Below are positions 1 to 64,000 of a stretch of 64,000 nt of DNA, in pieces (position 1 is the first letter of the stretch; every line of letters begins with the position of its first letter). A program made the position numbers and the translations under genes. Origin of the DNA: an uncultured Desulfuromonadales bacterium (lineage in GTDB: Bacteria; Desulfobacterota; Desulfuromonadia; Geobacterales; Pseudopelobacteraceae); the NCBI GenBank assembly GCA_903868145.1, contig CAIPTY010000085.1:1-64000 (forward strand), written 5' to 3'. A model generated the notes under the pieces. The model did not search any database, had not been told where the DNA came from, and was given only the letters and a program-made list of their open reading frames with translations.

Positions 1-115
1 ATATAATAATAAAATATTTTATGCGGTGATTTGCCGGTGATTTTTTTAAATCTTAGTTGATATATTAAACTTGAGTTGAAAAAAGTTTGGGCGTCTGATG
101 CGTTGAGGCACCTTT

Positions 116-1699
116 TTATAGAACTTGTTCTTTTAAAAAATTGTTGATTGCTTGAGGCGTAATTCCAAGCAACCTTGCTGCCTTGCTTTGCTTGTCCGAT
201 GACATTTTCAGAGCTTGGAGTATCAGTCTGCGCCGAGTGCCAGACAGGTATGTTTCAAGAGAAAAACCCGGTGCTAGCGATGGTAAAGCAAAGTATCCTG
301 CTGCAGGTAATTCATTATTGTTTTGCTGTAATGCAGACAATCCATAACTAACTGCATCATCAATATTTCCAGAAACTTCAGGATCATTCAGATATGCAAT
401 CAAGCGATACGCTACACAATAAAGATCTCGATAATTGCCGTATACTGGGGTATCATTTTGCAGATATTTCACAACTTTTGAATGGCTTTCTTTGCTGAAT
501 ACAATTTTTCTTAAATCTACTTCAGCCAAAATCAACGCCTGCGAATATACCTCTTGCCAGATACGTGGAATGTCTTCTGGTATCTCTCTCAACGGGGGAA
601 CATTGAGTATCAAGGGGCTTATTCGATCAAAAAAATCTTCATCCATTCTTTTTCTCAATTCATCCAGAGACCGATTTGTTGCGGTAATAAGTCGGAAATC
701 ACTTTTAACAGATACTTCACTTCCCAATGGTTGAAACTCTTTTTCTTCCAACGCCTTGATAAGTAACCGTTGTGTTCCTCTGTCAATGTCGCCTATTTCA
801 TCGAGAAAGAGCGTATCTTTATCCATTCTTTTCAAAAGTCCGTACTTTTTTCTTATTGCACCGGTAAATGCTCCGCCTTCATGTCCAAACAGTTCTGATC
901 GCATTAAGTCGGAAGTAAACTGTCCGCAAGCAACTCCATTCCATTTTTCTTTCAATTGATTAAATGGGCTATTTGATCTGATCCAAACTGCCCATGTACT
1001 TTTTCCAGTACCTCGCTCACCCAAAATTAGTACCGGTATTTTTAGTCTGGCAAACCTCCGTGCCTCTCGTTCCAGGGCTTTCAATTTTTCCGAGCGGAAA
1101 TCGAGTGGGTTCCATGAAATTCCTGATTCAGGCTTTTTGTCAAAGCGCCTGATTGTATCTTGATAAAGTTTTAGATAATTTTCTATACCGATGAAAACTT
1201 TCTCAACTGGTACACGACCTTTACGTTCATTCTTGCGGTGGCATTGCACCAATGTAACAGGATTATTGATACATCCGGTCTCCGCTAATAGTACCCATAC
1301 GGTATGCATTGCCGGAGTACCTGGACTTATGCTTATAACTAATTCGTCTTCGGGATGAATTTCTCTAATACCCCGCATTTCATCTTTCAAATATCTGAAA
1401 AGCTCCTTGTGATCGGTGGGATCAGAGCCGGTCCATGCTCGAGCTTCAAGTTTAAATTTTGGACGTTGCTCTCTCAAAATATCGCGTACTCCGTTGAGAG
1501 CTTTCAAGTCACTTTCGGATCGATAGAAAACATATGCACTGTTCATACTGCTATACGGTGATTCCGGGTCAAGAAGTAAGGTCAAGGTGGGGCCAAAGAC
1601 TTTGTTTCCATCATTATCAACTACGATGGACGCATTTTTTGAATCCCACTCGTACGGATCGTTATTACGTGCCACCCAAGTAACCAGTATTTTTCGCAT
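116..1699 (-). CDS. Sigma-54-dependent activator with N-terminal CARF/RtcR-like sensor domain
   Basis: A 527-residue enhancer-binding protein. The AAA+ core is complete: Walker A GERGTGKS near residue 230, the sigma-54 contact loop GAFTGA at about 276-281, Walker B LFLDEIGD near 300, and a Fis-type helix-turn-helix at the C-terminus (SKAARLLGITPQAINNF). The first ~200 residues are not a receiver, GAF or PAS domain. They contain VISISPGTPAMH (about 122-132), which sits where RtcR and CARF proteins carry their Rossmann-fold ligand-binding motif, so the ligand may be a cyclic oligonucleotide or RNA-end signal (inference). The start at 1699 is chosen for its GAGGAG ribosome site; the frame stays open to 1783. 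The gene is more AT-rich than the rest of the window, suggesting transfer. No target operon is visible; it may lie left of the window. Confidence 0.85.
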   Translation of the reverse strand: MRKILVTWVARNNDPYEWDSKNASIVVDNDGNKVFGPTLTLLLDPESPYSSMNSAYVFYRSESDLKALNGVRDILREQRPKFKLEARAWTGSDPTDHKELFRYLKDEMRGIREIHPEDELVISISPGTPAMHTVWVLLAETGCINNPVTLVQCHRKNERKGRVPVEKVFIGIENYLKLYQDTIRRFDKKPESGISWNPLDFRSEKLKALEREARRFARLKIPVLILGERGTGKSTWAVWIRSNSPFNQLKEKWNGVACGQFTSDLMRSELFGHEGGAFTGAIRKKYGLLKRMDKDTLFLDEIGDIDRGTQRLLIKALEEKEFQPLGSEVSVKSDFRLITATNRSLDELRKRMDEDFFDRISPLILNVPPLREIPEDIPRIWQEVYSQALILAEVDLRKIVFSKESHSKVVKYLQNDTPVYGNYRDLYCVAYRLIAYLNDPEVSGNIDDAVSYGLSALQQNNNELPAAGYFALPSLAPGFSLETYLSGTRRRLILQALKMSSDKQSKAARLLGITPQAINNFLKEQVL

Positions 1700-1714
1700 A
1701 TACGCTCCTCTAGC

Positions 1715-1745
1715 ATTATATTGCAGAATGAATTCTACTGTACAA
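1715..1745 (-). promoter_or_regulatory. Possible sigma-70 promoter before the CARF-like regulator
   Basis: On the minus strand a perfect TATAAT (1720-1715) follows TTGTAC (1745-1740) with a 19-base spacer. Transcription would start around 1708, inside the ribosome-binding site of the gene starting at 1699. That leaves almost no leader and weakens the call. Confidence 0.25.
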
Positions 1746-1850
1746 TTCCGAACCCTCGGTAACCTGCTACGCAACCTCACCACCTAGCTCAAAACCACTT
1801 GCACCCGCACATGCAAAGCCTCTGCTACAGACAGCACACACCACAGAATG

Positions 1851-3128
1851 CTAAACGCTCCCGCTCAGCCACTTCCACAACGGCAGAATCCTGATCATCC
1901 CTTCTTCCACGGTCACAGTCTCCTCCACATCCGCCGTAAGCAAAAGAGCCTCCCCTACGCCAAGCCCTCGCATCCCTTCGACCAACCCATTCAACTCCCG
2001 GTTTCTGGTTTCCAGGTCAGAAATATCGTAAGCCACATTGATAAGTCGCGGCGATTCGCCTTCCGGCAGCACAAAATCTATTTCCTGCTTTTGTCTGCCA
2101 TAACAGATATTCTGGCACTTCCGGCGCAACTGAAGATAGACGATGTTCTCGTAGATCCTTCCAATATCAGCTCCGGTTGCCAGTTCAACAACCGCCTTCA
2201 GTCCGTGATCTATGGCGTACAGTTTGCGCGGATTACGCATGACCTCGCGCTGGGAAACTGAATTGACCGGCACGAGGAAAAGTGCAAACGCGTCTTCCAG
2301 GTAGGAAATGTAGTCGAAAAGGGTATTCCGTGAAAGCTGAATCCCCTGTGAGCGGAAATCGTTGTACAGTTTTGAGAGACTGAGCGGGTTTGATATATTG
2401 GTGAAGCAGTGTTTGATGAGTGATTTGAGCAAAAAAAGGTTACCAACACCGTTACGCTCGGCAACGTCGCGATACATGATCATTTGCAGATACTCGTGCA
2501 GTATCTGCTTTACACGCTGATCCTCCAACCCGACTGTTTCGGGAAACCCACCACTTCGACAGTACTCGGCAAAGGCGTTTTTCATCAATGAGATGGCACG
2601 CGATGAAATCCCCGGCTTGATCTCGCGGAAGCGGAGATATTCGCTGAAGGAAAGCGGAAAAACCTCGAAAGGGATGGCACGACCTCGCAGGGATGTTGCA
2701 ATTTCACGACTCAACAACTTTGCTGAGGAGCCTGTGACGAATACGGAGCAGTTTTCCGTATCATCCAGGCGGCGGATAAAACGCTCCCATTCCGGTGCGT
2801 TCTGGATTTCATCAAAGAAAAAATATACCCGTCTGTCCCGGTTCTGCGGAAACAGCTCATAATAAGAATCGAGGAATCCGCCCAGATCGTGCGGGGTCAG
2901 GGGGAACAACCGGTCGTCCTCCAGATTGACATACACGATGGCGTCTGCCGGAACCATCTGGCGCAGGCGATGTATCAGGGAATAAAGAATATTGGTCTTG
3001 CCGCTGCGACGAACGCCGATAAGTGAAATGATCTTGCCGGAATCAAGTGGGATTTCGATGTCACGCGGCACAACACGGGAATAATCGCGCTCCTGGGAGT
3101 CGGCTATGATCTGTTTCCATGGCTTCAT
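1851..3128 (-). CDS. AAA+ ATPase with DUF4143 C-terminal domain
   Basis: A 425-residue protein of the AAA_14/DUF4143 family. Walker A is GVRRSGKTN (residues 38-46); Walker B is VYFFFDEIQNA near 105, followed by a sensor-like VFVTGSSAKLLS. The C-terminal half contains GRQKQEIDFVLPEG, the E-x-D pattern of the restriction-endonuclease-like fold typical of DUF4143. Family members are widespread and often mobile or strain-specific; their cellular function is not established. The gene has its own start codon with an AGGAG-like site and lies upstream of the CARF-like regulator on the same strand, separated by about 150 bases, so co-transcription is possible but not shown. GC content is nearer to the rest of the window than to its AT-rich neighbour. 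Confidence 0.85.
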   Translation of the reverse strand: MKPWKQIIADSQERDYSRVVPRDIEIPLDSGKIISLIGVRRSGKTNILYSLIHRLRQMVPADAIVYVNLEDDRLFPLTPHDLGGFLDSYYELFPQNRDRRVYFFFDEIQNAPEWERFIRRLDDTENCSVFVTGSSAKLLSREIATSLRGRAIPFEVFPLSFSEYLRFREIKPGISSRAISLMKNAFAEYCRSGGFPETVGLEDQRVKQILHEYLQMIMYRDVAERNGVGNLFLLKSLIKHCFTNISNPLSLSKLYNDFRSQGIQLSRNTLFDYISYLEDAFALFLVPVNSVSQREVMRNPRKLYAIDHGLKAVVELATGADIGRIYENIVYLQLRRKCQNICYGRQKQEIDFVLPEGESPRLINVAYDISDLETRNRELNGLVEGMRGLGVGEALLLTADVEETVTVEEGMIRILPLWKWLSGSV

Positions 3129-3346
3129 TTGTATCTCCTGTAAGGTATAAAATAATAGCTATTTGTATCAATGTAAAGAAATATTACCACTCCATCTTTA
3201 GCTGAACCCAGCCACAGCCAAATCCCTATCACCCTGATGTTTCGGCGTGAAGCAGTACCAGGCTCGATCAGCATCAATCCAGAAATCATTTGCAGATGAA
3301 ATCGATTGGTGATACCCACATATCATACCATCTGACGGAGGCCAAC

Positions 3347-3907
3347 ATGACTAATCAGCCGGAAATTCTGCATTATGCCGTTTCCGTTGTCGGCAAAGAT
3401 CGCACGGGTATCGTGGCCGGAATCGCCGAGGTGCTTTTCCGGCTGGGCTGTAATCTTGCCGATTCCAGCTGCACCATGCTGGCGGGTGAATTTGCCATGA
3501 TCCTGATAGTCTCCCACCCACGCCCTTTCAGCAAAACCCGGCTCCATGACGAGCTGAAGCCGGTTTGCGATAGCCTGGGCATGTCACTGGCGGTGCGTAC
3601 CCTGCACGCTGATGAGATCACCCGTCTGGAGACGCAGGGTGAGATCTGCGTGATCTCGGTCTATGGCGCCGACCAGCCGGGGATCGTGTTCCGCGTCACC
3701 CGTGAACTGGCAACCCAGGGAGTGAATATAATGGATCTCAACACCAGGCTGATCGGCTCGCACGATGCGCCGGTTTATGTTATGATGCTTGAGGCGGCCA
3801 TTCCCGACGGCCAGACGCCGGAAGGGCTGGAGGGCCTGCTGGGCAATCTCAGGCAGGAACTGAACGTGGAAATCGGTGTACGTGTTGTGACACCGGTCTC
3901 CCTCTGA
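3347..3907 (+). CDS. Tandem ACT-domain protein, GcvR-like
   Basis: A 186-residue protein made of two ACT domains. The first begins YAVSVVGKDRTGIVAGIAEV, the second CVISVYGADQPGIVFRVTREL; each has the glycine-rich ligand-binding turn (KDRTG, ADQPG). This is the layout of GcvR, the regulator of the glycine cleavage system, and of related amino-acid-sensing proteins. There is no DNA-binding domain, so it probably acts by protein contact or as a sensor. The start at 3347 follows ACGGAGG; the frame is open upstream to 3290 without a better site. The peptide deformylase gene begins 4 bases after its stop, indicating one operon with the next two genes. The amino-acid ligand cannot be read from sequence. 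Confidence 0.85.
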   Translation: MTNQPEILHYAVSVVGKDRTGIVAGIAEVLFRLGCNLADSSCTMLAGEFAMILIVSHPRPFSKTRLHDELKPVCDSLGMSLAVRTLHADEITRLETQGEICVISVYGADQPGIVFRVTRELATQGVNIMDLNTRLIGSHDAPVYVMMLEAAIPDGQTPEGLEGLLGNLRQELNVEIGVRVVTPVSL

Positions 3908-3911
3908 TTAT

Positions 3912-4418
3912 ATGCCAATCCAGCCAATCCTGCGCTATCCCCACCCGGTGCTCAAGAAGCTCTGCAACCGGGTGGATATATGCGATGCCGTCATTCTTAA
4001 TCTGGTTGCCGACCTGCTGGACACCATGCATGCCGGGCCCGGCTCGGTGGGTGTGGCCGCATCGCAGATCGGCGTTACCCTGCGGGTCTGCGTTGTGGAT
4101 GTGTCGGCCAGCCGTCATGGCAGGGATAACAATCACGGCCAGCTCTGTATGATCAATCCCGAGATCATTGCCAGAAGCGGGGCGGCGATCATGCGTGAGG
4201 GATGCATGAGCGTACCGGACTACACCGGCGACGTGGAGCGGGCCACGGAGATCACAGTCAGATTCTGCGAACCGGACGGGACGGAGCGCCAGGTGGCGGC
4301 CTCGGGTTTCGAAGCGGTGGCCATCCAGCACGAGATGGATCATCTGGACGGCATCCTCTTTCTGGATCGTATCACGAGTATCAAGACCGGTCTGTTCAGA
4401 CGGAAGAATTATGCCTGA
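3912..4418 (+). CDS. def: Peptide deformylase, divergent copy
   Basis: A 168-residue metallohydrolase that removes the formyl group from nascent N-formylmethionyl proteins. The three family motifs are present: motif 1 as VGVAASQIG (usually GxGLAAxQ), motif 2 as EGCMS with the metal-binding cysteine, and motif 3 as QHEMDHLDG with two metal-binding histidines and the catalytic glutamate. It is the more divergent of two copies in the window; the canonical one is at 24699. It lies between the GcvR-like gene (4-base gap) and the AMMECR1 gene (12-base gap) rather than next to fmt. Retained catalytic residues suggest it is active, possibly as an accessory or stress-related deformylase (inference). 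Confidence 0.9.
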   Translation: MPIQPILRYPHPVLKKLCNRVDICDAVILNLVADLLDTMHAGPGSVGVAASQIGVTLRVCVVDVSASRHGRDNNHGQLCMINPEIIARSGAAIMREGCMSVPDYTGDVERATEITVRFCEPDGTERQVAASGFEAVAIQHEMDHLDGILFLDRITSIKTGLFRRKNYA

Positions 4419-4430
4419 CGCGGAGGAACA

Positions 4431-4976
4431 ATGGCAGAACTGTTGACCAAAAAGGAGCAGGCAGAGCTGGTGCGCATCGCGCGCTCGACAATCATCGAGT
4501 ATGTGACAACCGGCACGATCCCGGTGATCGAAGGCGTCAGCAAAGGATTGACCGCAGAAAACGGCTGCTTCGTGACCATCAAGCAGAAGGGGCACTTGCG
4601 GGGCTGCATCGGCAATTTCGTCTCCGACAAGCCGCTCTACAGGCTGGTGCAGGAGATGGCGGTCTCGGCTGCAGCCCGCGATCCCCGTTTTTATCCCATG
4701 AAACCGCCTGATCTGGAAGATTTCGAGCTCGATATCTCGGTGCTGTCACCACTGCAACGAGCCGTATCGATTGATGAAATCAAGGTCGGCATTCACGGCA
4801 TCTACATCATCAAGGGGAGTTATCGTGGAGTGCTGCTGCCGCAGGTGGCTACCGAATACGGATGGGATCGGGAAAACTTCCTGAAGCATACCTGCATCAA
4901 GGCCGGTCTGCCCGAGAATGCCTGGCAGGGGGAGTGCGAGATTTACATCTTCAGTGCGCTGGTATTCGGAGAATGA
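4431..4976 (+). CDS. AMMECR1-domain protein (AmmeMemoRadiSam protein A)
   Basis: A 181-residue protein that is essentially one AMMECR1 domain. The hallmark segment GHLRGCIGNF is at about residues 54-63 and the C-terminal GVLLPQVATEYGWDRENFL is typical of bacterial and archaeal members. The biochemical role is unknown. In many genomes it is encoded with a Memo-like protein and a radical SAM enzyme; neither is nearby here, so the trio is not intact at this site. The start at 4431 follows CGGAGGAAC. It appears to be the last gene of the operon that includes the GcvR-like protein and deformylase. Confidence 0.85.
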   Translation: MAELLTKKEQAELVRIARSTIIEYVTTGTIPVIEGVSKGLTAENGCFVTIKQKGHLRGCIGNFVSDKPLYRLVQEMAVSAAARDPRFYPMKPPDLEDFELDISVLSPLQRAVSIDEIKVGIHGIYIIKGSYRGVLLPQVATEYGWDRENFLKHTCIKAGLPENAWQGECEIYIFSALVFGE

Positions 4977-5000
4977 TCGGTTTCATCGGGAGGAATGTTC

Positions 5001-6731
5001 ATGCAACATATTTTGATTGTTGATGATGCAGCCGATAATCTTCCTCTGCTTGAGAAGTTGCTCTCGGATAACGGCTACGGGGTGCGCACCCCCCTGAATG
5101 GCGCGGAAACCAGCCGGGATCTGGCAGAGCGTGAGGAGCATTTCCGCCTTTTCATCATGGAGTGCCCGATTCCCATAGCCGTCAGCAACCTGGGGGGAAA
5201 TATCGAGCTGTTAAATAACCGCTTCGTGGCGTCCTTCGGATACACACTGGATGACGTCCCCTCTGTCGATGTCTGGCTGCAGCGGGCCTATCCCGAACCG
5301 GACTACCGGGAGCATGTCTGTACGGAGTGGGATAATGCCATGGAAAACGCTCTCCGTTCCGATGGTGTTATACATAACCACGAAGAGTTCAAGATAACCT
5401 GCAAGGACGGCACATTTCGTTTCGCACAGATTCATGCCGCTACGGTCTCCGGCAAACTGGTGGTAGTTTTTAAGGATTTTACCGAAAGAAAACAGGCAGA
5501 ACTGGAATTGCGAGAAGGCAAAGAGATGCTTCAGCTTATTTTCGATTCAACCGCCGAGGCTTTCTACGGCATCGATCTGAACGGCTGCTGCACCTTCTGC
5601 AACCGGGCCTGCCTTGAATTTCTCGGCTATGAAAACCAGGAGGAGCTGATCGGCAAAAATATGCACGACCAGATACACCACACCCTCCCTGACGGGACAC
5701 GCTTTCCGGTTCAGAATTGCCGAATTTTCAAGGCCTTTAAAATTGGCAAAGGCTCACACGTTGATGATGAACTCCTCTGGCGAAAGGACGGGACATCGTT
5801 TCCGGCAGAGTATTGGTCATACCCGCAATGGCGGGATGGAAAAACCGTGGGGGCGGTTGTTACGTTTCTTGACATTACCGAGCGCAGGCGGAACGAAACC
5901 CTGCTGATGCAGATGCAGCGGCAGGTGGTGCACCAGGAGAAAATGGCTTCCATCGGTCAGCTGGCTGCCGGGGTAGCCCATGAGATCAACAATCCCATGG
6001 GCTATATTTCCAGCAACCTGTCCTCCCTATCGAAGTACGCCGACCGCCTTGACGAGTACATCGCCGCATTGCAGGGTTCTCTGTATGAATGTGAGGGACA
6101 TCCCGGACTTGCCGAGCTGGATCTGCTCAGACAGCGCTTGAAGGTGGATTACATCATCAGTGACATTCGCGAACTGGTGAATGAAAGTCTGGACGGCGCT
6201 GCCCGCGTAAAACGTATCGTTCAGGATCTGAAGAGTTTTTCCCGGATCGACCAGTCGGAGGGAACCCCCGCCAACCTGAACGACGTGCTGGAAAGCACTA
6301 TTAACATCGCCTGGAACGAGTTGAAATATATCGCCGCGATTGAGCGTAATTTCAGCGAGATCCCCAGCATTGTCTGTCATCCGCAACAGTTGAATCAGGT
6401 TTTTCTCAATCTGCTGGTCAATGCTGCGCAGGCCATGGAGAAACAGGGCGTCATCACGCTGCGCACCTGGAATGACGACGCCAATCTGTTTGTGTCGGTG
6501 ACAGACGTGGGTAAAGGGATGCCGGAGGAGGTCAGGCGAAGGATCTTCGATCCGTTTTTCACCACCAAGGATCCTGGTAGCGGAACGGGACTCGGGTTGT
6601 CCATCTCGGCGGATATTGTCCACAAACATGGCGGAGAAATTACGGTGGAGAGTGAAGTGGGACGAGGCACCACGTTTACTGTCAGCCTTCCGCTTGCGGC
6701 TGCGGAAAAGCCCCGCGACGATTTGCACTGA
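5001..6731 (+). CDS. PAS-PAS sensor histidine kinase with a truncated receiver at its N-terminus
   Basis: A 576-residue kinase. Residues 1-36 (ILIVDDAADNLPLLEKLLSDNGY) match only the first third of a receiver domain: the acidic pocket is present, but the strand carrying the phosphorylated aspartate is absent and the chain passes straight into two PAS domains (about 45-165 and 170-295). The kinase core follows: H-box [15 protein letters not shown], a long dimerisation insert, N-box NLLVNAAQAM, and G-boxes DVGKGMPEEV and GTGLGLS. No membrane segment is seen, so it is probably cytoplasmic. ATG 5001 is preferred over 4995 because GGGAGG is then at proper spacing. It is first in the 5-14 kb signalling run and closely related to the kinases at 8621 and 10015. 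Confidence 0.88.
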   Translation: MQHILIVDDAADNLPLLEKLLSDNGYGVRTPLNGAETSRDLAEREEHFRLFIMECPIPIAVSNLGGNIELLNNRFVASFGYTLDDVPSVDVWLQRAYPEPDYREHVCTEWDNAMENALRSDGVIHNHEEFKITCKDGTFRFAQIHAATVSGKLVVVFKDFTERKQAELELREGKEMLQLIFDSTAEAFYGIDLNGCCTFCNRACLEFLGYENQEELIGKNMHDQIHHTLPDGTRFPVQNCRIFKAFKIGKGSHVDDELLWRKDGTSFPAEYWSYPQWRDGKTVGAVVTFLDITERRRNETLLMQMQRQVVHQEKMASIGQLAAGVAHEINNPMGYISSNLSSLSKYADRLDEYIAALQGSLYECEGHPGLAELDLLRQRLKVDYIISDIRELVNESLDGAARVKRIVQDLKSFSRIDQSEGTPANLNDVLESTINIAWNELKYIAAIERNFSEIPSIVCHPQQLNQVFLNLLVNAAQAMEKQGVITLRTWNDDANLFVSVTDVGKGMPEEVRRRIFDPFFTTKDPGSGTGLGLSISADIVHKHGGEITVESEVGRGTTFTVSLPLAAAEKPRDDLH

Positions 6732-6770
6732 ATTCTAAAGACTTTATAGTCGCCCTCACAGGAGCTTCGA

Positions 6771-7889
6771 GTGCCAGCAGATTGCCGTACTGATATAGCC
6801 GGACTGGCCGCCATACCATCGGAAAACACTGACCGTTACGCCGCTGCCCTGGAGCAGATGATTGCGGCCGTTACCCGTGAAATTGGCGAGCGCACGGATC
6901 TTGTGCAGTTGATCGGCCATAATCCGCTCCAGATGGTGGCGATGAACCAGCGGCACCATGGGCAGTTCATGCTGACGGTATTTCGCCTCAACTCCTTCGA
7001 ACTGCTGGGTCGTATGCTCCCCTGGTTCTATCGCGCCTGCGATGTGCGGGGGATATCATTTGACTGCTGCCTGCTGGAACTGCATGCCTGGAAAAAAGTG
7101 CTTCAGGATAACAGGGTGGAAGATGCCGCCGGCCCGATCTCTGCGATCTATGACTGGCTGATCAGCCACCATGACGCCTTGGCAGAGCTTTCCCGCAACG
7201 CCGACGCGACCGGCTTTTCCCGGCCGCCGGATGGTGACGGTCTGCAGCAGATTTTTACTGCGCTGCTGCTGCAGGGCGATCATGGCGGTTGTCTCAAACT
7301 GGCTGAACAGTCGATTACGACGCCTGCTGAATTGCGTCATTTCTACGAGCATGTTGTCAGGCACGCACTGTACACAATTGGCACACTCTGGGAGCGTAAC
7401 GAAATTTCGGTCGCCGAGGAACACCAGGCAACCGCCATTGTGGGACGGGTCACATCTGCTCTGTACGGCCGTTTTGTCGCGACTCCGCAGACAAAAGGCA
7501 CAGCGATTGTCAGCGCCGCTCCCAACGAGTTTCACGAGGTGGGTGCCCGAATGGTGGCCGATATTCTGGAACTTGACGGCTGGGACGTGACATACGTCGG
7601 CGCGAGTATTCCGACCGCGGAGCTGCTGGATTTACTCAAAAAAGCACGCCCGTTTCTGCTGGCGCTCTCGGTTGCAACTCCCCTGAATCTTGAAAAGGCC
7701 AGGATGGTCATTGCCTCCATAAAAGGGATCGCGGAACTCTCTTCCATGCGGATACTTGCGGGGGGGCTGGCGTTCAGCATCGTGCCAGATCTGTGGCAGG
7801 ATTTTGGCGCCGATGGCTATGCCGCCAATCTGGACGATACTATTGCACACTGTAACCAGTGGTGGCAGGAAGGGCAGGAACATGTATGA
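6771..7889 (+). CDS. Cobalamin-binding sensor protein with CarH-like W-x9-EH motif
   Basis: A 372-residue protein. Residues 1-150 match no family I recognise. Residues about 155-235 form a B12-binding-2 helical cap containing LWERNEISVAEEH, i.e. Trp207 with Glu217-His218, the W-x9-EH signature of CarH/LitR photoreceptors. A B12-binding Rossmann domain follows with NEFHEVG, where His255 is the expected lower cobalt ligand (E-x-H-x-x-G form of D-x-H-x-x-G), then YVGASIP and ILAGGLAF. There is no MerR or other DNA-binding domain, so output must go through partners. The start is GTG with AGGAG seven bases upstream. The next gene overlaps its stop (ATGA). Its place among kinases suggests an adenosylcobalamin, light or redox signal feeding the phosphorelay (inference). 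Confidence 0.85.
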   Translation: MPADCRTDIAGLAAIPSENTDRYAAALEQMIAAVTREIGERTDLVQLIGHNPLQMVAMNQRHHGQFMLTVFRLNSFELLGRMLPWFYRACDVRGISFDCCLLELHAWKKVLQDNRVEDAAGPISAIYDWLISHHDALAELSRNADATGFSRPPDGDGLQQIFTALLLQGDHGGCLKLAEQSITTPAELRHFYEHVVRHALYTIGTLWERNEISVAEEHQATAIVGRVTSALYGRFVATPQTKGTAIVSAAPNEFHEVGARMVADILELDGWDVTYVGASIPTAELLDLLKKARPFLLALSVATPLNLEKARMVIASIKGIAELSSMRILAGGLAFSIVPDLWQDFGADGYAANLDDTIAHCNQWWQEGQEHV

Positions 7890-8533
7890 GAGGAGAACTT
7901 CGGGAAAATGTCGAGCATCTTGCCGAATTTATTGTCACCACCAGCACTGTTCCGATTCTGATGGTTGATCCGCAACTGCGGATTACGGATTGCAACAACG
8001 GCTTTTTGAAACTGTTTGCTCTGCAGAAAAAACCGGTGGGCGCTTCTCTGGCGGATTTCCTGACCTGTCAGGACGGGGAAGTCAGCATGGATGCAGGAAT
8101 CCAGGAATTTGTCTGCAGTCCGAAAACCGGCGTGCACGGCGTATTGATGGCTCATCGTCTCCCGCAGAGAAACGGCATGCTCTTGTGGTGCGAGCGTCTG
8201 CTCAGCACCAACAATGATGTGGTGGAGAGGCTGGCAATTCTGAATAACGAGTTTATCGCCATACAGCGGGAGCTTGATAAAAAGAACCATAACCTCTGGC
8301 TGGCGAAACAGGAACTTGCGGATAAGGTGCTTCAAATGGAAGCTGCCCTCTCCCAGGTCAAAAGACTTGAAGGGATTATCCCCATCTGCATGTACTGCAA
8401 AAAAATCCGCGATGACAGTGAGTTTTGGCATCAGCTGGAGCGATACATTCAGGAACATACCGAAGCGGAATTCAGCCATGGCATCTGCCCGCAATGTATG
8501 GAAACAAAATATGGGGGAAATATGACTGACTAA
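7886..8533 (+). CDS. PAS-domain protein with C-terminal CxxC zinc-ribbon-like module
   Basis: A 215-residue protein whose ATG overlaps the stop of the B12-sensor gene (ATGA), implying translational coupling. An N-terminal PAS-like domain (VPILMVDPQLRITDCNNGFL) is followed by a coiled coil (about 115-160) and a short module IPICMYCKKIRDDSEFW ... GICPQCMET. The two CxxC pairs probably bind a metal. This module is found at the C-terminus of many bacterial PAS and GAF signalling proteins, but its role is not known to me. There is no kinase or receiver domain, so it is probably an adaptor or sensor partner of the flanking proteins. A GTG at 7859 is a less likely alternative start. Confidence 0.75.
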   Translation: MRGELRENVEHLAEFIVTTSTVPILMVDPQLRITDCNNGFLKLFALQKKPVGASLADFLTCQDGEVSMDAGIQEFVCSPKTGVHGVLMAHRLPQRNGMLLWCERLLSTNNDVVERLAILNNEFIAIQRELDKKNHNLWLAKQELADKVLQMEAALSQVKRLEGIIPICMYCKKIRDDSEFWHQLERYIQEHTEAEFSHGICPQCMETKYGGNMTD

Positions 8534-8620
8534 AGGGGAAAGGCTCTCATTTCATCCCTTAAGGACACGTGGCGGTATAGTATCGGATAGCGTTTATTCC
8601 AAGGCAGACGGGTGACAGGC

Positions 8621-9958
8621 ATGTACAGTATTCTGGTTGTGGATGATGATGAGTTAGGGCGGAGCATGCTGAAACTGTTCCTCCAGGATGCCGGATTCAT
8701 GGTGCACTCTGCCGTCGATGGCGCGGAAGCGCTGCAAACCGCACGGTCTGAAGCGCCGGATGTTATCATCACAGATGCCCTGATGCCGATTATCGACGGT
8801 TTTGAACTGTGCCGCCAGTGCAAGATGGATTCCTCGCTCAGGCATATACCGATCATTATCTATTCCGGAGATTACGACCGTGAAGAAGATCAGCGGCTGG
8901 GTCTGAGTATGGGAGCCTTCCGCTATCTGTTAAAGCCATCTTCAGCGGAGACCATTGTCAAAACTGTCAATGAAGCGCTTTCCGAAAGCATCTTGACACC
9001 CCGAACGGATTCCGACAGTTCGCTGGATGAGCAGATGCAGGTGCTGCGCAGCTATAACGAGGTACTGTTCAATAAGCTTGAGGCAAAAATGCAGCAATTG
9101 GAGGAGAGCATTACCCGGCACCAAAAGTCTGAAGAGGCCTTAAAGGTGATGCATTCCCAGATTATTCAGCAGGAAAAAATGGCTTCCATCGGCCAATTGG
9201 CGGCAGGGGTTGCACATGAAATCAACAATCCGATGGGATTTATCAGCAGCAATCTGACCACGTTGTCCAGGTACGCCGAGCGTCTGGATGAATATATCGC
9301 ACGACTGCATCAATCGCTCGAATCCTGCCCGTCGCATCCCGACACCGAAGAAATTGATGCTATGCGGAAGAAGCTGAAAGTTGAATACATCATCAGCGAC
9401 ATTCGCGAGCTGGTGAATGAAAGTCTGGACGGCGCCACCCGCGTGAAACGGATCGTTCAGGACCTCAAGAGTTTCTCGCGGGTTGATCAGGCGGAAAGCT
9501 GCCGGGTCAATCTGAATGAGGCTCTGGAGACGACCATCAATATTGCCTGGAATGAGCTCAAATATGTCGCCACGGTTGAGCGACACTTCGGCGACATTCC
9601 CGACGTTGTCTGCTATCCGCAGCAGCTGAATCAGGTCTTTCTCAATCTGCTGCTCAATGCCGCGCAGTCCATGGAAAAGCCGGGCTCCATCACTCTACGT
9701 ACCTGGAGTGACGATTCCGGCGTATGTGTGTCGGTGGCAGACACCGGCAAAGGGATGCCGGAGGAGGTCAGGCAAAGGATCTTCGAACCGTTTTTTACCA
9801 CCAAGGAACCGGGCAAAGGCACCGGGCTGGGTTTGTCCATTTCGGCGGACATCGTCCATAAACATGCCGGAGACATCACGGTTGAGAGCGAAGTCGGTCA
9901 GGGCACCACTTTTACCGTCAGGCTGCCGCTGGCAAGCCCGACCATCGCTCTGAAATAA
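8621..9958 (+). CDS. Receiver-histidine kinase hybrid (REC-HK)
   Basis: A 445-residue kinase led by a complete receiver domain: DDD at residues 8-10, phospho-acceptor Asp52 in IITDALMP, and KPSS near 105. A coiled linker (about 125-175) leads to the H-box [15 protein letters not shown] and a full ATPase domain (NLLLNAAQSM, DTGKGMPEEV, GTGLGLS). It has no PAS or membrane segment, so its input is the phosphorylation of its own receiver. The catalytic half is closely related to that of the gene at 5001, including long stretches of nearly identical DNA. ATG 8621 was chosen; GTG 8612 in frame is an alternative. The following kinase overlaps its stop (TAATG) or starts 57 bases later. Confidence 0.87.
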   Translation: MYSILVVDDDELGRSMLKLFLQDAGFMVHSAVDGAEALQTARSEAPDVIITDALMPIIDGFELCRQCKMDSSLRHIPIIIYSGDYDREEDQRLGLSMGAFRYLLKPSSAETIVKTVNEALSESILTPRTDSDSSLDEQMQVLRSYNEVLFNKLEAKMQQLEESITRHQKSEEALKVMHSQIIQQEKMASIGQLAAGVAHEINNPMGFISSNLTTLSRYAERLDEYIARLHQSLESCPSHPDTEEIDAMRKKLKVEYIISDIRELVNESLDGATRVKRIVQDLKSFSRVDQAESCRVNLNEALETTINIAWNELKYVATVERHFGDIPDVVCYPQQLNQVFLNLLLNAAQSMEKPGSITLRTWSDDSGVCVSVADTGKGMPEEVRQRIFEPFFTTKEPGKGTGLGLSISADIVHKHAGDITVESEVGQGTTFTVRLPLASPTIALK

Positions 9959-10014
9959 TGCATACCGACCCGCAGTGCCTGATTGATAGTAGCTGCGGAA
10001 TGAGGGGTTCACAC

Positions 10015-11394
10015 ATGGATAGTCACGCCAGGACAGGCACAGCCGTTGAACCGTTGGAAGGCGTCGCCGGATGTACGACACCTCAAGACGCCGAACTGCG
10101 TGAGAAGGATCAGCAGATTCGTAATCTGTACCGTGTGCTTGAACAGAGTCCGGCCACGATTGTCATTACAGACGTTGATGGAGTTATCGAGTACGTGAAT
10201 CCCAAATTCAGCCAGATAACCGGCTATTCGCCTGAAGAAGCGATTGGCCAGAATCCCCGGGTTCTCAAGTCGGACGAAATGCCGAAAGAGAGCTATATTG
10301 AGCTGTGGCAGACTATTTCTTCAGGGAAAGAATGGCGTGGGGAGTTCCACAACAAACGAAAGGACGGTACATTCTACTGGGAGTTCGCTTCAATCTCGCC
10401 ATTGTGCGCCACGGATGGCACGATCACTGGCTATCTGGCGGTCAAGGAGGATATAACCGAGCGTAAAAACATCGAAGCCGAACTGGCCCGCACTCGTCGC
10501 GAACTGCAAGAAAAGCACGATGAACTGGAAAAGGCATACTCGGAACTAAAAAATGCCCAGCTTCAGATTTTTCAACAGGAAAAAATGGCATCCATCGGTC
10601 AACTGGCGGCAGGTGTCGCCCATGAAATCAATAACCCCATGGGGTTTATCTCCAGCAACCTTTCCACACTGAACAGATATGTCGACCGGCTGGCCCAGTT
10701 CATCACCGCCGTCGACGAGTCTCTCCTGTCGAGCATAGGGAAAGGGGAGGCAGACAAACTATCAGCGCTCAGAAAAAAGCTCAAAATTGACTATCTCATG
10801 GAAGATTCACGCCAGTTGATTGCCGAAAGCCTGGATGGCGCGGGGCGGGTACGGCGTATTGTTCAGGATTTGAAAAGCTTCTCGCGTATCGATCAGTCCG
10901 AGCGTGCCCTGATAAACCTGAACGAAGCACTGGAAACAACCATCAACATTGCCTGGAATGAGATCAAGTATGTTGCCACGCTTAACCGCGAATTCGGCGA
11001 AATTCCCTTCATAAAATGCTATCCCCAGCAGCTTAATCAGGTCTTTCTCAACCTGCTGGTTAATGCCGCCCATGCCGTGGGCGGCACCCAGGGAAGCATC
11101 ACCATCCGCACCTGGAGCGATGGGGAACTGGTCTGTGTCTCGGTTGCCGACACCGGATGCGGCATTCCTGCTGCAAATCTACAACGGATTTTCGAGCCCT
11201 TTTTCACCACCAAAGAGGTCGGCAAAGGGACGGGACTTGGATTGTCAATAAGTTACGATATACTACACAAGCATGGTGGCGAAATACGGGTCGATAGTGA
11301 GGAGGGGCGAGGATCCACATTTACCATCACGCTCCCTGTTGACGGTCCCGAAGAGACGACTCATCAGGATGGTCAGGGTGTACGATTTAATTGA
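10015..11394 (+). CDS. PAS sensor histidine kinase
   Basis: A 459-residue kinase. One PAS domain (about 45-150; [20 protein letters not shown]) carries a PAC end ([13 protein letters not shown]), followed by a coiled coil and the same H-box and ATPase layout as its two neighbours: [43 protein letters not shown]. No transmembrane helix is visible. The start at 10015 has GAGGGG at good spacing; the frame opens at 9958, where ATG overlaps the previous stop (TAATG), so the protein may be 19 residues longer. It is the third member of a tandem family in this island and the most diverged of the three in the kinase core. Confidence 0.86.
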
Positions 11395-11423
11395 GAAGTC
11401 GTTGTTAATCAAGGAGATGTGTC

Positions 11424-12239
11424 ATGAAAGAGAGCTCGGAGCAGATCAAAATCCTGTGTGTTGATGATGAACGCAATGTATTGAGGGCACTGGAACGGAT
11501 TTTTCTCGATGACAATTACGAAATTGTTCTCGCCGGTTGCGGTGAAGAGGGGCTTGCTGTCATGGCGGAATCCGGTCCGTTCCAGGTAGTCATCTCGGAT
11601 TACCGGATGCCGGTCATGAACGGCGTCGAGTTTTTGAAGAGCGTCTATGAGCGATGGCCGGAAACCGTCCGGATCGTGCTGTCGGGATATGCAGATGCCA
11701 GCGCGATCGTTGCGGCGATTAATGAGGGACAGGTATACCGGTTTATCCCGAAGCCTTGGAATGATGACGAATTGCGGGTCACAATCCAGAACTGCCTGGA
11801 ACGTTATTTTTTGCAGAAATATAATCGCGAGCTGCTTGAGGAATTGGGTAAAACAAATCAGATTCTTGAAGAAAAAGTGCAGCAGCGCACCGAGCAACTG
11901 GAGTTGCGTAATCAGGCGCTGGAATTCTCCCAGAGTCTCCTGGGCAGCCTGCCGGTCGGGGTCGCGGGCATTGATGAAAATGGCATGATTGCCTATTGCA
12001 ACGATACCGCTGCTCAGTATTTGAAAAACATCTGCACAAACGGCACGGATATCTTCGGTCTGGATCTGACGGTCAGTTGTAATGCGCTCTTCGGCAGTCT
12101 GGTCGAGCAGATACGCCGCGAGAAAACCGTTTCAGCTCAATTCCCGCTGGGCGATGCAAGATTCCGGCTTCTGGGGCGCACCATGACATTCTGCGGAAGT
12201 GAGTCGGTCATACTTGTTTTTGTTGAGATTGAGCCATGA
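11424..12239 (+). CDS. Response regulator, receiver-coiled coil-PAS
   Basis: A 271-residue protein. The receiver (1-125) has DDE at 14-16, phospho-acceptor Asp59 in VVISDYRMP, and FIPKPWND, the receiver subtype common in RpfG-like regulators. A coiled coil (about 130-170, EEKVQQRTEQLELRNQALEF) leads to a PAS-like domain (SLPVGVAGIDENGMIAYCND). There is no output enzyme or DNA-binding domain, so it probably relays the signal to a partner. An AAGGAGATG ribosome site precedes ATG 11424. The next gene starts inside its stop (ATGA at 12236), and both receivers are of the same subtype, suggesting they act together downstream of the three kinases. Confidence 0.85.
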   Translation: MKESSEQIKILCVDDERNVLRALERIFLDDNYEIVLAGCGEEGLAVMAESGPFQVVISDYRMPVMNGVEFLKSVYERWPETVRIVLSGYADASAIVAAINEGQVYRFIPKPWNDDELRVTIQNCLERYFLQKYNRELLEELGKTNQILEEKVQQRTEQLELRNQALEFSQSLLGSLPVGVAGIDENGMIAYCNDTAAQYLKNICTNGTDIFGLDLTVSCNALFGSLVEQIRREKTVSAQFPLGDARFRLLGRTMTFCGSESVILVFVEIEP

Positions 12240-13567
12240 ACAGCCCCGGAGATACCACAATCCCTGACACATCGTCCCCCATAACTGTCCTGCTGGTTGA
12301 CGATGAGGAGAACATACTGAGGGCTCTGCAACGCCTACTGATGGATGAGCCTTTTGTCATCGAGACCGCCACATCGGGAGAAGCTGCGCTGGAGATTCTG
12401 AAAAACAGCACCAGTGTCGGTGTGATCGTGTCTGACCAGCGCATGCCCGGCATGAACGGAGCGGAGCTTCTGGGGCGCTCGCGGGAACATGCGCCGCATG
12501 CACAGCGGATCCTGCTGACCGGTTATTCCGACATAACCGCCACCATAGAGGCCATCAACAAGGGAGGTGCCGGTCGATATATCTCCAAGCCGTGGGATGA
12601 TGACGATCTTGTCAAGATCATCCGAGATGCGGTTGCGCTCTACGCACAGGAGGCTGAAAAACGCCGTCTGAACGCGATTATAAGCCGACAGAATAAGGAA
12701 CTGGAGGAGTGGAACGATAACCTGAAAAAACGGCTGATGCAAAGTGCAGCAACCATACGCGAACAGTCGCAGGTTCTGAAAACCTTCGACGCTAATAGAC
12801 CGTTGGCAGTTGTACATCAGGCTTTTGACGGTTTTTTCGAGACTATCGGTGAACGCAACGCCATACACGCCCGCACCGTTTGTACACTGGTAACGGATGT
12901 GAGCCGTAATATGGGACTTGATGCCGAAACGGTTGCCACCTTCCGCCTGGCGGCGCTCCTGCATGACGCTGGAAAATTCGGCAGTCTCTCTGCCGCATTA
13001 AACAAGTATCTCGAAGAGATGTCGGAGAGTGAAGCAAGTGAGTATCGACTACACACCCTGCGCGGGGAACAGATGTTTAACCGGGAGGAAGTGCTTGCCG
13101 GGATCCTCCCGCTGATCCGCAGTCACCATGAATCGTACAACGGAACGGGATTTCCCGACGGACTGTCTGGCGATACAATCCCTTTGGGGGCACGCCTGAT
13201 CGCCATTGCCGATTTTATCGAAAAAGCCGCCCGTTCCGTGGAGTATAACCGTGCTGACTATGCCTTGATGAAAGCCCGCGACCACTCAGGTACCCTGCTT
13301 GATCCCCGCTTGGTGCCCAGTTTCCAGAGCATTGTCAGAGTGGTTTATTATGAAGGAAGAAAGTCGGGAGAGATCGCAGAAGTAGAAATCGGAGTGATGG
13401 AACTGGAGCCAGGCTTGACCATTGCCCGCGATGTTGAAAGCGGTAACGGCGTACTTCTCATGCAGCGGGGCAGCATTCTTGATGCCTCCGGCGTGGCCCT
13501 TATCCGGCGCCAGTTTCGCAAAAATCCGCCGCCGCACGGCATCTTTATCCGGATTGTGGAGGAGTGA
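12236..13567 (+). CDS. Response regulator with HD-GYP-type phosphohydrolase domain
   Basis: A 443-residue protein: receiver (DDEE at 22-25, phospho-acceptor Asp67 in VSDQRMP, ISKPWDDD) followed by a coiled coil and an HD domain. The metal-site residues are visible: LLHDAGK with HD at 243-244, GEQMF, then SHHESYNGTGFPDGL (HHE at 297-299), and IADFIEK. The name-giving GYP is GFP here. HD-GYP proteins hydrolyse cyclic di-GMP or related dinucleotides; whether this variant is active cannot be judged from sequence. About 110 residues follow the HD core with no recognised domain. It overlaps the upstream gene (ATGA) and is followed 9 bases later by the MglA-like GTPase, so it probably provides the output of the signalling island. 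Confidence 0.85.
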   Translation: MNSPGDTTIPDTSSPITVLLVDDEENILRALQRLLMDEPFVIETATSGEAALEILKNSTSVGVIVSDQRMPGMNGAELLGRSREHAPHAQRILLTGYSDITATIEAINKGGAGRYISKPWDDDDLVKIIRDAVALYAQEAEKRRLNAIISRQNKELEEWNDNLKKRLMQSAATIREQSQVLKTFDANRPLAVVHQAFDGFFETIGERNAIHARTVCTLVTDVSRNMGLDAETVATFRLAALLHDAGKFGSLSAALNKYLEEMSESEASEYRLHTLRGEQMFNREEVLAGILPLIRSHHESYNGTGFPDGLSGDTIPLGARLIAIADFIEKAARSVEYNRADYALMKARDHSGTLLDPRLVPSFQSIVRVVYYEGRKSGEIAEVEIGVMELEPGLTIARDVESGNGVLLMQRGSILDASGVALIRRQFRKNPPPHGIFIRIVEE

Positions 13568-13576
13568 CGCAGGGCT

Positions 13577-14233
13577 ATGATCGAATTCGATGAACAACAG
13601 AAACGACTGGTGCTCAAGCTGGTCTACTACGGCCCGGCCATGTCCGGCAAAACCACCAATCTGTTGACCCTGCACGATCAGCTTGCTCAGGAGGGACGTG
13701 GCGAACTGATGATGCTGGATACGACCGAAGATCGCACCATTTACTTCGACCTGCTGCCGTTCTTTTACGTCTCCCCCTCAGGCATGAAGATAAAACTCAA
13801 GCTCTATACTGTTCCCGGCCAGGTCAGGCATGACGCCACCCGCAAGGCGGTGTTGGGGCGTGCCGACGGCGTCGTGTTCGTAGCGGACTCGCGAACGGAG
13901 CAGATGGCGGTCAATTTCGAGAGTTTTGGAAATCTGGAGAAGAATCTGGCCATGGTCGGACTCTCCATCGAACGTCTGCCCCTGGTGCTGCAGTTCAACA
14001 AACGCGATCTTCCGGAGATTGTCTCCGAGGATGAGATACGCCGGACGTGGGAACCGAGCGGGTTGCCGGTGACCATGGCTTCAGCTTTGCAGGGGTGGGG
14101 GGTGCAGGATACCTTTCGTACCATCCTGAATCTGACCTTCGATGCCGTCAATGCACGCTATGAACTGACAGGCCGGTTCGGGGTCATACGGGACGACTTT
14201 ATCGCCACGATCCTGCGGACTGTGCCAGAATAG
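13577..14233 (+). CDS. MglA-like small GTPase
   Basis: A 218-residue Ras-superfamily GTPase of the bacterial MglA type. P-loop GPAMSGKTTN is at about 19-28, a switch region follows (LDTTEDRTIYFDLLP), then VPGQVRHDATR in place of the eukaryotic DxxG segment, and NKRD near 137 for guanine recognition. MglA relatives control polarity of motility machines in Myxococcus and are common in Deltaproteobacteria-like genomes. It has no lipidation or membrane signal. The 9-base gap from the HD-domain regulator suggests the same operon, so dinucleotide or phosphorelay signals could be coupled to a polarity switch (inference). No MglB/roadblock partner is encoded nearby. Confidence 0.87.
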   Translation: MIEFDEQQKRLVLKLVYYGPAMSGKTTNLLTLHDQLAQEGRGELMMLDTTEDRTIYFDLLPFFYVSPSGMKIKLKLYTVPGQVRHDATRKAVLGRADGVVFVADSRTEQMAVNFESFGNLEKNLAMVGLSIERLPLVLQFNKRDLPEIVSEDEIRRTWEPSGLPVTMASALQGWGVQDTFRTILNLTFDAVNARYELTGRFGVIRDDFIATILRTVPE

Positions 14234-14276
14234 AAGTTCCACTGCGATACCATGAACCCCGGCCCGGGAGGAGCTT

Positions 14277-14651
14277 ATGAAGAAAACCCTCTGGACAATT
14301 GTCATCATTGTTCTCCTCGTGTCAGGGTTTGGCCTGTACGTCAAATGGTCGAACCGTGATCTGGCCGAACTGACCACAGCCAGGCGTGCGGCACTGTCAG
14401 AACTCCGACCGGTTCTGCTGCGCTACAAAGCAGATACAGGCAATTTTCCTCGAACTTTGGAAATGCTGGTTCCAGACTACGTTCCGCAGATTTCAACCGT
14501 GTTGCACAATGCGGCGGACGTGGAACCGGTCAAGCGTATTCGTTACGAAGTCCGTGACGATACGGCAAAAATTTCATATCATGTCATCCGTGGCCCCGAT
14601 TCCACCGAAGTATTCGACGTTGTGAAGAACAGTTTTGCTGCCAACAAGTAG
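14277..14651 (+). CDS. Small membrane-anchored protein, pseudopilin-like C-terminal domain
   Basis: A 124-residue protein with one N-terminal hydrophobic helix (residues 5-23, LWTIVIIVLLVSGFGLYV) directly after MKK. The rest resembles the periplasmic part of minor pseudopilins (ALSELRPVLLRYKADTGNFPRTLEMLVPDYVP, a pattern seen in type II secretion and pilin-like proteins), but no prepilin peptidase site is evident, so it is probably a simple membrane-anchored protein. A GGAGGAGC site precedes the ATG. It follows the MglA-like gene by 43 bases. No family name or function can be given with confidence. Confidence 0.65.
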   Translation: MKKTLWTIVIIVLLVSGFGLYVKWSNRDLAELTTARRAALSELRPVLLRYKADTGNFPRTLEMLVPDYVPQISTVLHNAADVEPVKRIRYEVRDDTAKISYHVIRGPDSTEVFDVVKNSFAANK

Positions 14652-14722
14652 TTGCCGTCTGTGGTTGCTTCCTGCATATTGGGGACCGTGTTTACCGCAT
14701 TTTCAAGGATATGAGGAATTAC

Positions 14723-15193
14723 ATGAATTACTGGCTGTTCAAAACCGAACCGGGCTGTTTCTCCTTCGATGACCTGAAAAATTGCCCCGATATGACCGAA
14801 CCCTGGGACGGGGTGCGCAATTTCCAGGCCCGCAATTTTCTGCGGGATGCAGTCAAGGCCGGGGATCGTATACTGTTCTATCACAGCAATATCCCGGAGC
14901 CTGCTGTTGTAGGGCTTGCGGAGGTTGTACGAGATGGATACCCCGATTTCACGGCTCTTGACCCGAACGGTGAACATTTTGACCCCAAGGCCTCGCCATC
15001 GAACCCGATCTGGTATATGGTGAATGTGCGCTTTCTGAAACAGATGGCGAAACCGGTTACCCTGGATCAGGTCAAAAATAATCCGCTGCTGGCAGACATG
15101 CCGCTGGTCAAGCGCAGCAGGCTCTCCATACAGCCGGTAAGCCCGGAACAGTGGCAGATGATCCTCGCCATGGCAGGGATACCGGACCGATGA
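14723..15193 (+). CDS. EVE-domain protein
   Basis: A 156-residue single-domain protein of the EVE (PUA-like) fold: YWLFKTEPGCFSFDDL at the start, WDGVRNFQARNFLRD, GDRILFYHSN and GLAEVV are the typical strands and binding-pocket segments. EVE domains are thought to bind modified nucleobases in DNA or RNA. As a stand-alone protein it is common in proteobacteria, and its substrate is unknown. ATG 14723 has an AGGA site; an in-frame ATG at 14711 lies immediately upstream. Its stop overlaps the start of the MlaF-like ATPase (ATGA), although no functional link between the two is obvious. Confidence 0.88.
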   Translation: MNYWLFKTEPGCFSFDDLKNCPDMTEPWDGVRNFQARNFLRDAVKAGDRILFYHSNIPEPAVVGLAEVVRDGYPDFTALDPNGEHFDPKASPSNPIWYMVNVRFLKQMAKPVTLDQVKNNPLLADMPLVKRSRLSIQPVSPEQWQMILAMAGIPDR

Positions 15194-15942
15194 GCGGCGC
15201 TGACTCAATCCGCATGGAAAAGCTCTGTTACTCCATCGGCGGGAGAAAAATCCTGGAGGATTTCGATTTTCTGCTGGAGCGGGGAGTCAACCGTACCATT
15301 CTGGGAATCAGCGGTGCCGGAAAGACTACCATTCTCAAGCTGCTCCTGGGATTGCTGCAACCCAACTCAGGGAAGGTGTACCTGGGGGATGTCTGCATAA
15401 CCGGGGCATCGGAAGCCGCCTTCATGCAACTGAGAAAGCGCATTGCAATAGTCTTTCAGGGCGGCGCGCTGTTCGACTCCATGACCGTGGGTGAGAATGT
15501 TGGTTACCGCCTGTTCGAGGAGGGCCGCCTCTCCCAGAGCGAAATCGAGCAGGTCGTGCGCGAAAAACTCAGCTTTGTCGGCGTGGAACCGGCTCTTGAC
15601 CTGTATCCGGCGGAGCTGTCCGGCGGGATGAAGAAGCGGGTTGCCATTGCCCGTGCCCTGGCGGCCGATCCTGAGTACATCTTCTTCGATGAGCCGACCA
15701 CCGGCCTTGATCCGATCGGCGTCTACAATATCTGTAACCTGATGCAGCGACTACAGGCGGGCGGCACCACCACCCTGATGGTGACCCATGATCTGGCCAC
15801 GGCCTTTGCCACCTCGGAGCGCTTTACCTTCATTCACCAGGCACGGATGATCTTCGATGGAAGCGAGACAGAGATGAAAACCAGTGAAAATGCCGAAGTT
15901 CGCGAGTTTTTGACTCCAACCGAAGATTCGCTGTTTGTATGA
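15190..15942 (+). CDS. ABC transporter ATPase, MlaF-like (phospholipid transport)
   Basis: A 250-residue ATPase. Walker A GISGAGKTT is near residue 40, Q-loop FQGGALFDSMTV near 95, signature LSGGMKKRVAIARAL near 145, Walker B YIFFDEPTTGLDP, and the switch histidine in MVTHD. The FQGGALFDSMTV and LSGGMKKR forms are characteristic of the Mla/Ttg2A/Mkl group that energises MCE-protein lipid transport at the cell envelope. The next gene, 52 bases downstream, is an MCE protein, supporting the assignment. The permease MlaE that normally precedes or follows the ATPase is absent; an EVE gene sits in its place, so the permease must be encoded elsewhere if the transporter works. Confidence 0.88.
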   Translation: MSGADSIRMEKLCYSIGGRKILEDFDFLLERGVNRTILGISGAGKTTILKLLLGLLQPNSGKVYLGDVCITGASEAAFMQLRKRIAIVFQGGALFDSMTVGENVGYRLFEEGRLSQSEIEQVVREKLSFVGVEPALDLYPAELSGGMKKRVAIARALAADPEYIFFDEPTTGLDPIGVYNICNLMQRLQAGGTTTLMVTHDLATAFATSERFTFIHQARMIFDGSETEMKTSENAEVREFLTPTEDSLFV

Positions 15943-15955
15943 AATTTAAAATACC

Positions 15956-15975
15956 CACGGCGACTGATCGTCGTG
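15956..15975 (+). other. Short hairpin between mlaF-like and mlaD-like genes
   Basis: CACGGCGA (15956-15963) can pair with TCGTCGTG (15968-15975) across a CTGA loop, an 8-bp stem with one G-U pair. No T-run follows, so it is not a terminator; it may affect mRNA stability or be chance. Confidence 0.3.
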
Positions 15976-15994
15976 CCTGACAGGCGGGAATGAC

Positions 15995-17077
15995 ATGGAA
16001 CGAAGCAATCGCATAGGCTGGGCCCAGGTGAGGGCCGGGGTATTCATCTTTGTGGCGCTGATCTTCATCGCCGGGGGGATACTGCTGATGGGACAGAAGA
16101 CCAAGATGTTCGTCTCCAAGGGGCAGTTGCTGGTGGAGATGGATGACGTGGTCGGCCTGAAGGAGGGTGCGCCGGTCTGGCTGGCCGGTGTGGATGTGGG
16201 AGTCGTCACGGACGTCCGCTTTTCCAACCCGAAGAAAAGCAATGTGGTGCAGATCAACCTGCAGGTCGACCGGGAGTCGCTGAAGAAAGTCGGCACCGAT
16301 TCACACATTACCATCAAGACACGTGGCCTGATGGGAGAGAAATATGTGGATATAAGCCCGTCGCTGAGCTATTCGGAAAAGCCGGCCACTGTTTTGCGGG
16401 GAACACCCGTTATGAAACTGGATGATGTGGTACAGAAGGCAGGAGCGACCTTTGAACGCCTCAATTCGGTTGTTGATACCATTACTCAGGGCAAGGGAAC
16501 GCTGGGCAAGTTGACCACCGATCCCGACTTGTACTTCAATATTGTCAAACTGACGGGTGAACTGAATTCTCTGGCCGTTGCCATCAACCGTGGCGACGGC
16601 ACACTCGGCAAACTGACCCGGAGTCCGGAGCCCTACAACAAGCTGATAAGCATTCTCAACCGTGCCGATCGTACGCTGCAGGATATTCAGACAGCCGAGG
16701 GGACATTGAACAAGCTGATCTACGACAAGACGCTCTATACAAAGCTGGTTATGCTGGCCGAGAAGAGCAACCAGGCAGCCGATGACGTGCGCGAACTGAA
16801 CCGGAAGATCAACTCCAAGGAAAGCACGCTGGGTATGCTGATCAGTGATCGGGAGCTGTATGACAAGGGGTTGTCGCTTCTGACCAAGGCGGACAACTCG
16901 TTAAAATCCATCGAGGATGTTACAGCCAAGGTGAAAAGCGGTGAGGGAACTGTCGGAAAGCTGGTCAACGATAAGGAACTCTACGAGCGCATGAATCGTA
17001 TGGTAGAGGACGTTGATGCGCTGGTGAAGGACTTCAAGGAGCATCCGCGTAAATACATAAAATTCTCAGTGTTCTAA
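15995..17077 (+). CDS. MCE/MlaD-family substrate-binding protein with five C-terminal repeats
   Basis: A 360-residue protein with one N-terminal membrane helix (about 15-33) and a single MCE domain (about 40-120: VGLKEGAPVWLAGVDVGVV, TRGLMGEKYVDI). MCE proteins form hexameric rings that carry phospholipids between membranes. From residue 168 the chain holds five copies of a G-T-L-x-K-L-x9-LY motif (168, 202, 236, 277, 318; e.g. GTLGKLTTDPDLY, GTVGKLVNDKELY) separated by helical segments of 34-41 residues, probably an extended helical tail. It is co-directional with the MlaF-like ATPase. Its stop codon overlaps the stop of the convergent gene at 17074, leaving no room for a terminator between them. 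Confidence 0.87.
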   Translation: MERSNRIGWAQVRAGVFIFVALIFIAGGILLMGQKTKMFVSKGQLLVEMDDVVGLKEGAPVWLAGVDVGVVTDVRFSNPKKSNVVQINLQVDRESLKKVGTDSHITIKTRGLMGEKYVDISPSLSYSEKPATVLRGTPVMKLDDVVQKAGATFERLNSVVDTITQGKGTLGKLTTDPDLYFNIVKLTGELNSLAVAINRGDGTLGKLTRSPEPYNKLISILNRADRTLQDIQTAEGTLNKLIYDKTLYTKLVMLAEKSNQAADDVRELNRKINSKESTLGMLISDRELYDKGLSLLTKADNSLKSIEDVTAKVKSGEGTVGKLVNDKELYERMNRMVEDVDALVKDFKEHPRKYIKFSVF

Positions 17078-17844
17078 ACGACCTCAGCAGGCAGGCGGTC
17101 CAGCAGCCGAAGCAGACCATCCAGAATGGTCAACGGATGGGGCGGACAGCCGGGAATATACAGATCCACCGGCAGAAATGCATCCACGCCGTTGTGCACT
17201 TCGCGATGCCCCTGATACGGGCCACCGCTGACGGCGCAGGCCCCGGCGGCGATCACCAGCTTGGGGCCGGGTATCGCCTCCCAGGTCTTGAGCAGGGCGA
17301 CGCGCATGTTTTCGGTGACCGGTCCGGTCACATACATGCCGTCGGCATGGCGCGGACTGGCGACAAACTGGATACCGAAGCGCCCCAGATCAAAGCCGAC
17401 CGTTGAAAGCACATTGGTGTCTGCCTCGCAGGCGTTGCAGCCACCGGCGCTGACCTCCCGCAACTTGAACGAACGACCGAAAAGCGAGACCAGCTTTTTA
17501 CCCATGGCATGAGCCCGCCTGCGCTCGTCACCTCCGCGCACGACCAGATCCTCCCGCTCCGAAGCCGATAATTGCTCGTCACGGCTGAAACGAACCGCAC
17601 CGACAGGACAAGCCCGTTCACATTCAGGACAGAACAGGCATTTCCCCATATCAAGGGCCAGGCCGTTATGATGGTGGATCGCACCAACCGGACAGACGTC
17701 TTTACAGATCGTGCAGCCCGCCGGACAGCGCCCCTGTTCCAGCTTCGGGTAGCCCCGGAACAGCTCCGGGAGAACCGCCGGTTCAGAGGGGTACTTTGTT
17801 GTCCGGTGTTTTTGCCGAATGCGCTCGAGTGCGGCTCGTATCAT
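17074..17844 (-). CDS. Ferredoxin-NuoB/HycG-like fusion, solitary hydrogenase-type small subunit
   Basis: A 256-residue iron-sulfur protein. Two [4Fe-4S] ferredoxin motifs occur first (Cys40, 44, 47, 51 and Cys69, 72, 75, 79), then a NuoB/group-4 [NiFe]-hydrogenase small-subunit domain with Cys136 and Cys139 (GGCNACEAD), Cys203 (GACAVSGGPY) and Cys233 (IPGCPPHP), the ligands of the proximal cluster. The fusion combines HycF-like and HycG-like functions. Normally the partner large subunit and membrane subunits lie alongside; here the neighbours are an MCE gene (convergent, overlapping stops) and a GH13 gene (overlapping by 62 bases upstream). GAGGAA precedes the ATG. It may serve a complex encoded elsewhere or be a remnant with intact frame. 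Confidence 0.87.
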   Translation of the reverse strand: MIRAALERIRQKHRTTKYPSEPAVLPELFRGYPKLEQGRCPAGCTICKDVCPVGAIHHHNGLALDMGKCLFCPECERACPVGAVRFSRDEQLSASEREDLVVRGGDERRRAHAMGKKLVSLFGRSFKLREVSAGGCNACEADTNVLSTVGFDLGRFGIQFVASPRHADGMYVTGPVTENMRVALLKTWEAIPGPKLVIAAGACAVSGGPYQGHREVHNGVDAFLPVDLYIPGCPPHPLTILDGLLRLLDRLPAEVV

Positions 17845-20800
17845 TTTTCCTCTTCCCTGCCCCGGGTCCGGGCTGAGCCGAAATTTCAGGCGTTGGGGTT
17901 TGGGCTGCCACCGGCTTCAAAAGCTGCGTCAGTAAAGTCGTGCGATACCCGGCATGGCCCGCCAGTTCTGCCAGGCGGCTGCACTGACGTGCAGATTTGC
18001 CGAGCCATACAGAGAGGGTGCGGGGTGCAGGATGGCAAGCCGCATACCGGCTGAGTGCTATGGCCGAAGACCACGCCAGCAGATCCTCGAAGCGCTCCTT
18101 GTTGAACCACTCGACCCCGCCGCTTTCATGCACAAGCAGAAAATTCCGGCCAACCGGCGCGGCAAATGCTTTCTCCGGCAATGAATCGGGCAGACCTGTT
18201 TCCTCCTCCGAGGAGACCACGGCGAGCAACGCCTCAAGAAGCTGGGTGGAATACACCCTCAACGTGCCGTCCTCCCGGAATTTATCCTGAGTTGCCAGCA
18301 TGAACCTCAAACTGTAATCAAGGCCGAAGTCCGCCAGTTTGATCCCTCTGCCGTTCAGCAGCACCCAGCTCAGCAGCAGCCAGGTTCCCGAAGCCGACCC
18401 CAGGAGCGAGGTCAAAACATCAAGGTGTGCAGCGGCAGATTTGGATGACGGCTTGATGGTATCCAGGCTGGCGTTCGGAATGGGAAGGAGTGTGTCAGCT
18501 TTCGTTGCCGCTTTTGCCGACTGTGCGGCCAGGGCGGTCAGGAAATGCCTGACGGCAGAGGAGCGTTTCCTTTCGGTTTTTGATGATACGACAGGGGGGC
18601 ACAACTCCAGAAGGCTTCTATAGGCATGGTTCAGTTCAGCATACCGCATCTGCCTGAGCTCGTCCTCCAGGTTTTCCACCCCTCTGCCGTTAAGGGCAGC
18701 GCAGAGCTTTCCCCAGTTGCCGGCAACATCATCATGAATCTCGCGGAAATCCGTGAATACATGAAACTCGTATTCGCCCAGTTCAGCAAACAGCCCTTTT
18801 TCGGCAAGTTCTCTGCCATTTCTCAGAAAAACCAGTCCCAGGGTATGGTCGCTGAAAGCATAATATACGCTGTCACTGCAGACAAGCCCCAGCGTCTCGG
18901 CCAAAGTGGTACGAACCAGCCCTGCCCCGCTGGTTGCATCCTGAGTGGCGAATGCAACGGACAGCCTGATCCACCCGGCGGTGGCGGCATAGCTGTTGTG
19001 GTAGAGCACCAGTGCCCGCTGGTCACCGGCACGGTTGGAATAGGCAAAGACGTTTTCATTGACGATGTCGCCGGCGTAGAAATCGTACAGCACGAAATTC
19101 TCCGAGCCGGAAAAAAGCCAGCGGCGGCGCAACAGGGGGAAAATGCTGCGCTCGTGGAGCCAGACCAGATGTCCGTCCGGTTTTTCATCCCAGTAGGAGC
19201 GTTTGTACTCCATGCCGTATTTTTCGTGATACCCTTCAATCTGCCCGTGGCCGAACATGGGCAGCCCCGGCATGGTGGCCAGCAGCACGCAGGCCCCGAA
19301 GTACTTGCCTTCGCGACCGAACTGTTCCACGGCGGTCTTCTCGTCAGGGTTGTTCATGAAGTTGACGAAGCGTTTGAGTACCTCGGGGTTGAATTCCAGA
19401 ACATTCTTGATGGTCTGGCGGTATTTGGCGTTCTCCTCCTGCTTGAGCATGTTCATGAAGGCACTGTTATAGACCCGATGCATCCCCAGGGTACGGACGA
19501 AATACCCCTCCATAAGCCAGAAGGCCTCTGCCAGCAGCAGGGTACCCGGCACCTCCAGCGCCACCCGGTCGACGACCTGTCGCCAGAACTCCACCGGGAA
19601 GACAGCGTCAAACTCATCGCGACTCATGCCGTGACCCGCACGTGACGGTATCCCGCCACCCAGCCCCCGAACCGGGAACCAGAGGCGTTGGAAGTGTTTT
19701 TTGGCCAGTGTCATGGCGGCATCGAAGCGGATGATCGGAAAACTGCGGGCAACATGCAGGATGGTCTGGATGACCGCTTCACGAACCTCGGGGATCAGGT
19801 AGTTGAGCTGAGCCGTGTCATTCCAGGGGATCGAGGTGCCATCATTGCCGTGATAGATGTAGCGGACCCGTCCGGTACTCCGTTCGATCATTCTGAACAC
19901 CACGGCGGCATCGGTCTTGGTCCAGTAGCCGTCCTCAATCTGGATCACCGCATCGGCAGAACAGGAGAGATCATCGCCGTTGAACTGGTAGGTCGGAAAA
20001 GGTGGATACTCGGTCTGAACGAACCAGTCCGGGTGCTGCATGACCCAGCGTGAATAGATGCCGGTATGGTTTGGAACCATGTCGCTTGCCAGACGGATGC
20101 CCCGCCGGGCTGCACGATCCTTCAGGTTGTGCAGTGACTCCCACCCCCCCAGATCCGCGGCAATTTCATAATCGTAGAGGGAGTAAGCCGATGCAATGGC
20201 CTCCGGATTACCGCACAGTTGTTTGACATGCTGGGAGGCGGGGGAGCGCTCCCAGATTCCGATCAGCCACAACCCGGTGAAACCCCAGTTCGCAAGACGA
20301 TCCAGTTCGCTGTCCGGTATCTGGTCAAGCCGGGTGATACCCCGTCCATGTTGACGGGAGAGTTGATCTAGCCAGACATAGACCATCTTGGCCATCAGGA
20401 CGACATTGGACATCCAGTCGGCGTCGGTCGAAAAATGCTCGTATTCGGGGTAGTCGTAGCCGCCGAACACCGAACTGCCATCGGCCGGCTCACCGCCATC
20501 CGGTTGCCCCGTTCCCGAACGCCCGGCGCGTCCGAACTTCAGCACCGGCGGTGGCCCCGGTTCTCCGCCTCCTCCCCAGCCCCGTTCTTCCTCCAGCAGG
20601 ATGTCAAACGAGATCAGGGCCTCACTCAACAGCTCCGGTGGCAGCAGGGTGCTCCAGTGCTCCTGGATAAAACCGACCTGCCCGGCGAGTGAATCGGGCG
20701 AGGCGAGGATTGGTGCATACAGCGCCTCAATCAGGGTTGTGTCCAGCTCTTCCAGACGCGGTTCGCGGGACAGGGCCTGCTCCATATCGGCCGCTATCCG

Positions 20801-21349
20801 GGAGTATGATGATTCCGCAGCCAGTTGACGATCCTCTATGATTTCGCGGAAGCTTTCCAGAGCAGGGTTTCGGGCCGCCATCCGCAGCAGCAGGAGTTCG
20901 CGCAGGACAACTCTCTGGCGGTTCTCGCGCAGGGATTCCTGACGGAGCCATTTGTCTGGCTCTTCAACGGGCATATCTCCGGGCGGGAACAGCTCGACAA
21001 AACGCGACATCGTCGAAGTTGCCGGTTCTACCGCCGGGTCATGACCCGACCGTCGCAGGGCGTTCAGAAGCAGAGCCGGTTCCTGCTGTTCGGCGGTTAC
21101 ATCAATCAGGTGGCGGAAGATCTTGAGCAGTGTGGCGTACATGTTAAGCTGTCCGGCATGGACAGTCCGGCTGCCGTCAGGGCGCATCCGGTTCATTTTG
21201 AGAGCCAGCTGGCGATAGAATATGATGTCGGGAATTTTTCGCCCGGAGATCATGCGTGAAAGTTGCGCCAGTTCCAGGGAACGCCAGTGGGATGCATCTA
21301 TCTGAATAGTGTGGAGGAAATAGGGTGCTGCGGTACTCTCTTCGATCAT
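17783..21349 (-). CDS. Large GH13-family alpha-glucan-acting enzyme (1188 residues)
   Basis: A very large protein with a central GH13 (alpha-amylase family) barrel. Region I is DMVPNHTG near residue 425, region II IIRFDAAMTLAKKHF near 540 supplies the nucleophile aspartate, region III LLAEAFWLMEG near 605 supplies the acid/base glutamate, and region IV appears as FMNNPDEK near 665 in place of the usual NHD. A ~330-residue N-terminal extension and a ~350-residue C-terminal part match nothing I recognise; there is no signal peptide, so it is probably cytoplasmic. Substrate is most likely glycogen or maltodextrin. Its 3' end overlaps the ferredoxin/NuoB-like gene by 62 bases. Related glucan genes lie at 36823 and 53551. 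Confidence 0.87.
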   Translation of the reverse strand: MIEESTAAPYFLHTIQIDASHWRSLELAQLSRMISGRKIPDIIFYRQLALKMNRMRPDGSRTVHAGQLNMYATLLKIFRHLIDVTAEQQEPALLLNALRRSGHDPAVEPATSTMSRFVELFPPGDMPVEEPDKWLRQESLRENRQRVVLRELLLLRMAARNPALESFREIIEDRQLAAESSYSRIAADMEQALSREPRLEELDTTLIEALYAPILASPDSLAGQVGFIQEHWSTLLPPELLSEALISFDILLEEERGWGGGGEPGPPPVLKFGRAGRSGTGQPDGGEPADGSSVFGGYDYPEYEHFSTDADWMSNVVLMAKMVYVWLDQLSRQHGRGITRLDQIPDSELDRLANWGFTGLWLIGIWERSPASQHVKQLCGNPEAIASAYSLYDYEIAADLGGWESLHNLKDRAARRGIRLASDMVPNHTGIYSRWVMQHPDWFVQTEYPPFPTYQFNGDDLSCSADAVIQIEDGYWTKTDAAVVFRMIERSTGRVRYIYHGNDGTSIPWNDTAQLNYLIPEVREAVIQTILHVARSFPIIRFDAAMTLAKKHFQRLWFPVRGLGGGIPSRAGHGMSRDEFDAVFPVEFWRQVVDRVALEVPGTLLLAEAFWLMEGYFVRTLGMHRVYNSAFMNMLKQEENAKYRQTIKNVLEFNPEVLKRFVNFMNNPDEKTAVEQFGREGKYFGACVLLATMPGLPMFGHGQIEGYHEKYGMEYKRSYWDEKPDGHLVWLHERSIFPLLRRRWLFSGSENFVLYDFYAGDIVNENVFAYSNRAGDQRALVLYHNSYAATAGWIRLSVAFATQDATSGAGLVRTTLAETLGLVCSDSVYYAFSDHTLGLVFLRNGRELAEKGLFAELGEYEFHVFTDFREIHDDVAGNWGKLCAALNGRGVENLEDELRQMRYAELNHAYRSLLELCPPVVSSKTERKRSSAVRHFLTALAAQSAKAATKADTLLPIPNASLDTIKPSSKSAAAHLDVLTSLLGSASGTWLLLSWVLLNGRGIKLADFGLDYSLRFMLATQDKFREDGTLRVYSTQLLEALLAVVSSEEETGLPDSLPEKAFAAPVGRNFLLVHESGGVEWFNKERFEDLLAWSSAIALSRYAACHPAPRTLSVWLGKSARQCSRLAELAGHAGYRTTLLTQLLKPVAAQTPTPEISAQPGPGAGKRKNDTSRTRAHSAKTPDNKVPL

Positions 21350-21431
21350 ATGGGTGTCCGGTGGTCTGATTCAGTTAGCAAGAACAGGTCATGAATGGCA
21401 ATGCCACAAGCCCCTTGCCGGCCTTGGGGCG

Positions 21432-23360
21432 CTACTGCTGCTTTTTTTTCACCGTACCCTTACTGGCCGGAGCTGTCTTTTTGGCTTTGCCCGGAGCCCC
21501 CTTTACACTCTTCTTCAACGAGGACGACTTGGAAATTTTCTTGCCCTTTTTGGACCTGCCCTGTTTTCCCTGTTTGCCCTTGGTTATCTTGCGTGCTTCG
21601 GGGCTGAATTCATCGCGGATGTTGTTGAGCAGTACGGTGGTCTCTTCCGATCCGGGATCCGCTTTTTTGGCCGCTTCAAGTATCTCCCTGGCCTCGCTGA
21701 GCCGACCGGTCTTCATGTAGAGCCGTCCCAGGGCATTCAGCGCCCGTGCATTGTCAGGCTTGAGTTCAACCGCCTTCTTGTAACCGGCTATGGCATTCTC
21801 GTAGTCCTTCTTGAACTCGTAGATCAGACCAAGCTTGTAGTGATTGGTGGGGTCTTCGGGGAAAAGTTCGACCGCCCCCTTGAGCAACGCGGTGATTTCA
21901 TCGTACTGTTTGTTTTTAACGTAGATGGAAACCAGCGCGTTGCGGGTTTCCATGTCATCTTTCTGCTGAGCAAGCACCTTCATATAATGCTCAAGAGCCT
22001 TGTCGTTGGCCCCCTTGGCCCGGTACAGGGCTGCTATCTCACGATTGGCATCAACGTTGTCAGGGGATTGTTTTAGCACGGCACTATAGGCGTCTATGGC
22101 AAGGGCGTTCTCTTTGTTGCGGACGAATATGCGCGCCAGTTTAAGCTGGATGTCGGGGCTGTCCGGTTTCAGCTTGAGGAATTCACCGTACTGTTCAACG
22201 GCCTGGATATGGCTTCCACGCGACAGGTAGATATCCGCCAGGCGCAGGCGGGTATCCGGGTTGTCCCGTTTGATCTGGATAGCCTGCCGATACGCCACAA
22301 CCGCCTCATCAAGCTGATTGCGCTTTTCATGGAGGATGCCGAGGTTCAGGTAGACGTCATTACTGGTACTTTTAAGATGGACAGCCTCTTTATAGGCTGC
22401 AATGGCGTCGTCATCCTTGCCGATCAAACGATACAGGGCGCCCAGTTTTTCGTAGAGCACGGCCGATTCAGGCTGCTCCTTGATGGCCGCCCTGATGGCT
22501 TCAACGTCCCTGGCCGGATCACCGGAAAGAGGTGTCTCGCCCGGCAGTCTGGACTGCGGGGCGGATGCCGCAGCGCCCTTCCCCTTGCCTCCCAGCAGAG
22601 ACTGGTATTCTGCCGATTTGGTGTCACCCTTTTTTTCATAGATGGATGCCAGCATCAGGTGGATCTCACGATTTTGCGGGTTTCCGGTTTCTGCCTTTTT
22701 CAACTCCTCCAGAGCCTGATCCTGCTCATTACGGGCAAGATGAATGGAAGCTATGCCGATGTGAGCGCCCTCGGCGTTGGGGTCAACAGCCAGAGCCCGC
22801 CGGTACTCTTCCAGGGCTTTTTCTGGCTTGCCGGTGGCACGGTATACCTCTGCGAGACCGATGCAGATCCCCGCGTCGCTGGTCAGCGTGCGGCCGGCCT
22901 CGCCGTAGTGATAGATTGCCAGGGGGTAGAGCCTGCGTTCCGCCAGAATACGGGCCAGAGCTTTGTGATAGAGTGGTCTGGGGGCCCCTGAAAGGCCCCG
23001 GGTCAACTCCACCGAGGCTTCGTCTATCAGACCTTTCTGAGCATAGAGCAGACCCAGATTGCCGCTCGCCGCAGGAAAAAGGCTCTCCTCCTGGAGGGCA
23101 CGGCGATACTCGGCAATCGCCCCATCCAGATTACCGACCCGCTCGAACTGGAGCGCCATTACATAACGGCCGGCGGCTCCATCGGGGCAGAGTGAGAGTA
23201 TTTTGGCCTCAGACTGACGCACCTGAGCCTCATCACGGAGAGGCTCAACCGTTCCAATCAAGGCAAGCGCCTCTTTGCAGGAATCATCGTCCGCCCGGCT
23301 GATGCCGGTCAGCATAAGGGTGGTGCAGAGCAATACGGGACAAAGCAGGAATCGTTGCAT
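21432..23360 (-). CDS. Exported TPR-repeat protein with basic C-terminal tail
   Basis: A 642-residue protein. An N-terminal signal sequence (MQRFLLCPVLLCTTLMLTGISRA) predicts export. Most of the rest is a run of tetratricopeptide repeats (for example AIAEYRRALQEESLFPAASG, NAIAGYKKAVELKPDNARAL), at least a dozen units, ending in a lysine-rich tail (about the last 55 residues, KKGKKISKSSSLKKSVKG). TPR solenoids bind partner proteins; the target is unknown. ATG 23360 was chosen because it gives a clean signal peptide; the frame is open to 23408. A cysteine in the signal region does not form a clear lipobox, so periplasmic location is preferred. It lies upstream of the GH13 gene on the same strand (82-base gap). 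Confidence 0.82.
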   Translation of the reverse strand: MQRFLLCPVLLCTTLMLTGISRADDDSCKEALALIGTVEPLRDEAQVRQSEAKILSLCPDGAAGRYVMALQFERVGNLDGAIAEYRRALQEESLFPAASGNLGLLYAQKGLIDEASVELTRGLSGAPRPLYHKALARILAERRLYPLAIYHYGEAGRTLTSDAGICIGLAEVYRATGKPEKALEEYRRALAVDPNAEGAHIGIASIHLARNEQDQALEELKKAETGNPQNREIHLMLASIYEKKGDTKSAEYQSLLGGKGKGAAASAPQSRLPGETPLSGDPARDVEAIRAAIKEQPESAVLYEKLGALYRLIGKDDDAIAAYKEAVHLKSTSNDVYLNLGILHEKRNQLDEAVVAYRQAIQIKRDNPDTRLRLADIYLSRGSHIQAVEQYGEFLKLKPDSPDIQLKLARIFVRNKENALAIDAYSAVLKQSPDNVDANREIAALYRAKGANDKALEHYMKVLAQQKDDMETRNALVSIYVKNKQYDEITALLKGAVELFPEDPTNHYKLGLIYEFKKDYENAIAGYKKAVELKPDNARALNALGRLYMKTGRLSEAREILEAAKKADPGSEETTVLLNNIRDEFSPEARKITKGKQGKQGRSKKGKKISKSSSLKKSVKGAPGKAKKTAPASKGTVKKKQQ

Positions 23361-23533
23361 GTATTTGATTTCCCTCGATTGATTCGTTAATGATGTGGGA
23401 TTATACATGTCATCAGATAAAGTTTCAATTATTTAGGCGAAGTTCTTGATTATTTGTGACAGTGTGCGATAGTATATCTTCATTTTTAGACAGAATACCG
23501 TTGAGTCGTTGCATGAAATCAAAGGAGCTGATG

Positions 23534-24382
23534 ATGAACAAAGAGCTTGAACTCATGATCATGAATGCCAGTGACCTCCCGACCATCCCGGTTGTCGCCA
23601 CCAAGGTCATGCAGCTTTTGGAAAGCCAGAATGCCTCAGCCGAAGAGATCGCCAAGGTAGTGTCATCGGACCCTGCTGTTACAGCACGCGTCCTGAAAAT
23701 ATCAAACTCCTCATTCTACGGCTGTCAGCGCCAGATTCAGACCTTGTCTCACGCCATCATGGTTCTCGGGTTCAGCACTCTCAAAAGCGTTGTCGTGGCA
23801 GCGTCGGTCAAGCAGGTCTACAAACCGTACGGACTTACGGAAAAAATGCTCTGGCAGCACTCTTTCGGAGCCGGTCTTTCCGCTCGTGTCATTGCCAACA
23901 CCACCAGACTGGTCAATGAAGAGGAGGCTTTTCTGGGGGGATTGTTCCACGATATCGGCAAGATTATTCTCAACAGCCTTGACAACCAGCAGTTTCAGCA
24001 GGTTGTACAAAAATGCTTCAACGAAGGCCTTTCATTCCTGGCTGCCGAAGAGCAGGTCTACTCCTACAACCACACCGAGGTCGGGGCGCTGGTCATAAAA
24101 AAATGGAATTTCCCCCCCATCCTGATGCAGGCGGTTCTCAAACACCACAGCATCGACTTCCCGGAGGATGAGGATCCCTATCTGGTGCGGCTCACCTGTG
24201 TAGTTGGCCTTGCGAATCTCTTCTGTCACAAGCTGGGCATCGGTGTGCGCGAACCCGAAGACGACCTTCTGCTGCATGAGAGCGTACCGGCGATGCGACT
24301 GGGTCTGGATGAGACCCGCATCGCGGGAATGCTGGAAAAGGTTGCCCAGGCATTTGAGGCTGACCAGAGTTCCTTCGCCTGA
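23534..24382 (+). CDS. HDOD-domain signalling protein
   Basis: A 282-residue protein occupied by one HDOD domain (LPTIPVVATKVMQLL near 15; LKISNSSFYGCQRQIQTLSHAIMVLGF near 65; GLFHDIGKIILNSL near 140). HDOD domains resemble HD phosphohydrolases; they are often inactive and used for scaffolding or signal output. Here an HD pair is kept (FHDIGK). The ATG at 23534 follows AAAGGAG; another ATG lies directly before it at 23531. Divergently transcribed from the TPR gene with about 170 bases between. A second HDOD gene with similar size lies at 33031 on the opposite strand. Confidence 0.87.
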   Translation: MNKELELMIMNASDLPTIPVVATKVMQLLESQNASAEEIAKVVSSDPAVTARVLKISNSSFYGCQRQIQTLSHAIMVLGFSTLKSVVVAASVKQVYKPYGLTEKMLWQHSFGAGLSARVIANTTRLVNEEEAFLGGLFHDIGKIILNSLDNQQFQQVVQKCFNEGLSFLAAEEQVYSYNHTEVGALVIKKWNFPPILMQAVLKHHSIDFPEDEDPYLVRLTCVVGLANLFCHKLGIGVREPEDDLLLHESVPAMRLGLDETRIAGMLEKVAQAFEADQSSFA

Positions 24383-24427
24383 TAAAGGGCAGTTCGGGGG
24401 ACTTCGGGATAGATGCCGTCAGGGATG

Positions 24428-24601
24428 TTACGGTTTTCTGCCGGCGGCTCGGTCGCGTGCTTCACGAGAGATGTCGATGTTGTCGTCTTCATTCACCTCG
24501 TGATGCTCTGCATGTTTTTCGTTTCCGGGACGATTTTTGTCCCGCCTTATTTTTTCGGCAACCTCTCTGGCCCTGCTGATTCCTTCCACCGGTTCTGTCA
24601 T
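24428..24601 (-). CDS. Small acidic/basic hydrophilic protein, 57 residues
   Basis: A short gene between the convergent HDOD gene and the deformylase. The minus strand reads MTEPVEGISRAREVAEK... and ends DISREARDRAAGRKP before TAA. GGGAG lies about six bases before the ATG. The composition is charged and low in hydrophobics, with VNEDDNIDISREARDRA near the end, reminiscent of the N-VDISxxA segment in FlgM-like and other small Geobacter-type proteins; this resemblance is weak. It may be disordered. Support comes from the ribosome site, clean reading frame and location in an otherwise empty 316-base gap. No function is proposed. Confidence 0.6.
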   Translation of the reverse strand: MTEPVEGISRAREVAEKIRRDKNRPGNEKHAEHHEVNEDDNIDISREARDRAAGRKP

Positions 24602-24698
24602 GGCTGTCTCCCGTCACAATGGGGAAAGATGAAATTTGATTTTTTCCGTGGCTGACAGTATAGTAAAACAGTAAAGAAAGCATGCTGCAAGGAATATA

Positions 24699-25211
24699 AT
24701 GATCCGCACCATCCTCACCTACCCCAATCCCGAACTAAAGAAGAAATCAGCCCCTGTGGTTGTGATCAACGACAGCGTACGCGAACTGGCCCGGGACATG
24801 GCTGAAACCATGTATGCCGCTCCGGGAGTCGGACTGGCTGCCCCCCAGGTCGGTGTCCATCAGCGCGTGATTGTAATCGATGTCGCCCCCAAGGGAGAAC
24901 CACCCAATCTGATCGTGGCAATAAATCCGGTCATCACCTACTCTGAGGGAGAATCATTTGAGGAGGAGGGGTGTCTGTCCGTACTCCAGTATGCCGCAAA
25001 TGTGCGTCGCCACGCGCGGGTAATTGTCAGGGGGCTCGACCTGGAGGGAAACGAACAGACCTGGAAAGCCGAAGAACTGCTTGCCATAGCTTTCCAGCAC
25101 GAGATTGACCACCTGGAGGGTCTCCTGTTTGTAGACCACCTCTCGCCGCTCAAACGCGAGCTGTTTCAGCGCAAAGCCCGCAAGCTGGCTGAAACCGGTG
25201 TTCCCCCATGA
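24699..25211 (+). CDS. def: Peptide deformylase
   Basis: A 170-residue canonical deformylase: GVGLAAPQVG near residue 47, EEEGCLS near 90 with the metal-binding cysteine, and QHEIDHLEG near 133. It removes formyl groups from nascent proteins using Fe2+ or a similar metal. AAGGAA precedes the ATG. The stop overlaps the start of fmt (ATGA), the usual def-fmt pair, so formylation of initiator tRNA and deformylation of products are co-expressed. This is the housekeeping copy; a more divergent deformylase is at 3912. Confidence 0.95.
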   Translation: MIRTILTYPNPELKKKSAPVVVINDSVRELARDMAETMYAAPGVGLAAPQVGVHQRVIVIDVAPKGEPPNLIVAINPVITYSEGESFEEEGCLSVLQYAANVRRHARVIVRGLDLEGNEQTWKAEELLAIAFQHEIDHLEGLLFVDHLSPLKRELFQRKARKLAETGVPP

Positions 25212-26158
25212 CCGCTCGTCGCCTGATTTTCATGGGAACACCCGCGTTCGCCTGCCCAACCCTCCAAACGCTGACCGCTCGCACAGAGCAGCTTGTTGCG
25301 GTGGTGACCCAGCCCGATCGCCCCAAAGGGCGGGGCCAGAAGCTGATGCCGACACCTGTCAAAGAGCTGGCTCTTCAGCGGGGAATTCCCGTATACCAGC
25401 CACTCAAGGTGCGTGATCCCGAATTCATTGAAACTATCCGAGCGCTCAGGCCGGATGTCATCGTCGTGGTGGCCTTCGGCCAGATCCTTCCCAAGGCCCT
25501 GCTGGATATCCCGGTTTTCGGCTGTATCAACGTTCACGCGTCCCTGCTGCCGCGCTACCGGGGTGCAGCGCCGCTGAACTGGTGCCTGCTCAACGGCGAG
25601 ACGGAGACCGGCGTTACCACCATGCTGATGGATCCCGGCCTTGACACCGGTCCCATACTGCTCGCACATTCTACACCCATAGACGGCCGTGAGGACATCG
25701 TGTCGCTTCATGACCGCATGGCGGTGATGGGGGCCGAACTGCTGGCAGAGACTCTGGATGGACTCTATGCAGGAAACATAGTGCCCCAGGCTCAGGATGA
25801 TGCCCTGAGTTGTTATGCACCTCTGCTGAAAAAAGCTGATGGTCTGATTAACTGGCATCGCCAGGCCCGCTCTGTCCATGATCAGGTGCGGGCTCTGCTG
25901 GTCTGGCCCGGCGCCTGGTCCTTTTTGAATGGACAACAGATCAAGGTATGCCGAACACGGGTAGGAGACAGCAGCGGGCCGCCGGGATCCGTGCTGCGCG
26001 CCGACAGGGATGGCCTTGAGGTGGCATGCCTGACCGGCAGCCTGATTATCGACGAACTGCAACTGTCGGGTAAAAAGCGGCTTGACGCCGCCAGTTTTCT
26101 GGCCGGATACACGCTTCCCGCCGGGACGCAGTTAACTGACAGCCCTGTGGAGCCATAA
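25208..26158 (+). CDS. fmt: Methionyl-tRNA formyltransferase
   Basis: A 316-residue enzyme that transfers a formyl group from 10-formyl-tetrahydrofolate to Met-tRNA(fMet). Family landmarks: IFMGTPAFACPTLQTL at the start, VTQPDRPKGRGQKL near 38, the catalytic region CINVHASLLPRYRGAAPLNW near 105 (Asn-His pair), and GVTTMLMDPGLDTGPIL with the catalytic Asp near 145. The C-terminal tRNA-binding OB-like domain follows (about 205 onward). Its length is typical. It overlaps def by 4 bases and is followed 5 bases later by the DUF116 gene, indicating one operon. Confidence 0.96.
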   Translation: MTARRLIFMGTPAFACPTLQTLTARTEQLVAVVTQPDRPKGRGQKLMPTPVKELALQRGIPVYQPLKVRDPEFIETIRALRPDVIVVVAFGQILPKALLDIPVFGCINVHASLLPRYRGAAPLNWCLLNGETETGVTTMLMDPGLDTGPILLAHSTPIDGREDIVSLHDRMAVMGAELLAETLDGLYAGNIVPQAQDDALSCYAPLLKKADGLINWHRQARSVHDQVRALLVWPGAWSFLNGQQIKVCRTRVGDSSGPPGSVLRADRDGLEVACLTGSLIIDELQLSGKKRLDAASFLAGYTLPAGTQLTDSPVEP

Positions 26159-26163
26159 AGAAT

Positions 26164-26970
26164 ATGACCGGCCAGGAAGAAAAAACATCGCCGCCACGCA
26201 AGCGGCTCTTCATCTCTCTTATGGGGATTACCTGCCTGATTCTGGTGGGGCTGATCTTCATGGCCTGGTGGGTTCCCAATCGGGGCCTGGCAAACATCCA
26301 TCCCGGCTTGCCCCATATCGTCGGCATCATCATGGCCGTACTATCCGGGGCTGCCATCCTGGGAACCGGCCTGCTGGTGCTTACCACGGCCCTGGGCAAG
26401 GACATCTTTTTCACCCGTTTCATGCGCCTGGTGGTGATAAAGTTTCTGCTGCCGGTGATCGAATTTGTCGGGCGTGTAATGGGACTCGACAAGGACGGTA
26501 TTCGCCAGTCTTTCATCGCAATGAACAACAGTCTGGTGATCTCCCAGCGTCAGAAGGTCAGACCGGACCGCGTTCTGGTACTTCTGCCGCACTGCATCCA
26601 ACTGTTCGACTGCGAGATCAAGGTAACCGGCGACATCCACAAGTGCGTCCAGTGCGGTCGCTGCGACATCAAAGGCCTGGTCGGCATCGGCCACAAGTTC
26701 GGAATCGATATCTCCGTTGCCACCGGCGGCACACTGGCCCGCAAGGTTATCGTTGAAAAACGCCCCAAGCTGGTGCTGGCCGTGGCCTGCGAACGCGATC
26801 TGACCTCCGGCATCAAGGACTGCTACCCCCTCCCCGTGATCGGCATCCTCAACGAGCGCCCCTTTGGTCCCTGCTTCAACACCACTGTGGATGTTGCCAA
26901 AATCGACGAGGCCCTGAGCCAGATTCTGTTGATTGAGAATATTCCGGGCACGCCCACGGTAGCAGGCTAG
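26164..26970 (+). CDS. DUF116 membrane protein
   Basis: A 268-residue protein with two N-terminal membrane helices (about 15-37 and 48-72) followed by a cytoplasmic DUF116 domain. Conserved segments include LVLLPHCIQLFDCEIK, the cysteine-rich HKCVQCGRCDIKGL near 160 and LVLAVACERDLTSGIKDCYP. The clustered cysteines could bind a metal or an iron-sulfur centre (inference); the function is unknown. DUF116 genes frequently follow fmt in Geobacter-like genomes, as here (5-base gap), which suggests a link with translation start or folate metabolism but does not prove it. Confidence 0.85.
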   Translation: MTGQEEKTSPPRKRLFISLMGITCLILVGLIFMAWWVPNRGLANIHPGLPHIVGIIMAVLSGAAILGTGLLVLTTALGKDIFFTRFMRLVVIKFLLPVIEFVGRVMGLDKDGIRQSFIAMNNSLVISQRQKVRPDRVLVLLPHCIQLFDCEIKVTGDIHKCVQCGRCDIKGLVGIGHKFGIDISVATGGTLARKVIVEKRPKLVLAVACERDLTSGIKDCYPLPVIGILNERPFGPCFNTTVDVAKIDEALSQILLIENIPGTPTVAG

Positions 26971-26994
26971 CATTCACTGCACCGCTCTATTTTG

Positions 26995-27024
26995 TTGACC
27001 GGACTTGATTCAACGTGCTAGTTT
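26995..27024 (+). promoter_or_regulatory. Possible sigma-70 promoter for the small exported protein
   Basis: TTGACC (26995-27000) is followed after 18 bases by TAGTTT (27019-27024). The -35 matches well and the -10 poorly. It would give a leader of about 35 bases before ATG 27068. Confidence 0.3.
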
Positions 27025-27067
27025 TCTCACACGTCGGCACCAACATCTCAACTGAAGGAGTATCGCA

Positions 27068-27373
27068 ATGAAAACAAAAAGTTTGCTCGTGCTGCTTGTT
27101 GCTTTTGTCCTGGGTTTTTCCGCCTTGTCATTTGCCGAAGGATACGGCATCCATCAGAGGGTTATACATGCGCATGACCGTATTGAAAGAGGTGTGAGAT
27201 CCGGGGCGCTGACACGGGAAGAAGCCCATCGACTGAGGAGTGAACTGAACAGCGTGCGGGATGATGAAGCGCGGATGAGATCAGACGGGAGGCTCACTCC
27301 CCGCGAGAGACAACGGCTTGAAGCGGAACTGGATCGTCTGGAAAGGCACATCTCCCGTGCCAAGCGTAATTGA
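27068..27373 (+). CDS. Small exported helical protein
   Basis: A 101-residue protein with a clear signal peptide (MKTKSLLVLLVAFVLGFSALSFA, cleavage probably before EGYG). The mature part is highly charged and helical, rich in Arg and Glu (RIERGVRSGALTREEAHRLRSEL ... RERQRLEAELDRLERHI), with two related helical hairpins that resemble the repeated helices of small periplasmic stress proteins. No family is assigned. A GAAGGAG site precedes the ATG, and an intrinsic terminator follows at 27457, so it is probably monocistronic. Confidence 0.8.
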   Translation: MKTKSLLVLLVAFVLGFSALSFAEGYGIHQRVIHAHDRIERGVRSGALTREEAHRLRSELNSVRDDEARMRSDGRLTPRERQRLEAELDRLERHISRAKRN

Positions 27374-27456
27374 TTGGTAGTAACTGGTACTACGGAGGAT
27401 TAATTACTCAAAACTTCACTTTTTCGAAGAGACCTCACATCACATGCGATTTGACG

Positions 27457-27482
27457 AAGGCACCCTTGGCGGGGTGCCTTTT
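27457..27482 (+). terminator. Intrinsic terminator after the small exported protein
   Basis: AAGGCACCC (27457-27465) pairs perfectly with GGGTGCCTT (27472-27480) across a 6-base loop, followed by a short T-run. It lies between the convergent gene at 27068 and the selenoprotein candidate at 27524. Confidence 0.8.
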
Positions 27483-27523
27483 GTCATTATGCGTAAAGGA
27501 TCATTCCAAGTCCGTAGCGTATC

Positions 27524-27772
27524 TCACTCAACCTCATCCAGCATGGCAAAGGCAAAGTTCTTGGCACGCCCCGACGGCGCGATGATGCCGTAGGCAATCG
27601 CCTCGCGCAGTTCCGCTTTCGTTGCCCCTGCCTCCTTCGCGACCGCGAAGTGCTTCTTCAGTCAGGTGGGGCAGCCCACGGCAATGGCGCACCCGACCCG
27701 GATCAGCTCGCGGGTTCTGGTGTCCAGCACCTCTTCATACTCATAGTCCAGAATCTGCTTGCGAATTTTCAT
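27524..27772 (-). CDS. Probable selenoprotein: AhpD/carboxymuconolactone decarboxylase-like with CxxU motif
   Basis: The minus strand reads 82 codons from ATG 27772 to TGA 27524, interrupted only by an in-frame TGA at 27664-27662 (codon 37). The context is AIAVGCPT-TGA-LKKHFAVAKEAG: the UGA replaces the second cysteine of the family's CxxC redox motif, giving C34-P-T-U37. The downstream half is intact (ATKAELREAIAYGIIAPSG ... FAFAMLDEVE). An RNA hairpin with a GGUC loop lies just 3' of the UGA (separate entry), as expected for a bacterial SECIS. ATG directly follows the glnE stop (TAAATG) and shares its GAGGGAAG ribosome site, so translation is coupled. Related Sec-containing AhpD-like proteins have been described in selenoproteome surveys. 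A nonsense-mutated pseudogene is the alternative. Confidence 0.8.
27635..27650 (-). promoter_or_regulatory. Putative SECIS hairpin
   Basis: On the transcript, CUUCGC pairs with GCGAAG (six perfect base pairs) around a GGUC loop. The loop begins 18 bases after the UGA at 27662 and starts with G, both within the known limits for bacterial selenocysteine insertion elements that bind SelB. Confidence 0.7.
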
Positions 27773-30700
27773 TTATCTTCCCTCTCCGAATATCCGGTCA
27801 TAACAGTCCCTGATTTTGCCGGTCGTCGCCTCATAATCACAGATCAGAACAGCGCCGGGATTTCTCAGTTTTGCATCATACCCGAGCCTCAGGGCAAGTT
27901 TGTTCATGTAGCTCGTCGGCCCGGTTAGATCATTGACCGAATAATCGTGGATGATTCGCAGGCGGTTTTCCAGTTTACGCAGGAATTTGTACCCGCTCAA
28001 CATGGCATCGGCGCATGATTCGGGCACAAGCCCCAGCGTTCCTATCTCCTTGAGTGCAATAATGGTGCTGGTGGTGCGCAGCTCCGGGTGGCGGCAGCCA
28101 TTCCTGAGCTGGAGGTACTGCACGGCAAACTCCACATCCACCATGCCGCCCCGCCCGGATTTTATGTTGTAGCTGTCGGCGGTTTCCCTGGCCAGCTCAT
28201 CTTCCATACGCTTCCGCAGGCGTCGAATCTCACGACGGCCATCATCGTCGATGGTAGACCCGTAGACCGCCTGCCTGATAACATCTCCCAGCTGGCTGGC
28301 CAGCAGATCGTTCCCAAGCACCACCCGCGCCTTGGTCAGAGCCTGTCGTTCCCAGATCTGAGCCTCCTTGCGGTGATAATCAAGAAAGGACTGTAGCGAC
28401 GTCACAAGCGGCCCTGCATTCCCGGAGGGGCGCAGTCGGGTATCGATCTTGTAGACGTAACCCTCACGGGTCTGCATGGTCAGGATCGAGATTATCTTCT
28501 GTGCCAGTTTGGCAAAATATTCATGGTTTGATATCTGTTTTTCACCATCCGTGTTTCCCTGATGGTCATAGACGAAGATTATGTCCAGATCGGAGTGGTA
28601 ATTGAGATCGCCCCCCCCCATTTTACCCATGCCGATAACCGCCAGGCTGGCCTCACTGCTTCTGCCATCCAGCGTGAACTGTGGCTTTCCAAAGCGGGAC
28701 AGATCCTGGACTGCCAGCCGGTAGGCGGCTTCGAGACATGCCTCACTCACCAGGGTCAACTGGCTGGTTACCTCACTCTGTCCCAGTTGTCCGTGAATAT
28801 CGTTCATGCCTATGCGCAGAAACTCCTCATTGCGATAGCGTCGCAGAACATCCAACTGGTCTTCAAAGTGATCACACTGATCCAGCAGAGTGGTCAGATC
28901 CGCAGCCATGTCATCCTTCTGCTTCACCGTGGAGACATGACTGCGGGCCACCATGCTGTCAAGCAGTTCCGGGTGTCCGATCAGGATTTTTGAGAGAAAC
29001 TCCGACATGCCGAAGAGCGATACCAGCAGTTTCATGGTCTCGCCGTTTTCTGCCAGCAGGGCATAATAGGATGAGCGCGTTCCGATGACTGACAGAAAGC
29101 GCTCCAGATTGGTGAGCGCCATGTCCGGGTCGGGCGAGGCGAAAATTTCCTGAAGCAGCAGGGGAGAAATTTTTTCCAGCAATCTCCGGCTGCGTTCGGT
29201 CAGCTTGCCCTTCTCCGGCCCGTTCCGAAGCGACTGCAGGTTCTGGTAGGCTCGCTCCACGTCCTCGAATCGCCGCTCGGCCAGCATGTCCTTGACCAGG
29301 TCAGCATCTGCCTTGTGATCGAGAAAAAAGAGTACCGTGGGGTCTGTCGCCTCACGCAGGGTGGTATCGCGGGTATGAAAAAGGTTCCCATAAATTGCGG
29401 AGACATTGCCCCGGTGCCCTTCCAGCACCTCCCGGAAGCGTTCCAGCCCGTTGAGACGGAGAAAACCGCTGCGGCGAGCCAGAGCCAGAAGCTCTTCGTC
29501 CCGGATTGGCAGATTGTGCGTCTGCCGCTCCTGCACCACCTGAATCCGATGTTCCACCGTACGCAGAAACCGGTAGGCATCACTGAGTTTGAGATGGTCT
29601 TCCTCCGTAATCAGGTGAGCCGCGAGCAGTGCTGTCAGGGCTTTGAGAGAGTTGCGCTCCCGCAGTTTCGGATTTTTACCGGCATATACGAGCTGTAGCG
29701 CCTGAATGAAAAACTCGATTTCACGGATACCGCCGCGTCCCAGTTTAAGATTGGTCTCACCCTCCATGGAACGGGTCAGGGAGGCATCAATTTTCTGTTT
29801 CATGTTTTTCATATCCTCGATCAGGTTGTAATCGAGATATTTGCGGTAGACAAACGGCTGCAGCATCTTCAGAAACTGTTCACCAAGGTCGAGGGAACCG
29901 GCAACCGGTCGCGCCTTGAGCATGGCCGTGCGCTCCCAGGATTGCCCCCACGACTCATAGTAGATCTCGGCCGAGTGGACCGAGATGGCCATGTCGCCGG
30001 ATTTACCTTCCGGTCTCAGGCCCACATCAACCCGGAATACGAAACCGTCCTCAGTGACCTGAGACAGCGCCTTGCTGATCATTTCTCCCAGTTTGTTGAA
30101 AAATGCGTGCAGGGAGATGACACCTTTCAGGCCGTCCCCACCGTCGGGGATGCCACTGGTTTCACCGTTGTCCGATTCATAAAAATATATGATGTCAATA
30201 TCCGAAGAGAAGTTGAGCTCGTTCCCGCCAAACTTTCCCATACCGATAACGGTCATCTCGGCTTCGCGCGGAACCCCTGCCGACAGAACCATCGGTGCGC
30301 CGTACTCACGGACAAGATTCGCCCGACAAACCTCATACGCAACCTGCAAGGAAGCTGCGGCCAGATTTGAAAGTTCACCGGTGACCTCTTCGAGTGGTGA
30401 AAGACCGTTCAGATCCCGAGCCCCGATCCGCAGTATTTCCTCCCGCTTAAAACAACGCAGCTCCCGGTGCAGGGCGAAGATATCCATAGGTGTCGTTACG
30501 CGGGACCGGAGTTCGGCCAGCATGTCATCGGCAGAACGGGAGATTTCGATGGCATTTTCCAGAAAAATCCGCCGGAATGATGCAGGTGTTTTAAAGATCA
30601 GGTTTACCAGAAATGAAGACGCCCCGCAGACGAGCAGAAACTGGGACAGTCGTTTTTTACGGTGGATGATTTCGGTCAGATCCGCAGGCGGAATAACGAC

Positions 30701-30943
30701 CGCCAGTCGTTCGAAGGTATTGAGCGCCATATCCGGCGCGGGCGTCAGCAGCGAAGAGATAACGATGCGGTGGAGGGTGTCAATCGGAAAAAGCGGCAGG
30801 ATGAGAATTATATTGTCGGCGGATCGGGCTCCGTAGAGATAGCCGCGGGATGCGAGGTAATCCGCCAGATGACGGCTGCGCTCTGCGGTGTCTTCCAGAG
30901 CCATGATACGGATAAAATCCTGGGCGAATCGTTCTACATGCAT
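27773..30943 (-). CDS. glnE: Glutamine synthetase adenylyltransferase/deadenylase
   Basis: A 1056-residue bifunctional enzyme that adds or removes AMP on glutamine synthetase in response to nitrogen status through PII. It contains two nucleotidyltransferase domains with the GMGKxGGxxLNxxSDxDIIFxY motif: the deadenylase copy near residue 235 (GMGKFGGNELNFSSDIDII) and the adenylyltransferase copy near 770 (GMGKMGGGDLNYHSDLDII). Each is followed by its helical GlnE/GlnD domain (for example KLGRGGIREIEFFIQ and KSGRGGMVDVEFAVQ). It is somewhat longer than the enterobacterial protein. The stop is adjacent to the ATG of the selenoprotein candidate (TAAATG), which is unusual company for glnE. Confidence 0.95.
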   Translation of the reverse strand: MHVERFAQDFIRIMALEDTAERSRHLADYLASRGYLYGARSADNIILILPLFPIDTLHRIVISSLLTPAPDMALNTFERLAVVIPPADLTEIIHRKKRLSQFLLVCGASSFLVNLIFKTPASFRRIFLENAIEISRSADDMLAELRSRVTTPMDIFALHRELRCFKREEILRIGARDLNGLSPLEEVTGELSNLAAASLQVAYEVCRANLVREYGAPMVLSAGVPREAEMTVIGMGKFGGNELNFSSDIDIIYFYESDNGETSGIPDGGDGLKGVISLHAFFNKLGEMISKALSQVTEDGFVFRVDVGLRPEGKSGDMAISVHSAEIYYESWGQSWERTAMLKARPVAGSLDLGEQFLKMLQPFVYRKYLDYNLIEDMKNMKQKIDASLTRSMEGETNLKLGRGGIREIEFFIQALQLVYAGKNPKLRERNSLKALTALLAAHLITEEDHLKLSDAYRFLRTVEHRIQVVQERQTHNLPIRDEELLALARRSGFLRLNGLERFREVLEGHRGNVSAIYGNLFHTRDTTLREATDPTVLFFLDHKADADLVKDMLAERRFEDVERAYQNLQSLRNGPEKGKLTERSRRLLEKISPLLLQEIFASPDPDMALTNLERFLSVIGTRSSYYALLAENGETMKLLVSLFGMSEFLSKILIGHPELLDSMVARSHVSTVKQKDDMAADLTTLLDQCDHFEDQLDVLRRYRNEEFLRIGMNDIHGQLGQSEVTSQLTLVSEACLEAAYRLAVQDLSRFGKPQFTLDGRSSEASLAVIGMGKMGGGDLNYHSDLDIIFVYDHQGNTDGEKQISNHEYFAKLAQKIISILTMQTREGYVYKIDTRLRPSGNAGPLVTSLQSFLDYHRKEAQIWERQALTKARVVLGNDLLASQLGDVIRQAVYGSTIDDDGRREIRRLRKRMEDELARETADSYNIKSGRGGMVDVEFAVQYLQLRNGCRHPELRTTSTIIALKEIGTLGLVPESCADAMLSGYKFLRKLENRLRIIHDYSVNDLTGPTSYMNKLALRLGYDAKLRNPGAVLICDYEATTGKIRDCYDRIFGEGR

Positions 30944-31009
30944 AGCGTGAGCGTCCTTGTACTGCTTACGGGCGACGACAGGGCACTGTTGGAGGAAACG
31001 TGGTGGAAA

Positions 31010-32047
31010 TCATCCCGAAATTTTGCGCAGTCCCGAACGATAGTCATCCTTCACAATGCCGTTTTCGGTAATAATAGCGGTAATATACCGGAACGGAGTC
31101 ACATCAAAGGCCGGATTCCGCACACTGACACCTTCAGGGGCGATCCCGATTCCCTTGATATGAGTCACCTCATGCGTGGGGCGTTCCTCTATCGGGATCC
31201 TGCTGCCGTCAGAAAGGGTCAGGTCAAGGGTTGACACGGGGGCCGCCACGTAGAAGGGGATATTGTTTTCCTTTGCCAGCACTGCCACGGAATAGGTGCC
31301 GATCTTGTTGGCGGTATCACCATTGGCCGCGATGCGGTCGGCGCCGACAACGCAGCAGGTTATCTCGCCACGACTCATGAAGAAGCCGGCCATGTTGTCA
31401 GAAATCAGTGTCGTCGGTATCCCCTCCTTCATGAGCTCCCATGTCGTCAGGCGGGCTCCCTGCAGCCAGGGGCGTGTCTCGTCGGCAAAAACCCGGATGT
31501 TCTTGCCGGCCTCATGGGCGGCACGTATCACCCCCAGGGCAGTGCCATATCCGGCCGTGGCCAGGCCGCCGGCATTGCAGTGCGTCAGCACCGTCGCACC
31601 CTCGGGGATCAGCGTTGCACCCCATTTACCGATATTGCGGCAGATGGTCTGATCCTCAACTTCGACACGGATAGCCTCCTTTTTCAGGATCTCCCGGATC
31701 TGGTCCAGTTTTTTATCGCGATTGGCCTCTGCAACGCGCTTCATCCGTTCGATTGCCCAGAACAGGTTGACCGCCGTCGGACGGGTACGGGCCATGACGT
31801 CACAGACGTTTTCCAGTTGGCGGTAGAAGGATTCATGTGTGTCGGCAATGATATCCCGCGCACCCAGGGCAATCCCCATGGCTGCGGCAACCCCGATGGC
31901 AGGAGCCCCCCGGATGACCATGCCGCGAATTGCTTCTGCCACTGACTGGAAATCCGTGTAGGTGTTGTAGATTTCTTCACCGGGCAGGCGGGTCTGGTCG
32001 ATCATGATGACGGTGTTGTCACGCCATTCGATAGTGCGGAAGGACAT
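31010..32047 (-). CDS. mtnA: Methylthioribose-1-phosphate isomerase
   Basis: A 345-residue member of the eIF2B-related family that converts 5-methylthioribose-1-phosphate to methylthioribulose-1-phosphate in methionine salvage. Landmarks: [15 protein letters not shown] near residue 50, [22 protein letters not shown] near 160 with the catalytic cysteine, and [18 protein letters not shown] near 240 with the catalytic aspartate. ATG 32047 follows GGGAG; the frame opens further upstream without a ribosome site. No other methionine-salvage gene is near. It is downstream of the metallo-beta-lactamase gene and 66 bases upstream of glnE on the same strand. Confidence 0.95.
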
Positions 32048-32119
32048 ATCAGGCTCCCTTGGCAGTAAATGAATAAAGGCAGGGTGTTCCTTGTAGCACG
32101 GTGAAGCGGATTCAGGCAA

Positions 32120-33034
32120 TCATTTCTGCTGTTTCCCCTGAGGCTCGATCACAACCCCGTCACCCTCCCGCGCGAGCAGAATTTCAATCTCACCCGCTTC
32201 GGCCGCATGACGGCTTACTGCCTCGGCAAAGACCCTTTCCAGCTCGTCATCGCTGCGGGCAGGCTCGTGGTGGGTGCAGTAGAGAATCCGTGCAGCGGCA
32301 TCTTTGGCGAGCTGGATACTGCTGTCGAAGGTTCCATGCCCCCACCCCTTCCTGGACGGGTACTCTTCCCGGGTATAGGCCGAATCCGCAACGATGACAT
32401 CCACGCCGCGGATGGCGCCGATAATGGATTGTCTCTGGTATTCGATCAATCCCTGATATTCGTCATACCCATCATCACCTGGCTCGTAGATGTTGAAATG
32501 GGGCTCATGGTCACCTGTGAAAAAAATCGAAGTGCCGTTACTGTCGACCCGGTAACCGAGATTAATCACCGGGTGATTGAGCAGGATCGGCGTGACCGTA
32601 GTGGCAGTCCCGATGGAAACGACCTCATTCGGCTGCAGAGCGTGGTATTCAAAATGGCATTTCAATTCGGCCTCACGCACGGGGAAGTAGCTGTACTGCA
32701 TCTGCACATTCATGATGCGTTCAGGCCCCTCACCTGAAATCGGGTCGAACGCACCGTACAGCCTGACGCTGTTTCCCGGAATAAAATTGGGAATAAAAAA
32801 CGGCAGTCCCTGGACATGATCCCAATGGCTGTGGGTATTGAAGATATGAGCTGTCACGGGAAGTTCCCCGAGCAGGGTTTGCGACAGGGGAAAGATGCCG
32901 GTTCCGCCGTCCAGAATAATGAGCTCGCTGGCATCGGTGCGGATCTCGATACAGGTGGTATTGCCGCCATAGCGCATGGTTGCTTCACCGGGAGACGGGA
33001 TTGAACCGCGCACGCCCCAGAATTTCAGCCTCAT
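32120..33034 (-). CDS. Metallo-beta-lactamase-fold hydrolase
   Basis: A 304-residue metallohydrolase of the Lactamase_B_2-like group. It begins MRLKFWGVRGSIPSPG, a start seen in cAMP phosphodiesterase-like and PqqB/RNase Z-like proteins, and carries the di-metal motif NTHSHWDHVQGLPFF near 65-79, with FTGDHEP and CTHHEPARSDDEL supplying further metal ligands. The substrate is not clear; cyclic nucleotides are possible. Its ATG overlaps the stop of the HDOD gene (ATGA), so the two are translationally coupled, which favours a signalling role (inference). Confidence 0.87.
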   Translation of the reverse strand: MRLKFWGVRGSIPSPGEATMRYGGNTTCIEIRTDASELIILDGGTGIFPLSQTLLGELPVTAHIFNTHSHWDHVQGLPFFIPNFIPGNSVRLYGAFDPISGEGPERIMNVQMQYSYFPVREAELKCHFEYHALQPNEVVSIGTATTVTPILLNHPVINLGYRVDSNGTSIFFTGDHEPHFNIYEPGDDGYDEYQGLIEYQRQSIIGAIRGVDVIVADSAYTREEYPSRKGWGHGTFDSSIQLAKDAAARILYCTHHEPARSDDELERVFAEAVSRHAAEAGEIEILLAREGDGVVIEPQGKQQK

Positions 33035-33906
33035 ACCCTGACCTCCCTGCCGACCTGGGCAAAGGCCTGAGCTTCAATTTCCAGCGAGGACAGATCCCCC
33101 AGAGCGGCGATGATATCCGGTAATTCTCCCTCAAATCGCTCCACCAGAGCGGAAGACAGCTCTTCCACGAGCATGGTGCCGCTACTGTCCGGCACAAGCT
33201 GCTTACTGATCTGATCCGCCACAAAAAGGCAGCTTTGCATGGTATTGTCCGGTGAAATATCGCCGTGGTGGTTGCGGATATTGTCGGCGAGAAATGTGGG
33301 AAATTGCCATTTTTCAACCAGCATGCCGCCGACCACGGTGTGATCTGCGCCAATGGTCTGTTGTTCCGCAGTATTCAGCGAGATGGATTGATCAGTGCTG
33401 AGCGCGAGTGCTTCCTTGAAATCTGCGGCAAGAAACTGGGCGAACACCACTTTGCCGAAATCGTGGAGCAAACCGGCAATATAGCAATCTGAGGGATTGG
33501 TCTCGTCCGTGCCGTATTTCTGGCACAAGGTGCGCGCCAGACTTGCGGTGGTCAGGGAGTGGATCAGATAACCCTGAAAATCAAATCCGGCCGCATTCTG
33601 TTGAGGAAGCACCCCGACCGTCGCAAACGACAATGCCATGTTTTTGATAGTATTCAACCCGAGGTAGACCACCGACTGATTGACCGTCGTGATTCTCATG
33701 GGAAAGCTGTAGTACGCGGAATTGAGGATACGCAGGAGTTTCATCGTCATGACCGGATCTTTTTCTATGATCATGACCAGTTCTTTATGCGAGCAGTTGA
33801 TGTCGCGCGTCAGCTCCAGAATCCGTTGCACGCTTTTGGGAAAAGCGGGCATCTTATCCACGGCGGCGGATAATTTCTGCGTAAGTTCTGATGAAATCTC
33901 TGGCAT
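33031..33906 (-). CDS. HDOD-domain signalling protein
   Basis: A 291-residue protein consisting of one HDOD domain: MPAFPKSVQRILELTRD near 18, MKLLRILNSAYYSFPMRITTVNQSVVYLGLNT near 53, GLLHDFGKVVFAQFL near 145 and NIRNHHGDISPD near 205. An HD pair is retained. It overlaps the downstream metallo-hydrolase (ATGA) and lies 29 bases after the CNB-CBS-DUF294 gene, forming a three-gene signalling operon on the minus strand. Confidence 0.87.
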   Translation of the reverse strand: MPEISSELTQKLSAAVDKMPAFPKSVQRILELTRDINCSHKELVMIIEKDPVMTMKLLRILNSAYYSFPMRITTVNQSVVYLGLNTIKNMALSFATVGVLPQQNAAGFDFQGYLIHSLTTASLARTLCQKYGTDETNPSDCYIAGLLHDFGKVVFAQFLAADFKEALALSTDQSISLNTAEQQTIGADHTVVGGMLVEKWQFPTFLADNIRNHHGDISPDNTMQSCLFVADQISKQLVPDSSGTMLVEELSSALVERFEGELPDIIAALGDLSSLEIEAQAFAQVGREVRV

Positions 33907-33935
33907 ATCGTGTGTCCCGCTTACGGAGTGAAGAT

Positions 33936-35828
33936 CTACATCCCCATGCCGAAATCCATGCTGAGCTGTTTCTGAAGTTTTCCGGCCTGGCGTAACGATT
34001 CAAGAAAAAACTTGCGGTCGAGCTGATTGAGTTCATACGGGTTGATGTGATTGTGGGAGGTGCTGCCGTTACGCAGCAGCTCGAACTGGTGACGTATGCG
34101 CAAGGACTGAAGAAATGAAAAGGCATCAGCCCAGGCGTTGACTTCACTCTGCGGCCAGTTGCGGAGATCACCGGCTGCGATCAGACGTTCCCGCGTATTG
34201 CCTTTCGTGACGCCGGATGCCAGTGCGAATACCCTGGCGGCATCGACAAACAGTGTCACTCCGTTCTGCTTGATGTCGATGGTGCCGGGATGATCCTTGT
34301 CGTCATCCACGATAAAATCGCGGAAGAATCCGAGCGGAGGAGTCCGCTCTTTGGCATTCTCTGTCAGAAGGTGGAAGAAGCGCTTTTGACCGATGACCGC
34401 CTCCGCGAGCCAGGTGCGGAGGGGGTCGGTCAGAGACGCATCTCCATACAGATGCCGGAAGTCGAAGAATATGGTCGCCTTGAGAAGTGAATCCGGCGTT
34501 GGTTCCTGGATCCATGTATTGAATTTTATCTGCCACTCCCGGTAACTGAGGCAGCAATCCGGATTTCCGGCCATGATGTTACCTTTGCAGAGTGGAAAGC
34601 CAACGGTGTTGAGGGCCTGGTTGATCCGTTGGGCCACCGGCAGCAGGCGCGAGCGGATCGATGCGGCATCCTCACCCTCCGGCACTTCAAAGATGATGCC
34701 GTTGTCCTGATCTGTGAAGAAGGTCTGTTCGTATCGCCCCTGGCTCCCCAGTGCAATCCAGGCCACTTTGAGACCGCTCAAACCATCCTTGGCCAACTCC
34801 AGGTCGAGTGTTCTGGTGATGATCTTGTCGTTGAGAGTGGAGATGATCTGGGTGATATGATCGGCCGTCACACCCTGTATAATCATGCTTTCCGCCAGCA
34901 GATGCATGTCACTGCCGCAGCGTTTGAGCTTTTCCAGATTGTCGGCGGCGTTTATTTCGGCGTTGAGCTGGCTGAGACTGACCCGTTGCAGGTTGAAGAG
35001 ATCCCGTTCGGTTATGATACCGGCCAGTTTACCTTTATCAACGAGAATAATATGGTGAAATCCGGCTTCCGCGAGCATCAGGGCAGCTTCGTAGCCGAGC
35101 GCAGATACGGGGAGGGTTCGCGGTGATTCGGTCATGACCTCTTCGATCGGAATGTTCAGATCGCCGCCGGGAACCACAATCTTCCGAAGCAGGTCGCGCA
35201 TGGTGAATATGCCGATCGGGGCGTTGTCGGCGTTAACGATCGTAACGGCATCAACGTCATTGTCACACATGGTTCCAACTACCGTGCGAAGCTGACTGCC
35301 CGGACGCGCTGTCAAAGGATTGGGGCTCATGAAAACCGAGAGCGGCGTGCTCAGTCGTTGCTGTTCGTCGCTCTGGTGTGAGAAGTGCAGCCGATAGACC
35401 CGACGGGACTGCTCCAGGAAACTTTGGGAGCGGTATTTGCAGAAATCCGAAAACACGGTGCTCAACGTCTTCAGTTCATCAAAATCATCAATCGTCAAGC
35501 GGTAGCAGGTAGTGTCGGAATTGGCACGAAAGGTTGAGAATACGGGCCGCCGCTCTTCGAGTGCTTCGAGCGGGAAGCACTCCCCCTCCACCAGTTCGGC
35601 CAGCACCTTCTTTTCATCGGCGGCGTTTCCCAAGGCTTCCAGTTGCACGGTGCCGCTGTGGATGAAAAACAGTTCAACGCAGGGCATGCCCGGCAGGAGT
35701 ATCTCTGCATTCTGTTTAAATTGAACCTGTTCAAGATGGGCAGCCAGCCACTCCAGATGCGTCGTCTGCATCCGGTCGAACGGGCGACGTCGGCTGAGTT
35801 CACCCACAAGCTCCCGGGTTATTTTCAT
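33936..35828 (-). CDS. Cyclic-nucleotide-binding/CBS/DUF294 nucleotidyltransferase-like protein
   Basis: A 630-residue soluble regulatory protein. Order: cyclic-nucleotide-binding (CNB) domain (about 20-140), a CBS pair (about 165-285: MSPNPLTARPGSQLRTVVGTM, MTESPRTLPVSALGYEAALML), a DUF294 nucleotidyltransferase-like domain near 345-460 with GSQGRYEQTFFTDQDNGI, and the DUF294_C helical domain to the end. The GS-x-G-R-x-E ... TDQDN motif keeps the acidic pair needed for nucleotidyl transfer, as in GlnD. The layout suggests sensing of cyclic and adenine nucleotides; the target protein is unknown. It heads the minus-strand operon with the HDOD and metallo-hydrolase genes. Confidence 0.88.
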   Translation of the reverse strand: MKITRELVGELSRRRPFDRMQTTHLEWLAAHLEQVQFKQNAEILLPGMPCVELFFIHSGTVQLEALGNAADEKKVLAELVEGECFPLEALEERRPVFSTFRANSDTTCYRLTIDDFDELKTLSTVFSDFCKYRSQSFLEQSRRVYRLHFSHQSDEQQRLSTPLSVFMSPNPLTARPGSQLRTVVGTMCDNDVDAVTIVNADNAPIGIFTMRDLLRKIVVPGGDLNIPIEEVMTESPRTLPVSALGYEAALMLAEAGFHHIILVDKGKLAGIITERDLFNLQRVSLSQLNAEINAADNLEKLKRCGSDMHLLAESMIIQGVTADHITQIISTLNDKIITRTLDLELAKDGLSGLKVAWIALGSQGRYEQTFFTDQDNGIIFEVPEGEDAASIRSRLLPVAQRINQALNTVGFPLCKGNIMAGNPDCCLSYREWQIKFNTWIQEPTPDSLLKATIFFDFRHLYGDASLTDPLRTWLAEAVIGQKRFFHLLTENAKERTPPLGFFRDFIVDDDKDHPGTIDIKQNGVTLFVDAARVFALASGVTKGNTRERLIAAGDLRNWPQSEVNAWADAFSFLQSLRIRHQFELLRNGSTSHNHINPYELNQLDRKFFLESLRQAGKLQKQLSMDFGMGM

Positions 35829-36142
35829 ATCAGACTCTCCTTGAAAAAAGTTGCATTGTTGCAGGCATAGCTGAAAAACTTCATATTCATCAGAGTTGTA
35901 ATGTACTTTTGGCCTATTTACAAATGTTTTTCGTCTGTTTTTTTACCTGAAAAGGTGTTCAATCCCATAAGTCTCCGCCTCAAATCCGCTCTAAATTGAA
36001 TTGACGATTACTCGATTTAAATGGTATTGCTACCAGCCAGACAGTCAGAAACCTCACTTTTTCCGTCTGTACACACAGGACTGACAGTGTGTTCACGGTT
36101 GTGAAGTGATGACAAAATGTGGCTTTAAAAGGAGCGGAAAAG
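35829..36142. other. Intergenic region between divergent CNB-CBS and CBS genes
   Basis: 314 bases, relatively AT-rich. It must contain promoters for both directions. TTGACG at about 36000 with TATTGC 18 bases on is a weak candidate for the plus strand. No RNA gene, repeat or small coding frame with a ribosome site is seen. Confidence 0.5.
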
Positions 36143-36742
36143 ATGGTTAGAGAATTCGAGATTGTGCAGTCTTCACGCTTAAAGACGGGATCATCCTATA
36201 TGCGCCCGATTCAGGTTCTTCAGGAACATGTGAACCTCAGCGATCCGGCCATCAAGGTGATGTCGGATCTGAGCAAGGTTTCGGTTGTCGTTGTGCGCCC
36301 CAACGCTTCGATGGATACCGCCAACGCCAAGATGATCCGTTATGGAGTGCGACTCCTGCTGGTGCTGGATGGCAACGACCAGGTGGCGGGGTTGTTGACG
36401 GCAAGCGATGTGTTAGGGGAGAAACCGATGCGTTTTCTGCAAAACATGGGTGGAACGCACGCAGATATCATGGTACGTGACCTCATGACCCCGCAGCGTG
36501 AGCTGGATGTAATGAAAATCGAGGACGTAAAAAGTGCGGAAGTCGGTCAGATTATAGCCACCCTGAAAAAATCCAACCGGCAGCATGGATTGGTGGTTTC
36601 AGAGGGGGCGGACGGCAAACAGACCGTGTGCGGAATTTTTTCGATCACCCAAATCGCCCGGCAATTGGGAACCAAGGTTCAGAGCTACGAATTGACGCAA
36701 ACGCTTGCTGCAATAGATGCGGTCGCTTCTCGCGGCCAATAG
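36143..36742 (+). CDS. CBS-domain pair protein
   Basis: A 199-residue protein built from two CBS domains (about 38-110 and 112-195). It has VVVRPNASMDTANAKMIRYGVRLLLVLD in the first and VRDLMTPQRELDVMKIED with VGQIIATLKKSNRQHGLVV in the second. CBS pairs bind adenine nucleotides and act as energy sensors. There is no catalytic domain, so it should act on a partner. An AGGAG site precedes ATG 36143. It is divergent from the CNB-CBS-DUF294 gene, so the two CBS proteins may share regulation, and it is 80 bases upstream of the amylase gene. Confidence 0.85.
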   Translation: MVREFEIVQSSRLKTGSSYMRPIQVLQEHVNLSDPAIKVMSDLSKVSVVVVRPNASMDTANAKMIRYGVRLLLVLDGNDQVAGLLTASDVLGEKPMRFLQNMGGTHADIMVRDLMTPQRELDVMKIEDVKSAEVGQIIATLKKSNRQHGLVVSEGADGKQTVCGIFSITQIARQLGTKVQSYELTQTLAAIDAVASRGQ

Positions 36743-36822
36743 GCTTGCGAATTGGCAATTGAGGCGTAACATCCCTGATACAGGAGGTTTTTTCCTCGAA
36801 CCAAAGCCGGCAGGGAGTCTGT

Positions 36823-38322
36823 ATGGAAGACATTAACGGCGTCATGATGCAGTATTTTCACTGGTACGTCCCTTCAGACGGAACCCTGTGGAGTTCTGTG
36901 TCGTCCCGGGCGAACGAAATTGCCGAAGCGGGAATCACCGCCCTGTGGCTTCCGCCCTCCTACAAAGGAATCGCAGGTGCCTCCGATGTAGGCTACGGGG
37001 TGTACGACCTCTACGACCTGGGAGAGTTTGACCAGAAGGGGTCGGTACGGACAAAATACGGGACGCGCTTGCAGTATCTGGATGCCGTGGCAGCACTGAA
37101 GGCGGCAGGGGTGCAGGTGTACGCCGATGCAGTCCTGAATCATCGCATGGGGGCGGATGGTACCGAATCCTGTCGCGCCGTGCCCTACGCCAAGGGGGAC
37201 CGCATCAATCCCAAAGGGGCACTGCGGGATATCAGGGCATGGACTCACTTCGCCTTTCCGGGGAGAAACGGCACATATTCCGACTTTGAATGGCACTGGC
37301 AACACTTTGACGCTGTTGATTTCGAGGCGGACAACCCGACCAGGTACGACTCGGTATACCTGTTCGACGGCAAGCAGTTCGATGATGATGTCTCGTCGGA
37401 GTTCGGCAATTTTGCCTATCTGATGGGGTGCGATCTCGATTGCCAGAACAAGGATGTGCGCGATGAACTCGTCCGCTGGGGGAAATGGTATCTTGATACC
37501 ACCGGGGTTGACGGTTTCCGCCTGGACGCCATCAAGCATATCGCCGCCTGGTTCTTCCCGGAATGGCACGACGCCCTGGAAAAACACGCCGGAAAAGAGC
37601 TGTTCATGGTCGGAGAGTACTGGGCCAACAGCCTGCCCGCGCTGCACTGGTACATCGATGACGTCGGCGGTCGTCTGACGGTTTTTGACGTACCCCTCCA
37701 TTTCAACTTCTATTCAGCAGGACGTCTGGGCAGGGAATATGACCTGCGCCGGATTCTTGACGACACGCTTGTCAAAGATCGTCCCACCCACGCCGTAACT
37801 TTCGTCGATAACCACGACTCCCAGCCGTTGCAGGCTCTTGAGTCAAGCATCGAGCCGTGGTTCAAACCGCTGGCGTATGCCGTCATCCTGCTGCGGAAAG
37901 ATGGCTATCCCTGCCTCTTTCACGCTGACTACTACGGCGCCGAGTACGACGATAAAGGGCGCGACGGCAGCATCTGCCACGTATCCATGCCGTCGCACCG
38001 TTTTCTGATAGATACCTTCCTGAAGGCACGCCGCCAGTTTTCCTACGGCCCGCAGTACGACTATCTCGACCATCCGAACACCATCGGCTGGACCCGGTTG
38101 GGTGATGAGCTGCATCCTGGCGGAATGGCGGTGCTGATGAGCAACGGGGAAGATGGCTGGAAATGGATGGACGTCGGGCATCCGAATACGGTCTACACGG
38201 ACATCACCGGACATATCGGGGAGGCAGTCGTTACCAACCGTGATGGCTGGGGAGAGTTCAGATGCCAGGGCGGTAAGGTGTCGGTATGGGTGGATAGGGT
38301 GGCTGTCAGCCGGCCTTTTTAA
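36823..38322 (+). CDS. Cytoplasmic alpha-amylase (GH13)
   Basis: A 499-residue alpha-amylase without a signal peptide. It begins NGVMMQYFHWYVPSDG, as in cytoplasmic AmyA/GH13_5-type enzymes. All four conserved regions are seen: I DAVLNHRMG near 105, II GFRLDAIKH near 230 (nucleophile Asp), III GEYWAN near 265 (acid/base Glu), and IV FVDNHD near 330. It probably hydrolyses internal alpha-1,4 bonds in glycogen or maltodextrins. GGGAG precedes the ATG. Related enzymes are at 17783 and 53551, and this copy is alone with a CBS gene upstream. Confidence 0.93.
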   Translation: MEDINGVMMQYFHWYVPSDGTLWSSVSSRANEIAEAGITALWLPPSYKGIAGASDVGYGVYDLYDLGEFDQKGSVRTKYGTRLQYLDAVAALKAAGVQVYADAVLNHRMGADGTESCRAVPYAKGDRINPKGALRDIRAWTHFAFPGRNGTYSDFEWHWQHFDAVDFEADNPTRYDSVYLFDGKQFDDDVSSEFGNFAYLMGCDLDCQNKDVRDELVRWGKWYLDTTGVDGFRLDAIKHIAAWFFPEWHDALEKHAGKELFMVGEYWANSLPALHWYIDDVGGRLTVFDVPLHFNFYSAGRLGREYDLRRILDDTLVKDRPTHAVTFVDNHDSQPLQALESSIEPWFKPLAYAVILLRKDGYPCLFHADYYGAEYDDKGRDGSICHVSMPSHRFLIDTFLKARRQFSYGPQYDYLDHPNTIGWTRLGDELHPGGMAVLMSNGEDGWKWMDVGHPNTVYTDITGHIGEAVVTNRDGWGEFRCQGGKVSVWVDRVAVSRPF

Positions 38323-38380
38323 TCAGGACCTTCATGCAGATGCGGACAGGTCCCGATGAGTTCAGTTTATCCCATATTGA

Positions 38381-38695
38381 TTATTTCCCGTACCCGCCGG
38401 TCCGCACATCTATAAGAGTACCGCCACTGAATATCAGATAATGAACCAGGCGATGGGGCCCTTCATTGTAAGTCCACTCCTCCTGTACATTAAAATATAC
38501 GGGATTTGTCGGCGTACCTTGAACTGCCGGCTGATTGCGTATTACAGAGGTGGGAGTATCGCATTTACTCGTCACAACGGATATCGAGTCGCCGGTGGAG
38601 ACAATACTACCGTTGGGACAACGAAAATTGTCGGCATGAACCAACTCTGTCAGTAGAAGGGTACAGAAAGAGCACAGCAGAATTGTGATACGCAT
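38381..38695 (-). CDS. DUF2845 exported protein
   Basis: A 104-residue protein with a signal peptide (MRITILLCSFCTLLLTELVHA) and a DUF2845 domain: NFRCPNGSIVSTGDSISVVTSKCDTP supplies the cysteine pair typical of the family, followed by EEWTYNEGPHRLVHYLIFSGGTLIDV. It is probably periplasmic with one disulfide. Function is unknown. It is convergent with the amylase gene (58-base gap). Confidence 0.82.
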   Translation of the reverse strand: MRITILLCSFCTLLLTELVHADNFRCPNGSIVSTGDSISVVTSKCDTPTSVIRNQPAVQGTPTNPVYFNVQEEWTYNEGPHRLVHYLIFSGGTLIDVRTGGYGK

Positions 38696-39112
38696 CGCGT
38701 TTTCCTCGCATCATGAGTTTTAGATAGGTACACCGCTTGTACCGTCAGAAAATGAGGTTGTCAATAAGGTCCTTCAGCAACGGTGATATATTTTTCGGGC
38801 AATTGGATTTAAAGTCAAACGCCGTCAAACCAGCCTGAAAAACAGCGACCTTCCGCATGTGAGTTGGAGCCAAGGATATCATGGCGATTGCAGAGGTCAT
38901 GATGCAGCAACTGGCACCTATGCTGGTGGAGATGAAGGCGATAGCCTTTGTACCACTGACCTCAGGTAATCCAAACCTCTAGCCCCGCCCCCCAGCTAAG
39001 CCCAGGCACTTATATGCTGAGGAGGGATGATCTCATATAAATTCATGTTTATTTGCTACAAAAGGATTATTGGAAGCGAGGCATAAAAGTGCAACTTTCA
39101 GAATTGTGGCAA
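38696..39112. other. Intergenic region with a possible 33-codon frame
   Basis: About 420 bases between the DUF2845 gene and the tRNA terminator. An ATG at 38881, preceded by AAGGA, opens a 33-codon frame to TAG at 38982 (start MAIAEVMMQQLAPMLVEMK). Its sequence matches nothing I recognise and may be a gene remnant. A short GGTAC/GTACC hairpin occurs near 38730. Otherwise nothing is seen. Confidence 0.35.
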
Positions 39113-39145
39113 TAAAAAAGCACCTACAATATAATGTAAGTGCTT
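39113..39145 (-). terminator. Intrinsic terminator of tRNA-Arg
   Basis: On the minus strand AAGCACTTACA pairs with TGTAGGTGCTT (11 pairs, one G-U) around a TTATAT loop, followed by a T-run. It ends the tRNA transcript about 10 bases after the CCA end. Confidence 0.88.
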
Positions 39146-39155
39146 GTTTTTATTA

Positions 39156-39232
39156 TGGCGCGCTTGGAGAGATTCGAACTCCCGACCTACGGATTCGTAG
39201 TCCGTTGCTCTATCCAGCTGAGCTACAAGCGC
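39156..39232 (-). tRNA. tRNA-Arg (anticodon ACG)
   Basis: A complete 77-base cloverleaf on the minus strand including an encoded CCA (plus-strand TGG at 39156-39158). Acceptor stem GCGCTTG/CAAGCGC with discriminator G; D arm AGCTCAGCTGGATAGAGC; anticodon stem ACGGA/TCCGT with loop CTACGAA, giving anticodon ACG (read as inosine-CG); T arm with GTTCGAATC. A strong terminator follows. Confidence 0.96.
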
Positions 39233-39428
39233 ATAAACTTGAATTGCAAGAATGAGAAGGAGGGATAGGTATCAAAAATCATGGAGTTGTGCAAGCTATA
39301 TTTTTCATGTCTGGCAATTAACTACCTATGATAACTTTCATCACAGGTACGGTATCCCGTTTGCTTCGGGCTTTAAATATGATAGGGTGTGGCTCGAAGT
39401 CATACTATTTATGTCCGGGAGGTTTATC

Positions 39429-39725
39429 ATGTTGGAGCTGTTTGAAAAGGCTGTGCTGACAACAATCGGCGTTGCTGCGATTACCCAGAAGAAGGCAGAA
39501 GAACTGGTGACGGAGATGAAAGATCGTTACAAACTCAGCGAAGATGAGGGGAAAAACCTGATTGAAAGGTTTCAGGCCATCGCAAAGGAAAGCAGGGAAA
39601 AAGTCAAGGAGATGGCGGAAGTCGAAGTACTGAAGGTGGTCGAGCGGCTGGGCCTGGTATCCCGCGATGAGTTTGAGCGGCTTTCCAGGCGGGTGCAGGA
39701 ACTGGAATCCCGAAGTAACGCTTAA
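39429..39725 (+). CDS. Phasin-like (PhaF-type) small helical protein
   Basis: A 98-residue helical protein: MLELFEKAVLTTIGVAAITQKKAEELVTEMKDRYKLSE near the start and a C-terminal coiled coil VSRDEFERLSRRVQELESR. This matches the polyhydroxyalkanoate synthesis regulator phasin-like family (COG3937). In this lineage the family often sits before a UbiB/ABC1 kinase gene, as here (3-base gap), so a role at membranes or with UbiB is more likely than granule coating (inference). The start at 39429 has GGGAGG upstream; a longer open frame from 39252 runs through the region next to the tRNA and is not supported. Confidence 0.8.
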   Translation: MLELFEKAVLTTIGVAAITQKKAEELVTEMKDRYKLSEDEGKNLIERFQAIAKESREKVKEMAEVEVLKVVERLGLVSRDEFERLSRRVQELESRSNA

Positions 39726-39728
39726 ACC

Positions 39729-41414
39729 ATGCTGCAGTTTTTAAGAATCAATCGAAATATTCGCAGTATCAGGCGCTATCTGAACATTGTCCGGGTGCTC
39801 AGCACCTACGGTTTCGATCAGGTGCTTGAGATGCTGGGACTTGCCGATGTGGTAGTACGAAGCCGGAAACTTTTCCGCCGTTCGATACCGGACATCGCCA
39901 GGCTTACTGCCGCCGAGCGGATGCGTCTTGCGTTGGAGGAACTCGGCCCGACCTTTGTCAAGCTGGGGCAGATCCTTTCTACGCGACCGGATGTGGTGCC
40001 GCATGCGTTTATCAGGGAGTTTGAAAAACTGCAGGATAAGGTTCCGAGTTTCTCGTTTGAAGAGGTGCTAACCCAAATAACAAGCGAGCTGGGCGGCCCT
40101 GTCGAACAATTCTATGCCGAGATCGATCCCATACCGCTGGCGGCCGCATCTATCGCCCAGGTGCACAGAGCTCGCCTGAACACGGGCGAGGACGTGGTGG
40201 TCAAGGTGCGTCGTCCCGGAATCGTGGCGGTGGTTGAGTCTGATATCAGTGCGTTGTTGGCGCTGGCCGGGTTGGCCGAGCGACACGTCTCCGGTAGCGA
40301 GATATACAATCCGGTGGGGATCGTGCGCGAATTTGCCCGCACGATCCGTCGGGAGATGGATTTTTCGCGGGAGGGTCACACCATCGAGAAATTCCGCGAC
40401 AATTTCAGAGGTACGCCCTGGATGTACTTTCCCCGTGTCTATTGGGGTCAGACCTCACGCGGCATACTGACCATGGAATTTGTGGCGGGCGTCAAGGTCT
40501 CCGACCAGGAGAAACTTTCTGTTCAGGGACTCGACGCGAAACTGATCGCCCGTCGCGGTGCGGATTCCTTCCTTGAGATGGTGCTCAATCATGGATTTTT
40601 TCATGGCGATCTTCATCCCGGAAATCTTCTGATACTTCCGGATAATGTAATCTGCATGCTTGATTACGGCATTGTGGGGCGACTGGATGAAAATCTCACC
40701 ACCTTCCTGACCGACATCCTCTCGGCAATAGTCAATCGAGACATGGATGAGGTTGTGTCGCTTCTCCTGTTTGCCGGCGATATCTCGGACAGTCTGGATA
40801 CCCGCGCCCTGAAACGGGATATGTTCAATTTCATTGATGGCTACTATGAAATCCCCATCAAAGAGATTGAAGTGGGGCGTATGCTGATTGAGTTCATTGA
40901 AATTATTACACTTTACAGCATCCGCATTCCACCCGACCTTACGCTACTGGCCAAGTCACTGGTACTGATCGAGGGGATGGGGCGCACGCTTGACCCGACC
41001 TTCGACATGGCAGAACACCTGCGCCCTTTCATCGTAAAGGCGCTTCGTCAGAAATTTTCTCCCCGGCGGATATCACGGGACATAAACCAGATTCTGTTTT
41101 CCTATCTGAACCTGGCGCGAAACATTCCCCGCGACCTGAAAGAAATTGTCAATCGCATCAACCGCAACAAGTTCAAGATCGACCTGGAACATCGCGGTCT
41201 GGACAAGTTCACTGCAGATTTCGACCGATCCATCAACCGCCTGTCAACCAGCATGATCCTGGCCGCAATGATCATTGGCTCCTCAATCATCATGCAGACG
41301 GATAAAGGGCCAAAGATCATGGATTTTCCGGTGCTGGCCTTTATGGGATACAGCGTGGCGGGGTTTGTCGGCCTCTGGCTGGTCTATGCGATCATCCGTT
41401 CCGGGAGGATGTGA
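39729..41414 (+). CDS. UbiB/ABC1/AarF-family atypical kinase
   Basis: A 561-residue protein of the UbiB family, needed for quinone synthesis or membrane lipid homeostasis in bacteria. Kinase-like motifs: the KxGQ-like segment LGPTFVKLGQILSTRPDV near 75, AAASIAQVHRARL near 140, VVVKVRRPGI near 160, and HGDLHPGNLL near 295 with MLDYGIVG near 315. Two C-terminal hydrophobic helices (about 500-560) anchor it in the membrane. It starts 3 bases after the phasin-like gene, so both are probably translated from the same transcript. Its length and domain order are usual for the family. Confidence 0.93.
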   Translation: MLQFLRINRNIRSIRRYLNIVRVLSTYGFDQVLEMLGLADVVVRSRKLFRRSIPDIARLTAAERMRLALEELGPTFVKLGQILSTRPDVVPHAFIREFEKLQDKVPSFSFEEVLTQITSELGGPVEQFYAEIDPIPLAAASIAQVHRARLNTGEDVVVKVRRPGIVAVVESDISALLALAGLAERHVSGSEIYNPVGIVREFARTIRREMDFSREGHTIEKFRDNFRGTPWMYFPRVYWGQTSRGILTMEFVAGVKVSDQEKLSVQGLDAKLIARRGADSFLEMVLNHGFFHGDLHPGNLLILPDNVICMLDYGIVGRLDENLTTFLTDILSAIVNRDMDEVVSLLLFAGDISDSLDTRALKRDMFNFIDGYYEIPIKEIEVGRMLIEFIEIITLYSIRIPPDLTLLAKSLVLIEGMGRTLDPTFDMAEHLRPFIVKALRQKFSPRRISRDINQILFSYLNLARNIPRDLKEIVNRINRNKFKIDLEHRGLDKFTADFDRSINRLSTSMILAAMIIGSSIIMQTDKGPKIMDFPVLAFMGYSVAGFVGLWLVYAIIRSGRM

Positions 41415-41578
41415 GAGGGGCTCTCAAGGAGTCAGGATGAAATGCCGCCGAATCAGACTGTTTTGTGTGACAGGGCATTTTCTGTCGTAACTGCATCATT
41501 TTTCTCTTTTGAAGGGCATCGAGTTAAGGTATCCTCGCATCAGGCTGGCAGGCTACTATTGCAAGGGGGAAGACGAAT

Positions 41579-42004
41579 ATGGCAAGTCTCAACAAGGTAA
41601 TGCTGATAGGGAATCTGGGCAAGGATCCGGAAGTGCGCTTTACCGGCTCGGGGCAGGCGGTGGCGGGTTTTTCCCTGGCCACCAGTGAAAAATTCAAGAA
41701 CAAAACCGGCGAGTGGGAGGAGCGTACCGAATGGCACAACATTACGCTCTGGGGTAAACTGGCTGAAATTGCGGGAGAATATCTCTCAAAAGGCAAGACC
41801 GTATATATCGAGGGGCGTCTCCAGACCAGGAAATGGCAGGACAAGAGTGGTAACGACCGCTACACCACTGAAATTGTCGGAGACAAGATGCAAATGCTTT
41901 CACCCAAGGGTGAAGGGCGACGTGGCGGTGATGCATCCTCCGAAACGGCGGGCGGCAACCGCGAAGAGCCGCCGCCATTTCAGGATGACGACATACCGTT
42001 TTGA
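41579..42004 (+). CDS. ssb: Single-stranded DNA-binding protein
   Basis: A 141-residue SSB with an OB fold (residues 1-105: [59 protein letters not shown]) and a short glycine- and acidic-rich tail ending DDDIPF, the conserved partner-binding tip. It protects single-stranded DNA in replication, recombination and repair. It is isolated from replication genes here. An AGGGGGAAG-like site precedes the ATG and an intrinsic terminator follows. Confidence 0.96.
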
Positions 42005-42031
42005 TCCCTGCCGAAAAAATATTGATTCAGT

Positions 42032-42067
42032 CCGGCGGGGTTCCTCAGCCCTGCCGGTTTATTTTTT
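42032..42067 (+). terminator. Intrinsic terminator after ssb
   Basis: CCGGCGGGG (42032-42040) pairs with CCCTGCCGG (42049-42057; one G-U) around an 8-base loop, followed by TTTATTTTTT. The T-run overlaps the end of the convergent Skp-like gene. Confidence 0.88.
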
Positions 42068-42718
42068 AGGTTCCTTCTCGTTTAACAGCTTGATTACCCC
42101 GTCCGTCACATCCTGCGCCTCAACGCCGCTTTCAAGATACAGCAATGCCCTCTTCTCGATAATCAGGGCAAGAGTGCCGGCTTTCCCGTATTCCGTGCAT
42201 GCCCGCTCGAGTTTTTCGGAAAGGCCGCTGAACAGACTCTGCTGCAGCGTCTGAAGTTCCTTTTCTGAATTCTGGCCGAATCTCTGGAACTCCTCGACTT
42301 TTTTCTGGAACTCCTTTGCCTTCGCCTCCCGCTGAGGAGGAGCAAGGGACTGGATTTTCGCCTCAATGTCAGATTTCATTTTTTCCAGATTTTTCCGCTT
42401 GACCTCTATCTGCCCCTGAAGTTTCTTCTTCCTCGCCTCAAGTTGTTTCTGAACAGCTTTCCCGACCTCTGATTCGTTATTGACGCGCATCAGATCGATG
42501 TAGCCAAGGCGCACGGATTTCTGAACAGGCGGGGGGGTGACAGACGGCTTTTGAGACACAGAAGGAGCTGCCGGTAGCAGTGAGGTCGGATTGCTTTCAG
42601 GCGGGGAGACCGGATCCGGCTTTACCCCGCCGGGCTGAGCTGATTCTGCTGCACCAGCCAGGGGTGAAAGCGTTAGAATTAACACGGAGATCAAAAGGAA
42701 CCTTACCACTGATTTCAT
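42059..42718 (-). CDS. Skp/OmpH-like periplasmic chaperone
   Basis: A 219-residue protein with a signal peptide (MKSVVRFLLISVLILTLSPLAGA) and a low-complexity proline/serine-rich stretch (about 25-75) before an OmpH/Skp domain: RLGYIDLMRVNNESEVGKAVQ, a long charged coiled coil (about 95-170, QLEARKKKLQGQIEVKRKNLEKM), and the closing strand TLALIIEKRALLYLESGVEAQDVTDGVIKLL. Skp-like proteins escort unfolded outer-membrane proteins. The proline-rich linker after the signal peptide is not in E. coli Skp. The start at 42718 is inferred from the signal peptide; upstream in-frame ATGs exist (to 42862). It is not near bamA or lpxD, its usual neighbours. Confidence 0.82.
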   Translation of the reverse strand: MKSVVRFLLISVLILTLSPLAGAAESAQPGGVKPDPVSPPESNPTSLLPAAPSVSQKPSVTPPPVQKSVRLGYIDLMRVNNESEVGKAVQKQLEARKKKLQGQIEVKRKNLEKMKSDIEAKIQSLAPPQREAKAKEFQKKVEEFQRFGQNSEKELQTLQQSLFSGLSEKLERACTEYGKAGTLALIIEKRALLYLESGVEAQDVTDGVIKLLNEKEPKK

Positions 42719-42904
42719 GGGCACTAACCTCGACGACAGGATATGTTTCATTGACACGAGGATAGATGCTTTCATCACCGGACACAAGCCTTCTTTTGAT
42801 AACCGCATCTCCAATGTCTGCATCGTTTGATCAATTAAAATGACCGGATTACAATTAACCACTTGACTTTATCCGGTTGATTTTTCTAAACTACTCAAAA
42901 TTTA

Positions 42905-43150
42905 TACAGGCTGTGAAGAGGAGTAGTAGTCGTTGCGGGCTTTTCAGAGAGCCGGTGGGTGGTGCGAACCGGCAGGCACGGATGATGAACTCGCCTCGGA
43001 GCCGTTCCGGTGAACGGAAGTAGTCGGAACCGTCCTCCCGCGTTAAGGGTGAATTAAGGCCTGTCAGTCTTCTGTCAGGTGAAAAGGGTGGTACCGCGAA
43101 CGCATCTGTGCCTTCGCCCCTGTGTGGGGCGCGGGCATTTTCATTTTCTG
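42905..43150 (+). promoter_or_regulatory. T-box leader of leuA (leucine-specific)
   Basis: The 14-base T-box core AGGGTGGTACCGCG is at 43085-43098. Upstream lie an AGTA-type GA motif region and a long stem I, with GAACTC at 42988-42992 offering CTC (Leu) as the specifier codon. The bulge TGGT fits the ACCA end of tRNA-Leu. Downstream, CGCCCC (43115-43120) and GGGGCG (43126-43131) form a terminator stem followed by TTTTCATTTT; CCGCG of the T-box can also pair with CGCGG in the terminator arm, giving the expected switch. Uncharged tRNA-Leu should stabilise the antiterminator and allow leuA expression. Confidence 0.9.
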
Positions 43151-43177
43151 AAACACAGTACGAAAGGAGCAGACAGA

Positions 43178-44737
43178 ATGGCAAAGACACCGGCAAAGAA
43201 AAACGACGACAAACAGATCATCAGAATTTTCGACACGACCCTTCGGGATGGCGAACAGGCTCCCGGCAACAGTATGAACATCGAAGAAAAGCTGCGGATC
43301 GCCAGACAGTTGCAACGCCTGAACGTAGATGTGATCGAGGCGGGATTTCCCATCGCCTCGGACGGCGATTTCGAAGCGGTCAAACTGGTGGCGCAATCGA
43401 TAAAGGGGCCGCAGATCGCCGGCCTGTGCCGCTCCAGCGAGAAGGACATCGATCGGGCCTGGGAGGCTCTGAAGTACGCAGGAGACAAGGGGCGTATCCA
43501 CACCTTTATCGCCACCTCTGACATCCATATGAAGTACAAGCTGCAGATGGAACCGGCCAAGGTACTGGCTTCAGCGGTCAAGGCGGTCAAGCGGGCCGCC
43601 TCCTATACCCCCAATGTGGAGTTCTCCTGCGAGGATGCCGTCAGAACGCGGCTGCCGTTCCTGGCCGAGGTGGTCGAGGCGGTCATCGCAGCCGGAGCGA
43701 CGACGGTCAATATTCCGGACACCGTCGGGTACACCATTCCTTTTGAGTATTTCAACATCATCAAATATCTTAAGGACAATGTCCCCAATATCGACAAGGC
43801 CATCATCTCGGTTCACTGCCACAATGATCTGGGCCTGTCCGTGGCCAACTCTGTGGCCGCGATCCAGGCTGGCGCCCGTCAGGTTGAATGCACCATCAAC
43901 GGCATCGGCGAACGGGCCGGCAACTGCTCGCTGGAGGAGTTCGTCATGATCCTCAAGACCCGTGGTGACATCCTGCCGTTTTACACGAATGTTACCACCG
44001 AGCAACTGACCCCCTCCAGCCGTTTGCTCTCTACCATCACCGGCATCGGAGTGCAACCCAACAAGTCTGTGGTGGGAGCCAACGCCTTTGCCCATGAAGC
44101 CGGTATTCATCAGCACGGCATGCTCATGGACAAGTCAACCTACGAAATCATGACCCCCGAGTCGGTGGGACTGTCAGCCAGTTCCCTGGTGCTGGGCAAG
44201 CACTCCGGTCGCCACGCTTTCAAGAAAAGGCTGGATGAACTGGGACATGACCTGGACGACGAAAAACTCAACCGCGCCTTTGAGCGTTTCAAAACCCTGG
44301 CCGACCTGAAAAAGGAGGTTTTCGACGAGGATCTGGACGCCATCGTAGCCGATGAATCCCGCGAGGATCTGAAGTACAAACTGGGACATATTACCGTGAC
44401 CTGCGGTTCCTTTGCCGTGGCAACGGCTACCGTACAACTTGAGATCGAAGGCAAGCCGGTTCGTACCGCCGAACTCGGGGACGGGCCGGTGGACGCAACG
44501 CTCAAGGCCATCAAGAAACTGACCCGAACCAAGGCAAAACTGATGCAGTACAATGTAGGCTCCATCACCGGCGGAACCGACGCGCTGGGCGAGGTCACCG
44601 TGCGTATCGCCGAGGGGAATCATACGGCTGTCGGCAAGGGTTCCTCCACCGACATCATCGAGGCATCCGCCAAGGCCTATATTCATGCCCTTAACCGGCT
44701 TAACTACAAGCAAAAACGGCTGACCGAGGGAGTTTAA
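43178..44737 (+). CDS. leuA: 2-isopropylmalate synthase
   Basis: A 519-residue enzyme condensing acetyl-CoA with 2-oxoisovalerate, the first step of leucine synthesis. The HMGL-like barrel has FDTTLRDGEQAPGN near 20, the metal-binding VHCHNDLGLSVANS near 207 and CTINGIGERAGNCSLEE near 235. The C-terminal LeuA regulatory domain (about 395-510), which binds leucine for feedback inhibition, is present. AAAGGAGC precedes ATG 43178; the frame runs upstream into the T-box and is not used. Expression control by the T-box with a Leu specifier agrees with this assignment and excludes citramalate synthase. A strong terminator follows at 44900. Confidence 0.95.
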   Translation: MAKTPAKKNDDKQIIRIFDTTLRDGEQAPGNSMNIEEKLRIARQLQRLNVDVIEAGFPIASDGDFEAVKLVAQSIKGPQIAGLCRSSEKDIDRAWEALKYAGDKGRIHTFIATSDIHMKYKLQMEPAKVLASAVKAVKRAASYTPNVEFSCEDAVRTRLPFLAEVVEAVIAAGATTVNIPDTVGYTIPFEYFNIIKYLKDNVPNIDKAIISVHCHNDLGLSVANSVAAIQAGARQVECTINGIGERAGNCSLEEFVMILKTRGDILPFYTNVTTEQLTPSSRLLSTITGIGVQPNKSVVGANAFAHEAGIHQHGMLMDKSTYEIMTPESVGLSASSLVLGKHSGRHAFKKRLDELGHDLDDEKLNRAFERFKTLADLKKEVFDEDLDAIVADESREDLKYKLGHITVTCGSFAVATATVQLEIEGKPVRTAELGDGPVDATLKAIKKLTRTKAKLMQYNVGSITGGTDALGEVTVRIAEGNHTAVGKGSSTDIIEASAKAYIHALNRLNYKQKRLTEGV

Positions 44738-44772
44738 GACAGGTTATTTATTCAAATACCAGATCAAGGATG

Positions 44773-44863
44773 ATATCAAGGCGGCGAGGATTGAGGCGGC
44801 GAGTCGTACTTTCTCGTACGTTGAGCTGCCGAAGACGAGCCAACGAAGATAGGGCCTTGATAT
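44773..44863. other. 91-base palindromic, strongly structured element downstream of leuA
   Basis: ATATCAAGGC (44773-44782) and GCCTTGATAT (44854-44863) are perfect inverted repeats. Inside, GGCGGC (44795-44800) pairs with GCTGCC (44825-44830; one G-U), and CGTAC (44805-44809) with GTACG (44816-44820) around a TTTCTC loop. The result is a nested hairpin with no coding support. It could be a mobile intergenic repeat (REP/MITE-like) or an RNA element in the leuA 3' region. Whether it recurs in the genome cannot be judged here. Confidence 0.6.
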
Positions 44864-44899
44864 GGAATTGGAATTACTCAGAGACTTCGCGCACATCGT

Positions 44900-44943
44900 G
44901 GCATCCGGGGCAAAGACGAACTCATCCCGGATGCCATTTTTTC
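44900..44943 (+). terminator. Intrinsic terminator downstream of leuA
   Basis: TGGCATCCGGG (44900-44910) pairs perfectly with CCCGGATGCCA (44927-44937) across a 16-base loop and is followed by six Ts. It lies 160 bases after the leuA stop, so the palindrome at 44773 would be inside the transcript. Confidence 0.88.
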
Positions 44944-45031
44944 GCTGCTCTCTCCACAAGCGCGAAGGCCTTGCGTTTAGGTCGGCTCACAGATAGAGTA
45001 TCGTCCACGCCTCACCCTCACATGAGATACT

Positions 45032-47404
45032 ATGACCTCTCCGGCACATAAACCTGAACTTCTGGCTCCGGCCGGTTCGCTCGAATCCTTTTTTGCCGCC
45101 ATGGAAAAAGGGGCTGATGCCGTCTATGCCGGTCTGCGGGATTTTTCGGCCCGCGCCCGCGCCAGGAACTTTACCCTGGCTCAGATGGAGCGGATGCTGG
45201 GTTATGCCCATGGCCATGGGCGGAAAATATACATCACACTCAACACTCTGGTAAAGGAGCAGGAGTTACCGCAGCTTGTTGACACCCTGGCAGCCCTGAC
45301 AGCCATGCGGGTGGACGGGGTTATCGTCCAGGATCTGGCAGTGGCACGTCTGGTTCGAAACCATTTCCCGGCTATTGCTCTGCACGCATCGACCCAGATG
45401 ACGATCCACAATACTGCCGGGGTGCAGATGCTGGCAGAGCTTGGTTTCCAGCGGGTTGTGCTGGCCCGGGAGCTGGCAATCGAAGAAATTGCAGCGATAG
45501 CGGCGTCCACGCCGGTGGAGGTCGAGACATTTGTCCATGGTGCTCTCTGTTTTTCCATCTCCGGCCAATGTTTTTTTTCCTCCTATCTGGGGGGACACAG
45601 CGGTAATCGGGGACGCTGCGCCCAGCCCTGCCGACGACTCTACGATCATCGGGGCAAACAGGGACACTTCTTTTCCACCAGTGACCTTTCGGCCATCGAC
45701 ATGCTGCCCGATCTGATTCAGGCGGGGGTGCGATCCCTCAAGATCGAGGGGCGCATGAAATCAGCGGAATATGTGGCAAACGTGGTGGAGGCCTACCGTC
45801 TGGTGCTTGACGCGACTGAGAACGCCAGGAAGCAGACCCTTGCAGCAGCAAAGGAGATACTGAAATCGTCCTTCGGACGTACACCCACCAAAGGATTTCT
45901 GGCATCCGGGCAACCTGACGATATTGCCAATCCCTGGCAGAAGGGTGGCACCGGACGCTACATCGGCCAGATCAAAAGCATCAGCGGCAAACGCCTGACG
46001 TTCAACACCCGCGACGCCCTGCATGTGGGCGACCGTCTGCGGGTCCAGCCCAGGACTGATATGGCTGGTCAGGCCTGGACGGTACGCGAGCTGTTTGTCA
46101 ACCGCAAGAAGGTCATGGATGTGCCGGTCGGAAGTCTGGTGGAAGTGGAGACCCCTTTTCGCTTCGAGGAAGGTGATGCCATCTATAAAGTCTCCTCGAA
46201 GGAGGCCTTTACCCTGAGTGAAAACGCCTGTCTGCGAAGACTGGAAGGGGTATCGATGGACAAGCAACCATGTCGGCTTACCTTTTTTATGGCGGGTGAA
46301 AACCTCCGGATACAAGCCGAAGTTGCCGGTTCATATCATGAGCTTACCTACCATGTCGGTTCGCTGGAACCGTCACGCAGCACGGACATGACCGCAGTGC
46401 TACAGAGTCAGTTTGCCAAATCCGGCGACACACCTTTCCAGCTTGAGTCACTGGAAGCCACTGATTTCCCGCCAGTTCTCATACCATCGAGCGCCTTCAA
46501 GGAGCTGCGTCGCCGATTTTACCGCGACCTGAATGACGTCATCTCCGCCGCTTCCAGAGAACAGAATACACGTGACAGAAAAGCGGCCCTTCTTGAGCTG
46601 GATACCGTGCGGTCTAAAACGAGCCGCCCGCCTCTCCGGGAAAAGCTGGCCGTTGTCATGGATCTTCCGCGCGACTGGCGTTTCCCTCTGCAACAGGGGG
46701 CTGACTGCACGCTGCTGCCGCTCTCGCGGGCCGCCATCCATCAACTCCCTTCAGCGGTGCCACGCATGCGCGGATTCGAAGATCATATTGTCTGGCAACT
46801 GCCTTTCATGGTATTTGACCGGGACATCCCCCTCTATCGTGATACCATCCGTCAGCTGCACGGAGCCGGATTCCGCCGATTCGAGGCTGCAAACCTGTCA
46901 CATTTTCAGTTATTGAAGGGCCTGGAAGGAGTGTGCATTTCCACCTGGCACCGCTGCTTTTCACTCAACTCCCAGGCGCTGGCGGCATGGAAGGATTTGG
47001 GCGCTGAAACCGCGACGCTCTATATCGAGGATGACGCTGTCAACATGGCAGCGCTGCTGGCCGCAGACATCGCCATGGAACGGCGGATGATCGTCTACGC
47101 ACCACTACCGGTTATGACAACAAAGATTCGCCTCAAAGATGTTCATAACAATATTCCGCTTCACTCCGACCGCGGAGAGGCGTATAGTGTCGCGACCCGT
47201 GACGGATTTCAGACCATCTCTGCAACGACACCGTTCTGCCTGACGGCACGGCGCAACGAGCTTAAACAGATGGGCTGCGGTTCTTTTCTGATCGACCTTC
47301 GCCAGGCGCCGCGTGAATCATGGAGTGATATCATTTCAGCGTTCAGAAACGGACGGGCGATCCCCGGTACGACCGAGTTCAACTATGGCACGGAGCTGAT
47401 CTAA
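45032..47404 (+). CDS. U32-family peptidase/RNA-modification protein
   Basis: A 790-residue protein of the U32 family with the second-domain extension (DUF3656-like). Landmarks: ELLAPAGSLESFFAAMEKGADAVYAGL at the start, LHASTQMTIHNTAG near 115, ETFVHGALCFSISGQCFFSS near 165, GNRGRCAQPCRRLY near 190 and SLKIEGRMKSAEYVANVVEAYR near 235. Conserved cysteines in these segments suggest an iron-sulfur site. Members such as RlhA and TrhP act in hydroxylation of rRNA or tRNA, while others are annotated as collagenase-like peptidases; the substrate here is uncertain. No strong ribosome site is seen. The stop overlaps the next gene (TAATG). Confidence 0.88.
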   Translation: MTSPAHKPELLAPAGSLESFFAAMEKGADAVYAGLRDFSARARARNFTLAQMERMLGYAHGHGRKIYITLNTLVKEQELPQLVDTLAALTAMRVDGVIVQDLAVARLVRNHFPAIALHASTQMTIHNTAGVQMLAELGFQRVVLARELAIEEIAAIAASTPVEVETFVHGALCFSISGQCFFSSYLGGHSGNRGRCAQPCRRLYDHRGKQGHFFSTSDLSAIDMLPDLIQAGVRSLKIEGRMKSAEYVANVVEAYRLVLDATENARKQTLAAAKEILKSSFGRTPTKGFLASGQPDDIANPWQKGGTGRYIGQIKSISGKRLTFNTRDALHVGDRLRVQPRTDMAGQAWTVRELFVNRKKVMDVPVGSLVEVETPFRFEEGDAIYKVSSKEAFTLSENACLRRLEGVSMDKQPCRLTFFMAGENLRIQAEVAGSYHELTYHVGSLEPSRSTDMTAVLQSQFAKSGDTPFQLESLEATDFPPVLIPSSAFKELRRRFYRDLNDVISAASREQNTRDRKAALLELDTVRSKTSRPPLREKLAVVMDLPRDWRFPLQQGADCTLLPLSRAAIHQLPSAVPRMRGFEDHIVWQLPFMVFDRDIPLYRDTIRQLHGAGFRRFEAANLSHFQLLKGLEGVCISTWHRCFSLNSQALAAWKDLGAETATLYIEDDAVNMAALLAADIAMERRMIVYAPLPVMTTKIRLKDVHNNIPLHSDRGEAYSVATRDGFQTISATTPFCLTARRNELKQMGCGSFLIDLRQAPRESWSDIISAFRNGRAIPGTTEFNYGTELI

Positions 47405-47931
47405 TGAAACGCTTCCTGGCCGCATGCCTGTTGATCCTCTCGTTCGTGGAGGTCGGTCATGCGGCCCAGATCATCGATGGGATTGTGCGAGCGGTCTACG
47501 ATGGCGACACCATCCTTCTGGCAACACGCAGCGCAAGCCGGCTCAAGGTGCGCCTGTACGGCATTGATGCCCCTGAGACCGCGATGCCCGATCAACCGGG
47601 GCAACCTTTTGGAGCCGTTGCCCGGCGGACACTGATGTACAAGATCATGGGACGCCAGGTTTCCGCCGAGATCATTGATACGGATCGGTACCAGCGGGCA
47701 GTAGCAGTCATCCGTTATGCCGGTCGCGACATCAACCGTGAGATGGTAGAGGAGGGAATGGCCTGGGCCTACCGCCAGTATCTGCGGGGACAATACGCCT
47801 CCGAATATATCGGATCCGAAAACCGCGCCCGCTCCATACGAGCAGGTCTCTGGCGTGAGGCCAATCCCCTGCCGCCCTGGGAATTCCGCCAGAATCTTCA
47901 AGACGGCAAAACTCTGAATCGAAAGTACTGA
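47404..47931 (+). CDS. Exported thermonuclease-family (SNase-like) nuclease
   Basis: A 175-residue secreted nuclease: signal peptide MKRFLAACLLILSFVEVGHA, then an SNase domain with VYDGDTILL (metal-binding Asp), KVRLYGIDAPE (catalytic Arg and acidic residues) and DRYQRAVAVIRYAGRDIN (second catalytic Arg region). It hydrolyses DNA or RNA with Ca2+ in characterised relatives. It overlaps the U32 gene (TAATG) and lies 9 bases before gspC, so it may be an exported cargo or simply an operon passenger of the type II secretion genes. Confidence 0.9.
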   Translation: MKRFLAACLLILSFVEVGHAAQIIDGIVRAVYDGDTILLATRSASRLKVRLYGIDAPETAMPDQPGQPFGAVARRTLMYKIMGRQVSAEIIDTDRYQRAVAVIRYAGRDINREMVEEGMAWAYRQYLRGQYASEYIGSENRARSIRAGLWREANPLPPWEFRQNLQDGKTLNRKY

Positions 47932-47940
47932 ACCGAATTT

Positions 47941-48816
47941 ATGCAACGAGCGCTCACAATCACAAATATCCTGCTGGGAATTGCAATCATTGCACTGCTG
48001 GCCTCAATCACCGCGGATCTTCTTGCCCGCCGGCTTAATGTTTCATTGCGCCCGAAAACGCCTCCGAAAGCGGCACCCGTTTCTGCGACACGGACAACAG
48101 AAGACCTTGCCTTTTACGCCCCGATCCTGGCCAACGGACTTTTCGGCAGCGCGACCAGAGGGCAAACAACAGCCATTGTGAATGCTCCGGCGTCGACGCC
48201 GGTCGCTCCCGTGACGGCGCCGGTCGAGTTGATGCTGCTCGGGACGGCTACCGGCTCATCCAATGAGACCTTTGCGTTGGTACGCCACTCGGCCAAACAG
48301 GAAGAACGGGTCTTCCGGTTGGGGGACATGGTCTTCGATGCGGGCAAACTCGTTCAGGTAACACGCGAGCAGGCCTTCATCGTGGTCAATGGTAAAAAGG
48401 TCGAGCTTCTGACCCCCATGACACCCCCCGCGTCGGCTCCTGCCGGGCAGACTCAGCCTGCCGCCAATCCTGGCGGGACGCTTGTATCTCCGGGTGCAGG
48501 AGGTTTTGTCATCGACCAGCGGGCGCTTAACGCCGTGTTGGACAACCCGGCCCAGGCCATGAGTGATGCCCGGCTGCTGCCGAGCCAGAAGAACGGAAAG
48601 GTTGAAGGATTCCGGGCATCTGAAGTAAAGCCCGCCGGTCTCTTCGCCATGGTGGGGATAAAAAACGGCGATATCATTCTGCGATTGAACGATTTTCAGG
48701 TGGATGCGCCCGACAAGGCGCTGCAATCCTTTATAGCCCTCAAGGGACAGAATCGCCTCAAGCTTGATCTGATCCGGGACGGTCAACCCCTGACGGTAAA
48801 TTACGACATACGATAG
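47941..48816 (+). CDS. gspC: Type II secretion inner-membrane protein GspC
   Basis: A 291-residue bitopic protein: one N-terminal helix (about 7-27), a homology region that contacts the secretin (LLGTATGSSNETFALVRHSAKQEERVFRLGD near 99-130), and a C-terminal PDZ domain (about 195-290: GFRASEVKPAGLFAMVGIKNGDIILRLND). GspC links the inner-membrane platform to GspD. A proline/alanine-rich linker precedes the PDZ domain. It is followed by gspD, gspE and gspF in the order usual for Geobacter-like genomes. Confidence 0.9.
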   Translation: MQRALTITNILLGIAIIALLASITADLLARRLNVSLRPKTPPKAAPVSATRTTEDLAFYAPILANGLFGSATRGQTTAIVNAPASTPVAPVTAPVELMLLGTATGSSNETFALVRHSAKQEERVFRLGDMVFDAGKLVQVTREQAFIVVNGKKVELLTPMTPPASAPAGQTQPAANPGGTLVSPGAGGFVIDQRALNAVLDNPAQAMSDARLLPSQKNGKVEGFRASEVKPAGLFAMVGIKNGDIILRLNDFQVDAPDKALQSFIALKGQNRLKLDLIRDGQPLTVNYDIR

Positions 48817-48865
48817 CACCCTGAAACCGGGTGGCTTGATCTCATCTGACAACGTGGAGGCTCGC

Positions 48866-50779
48866 TTGATACGATATCTGATACGTACACTTTTGATTCT
48901 GCTGCTGGTGGCGACATGCCCCGCTTCTCCCTCAATGGCAGCAAGCAAGGGAGTGGTGCTCAATTTCAATGAGGTGGATATATCCACCATGGTGAAATTC
49001 ATCAGCGACCTGACCGGTCGGAACTTTGTTCTGGACGAAAGGGTCAAGGGAAAGATTTCGGTCTTTTCCCCCTCGAAACTCTCCATCGACGAGGCCTACA
49101 ACGTCTTCGTGTCGGTGCTGGAACTCAAGGGCTTTGCAGTCGTGCAGAGCGGTAAGGTAGCCAAGATCGTCCCTTCGACCTCAGCCAAGCAGTCCGGCTT
49201 TACACTGCTCCCTTCGGGTGTGCTTGCGCCATCCAACGAAAATTATGTTGCCCTGGTTACCAAACTTGAAAACATCACCGCCCAGGAGGCCCAGGTTTTC
49301 CTGCAGCCGATGATCTCCAAGGATGGCCTCGTTTCTGCGTTCGGCCCCGGGAATCTCATCCTGATGGTCGATTCGTCACTCAACATCCGCAAGCTGCAAA
49401 GCCTGCTTCAGGCAATCGACTCCGAGCGAACCCGTGAAGGGCTTGAGATCATCTACCTGAAAAATGCCTCTGCCGAGAACGCGGCAACAATTATCAGGCA
49501 GTGGCTGGCCGGAAACGATGCCAGACCAGCCGCTCAGGCGGCGGCTGCCGGGGCGGGCGGTGCCGGAAGCGTGCTGGTTGACCAGCGCCTGAATGCTCTG
49601 CTGCTCTTCGGTAATGAAAACCTCAAGAAGGCGGTGAGGGAGCTGGTTGCAAAGCTGGATGTCCAGCCCCCTGAAGCCAGCAGCAAGGTCAACGTCTATT
49701 ACCTGGAAAACACCGACGCCACCGAGATGGCAAAGGTGCTGGAGGGGGTCGTGAAGGGAATCAGCGCCCAGACTCCGGCTGCCGGCGCTGCCGCCCCCCA
49801 GGCATCCCCCTTCGAGAGCGGCAAGGTCACCATTACCCCGGACAAGCCATCCAATTCTCTCGTGATCATGGCCTCCCCAACCGACTACAACAACCTGATC
49901 CAGGTGATCAAAAAACTTGACCGCCGCAGCAAACAGGTTTTCGTGCAGGTCCTGATCGCTGAAATTTCACTCAACAAGTCCAGAGAAGTTGGGGTCCAGG
50001 GTGTAGTGTTGGGTGCCGCAGCACTCAATAAATATTTCGGAATGGGTGGAATGTACGACCCGTTCAACGTCCTCTCATCCCTGGGTTCGGTTACCGCCAG
50101 CGCCTCGGGAACCACCACTTCATCCGTTGGTTTCCCTGTCGGCGGAGTGCCGGCCAATATTGGAACCATTCTCAAGGCTCTTGATTCAAACGGGCTGGTA
50201 AATGTCCTCTCCACCCCCAATATTCTGACCTCCGACAACAAAGAGGCCGAGATTTTTGTCGGCGAGAACAGGGCGTTTGGAGGGGCTACCACGATCTCTT
50301 CCGGCGTCAATACCACGTCTGTTGACCGCAAGGACGTCGGTATTAACCTGAAACTCAAGGCTCAGATCAGTGAAGGTGATTATATCCGCCTTGATATCAA
50401 TCAGGAAATTTCGGACGTAAGCGGCTACGAAACGGTTGGCAGCAACTCGCGCGAACCCACGACGACCAAGCGTTCGGCCAAGACCAACGTCGTCATCAAG
50501 GATAACGAAACGGTCATTATCGGTGGACTGATCAAGGACAAGGATGATGAAACCACCACCAAAGTTCCTTTTCTCGGGGATATTCCCGGTCTGGGATGGC
50601 TGTTCAAAACAAAAACAAAATCACGGGTAAAGACCAACTTATTGATTCTGCTCACACCACACATTGTCAAGGATGCCGCAGATTTAGCGGCAGTTTCGGA
50701 AACCCAGAAAACTAAATTCAGTGAATCCGTCAAAAAAACCGATCCGGTGGATGTGCAGAAGGAGATTTCGGGTAAATGA
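48866..50779 (+). CDS. gspD: Type II secretion secretin GspD
   Basis: A 637-residue outer-membrane secretin. A signal peptide (IRYLIRTLLILLLVATCPASPSMA) is followed by an N0 domain (VVLNFNEVDISTMVKFISDLTGRNFVLDERVKG), N1-N3 domains (LKNASAENAATIIRQWL; VYYLENTDATEMAKVLEGV) and the secretin barrel (about 360-600) with VPFLGDIPGLGWLFK and LLILLTPHIV, the closing signature. It forms the multimeric channel for folded proteins. The start is assigned to TTG 48866 because GGAGG lies five bases upstream; the open frame begins at 48836. Its stop overlaps gspE (ATGA). Confidence 0.93.
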   Translation: MIRYLIRTLLILLLVATCPASPSMAASKGVVLNFNEVDISTMVKFISDLTGRNFVLDERVKGKISVFSPSKLSIDEAYNVFVSVLELKGFAVVQSGKVAKIVPSTSAKQSGFTLLPSGVLAPSNENYVALVTKLENITAQEAQVFLQPMISKDGLVSAFGPGNLILMVDSSLNIRKLQSLLQAIDSERTREGLEIIYLKNASAENAATIIRQWLAGNDARPAAQAAAAGAGGAGSVLVDQRLNALLLFGNENLKKAVRELVAKLDVQPPEASSKVNVYYLENTDATEMAKVLEGVVKGISAQTPAAGAAAPQASPFESGKVTITPDKPSNSLVIMASPTDYNNLIQVIKKLDRRSKQVFVQVLIAEISLNKSREVGVQGVVLGAAALNKYFGMGGMYDPFNVLSSLGSVTASASGTTTSSVGFPVGGVPANIGTILKALDSNGLVNVLSTPNILTSDNKEAEIFVGENRAFGGATTISSGVNTTSVDRKDVGINLKLKAQISEGDYIRLDINQEISDVSGYETVGSNSREPTTTKRSAKTNVVIKDNETVIIGGLIKDKDDETTTKVPFLGDIPGLGWLFKTKTKSRVKTNLLILLTPHIVKDAADLAAVSETQKTKFSESVKKTDPVDVQKEISGK

Positions 50780-52347
50780 GCAGTGCGCTGATCCAGCCAG
50801 AACTGGCATCCCTGGCTGAACGTCTGGGTATCGCCTGCCAGGCGGCCGTTGCTACCGGTGATGTTGATACGAATCTGCTCGCAGCGGTGCCGTTGAGTTT
50901 TGCCCGGGCCAACGTGATTCTTCCGCTGGGCGATGACGGCGGAAGCATCAGGGTGGCTATCGGGGGAGCCGCAGCGCTGCAGGTGCTGGATGAACTGCGC
51001 CTTACCTTCGGAAAGCCGATCGAAGCGGTTCTGGTTCCGGCGGCCGACCTCATCGATGCCATCAACCACGCATATGCCGGTGTGTCGGGCACCTCCCGTG
51101 AAGTCTTGCAGGAACTGGAGGCTGAAGACTTTTCCACCATTGCCACCGAGTTCACTGATCCAAAGGATCTGCTGGATCTGACCGACGAGGCCCCGGTTAT
51201 CCGCCTGCTGAATTCGGTGCTCTCCGAAGCGGTCAAGGAGCGGGTCAGCGACATCCATATCGAACCCTACGAACGGGAGTTGTTGATCCGTTTCCGTATC
51301 GACGGCCTGCTGTATGAAAAGCTCTCACCCCCGAAAATAATCCAGGAGGCGCTAGCCTCGCGCGTCAAGATCATGGCCGGTCTCAACATCGCCGAAAAGC
51401 GACTGCCTCAGGATGGCCGCCTGCGGGTGATCGTGGCCGGTCGTGATGTGGACATACGCGTTTCCATCATTCCGACCTTCTTTGGCGAGCGGGTCGTACT
51501 TCGTCTGCTGGACAAGAAGAAGGGCATTCTCTCTCTGGCTGATATCGGCCTGGGGGACGCCGGTGTGCAGACCATGGAAAGGATGCTGGGACGTACCAGC
51601 GGCATCATCCTGGTGACAGGTCCCACCGGCAGCGGAAAATCGACCACGCTCTATGCCGCGCTCAACCGGCTCAATTCCAGCGAAAAGAACATCATTACCA
51701 TCGAGGATCCGATCGAATACCAGATAAAGGGTATCGGACAGATTCAGGTCAATCCCAAGATCGAACTGACCTTCGCCAGCGGGCTTCGTTCCATTCTGCG
51801 CCAGGACCCCGATGTCATCATGGTGGGCGAGATTCGTGATGCCGAGACTGCCGAAATAGCCATCCAGGCCAGTCTGACCGGCCATCTGGTGCTTTCCACC
51901 CTCCACACCAACGATGCCGCCACGGCTGTGACCCGACTGGTGGACATGGGGATCGAGCCGTTCATGATCGCCTCCTCCCTGTCAGCCGTTGTCGCTCAGC
52001 GTCTGGTGCGGGTGATCTGCCCGCACTGCCGCAAAAAGTACCGGCCAGCAGTCCGCTATGCAGGTATCACCATGCCGAAACAACTGTACCGGGGCCTGGG
52101 CTGTGATAAATGCTTCGGCCTGGGAACGCTGGGCAGAACGGCCATCTACGAAATCATGCCGGTTGACCAGGAGCTCTGCTCCATGATCATCAGGAGGGCA
52201 CATGCCGGGGAGATCAAGGAATATGCCGTTTCACGCGGCATGAAAACCCTCCGGGACGACGGCCTGGCTCGTGCCGCCGCCGGCATCACCACGATCGAAG
52301 AGGTCGTGCGGGTAACTCAGGACGATTATGCCGACGTACCGCTATAA
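50776..52347 (+). CDS. gspE: Type II secretion ATPase GspE
   Basis: A 523-residue cytoplasmic hexameric ATPase that powers pseudopilus assembly. It has Walker A GPTGSGKSTTL near 280, an Asp box (IITIEDPIEYQIKGIGQIQV), Walker B-type segment (LRQDPDVIMVGEIRDAETAEI) and the His box (TGHLVLSTLHTNDAATAV). A CxxC pair (CPHCRKK ... CDKCFG) forms the usual zinc site. It starts inside the gspD stop (ATGA) and its 3' end overlaps gspF by 20 bases, so the three genes are translationally linked. Confidence 0.95.
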   Translation: MSSALIQPELASLAERLGIACQAAVATGDVDTNLLAAVPLSFARANVILPLGDDGGSIRVAIGGAAALQVLDELRLTFGKPIEAVLVPAADLIDAINHAYAGVSGTSREVLQELEAEDFSTIATEFTDPKDLLDLTDEAPVIRLLNSVLSEAVKERVSDIHIEPYERELLIRFRIDGLLYEKLSPPKIIQEALASRVKIMAGLNIAEKRLPQDGRLRVIVAGRDVDIRVSIIPTFFGERVVLRLLDKKKGILSLADIGLGDAGVQTMERMLGRTSGIILVTGPTGSGKSTTLYAALNRLNSSEKNIITIEDPIEYQIKGIGQIQVNPKIELTFASGLRSILRQDPDVIMVGEIRDAETAEIAIQASLTGHLVLSTLHTNDAATAVTRLVDMGIEPFMIASSLSAVVAQRLVRVICPHCRKKYRPAVRYAGITMPKQLYRGLGCDKCFGLGTLGRTAIYEIMPVDQELCSMIIRRAHAGEIKEYAVSRGMKTLRDDGLARAAAGITTIEEVVRVTQDDYADVPL

Positions 52348-53539
52348 AGCATACAGTGCAACCGGCGCGTCGGTTGTGGGAACGCTTGATGCCGATTCCG
52401 AGCGGCAGGTATTTCAGCAACTGAAACTCAAGGGGCTTCTGCCGCGTGAAGTGCATGAGGAGGGTGCGACAGAAGCTGTCCCATCTTCCTTTTCGTTTCA
52501 GCGGGGTGTTTCCGCCGCCGATCTTTCGCTCTTCACCCGCCGCCTGGCCACGCTGGTTGCGTCGTCGGTTCCCCTGTTCGAAGCAATGGGATCGCTCCAT
52601 GAGCAGGAGGAGAATGACGTCCTTAAAAGGGTTTTGACACGGGTAAACGCCCGCATTGCGGAGGGTGCCGCACTTTCCCGGGCTCTTGCGGCAGAACCGC
52701 GCTTTTTTGGTGACAGCTACGTCAGCATGGTTGCTGCCGGTGAGGCCAGCGGCGCTCTGGACGTGGTGCTGGAGCGCCTTGCCGATTTTCTGGAAGAGCA
52801 GGAGCAGGTGCGCAGCAGGGTTGTTTCGGCCCTGGCCTACCCGATCCTCATGATACTGGTGGGGGGCGGGGTGATGGTGTTCCTGCTCACCGTAGTCATC
52901 CCGAAAATCGTGGTGATCTTCGAGGATAGTAAGGCCGCCCTGCCCCTGATAACAATCGCCCTGATCAAGTTCAGTCATCTGTTGCGGAACCTGTGGTGGA
53001 TACCTGCCGGGATGGCCATAGCCTCAGTTCCCCTGTACCGCACGGCAATGAAGACGGATGCCTTCCGCCTGAGACGCGACACACTGCTGTTGCGACTCCC
53101 GGTGGCGGGGGGGATGCTGCAGCGCCTGATACTGTCACGCTTTGCCCGGGTTCTCGGGTTGCTGCTTTCCAGCGGAGTGCCCATTATCAGGGCGTTGGAC
53201 ATCACCGGCGAGGTGCTTGTCAACCGGGTCTATCGCGCAATGCTGCACGGCGTCATGGAAGAGGTTGCCCAGGGGGGCAGTCTCTCTGCAAGCCTTCGCA
53301 AGCGTCCCCTCTTCCCCCCGCTGCTGGTGCACCTGACCGGCGTGGGCGAGGCGGGAGGCACGCTGGAGCAGATGCTCCTCAGGGCGGGAACGGCTTACGA
53401 GCGGGAGTTCAGCACCAGTCTGACCCGCTTGATGGGGCTGATGGAACCGTTTCTTGTGCTGGGGATGGGGCTGGCGGTGGGGATCGTCGTCATGGCGGTG
53501 CTGCTGCCGATTTTCGAGATGAACCAGTTGATTAAATAG
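52328..53539 (+). CDS. gspF: Type II secretion platform protein GspF
   Basis: A 403-residue polytopic inner-membrane protein. It starts with MPTYRYKAYSATGASVVGTLDADSE and has two repeated GspF domains (about 70-190 and 270-395) with three membrane helices (about 170-190, 215-235, 375-395). Typical segments are LFTRRLATLVASSVPLFEAM and RFARVLGLLLSSGVPIIRALD. It links the ATPase to the pseudopilus. It overlaps gspE by 20 bases. The following genes are glucan phosphorylase and a phosphohexomutase, so the pseudopilin genes gspG-K and gspL/M must lie elsewhere. Confidence 0.93.
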   Translation: MPTYRYKAYSATGASVVGTLDADSERQVFQQLKLKGLLPREVHEEGATEAVPSSFSFQRGVSAADLSLFTRRLATLVASSVPLFEAMGSLHEQEENDVLKRVLTRVNARIAEGAALSRALAAEPRFFGDSYVSMVAAGEASGALDVVLERLADFLEEQEQVRSRVVSALAYPILMILVGGGVMVFLLTVVIPKIVVIFEDSKAALPLITIALIKFSHLLRNLWWIPAGMAIASVPLYRTAMKTDAFRLRRDTLLLRLPVAGGMLQRLILSRFARVLGLLLSSGVPIIRALDITGEVLVNRVYRAMLHGVMEEVAQGGSLSASLRKRPLFPPLLVHLTGVGEAGGTLEQMLLRAGTAYEREFSTSLTRLMGLMEPFLVLGMGLAVGIVVMAVLLPIFEMNQLIK

Positions 53540-53550
53540 GGGCTGTTGCC

Positions 53551-56115
<2,565 letters not shown>

Positions 56116-56147
56116 TCTCACAGGATGTATCGACAAAGGAGATAGCG

Positions 56148-57557
56148 ATGAATATCAAGTTTGGCACGGACGGTTGGCGCGGTGTTATCGCCCGTGATTT
56201 TACCTTTGACAATCTTTCGCTGGTGGCGCAGGCAACCATGGATTATCTGAATCGTGAGGGGCTGGGTGACAAGGGCCTTGTGATCGGATACGACCGGCGG
56301 TTTCTCTCGCGGGACTTTGCCCGCAGGGTCGCTGAGGTGGCCGCAGGAAACGCTGTCAAGGTTCAGTTGACAGACGGCTACGCGCCGACTCCGGCAGTTT
56401 CCTGGGCGGTTCGGGAGAAAGGCGCCGGAGCCGGCATCATGATCACCGCCAGCCACAATCCGCCTGAATACAACGGTTTCAAGGTCAAGGAGGCCTTCGG
56501 TGGCTCGGCGCGGCAGTCAACAACGGCGGTGCTGGAGGAGATCGTGGCCTATAACGTCTCCAGCAGGCGGCGCGTGCTGGAGTGTACCTATGACGAGGCC
56601 GTCAGCAAGGGGCTGATTGAGCTCTTTGATCCCTGCATCGGGTATTTCCGCCAGATTGATCGCTATGTTGATCTGGATCTGATTGCCAAGGCGCAGATCC
56701 CCGTTGTGGTGGATCCGATGTACGGAGCCGGAAGCGGCTTCATTCCCCGCCTGCTTAAAGGGGTTGACGAAATTCACAACTCAGTGAACCCGTACTTCGG
56801 CGGACAGCCGCCGGAACCGATCGGCGACAATCTCAAGGAACTCTCCGCTCTCCTGAAATGCGGGAAATATCGTGTCGGGCTGGCGCTTGACGGTGATGCA
56901 GACCGGATCGGAGCGATAGATGAAAACGGCGATTTCTTCTCTTCCCACAGCATATTTACCGTTATTCTGCGTCATTTGATCGAGTACAAGGGCTTGAGTG
57001 GCGGCATTGTCAAAACCGTTTCCACGACACGGATGATAGACCTGCTGGCGCAAAAGTACGATCTGCCGCTGTTTGAGACACCGATCGGTTTCAAGCATAT
57101 CTGCGCACTGATGCTGACCGGGGATATCCTGATGGGCGGCGAGGAGTCCGGAGGGCTGGGCGTCAAGGGACATATTCCGGAACGGGACGGCATCTTGCTC
57201 GGCCTGTTGCTCCTGGAGGCAATGGCGGTCAGCGGCAAAGGCCTGCGGCAGATGCTTGACGAAACAATGGATGAGATTGGCCGCTTCTTTTACCGGCGCA
57301 TCGATTGTCACATCGGGATCGATGCCAAGGAACAGCTTGTGAAACAATTGACAGCCAGCCCGCCGCTGGAGATAGATGGCCGACAGGTTGTGACAACGAA
57401 TTTCAGCGATGGCTTCAAGTTCATATTTGAAAACGGCGACTGGCTTCTGATACGCCCCTCTGGCACAGAACCCGTACTGCGGCTGTACAGCGAAGCATCT
57501 TCGATTGAGCAGGTGGATCGGATGTTGCGTGCTGCGAGAGTCCTCGCAGCGATCTGA
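56148..57557 (+). CDS. Phosphoglucomutase/phosphomannomutase
   Basis: A 469-residue alpha-D-phosphohexomutase. The four family motifs are present: phosphoserine loop MITASHNPPEYNGFKVK near 102, metal loop LALDGDADRIGAID near 246, sugar-binding GGEESGGLGVKGH near 330 and phosphate-binding RPSGTEPVLRLYSEAS near 440. It interconverts hexose-1- and hexose-6-phosphates; glucose or mannose preference cannot be told. AAAGGAG precedes ATG 56148 (the frame opens at 56016 within glgP). Its position 32 bases after glgP fits a glucan-degradation pair. Confidence 0.92.
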   Translation: MNIKFGTDGWRGVIARDFTFDNLSLVAQATMDYLNREGLGDKGLVIGYDRRFLSRDFARRVAEVAAGNAVKVQLTDGYAPTPAVSWAVREKGAGAGIMITASHNPPEYNGFKVKEAFGGSARQSTTAVLEEIVAYNVSSRRRVLECTYDEAVSKGLIELFDPCIGYFRQIDRYVDLDLIAKAQIPVVVDPMYGAGSGFIPRLLKGVDEIHNSVNPYFGGQPPEPIGDNLKELSALLKCGKYRVGLALDGDADRIGAIDENGDFFSSHSIFTVILRHLIEYKGLSGGIVKTVSTTRMIDLLAQKYDLPLFETPIGFKHICALMLTGDILMGGEESGGLGVKGHIPERDGILLGLLLLEAMAVSGKGLRQMLDETMDEIGRFFYRRIDCHIGIDAKEQLVKQLTASPPLEIDGRQVVTTNFSDGFKFIFENGDWLLIRPSGTEPVLRLYSEASSIEQVDRMLRAARVLAAI

Positions 57558-57672
57558 CCGGGCAAACCACGATAAAAAAGAGATGATTTTTATAAATTTT
57601 ATGGTATGTATCAGGGCGTGTACATCGTATACATATACTCCGTAAGGATTCGTGAAAGAGGAGGATTCCTGT

Positions 57673-58038
57673 ATGGCAAACATTCTCATCGTTGATGACT
57701 CATCCACCATGCGCAAGATCATTTCCCGTTCTCTCCGGCAGGCAGGACTGCAGGTTGACGAGATTTATGAGGCCGGTGACGGTATTGAAGGACTGGGTGT
57801 ACTTGCTTCCGGTAAAATGGTGGGTCTGATCCTGTCCGACATCAATATGCCAAACATGGACGGCCTGGAGTTCGTAAAGGCGGTGCGTGCCAACGGCAAC
57901 ACTACGCCGATCGTCATGATTACCACGGAGGGTGGAGAAGAGATCATCGCCGAAGCCATCTCCAGCGGCGCCAGCGACAGCATCAAAAAGCCCTTCACTC
58001 CGGACCAGTTGCAGGAAAAACTGGGAGGTCTCTTGTGA
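57673..58038 (+). CDS. CheY-like single-domain response regulator
   Basis: A 121-residue stand-alone receiver: ILIVDDSSTMRKIISRSLRQAG with the acidic pair at 9-10, phospho-acceptor Asp in GLILSDINMPNMDG near 57, Thr in MITTEGGEE near 87 and Lys in IKKPFTPDQL near 109. This is the CheY class that binds the flagellar switch or a partner phosphatase. The ATG at 57673 follows GAGGAGG. The next gene, a CheX-type phosphatase, overlaps its stop (GTGA), and flagellar basal-body genes follow, so it probably belongs to motility control. Confidence 0.9.
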   Translation: MANILIVDDSSTMRKIISRSLRQAGLQVDEIYEAGDGIEGLGVLASGKMVGLILSDINMPNMDGLEFVKAVRANGNTTPIVMITTEGGEEIIAEAISSGASDSIKKPFTPDQLQEKLGGLL

Positions 58039-58541
58039 GCCTGAATGCTGATATAGCCGCTGCGACGAAAATTAGCGAGGAAGAACTCGCAAAATATGTC
58101 GTCGATGCGACCAAAGGCGTTTTTAACACCATGGCGATGATGGACCCGAAAGCGGAGTATCCCCTCAGGGAGCCGATCAACCGTTTCAAGTGCAGTATTA
58201 CCGGCATGGTCGGGTTTGCCGGCACCTATTCGGGAGTTATTTCCGTCCATTGTCCGGTGGGACTGGCATTGAAGATCACGTCCAACATGCTTGGCATGGC
58301 ATGTGATGAGGTAAATGACGACCTGAATGACGCCATCGGTGAAATCGCAAACATGCTTGGCGGGAGCGTCAAGCAGGTTCTTTCAAAGGGAGGGATGGAC
58401 GTGAAGCTCTCCATTCCAACCGTGATCTCCGGTGAGGACTATACCGTCAACTCCCTTTCGGACAGTGACTGTGTGGTCATACCGTTCAATAATGAAGGTG
58501 AAAAGTTCCTCGTGGGACTTGTGCTGAAGAAGGACCACTGA
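58035..58541 (+). CDS. cheX: CheX-like CheY-P phosphatase
   Basis: A 168-residue protein of the CheC/CheX family that dephosphorylates CheY-P. The active-site helix is DAIGEIANMLGGSVKQVLS near 97-115, with the E-x-x-N signature in GEIANM. The start codon is GTG overlapping the stop of the CheY-like gene (GTGA), which links the regulator and its phosphatase on one message. Only one E-x-x-N helix is present, as in CheX rather than CheC. A gene for a related fusion follows at 58616. Confidence 0.88.
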   Translation: MSLNADIAAATKISEEELAKYVVDATKGVFNTMAMMDPKAEYPLREPINRFKCSITGMVGFAGTYSGVISVHCPVGLALKITSNMLGMACDEVNDDLNDAIGEIANMLGGSVKQVLSKGGMDVKLSIPTVISGEDYTVNSLSDSDCVVIPFNNEGEKFLVGLVLKKDH

Positions 58542-58615
58542 CAGTACCACTTTTTCAGCGGCTGCCATGACCTGCGTGTCGCCGACCCTGATTCCGAACC
58601 GGAAGAATGCCCCTG

Positions 58616-59713
58616 ATGGATGGATACACCACCTTACATGAGATGTTGGAGTCCGCCCTCAAGCAGGCCGGTGAAGAAAGCGGCATGCTCCTGGGGCAGG
58701 AACTCTCCATCGCCCTGTCGGACTCCCTTGCTACAAGCAAAACTTCCTTTTTCGGCTGTCTTGATGATGCCTGTTTCATACTCGGCGTAGAGTCAGGCGA
58801 GTCATACCGGGGTCATTTTTACCTGGTATTTTCGCTCCGTGACGCCATTGTCCTGAGCAGTATTCTGCTCGGGATTCCCCCCGCCCGGATCCAGGAGAAA
58901 AAGCGCCTCTCCATCATCGAAAGTGATGACATTGACGCATTTTCCGAGATAGCCAACATGATCAACGGTTCGTTTAACACCGTTTTTCAAGGCAGTCTTT
59001 CCAACAAGGCGCGTCTGAAGCTGCTTCCTCCCAAAAAGTTCATCCCCGAAGTCGATCAACTGAGTGAAGAAGAACCCCTGCCAGAGGGTGACTATCTCAT
59101 GTTCCGCTCCAAGCTTGAAATGCCGGGGCAGGAGTTGAACCATCTGGATGTGCTTATTCCCGTTGCCCTCGCCAAACTGTTCGATCCGCAACCCGAATCG
59201 CCTGAGGAATCGCCGCCTGGGGAGGTTCCGTCTAAATCGAGCGATAAGCCGGGAAGCGGCGCCCGCAATCCCGGGAGGGCTGACGACGGAGAAGAGACTG
59301 AAGGCGGCTCTGCCGACGGGGGAGCTGAGGAAGGCGGAGTTGACAGTATTGTGATACTGGAAGATGACGAAGCCGAACGCCAACAGATGGTTGAGGCAGT
59401 CGGATTCACGGGGTACCAGATCGTAGAGGGCTCGCTCAATTCCGACATAAAAGAGCTTTTTTCCGGCCGCACGGTTCGTCTGGTTCTGATCGGCTCACTG
59501 GATGCCGACGACCGGGAGCTGGCCACCTGTATCAAGATCAATGCAATTCGCCAGGATTCGCCCCCGCCCATCATCATGAGCGCCCATCGCTGGACCCGCA
59601 CTGCGGTGTTAAAGGCCTTGAAATACGGAGCCCGGGAGATTATCATCAAACCATGCGGCCAGGAAGAACTTGCAGCCAAAGTTCGCAGGTTCTGTAAGCT
59701 GCCGGCGCCGTGA
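58616..59713 (+). CDS. CheC/CheX-like domain fused to a degenerate receiver
   Basis: A 365-residue protein. The N-terminal half (1-180) has a CheC/CheX-like fold with the helix DIDAFSEIANMINGSFNTVF near 105-125, again carrying E-x-x-N. A disordered acidic/serine-rich linker (about 185-240) follows. The C-terminal part is a receiver-like domain: VILEDDEAERQQMVEA supplies the acidic pocket, but the position of the phospho-acceptor reads LVLIGSLDADD, with Ser in place of the usual Asp (the downstream Asp residues may or may not substitute), and IIIKPCG keeps the Lys. It may be an unregulated or binding-only phosphatase. ATG 58616 is preferred over 58607 because of ribosome-site spacing. Confidence 0.78.
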   Translation: MDGYTTLHEMLESALKQAGEESGMLLGQELSIALSDSLATSKTSFFGCLDDACFILGVESGESYRGHFYLVFSLRDAIVLSSILLGIPPARIQEKKRLSIIESDDIDAFSEIANMINGSFNTVFQGSLSNKARLKLLPPKKFIPEVDQLSEEEPLPEGDYLMFRSKLEMPGQELNHLDVLIPVALAKLFDPQPESPEESPPGEVPSKSSDKPGSGARNPGRADDGEETEGGSADGGAEEGGVDSIVILEDDEAERQQMVEAVGFTGYQIVEGSLNSDIKELFSGRTVRLVLIGSLDADDRELATCIKINAIRQDSPPPIIMSAHRWTRTAVLKALKYGAREIIIKPCGQEELAAKVRRFCKLPAP

Positions 59714-59741
59714 TGGCACACATCTGATCAGGAAATCAGCT

Positions 59742-61847
59742 ATGCGTCGAGGAGATAACATACTGAGCATTACCGGACGCTGGATCATATCACAAGCCCT
59801 GCCGGTATTCCTGCTGGCAGGGTTTCTGTCTCTTGCAGCCGAGGCCGCCTGGGCATCCATCCCTAACAGGGTGCAGCGTGTCACCATCAGTCCGAAACAA
59901 GGATTTACCAGGATCGAACTTCGTCTGCAGCGTGATCCGGTCTACACTCTTGCCAACCTGCCGGGTAATCGGCTCCGGATCGTAATAGAAGATACGGACG
60001 GCCCGGTATATAAAAAATTCAAGGGATATTCTGACTCCAACATTGGTGGCCTTGTCTTCACGCATCGGGCCGGAAAGCTCTTGGTAACCTTTCAGACGGC
60101 GCCAGGCGCCGGATCGCGTGAAGTTCATTTCGAGGGCATCAGCTCTATAACGCTCGACGTGGGGGGCAGATTTCGGCCTGAAGCTCCGCATCCTACTGTG
60201 CCCGGTCGTGAAAAGATCTGGAGCGGTGTACAAAAACTGATTCGTGATTTTGATCCGCCCCTCAAAACCGATATACCTTTTCTGCCTACAGACCGCCAGG
60301 TTCTTAAAAGCATTCTCAATGATGCAGATCAACAGGCCTTCGCTGCCGCAGAATCTGCCCTGTACAAGGGGCAGCTCATCGAGGCCGAAGAGGCCTTTTC
60401 GCAGTTTGCCACCCGTCAGGCCCCTGCGCGAGTTCTGGCGCTCTATCGTCTGGGGGAAACCTGGTACAAGCTTCAGAAATATCAACAGGCTCTAGCGGCT
60501 TTTCGTGAGGCGGAAAAACTCTGGCCGGCTTTTCTTAATTTCAACCCCGGGGTAACCTTCTGCTATGGCGACAGCATTGTTCGCAGCGGTGATCTTGCAG
60601 CCGGCAGGGTGCTGCTGGCGAACCTCATTTCCCGCCTTTCTGACAAGAAGTTCGCTCCAACCCTGTTGGTGCGACTGGGCGATATTCTCGCGCGACAGGG
60701 GCACGACCAGGAATCCCTGGCCTTATACCGGACTGTGTCTGAAAATTTCAAAGAGAGCAAGGCCGGCCAGATGGCCCAGATCCGGTTGAACGATCGTGAA
60801 TTTCTGAACCTCACCCCGACTACCTACAGACAACTGAGCACTTCCTATCTGGATATATCCAAGGCTATCGGCGACTTTGAGCTGCGCGAAGAGGCATATT
60901 TCAAGCATGTCCTGCTGGAGTCCATGTACGGTGAAGCCACGGGGGCATTGCAGAAGGTGACCGGCTTTCAGCGCCAGTTTCCGCTCAGTGTCTACGCCAC
61001 CGTTGTAAAGTCCATGCGGGAGGCGCTGGTAACCCAGGTCTACCGGGAGGGGAACTGGGTCAAGGACTCTGCCGCGCTGATCCGCTTTGTGGAAGAACAA
61101 CAGGAATATCTCGGGGGGTGTCTGGAACAACCGGGTTTTCTCCAGCGAGTCTCTGCGGCTTATGGTGAATCGGGGCGGCCCATCGAACTCATCTCCTTGT
61201 TCAGTTTTCTGTCGGAGCGACAGTGGGCGGCATCAGGACTTCCCTTTATCTACGAAGAGATTGCCGAGAACGCTGATCTGTTGGGCGACACGCTTCTGGC
61301 GGAGAAAACATTCCGGACTTTTTTGCGGAAATATCCAACTAATCCACGAGCCCGTCTGGTGATGGAGCGCCTTGGCGGACTTTCTTTTGCCAATGGCAAG
61401 ACCAAAGAAACGAGAGATGGACTGGTATGGCTCCTCAGCAAGGGAGAACGGGCTCAAAAACCGGAAAGCTATTATTACCTCGGGCGCTCGCTCTGGTCGC
61501 TCAAGGAGTTCGCTCTGGCGACGAAGGCGATTGATCTCTACCTGGCAACATCACTTCCTGCAGATGCCCGTTTTCTGCCCGACGCATACTCTGTGGCAGT
61601 ATCATCCCGCGAATCGACCGGCGATCGCAAAGGTGCCCTCCGACTGCTTGAGGCCGGTTTGAAACTTGCCGGTAATCAGCGAAACGATGAATTCCTCTAC
61701 AAAGCCGGCGAGCTTAATCTTCTGGAAGGCAGGAAAAAGGAGGCTCGTTCCCATTTTGAGCAGGTTGTCAGCACAAGCAAGGATCCCGAATGGAAAAGGC
61801 TTGCCCGGCAGGCTATTGATTCTGTGGATGCGAAGGGAACTCCCTAG
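59742..61847 (+). CDS. Exported AMIN-TPR protein of the flagellar region
   Basis: A 701-residue protein with a signal or anchor segment (about 16-38, ALPVFLLAGFLSLAAEAAWA), an AMIN-type beta domain (about 40-140: RVQRVTISPKQGFTRIELRL ... GNRLRIVIED) and a long run of tetratricopeptide-like helical repeats (about 200-690). AMIN domains localise proteins to peptidoglycan or secretin complexes. It is therefore probably periplasmic and may help assemble an envelope-spanning machine; position directly before flgB suggests the flagellum (inference). CAGGA precedes ATG 59742. The open frame begins at 59670 inside the previous gene. Confidence 0.8.
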   Translation: MRRGDNILSITGRWIISQALPVFLLAGFLSLAAEAAWASIPNRVQRVTISPKQGFTRIELRLQRDPVYTLANLPGNRLRIVIEDTDGPVYKKFKGYSDSNIGGLVFTHRAGKLLVTFQTAPGAGSREVHFEGISSITLDVGGRFRPEAPHPTVPGREKIWSGVQKLIRDFDPPLKTDIPFLPTDRQVLKSILNDADQQAFAAAESALYKGQLIEAEEAFSQFATRQAPARVLALYRLGETWYKLQKYQQALAAFREAEKLWPAFLNFNPGVTFCYGDSIVRSGDLAAGRVLLANLISRLSDKKFAPTLLVRLGDILARQGHDQESLALYRTVSENFKESKAGQMAQIRLNDREFLNLTPTTYRQLSTSYLDISKAIGDFELREEAYFKHVLLESMYGEATGALQKVTGFQRQFPLSVYATVVKSMREALVTQVYREGNWVKDSAALIRFVEEQQEYLGGCLEQPGFLQRVSAAYGESGRPIELISLFSFLSERQWAASGLPFIYEEIAENADLLGDTLLAEKTFRTFLRKYPTNPRARLVMERLGGLSFANGKTKETRDGLVWLLSKGERAQKPESYYYLGRSLWSLKEFALATKAIDLYLATSLPADARFLPDAYSVAVSSRESTGDRKGALRLLEAGLKLAGNQRNDEFLYKAGELNLLEGRKKEARSHFEQVVSTSKDPEWKRLARQAIDSVDAKGTP

Positions 61848-62037
61848 CCTTGCCTGATCTCCCTGTCAATTTATCGTCATTGTCAAAAAATTGACCGGCC
61901 TATCCCCTCTATTCAGCAATAACATATCCCCGCCTTGAACTACTCATGCATAACAATTCAATTTTGCTTATTATTTTTCGTAAAAATAGAGAGGTACGGA
62001 TTTTGCATAAATCTGGGCGGCGCAAGGAGGTGCTGCT

Positions 62038-62460
62038 ATGCAGGTGGAGAGTCTTTTCACGAGCAACATACAACTCTTAAGCAAAAATATCGACCTTCGC
62101 GCTAAACAGCAGAACCTGATCTCCTCCAATCTGGCAAATGTTGAGACTCCCAATTATGTGCCAAAAGCACTTGTTTTTGAGGATCAGCTCCAGGGCGCCA
62201 TAAAGGGGAAACGGTCGGGCTCGCCCTCTCTTACCAATGACCGTCACCTCCCGCTGAAAGGCGCTACCGGGAGGCTTCAGACCGTTACCGGTCGTGTCGT
62301 CGAAACCCCGGCCGCGACGCCCGGCAAGGATGGAAACGCCGTGGAACTGGAAAATGAAATGGGACGTATGATGGAAAATCAGATCATGTACAATGCGGCC
62401 GTACAGATTCTGTCAAAAAAATTCGAGGGCATTCGATCAGCCCTGAGGGAAGGCAAATAA
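62038..62460 (+). CDS. flgB: Flagellar basal-body rod protein FlgB
   Basis: A 140-residue proximal rod protein. The N-terminus LLSKNIDLRAKQQNLISSNLANVETPNYVPK carries the flagellar-rod signature, and the C-terminal helix (NEMGRMMENQIMYNAAVQILSKKFEGIRSAL) is as in other FlgB proteins. A GCAAGGAGG ribosome site precedes the ATG. FlgC overlaps its stop (TAATG). A roughly 190-base AT-rich region upstream probably contains the operon promoter, but no clear sigma-28 or sigma-54 site is seen. Confidence 0.95.
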   Translation: MQVESLFTSNIQLLSKNIDLRAKQQNLISSNLANVETPNYVPKALVFEDQLQGAIKGKRSGSPSLTNDRHLPLKGATGRLQTVTGRVVETPAATPGKDGNAVELENEMGRMMENQIMYNAAVQILSKKFEGIRSALREGK

Positions 62461-62897
62461 TGGATTTTTTCAGTTCTATGAACGTGAGCGCCTCGGCACT
62501 TTCAGCCGAGCGTACCCGTATGAACCTGATCTCCGGCAATCTGGCAAACGCCAACACGACCCGCACTCCCGAAGGCGGGCCCTACAAACGCAAGGACGCC
62601 GTGTTCTCTGCGGTGCCGCTGGATAAAACTTTCGACAGGACGCTGGACGGTGCCGCCGGTCAGCAGGTGCGCCAGGTTCAGGTGTCACAGATTGTGGAGG
62701 ATCAGAATCCACCCCGGACAATGTATGACCCCAGCCACCCCGACGCTAACCCGCAGGGGTATGTGGCGATGCCCAACGTGAATGTTATTGAGGAGATGGC
62801 GGACATGCTCACTGCCAGCCGGGCATATGAAGCGAATGTGACGGCTGTTCAAGCCGCCAAGAGCATGGCGCTCAAGACGCTCGAAATCAGCAAATAA
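62460..62897 (+). CDS. flgC: Flagellar basal-body rod protein FlgC
   Basis: A 145-residue proximal rod protein: the start [46 protein letters not shown] has the rod signature and the end [33 protein letters not shown] is the typical C-terminal helix. Its ATG overlaps the flgB stop. It assembles with FlgB and FliE on the MS ring. Confidence 0.96.
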
Positions 62898-62941
62898 TCA
62901 CCGGATGGACTGTACCTTTTTATAAGAGAGAGGATATCGCA

Positions 62942-63244
62942 ATGGAAATCAAGGGTATCGGAAATGGGATCGGAATCGGCGCTGCGTTCCCCAGTGCGGG
63001 AGCCGCAAAATCGATCGGTTCCGCCGAAGGGGCCGGCAAGTTTTTCAGTGAGCTGGTGTCAAAAGTCAATAATCTGCAGGGGGAGTCAGACAAAGCCATT
63101 CAGGGGCTTGCCACGGGAGAGAATAAGAATCTTCATGAGGTAATGATCTCCATGGAGAAAGCCAGCATCTCCTTTCAATTCATGTCTTCGGTACGCAACA
63201 AGGCTCTTGAGGCCTATCAGGAAGTCATGCGCATGCAGGTCTGA
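62942..63244 (+). CDS. fliE: Flagellar hook-basal body protein FliE
   Basis: A 100-residue export-linked adaptor between the MS ring and the rod. The C-terminal half [37 protein letters not shown] is the diagnostic FliE signature. GAGAGGAT precedes the ATG. It lies between flgC and fliF, the usual order. Confidence 0.95.
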
Positions 63245-63293
63245 TGCCTTTTAATGTGTATATACCAGACCGGAAAGGAACCACGGATTTACC

Positions 63294-64000
63294 ATGCCTG
63301 AGGGATTAAACAGACTCATAGAACCTTTTATGGCCCTGTCGGCCGGCAAGCGTATGCTGATTGCGAGCGTGGTATTTCTGGCCGCTATCGCGTTTGCCGT
63401 GCTGATTTTTGTTGCCAACCGCACCGACTACCGTCCGCTTTTCACCAATCTTTCCTCCGAGGATGCCGGTGAGATAGTCAAAAAATTGAAGGAGGCAAAA
63501 ACCCCCTACCAGATCACACCCGACGGGAAAGGGATCATGGTTCCATCGGACAAGGTATATGAACTGCGCATGTCCCTGGCCTCCGAAGGTCTTCCCCAGG
63601 GGGGCGGGGTCGGCTTTGAAATCTTTGATCGCAAAAATTTCGGCATGACCGAGTTTGTACAGAAACTCAACTATCAACGCGCCCTTCAGGGAGAGTTATC
63701 CCGGACTATCTCGCAGATAGCCGGAGTTGAACAGGCCAGAGTTCACCTGGTAATCCCGGAAAAGTCGCTGTTCAAGGAGAGTGAAAAACCGGCAACGGCC
63801 TCTATCGTCCTTAAGATGAAGTCAAACCGGGCGCTTCGTGACAGTGAGGTACAGGGTGTTGTCCACCTGGTATCCTCCTCCATCGAGGGGATGGATCCCG
63901 AACATGTCACCATACTCGACAGCCGTGGCAAAATCCTCAGCAAGGGGGGCAGCAGCGATCCGACCGCCCGCATGACCTCTGCCATGCAGGAGACACAGCG
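63294..64000 (+). CDS. fliF: Flagellar MS-ring protein FliF (partial, runs off window)
   Basis: The first 235 residues are present; the gene continues beyond 64000. It starts PEGLNRLIEPFMALSAGKRMLIASVVFLAAIAFAVLIF, giving one membrane helix (about 20-42), followed by the YscJ/FliF domain: YRPLFTNLSSEDAGEIVKKLKEAKTPYQI, MSLASEGLPQGGGVGFEIFD, ELSRTISQIAGVEQARVHLVIP. FliF forms the ring at the base of the flagellum on which rod and switch assemble. The ribosome site (AAAGGAA) is at long spacing. Confidence 0.95.
   Translation, partial: MPEGLNRLIEPFMALSAGKRMLIASVVFLAAIAFAVLIFVANRTDYRPLFTNLSSEDAGEIVKKLKEAKTPYQITPDGKGIMVPSDKVYELRMSLASEGLPQGGGVGFEIFDRKNFGMTEFVQKLNYQRALQGELSRTISQIAGVEQARVHLVIPEKSLFKESEKPATASIVLKMKSNRALRDSEVQGVVHLVSSSIEGMDPEHVTILDSRGKILSKGGSSDPTARMTSAMQETQ

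Follow-up and report, generated by a model that had tools for sequence, protein, structure and literature searches.

A probable GSU3128-family selenoprotein gene with a conserved in-frame UGA and SECIS-like hairpin in an uncultured Desulfuromonadales bacterium

This work indicates that an 82-codon gene in the window, the 64,000-nt stretch of DNA from an uncultured Desulfuromonadales bacterium that was analysed here, is almost certainly a functional selenoprotein gene of the GSU3128 (NF041047) family, as judged from sequence comparisons. The analysis established the gene and its UGA, the machinery genes of the host genome, the conservation of the UGA together with its hairpin, and a fold prediction. 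We propose that SelB, carrying Sec-tRNA-Sec, would recognize a 16-nt hairpin downstream of UGA37, and that selenocysteine would thereby be inserted at codon 37 in this organism. In the resulting 82-aa, mostly helical protein, C34-x-x-U37 would form the redox centre, and E22 and H41 are spaced as in the proton relay of AhpD. Among anaerobic Geobacter-like bacteria, it most likely serves as a small peroxidase or thiol/selenol oxidoreductase; this redox activity and its substrate are inferred. The features discussed are collected in Table 1.

Table 1. Positions of the gene, its recoding signals and neighbouring or related features (window coordinates unless a contig is named)
Feature	Position	Strand	Basis or remark
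GSU3128-family AhpD/CMD-like selenoprotein gene (predicted), 82 codons, Sec = codon 37	27524..27772	-	ORF, Pfam, NCBIfam, 62 loci
In-frame UGA, putatively decoded as selenocysteine (C34-P-T-U37)	27662..27664	-	TGA in 74/74 members over cut-off
Predicted bSECIS hairpin, 6-bp stem CUUCGC/GCGAAG, loop GGUC 27644-27641	27635..27650	-	near-invariant stem, frozen synonymous sites
glnE	27773..30943	-	directly upstream, TAAATG junction; not a conserved partner
9-bp inverted repeat (AAGGCACCC...GGGTGCCTT), candidate terminator after the gene	27457..27480	-	read by eye
selD with its own in-frame TGA	G000:C80:62089-63015 (L017)		near N-terminus, AAKAAGUAAKLGP

Inspection of the sequence placed the start ATG at 27772-27770 of the minus strand, directly abutting the glnE stop TAA (27775-27773), so that the TAAATG junction of the preliminary description was recovered. 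The frame runs through 36 codons, meets TGA at 27664-27662, where the single interruption had been located correctly to the base, and continues for 45 codons to the stop TGA at 27526-27524. The second half, said to be intact, is indeed free of stops, and one family model matches both sides of the UGA. Translation gives GCPT-U-LKKHF at this site, and the expectation that the UGA replaces the second Cys of the AhpD/CMD CxxC motif agrees with the C34-P-T-U37 read here and with CxxU in 62/62 named loci of relatives.

The 82-aa read-through product matched the NCBIfam model NF041047, 'GSU3128 family (seleno)protein', with 153.4 bits (E=1.2e-45; curated cut-off 110 bits) over residues 1-82 and profile positions 1-83 of 84, as for a full-length member carrying the CxxU motif of that family, and Pfam CMD PF02627 with 54.7 bits (E=1e-14; cut-off 23). 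The gene is therefore a member of an already catalogued, conserved selenoprotein family described since 2006, when it was reported under the name 'distant AhpD homolog' in the selenoprotein sets of Geobacter sulfurreducens and G. uraniireducens (PMC1794560); a 2026 review lists it as 'Distant AhpD homolog, NF041047, CxxU' (PMC13188914). The suggestion that standard callers miss such a gene holds for a generic gene caller, which would end the protein after 36 residues, but current annotation need not miss it, given the NCBIfam equivalog model dedicated to this selenoprotein family.

The main evidence comes from conservation of the UGA. A member of NF041047 above the cut-off occurred in 67 of 97 genomes, the host included, each with exactly one TGA; in a sample of the phylum, members were found in 16/395 genomes, again with one TGA each, and 7 of these, genomes of the class, were additional. 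Altogether, the 74 members over the cut-off all contain exactly one in-frame TGA, and no Cys form above the cut-off was found among them in the sampled genomes, which answers the earlier question of whether Cys or TGA occupies this site in homologues. Scanning 84,980 species genomes yielded 62 usable named loci, titled Geobacter-like or other Desulfuromonadales/Deltaproteobacteria, with one titled Proteobacteria; these are 65-94% identical and carry U within a CPxU or CRTU motif (locus L114 was masked at the UGA site). All relatives examined keep the UGA, and almost all of them also keep the hairpin. Because one model matches both halves of the gene, and the UGA and hairpin are conserved, their combination is, on the sequences compared, more than chance.

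The hairpin consists of CTTCGC (27650-27645), GGTC (27644-27641) and GCGAAG (27640-27635), with the stem beginning 12 nt and the loop 18 nt after the UGA, precisely the spacing claimed for it. Published rules for bacterial SECIS elements specify a loop of 3-9 nt located 16-37 nt from the UGA, an upper stem of 4-16 bp, a G within the first two loop positions and an MFE <= -7.5 (PMC13188914), and the window hairpin, with its 4-nt loop GGUC at +18, its 6-bp stem and its predicted energy of -8.7 kcal/mol, conforms to all of them. The stability of the fold is ordinary, the energy of the isolated hairpin being unexceptional against shuffled sequence (z = -1.08 to 0.51), and an Rfam scan returned no family over the gathering score at this position. 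Therefore, the case for the hairpin rests on conservation and not on fold energy.

The stem hardly varies among relatives, so base-pair covariation cannot be scored, and the freezing of synonymous sites was used instead. The 18-nt stretch CACTTCGCGGTCGCGAAG is nearly unchanged at all synonymous positions in 64 distinct genes, a count that leaves out L088, L095 and L112 as divergent or incomplete. Mean entropy is 0.06 bit at codons F42, A43, A45 and K46 but 1.28 bit over 38 other conserved codons, all of which reach at least 0.5 bit (Mann-Whitney p=6e-4), and the K40 codon beside the hairpin stretch alternates freely between AAG and AAA. Since frozen synonymous positions point to selection on RNA, we conclude from the codon patterns that selection acts on the hairpin RNA within the coding region. 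One group of relatives (L031, L037, L043, L046, L050, L088 and L095) mostly retains the stem but has CCUG or CUUG as its loop, lacking the expected G in the first two positions. Two of this group, L088 and L095, may use an alternative, shifted 6-bp hairpin, CGCCUU-GGCA-AAGGCG, which they can form 3 nt further on. As a separate observation, the antisense of the hairpin (27635-27650, plus strand) scores as terminator-like, one such site being within chance expectation.

The host genome, assembled in 103 contigs and 97% complete, encodes the decoding machinery, whose absence would have spoken against a selenoprotein: selA (602 bits), selB (362 bits) and selD (371 bits) were found, and selC, the tRNA-Sec with anticodon UCA, scored 71.5 bits, over the Rfam cut-off. 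As selD carries an in-frame TGA of its own, the host genome very probably uses Sec in other proteins too. Scanning the entire window, with read-through, for further CxxU/UxxC frames gave 8 mechanical candidates, none convincing by eye.

Two other readings of the UGA have to be considered. In a single genome, one in-frame stop in a normal AhpD-like gene would look identical to a pseudogene, in which a Cys or other codon had mutated to a stop and the second half was decaying. However, the same TGA recurs in 74/74 members over the cut-off, the downstream half is conserved at the identities given above over dozens of species and its synonymous sites 3′ of the UGA are frozen; conservation refutes this reading, whose probability is vanishingly small. 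Alternatively, the UGA could be read through as tryptophan, be otherwise recoded, or terminate translation to leave a 36-aa main product. This is extremely improbable, given that TGA is a normal stop here, ending this very gene, that the UGA occupies the place of the catalytic Cys in CxxC, that a bSECIS hairpin follows it at the right distance, and that selABCD are all present. The pseudogene and alternative-code readings were both rejected on the conservation of the UGA.

Relatives lacking the machinery bear on how strictly the family depends on Sec. Among eight relatives at least 90% complete and without selB over the cut-off, selA and tRNA-Sec were undetected in 8/8, and six of the eight also lack a GSU3128-family gene. 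The other two (G038, locus L119; G052, locus L120), drafts that are 96% and 99% complete, each retain the UGA gene intact and its hairpin unchanged, and no selA, selB or tRNA-Sec was found in either draft. G052 has a selD without TGA and G038 has no selD match, but the selD state does not decide whether Sec was lost in them, because Sec-decoding members of their genus also have a TGA-less selD. A missing contig plausibly explains the undetected Sec genes, since both genomes are drafts and, as G016 and G044 show, selA and selB can be located near each other. Across 97 relatives, the presence of selB and that of the gene are associated (62/22/5/8, Fisher p=0.015), only modestly, as the gene has been lost from many relatives that decode Sec. 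It is doubtful, though conceivable, that the family is Sec-only, with the gene usually absent rather than Cys-converted where selA, selB and tRNA-Sec are undetectable, and with G038 and G052 as possible fresh relics or users of an unrecognized decoding system.

The preliminary description had also coupled the gene to glnE, and the selenoprotein could be imagined as a dedicated partner of the GlnE adenylyltransferase in nitrogen regulation. The abutting TAA and ATG in the window and the position of glnE directly upstream in 18/62 related loci (tblastn) accord with this, whereas in the other 44 loci glnE was not found upstream and the neighbours vary by clade, some contigs being short upstream. 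Such coupling is therefore not general, and a dedicated partnership is very unlikely. Most of the 18 glnE-linked loci share downstream convergent genes resembling those of the window, and the glnE link is, by these gene orders, best described as clade-specific synteny and not a conserved functional link. Downstream in the window, the inverted repeat of Table 1 sits between the selenoprotein gene and a convergent small plus-strand gene (27068-27373) and is followed by TTTT on the plus strand; the terminator scan did not list it.

At the protein level, an alignment of 32 members shows no variation at E22, C34, U37 or H41. An AlphaFold2 model of the 82-aa protein is mostly helical (pLDDT 94.9), and its best PDB matches by Foldseek belong to the CMD/AhpD family, namely 5dik (TMq 0.73, rmsd 1.7), 2af7 and 1p8c, with probability 1.00 and E only 0.007 or weaker; phmmer matched the protein to 3bey (E=3e-9) and 7y4r (RclX; E=7.5e-8). 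The AhpD/CMD fold first assigned from the sequence alone is thus borne out by the Pfam CMD match, the predicted fold and the spacing of the Glu/Cys/Sec/His relay.

Our understanding of selenium biology is unchanged by this gene. It is a further well-supported member of a known selenoprotein family, it illustrates cleanly how a SECIS within a coding region is under selection at the nucleic-acid level, and for annotation it exemplifies a protein that generic gene calling would cut short. Compared with NF041047/GSU3128, it is alike in whole-length match, CxxU motif and lineage, and no difference beyond species-level sequence variation was found. The AhpD-like (TIGR01926/COG2128) and CMD-like CxxU selenoproteins of marine metagenomes are likewise CMD-superfamily CxxU proteins with a bSECIS, but these families stand apart in the published table (PMC13188914), and the window protein matches NF041047. 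In AhpD of Mycobacterium tuberculosis, the proton relay comprises E118, C130, C133 and H137 (PMC3141380). Although the window protein is an 82-aa single domain with Sec for the second Cys, its identity to the AhpD-family structure 1gu9 is low (23%), and the relay His132 is not conserved in the GSU3128 family, where the position is mostly Thr or Asp, it has in common with AhpD/PF02627 the CMD domain, the helical fold and the C-x-x-C/U motif, and the spacing of Glu118/Cys130/Cys133/His137 is matched by E22/C34/U37/H41.
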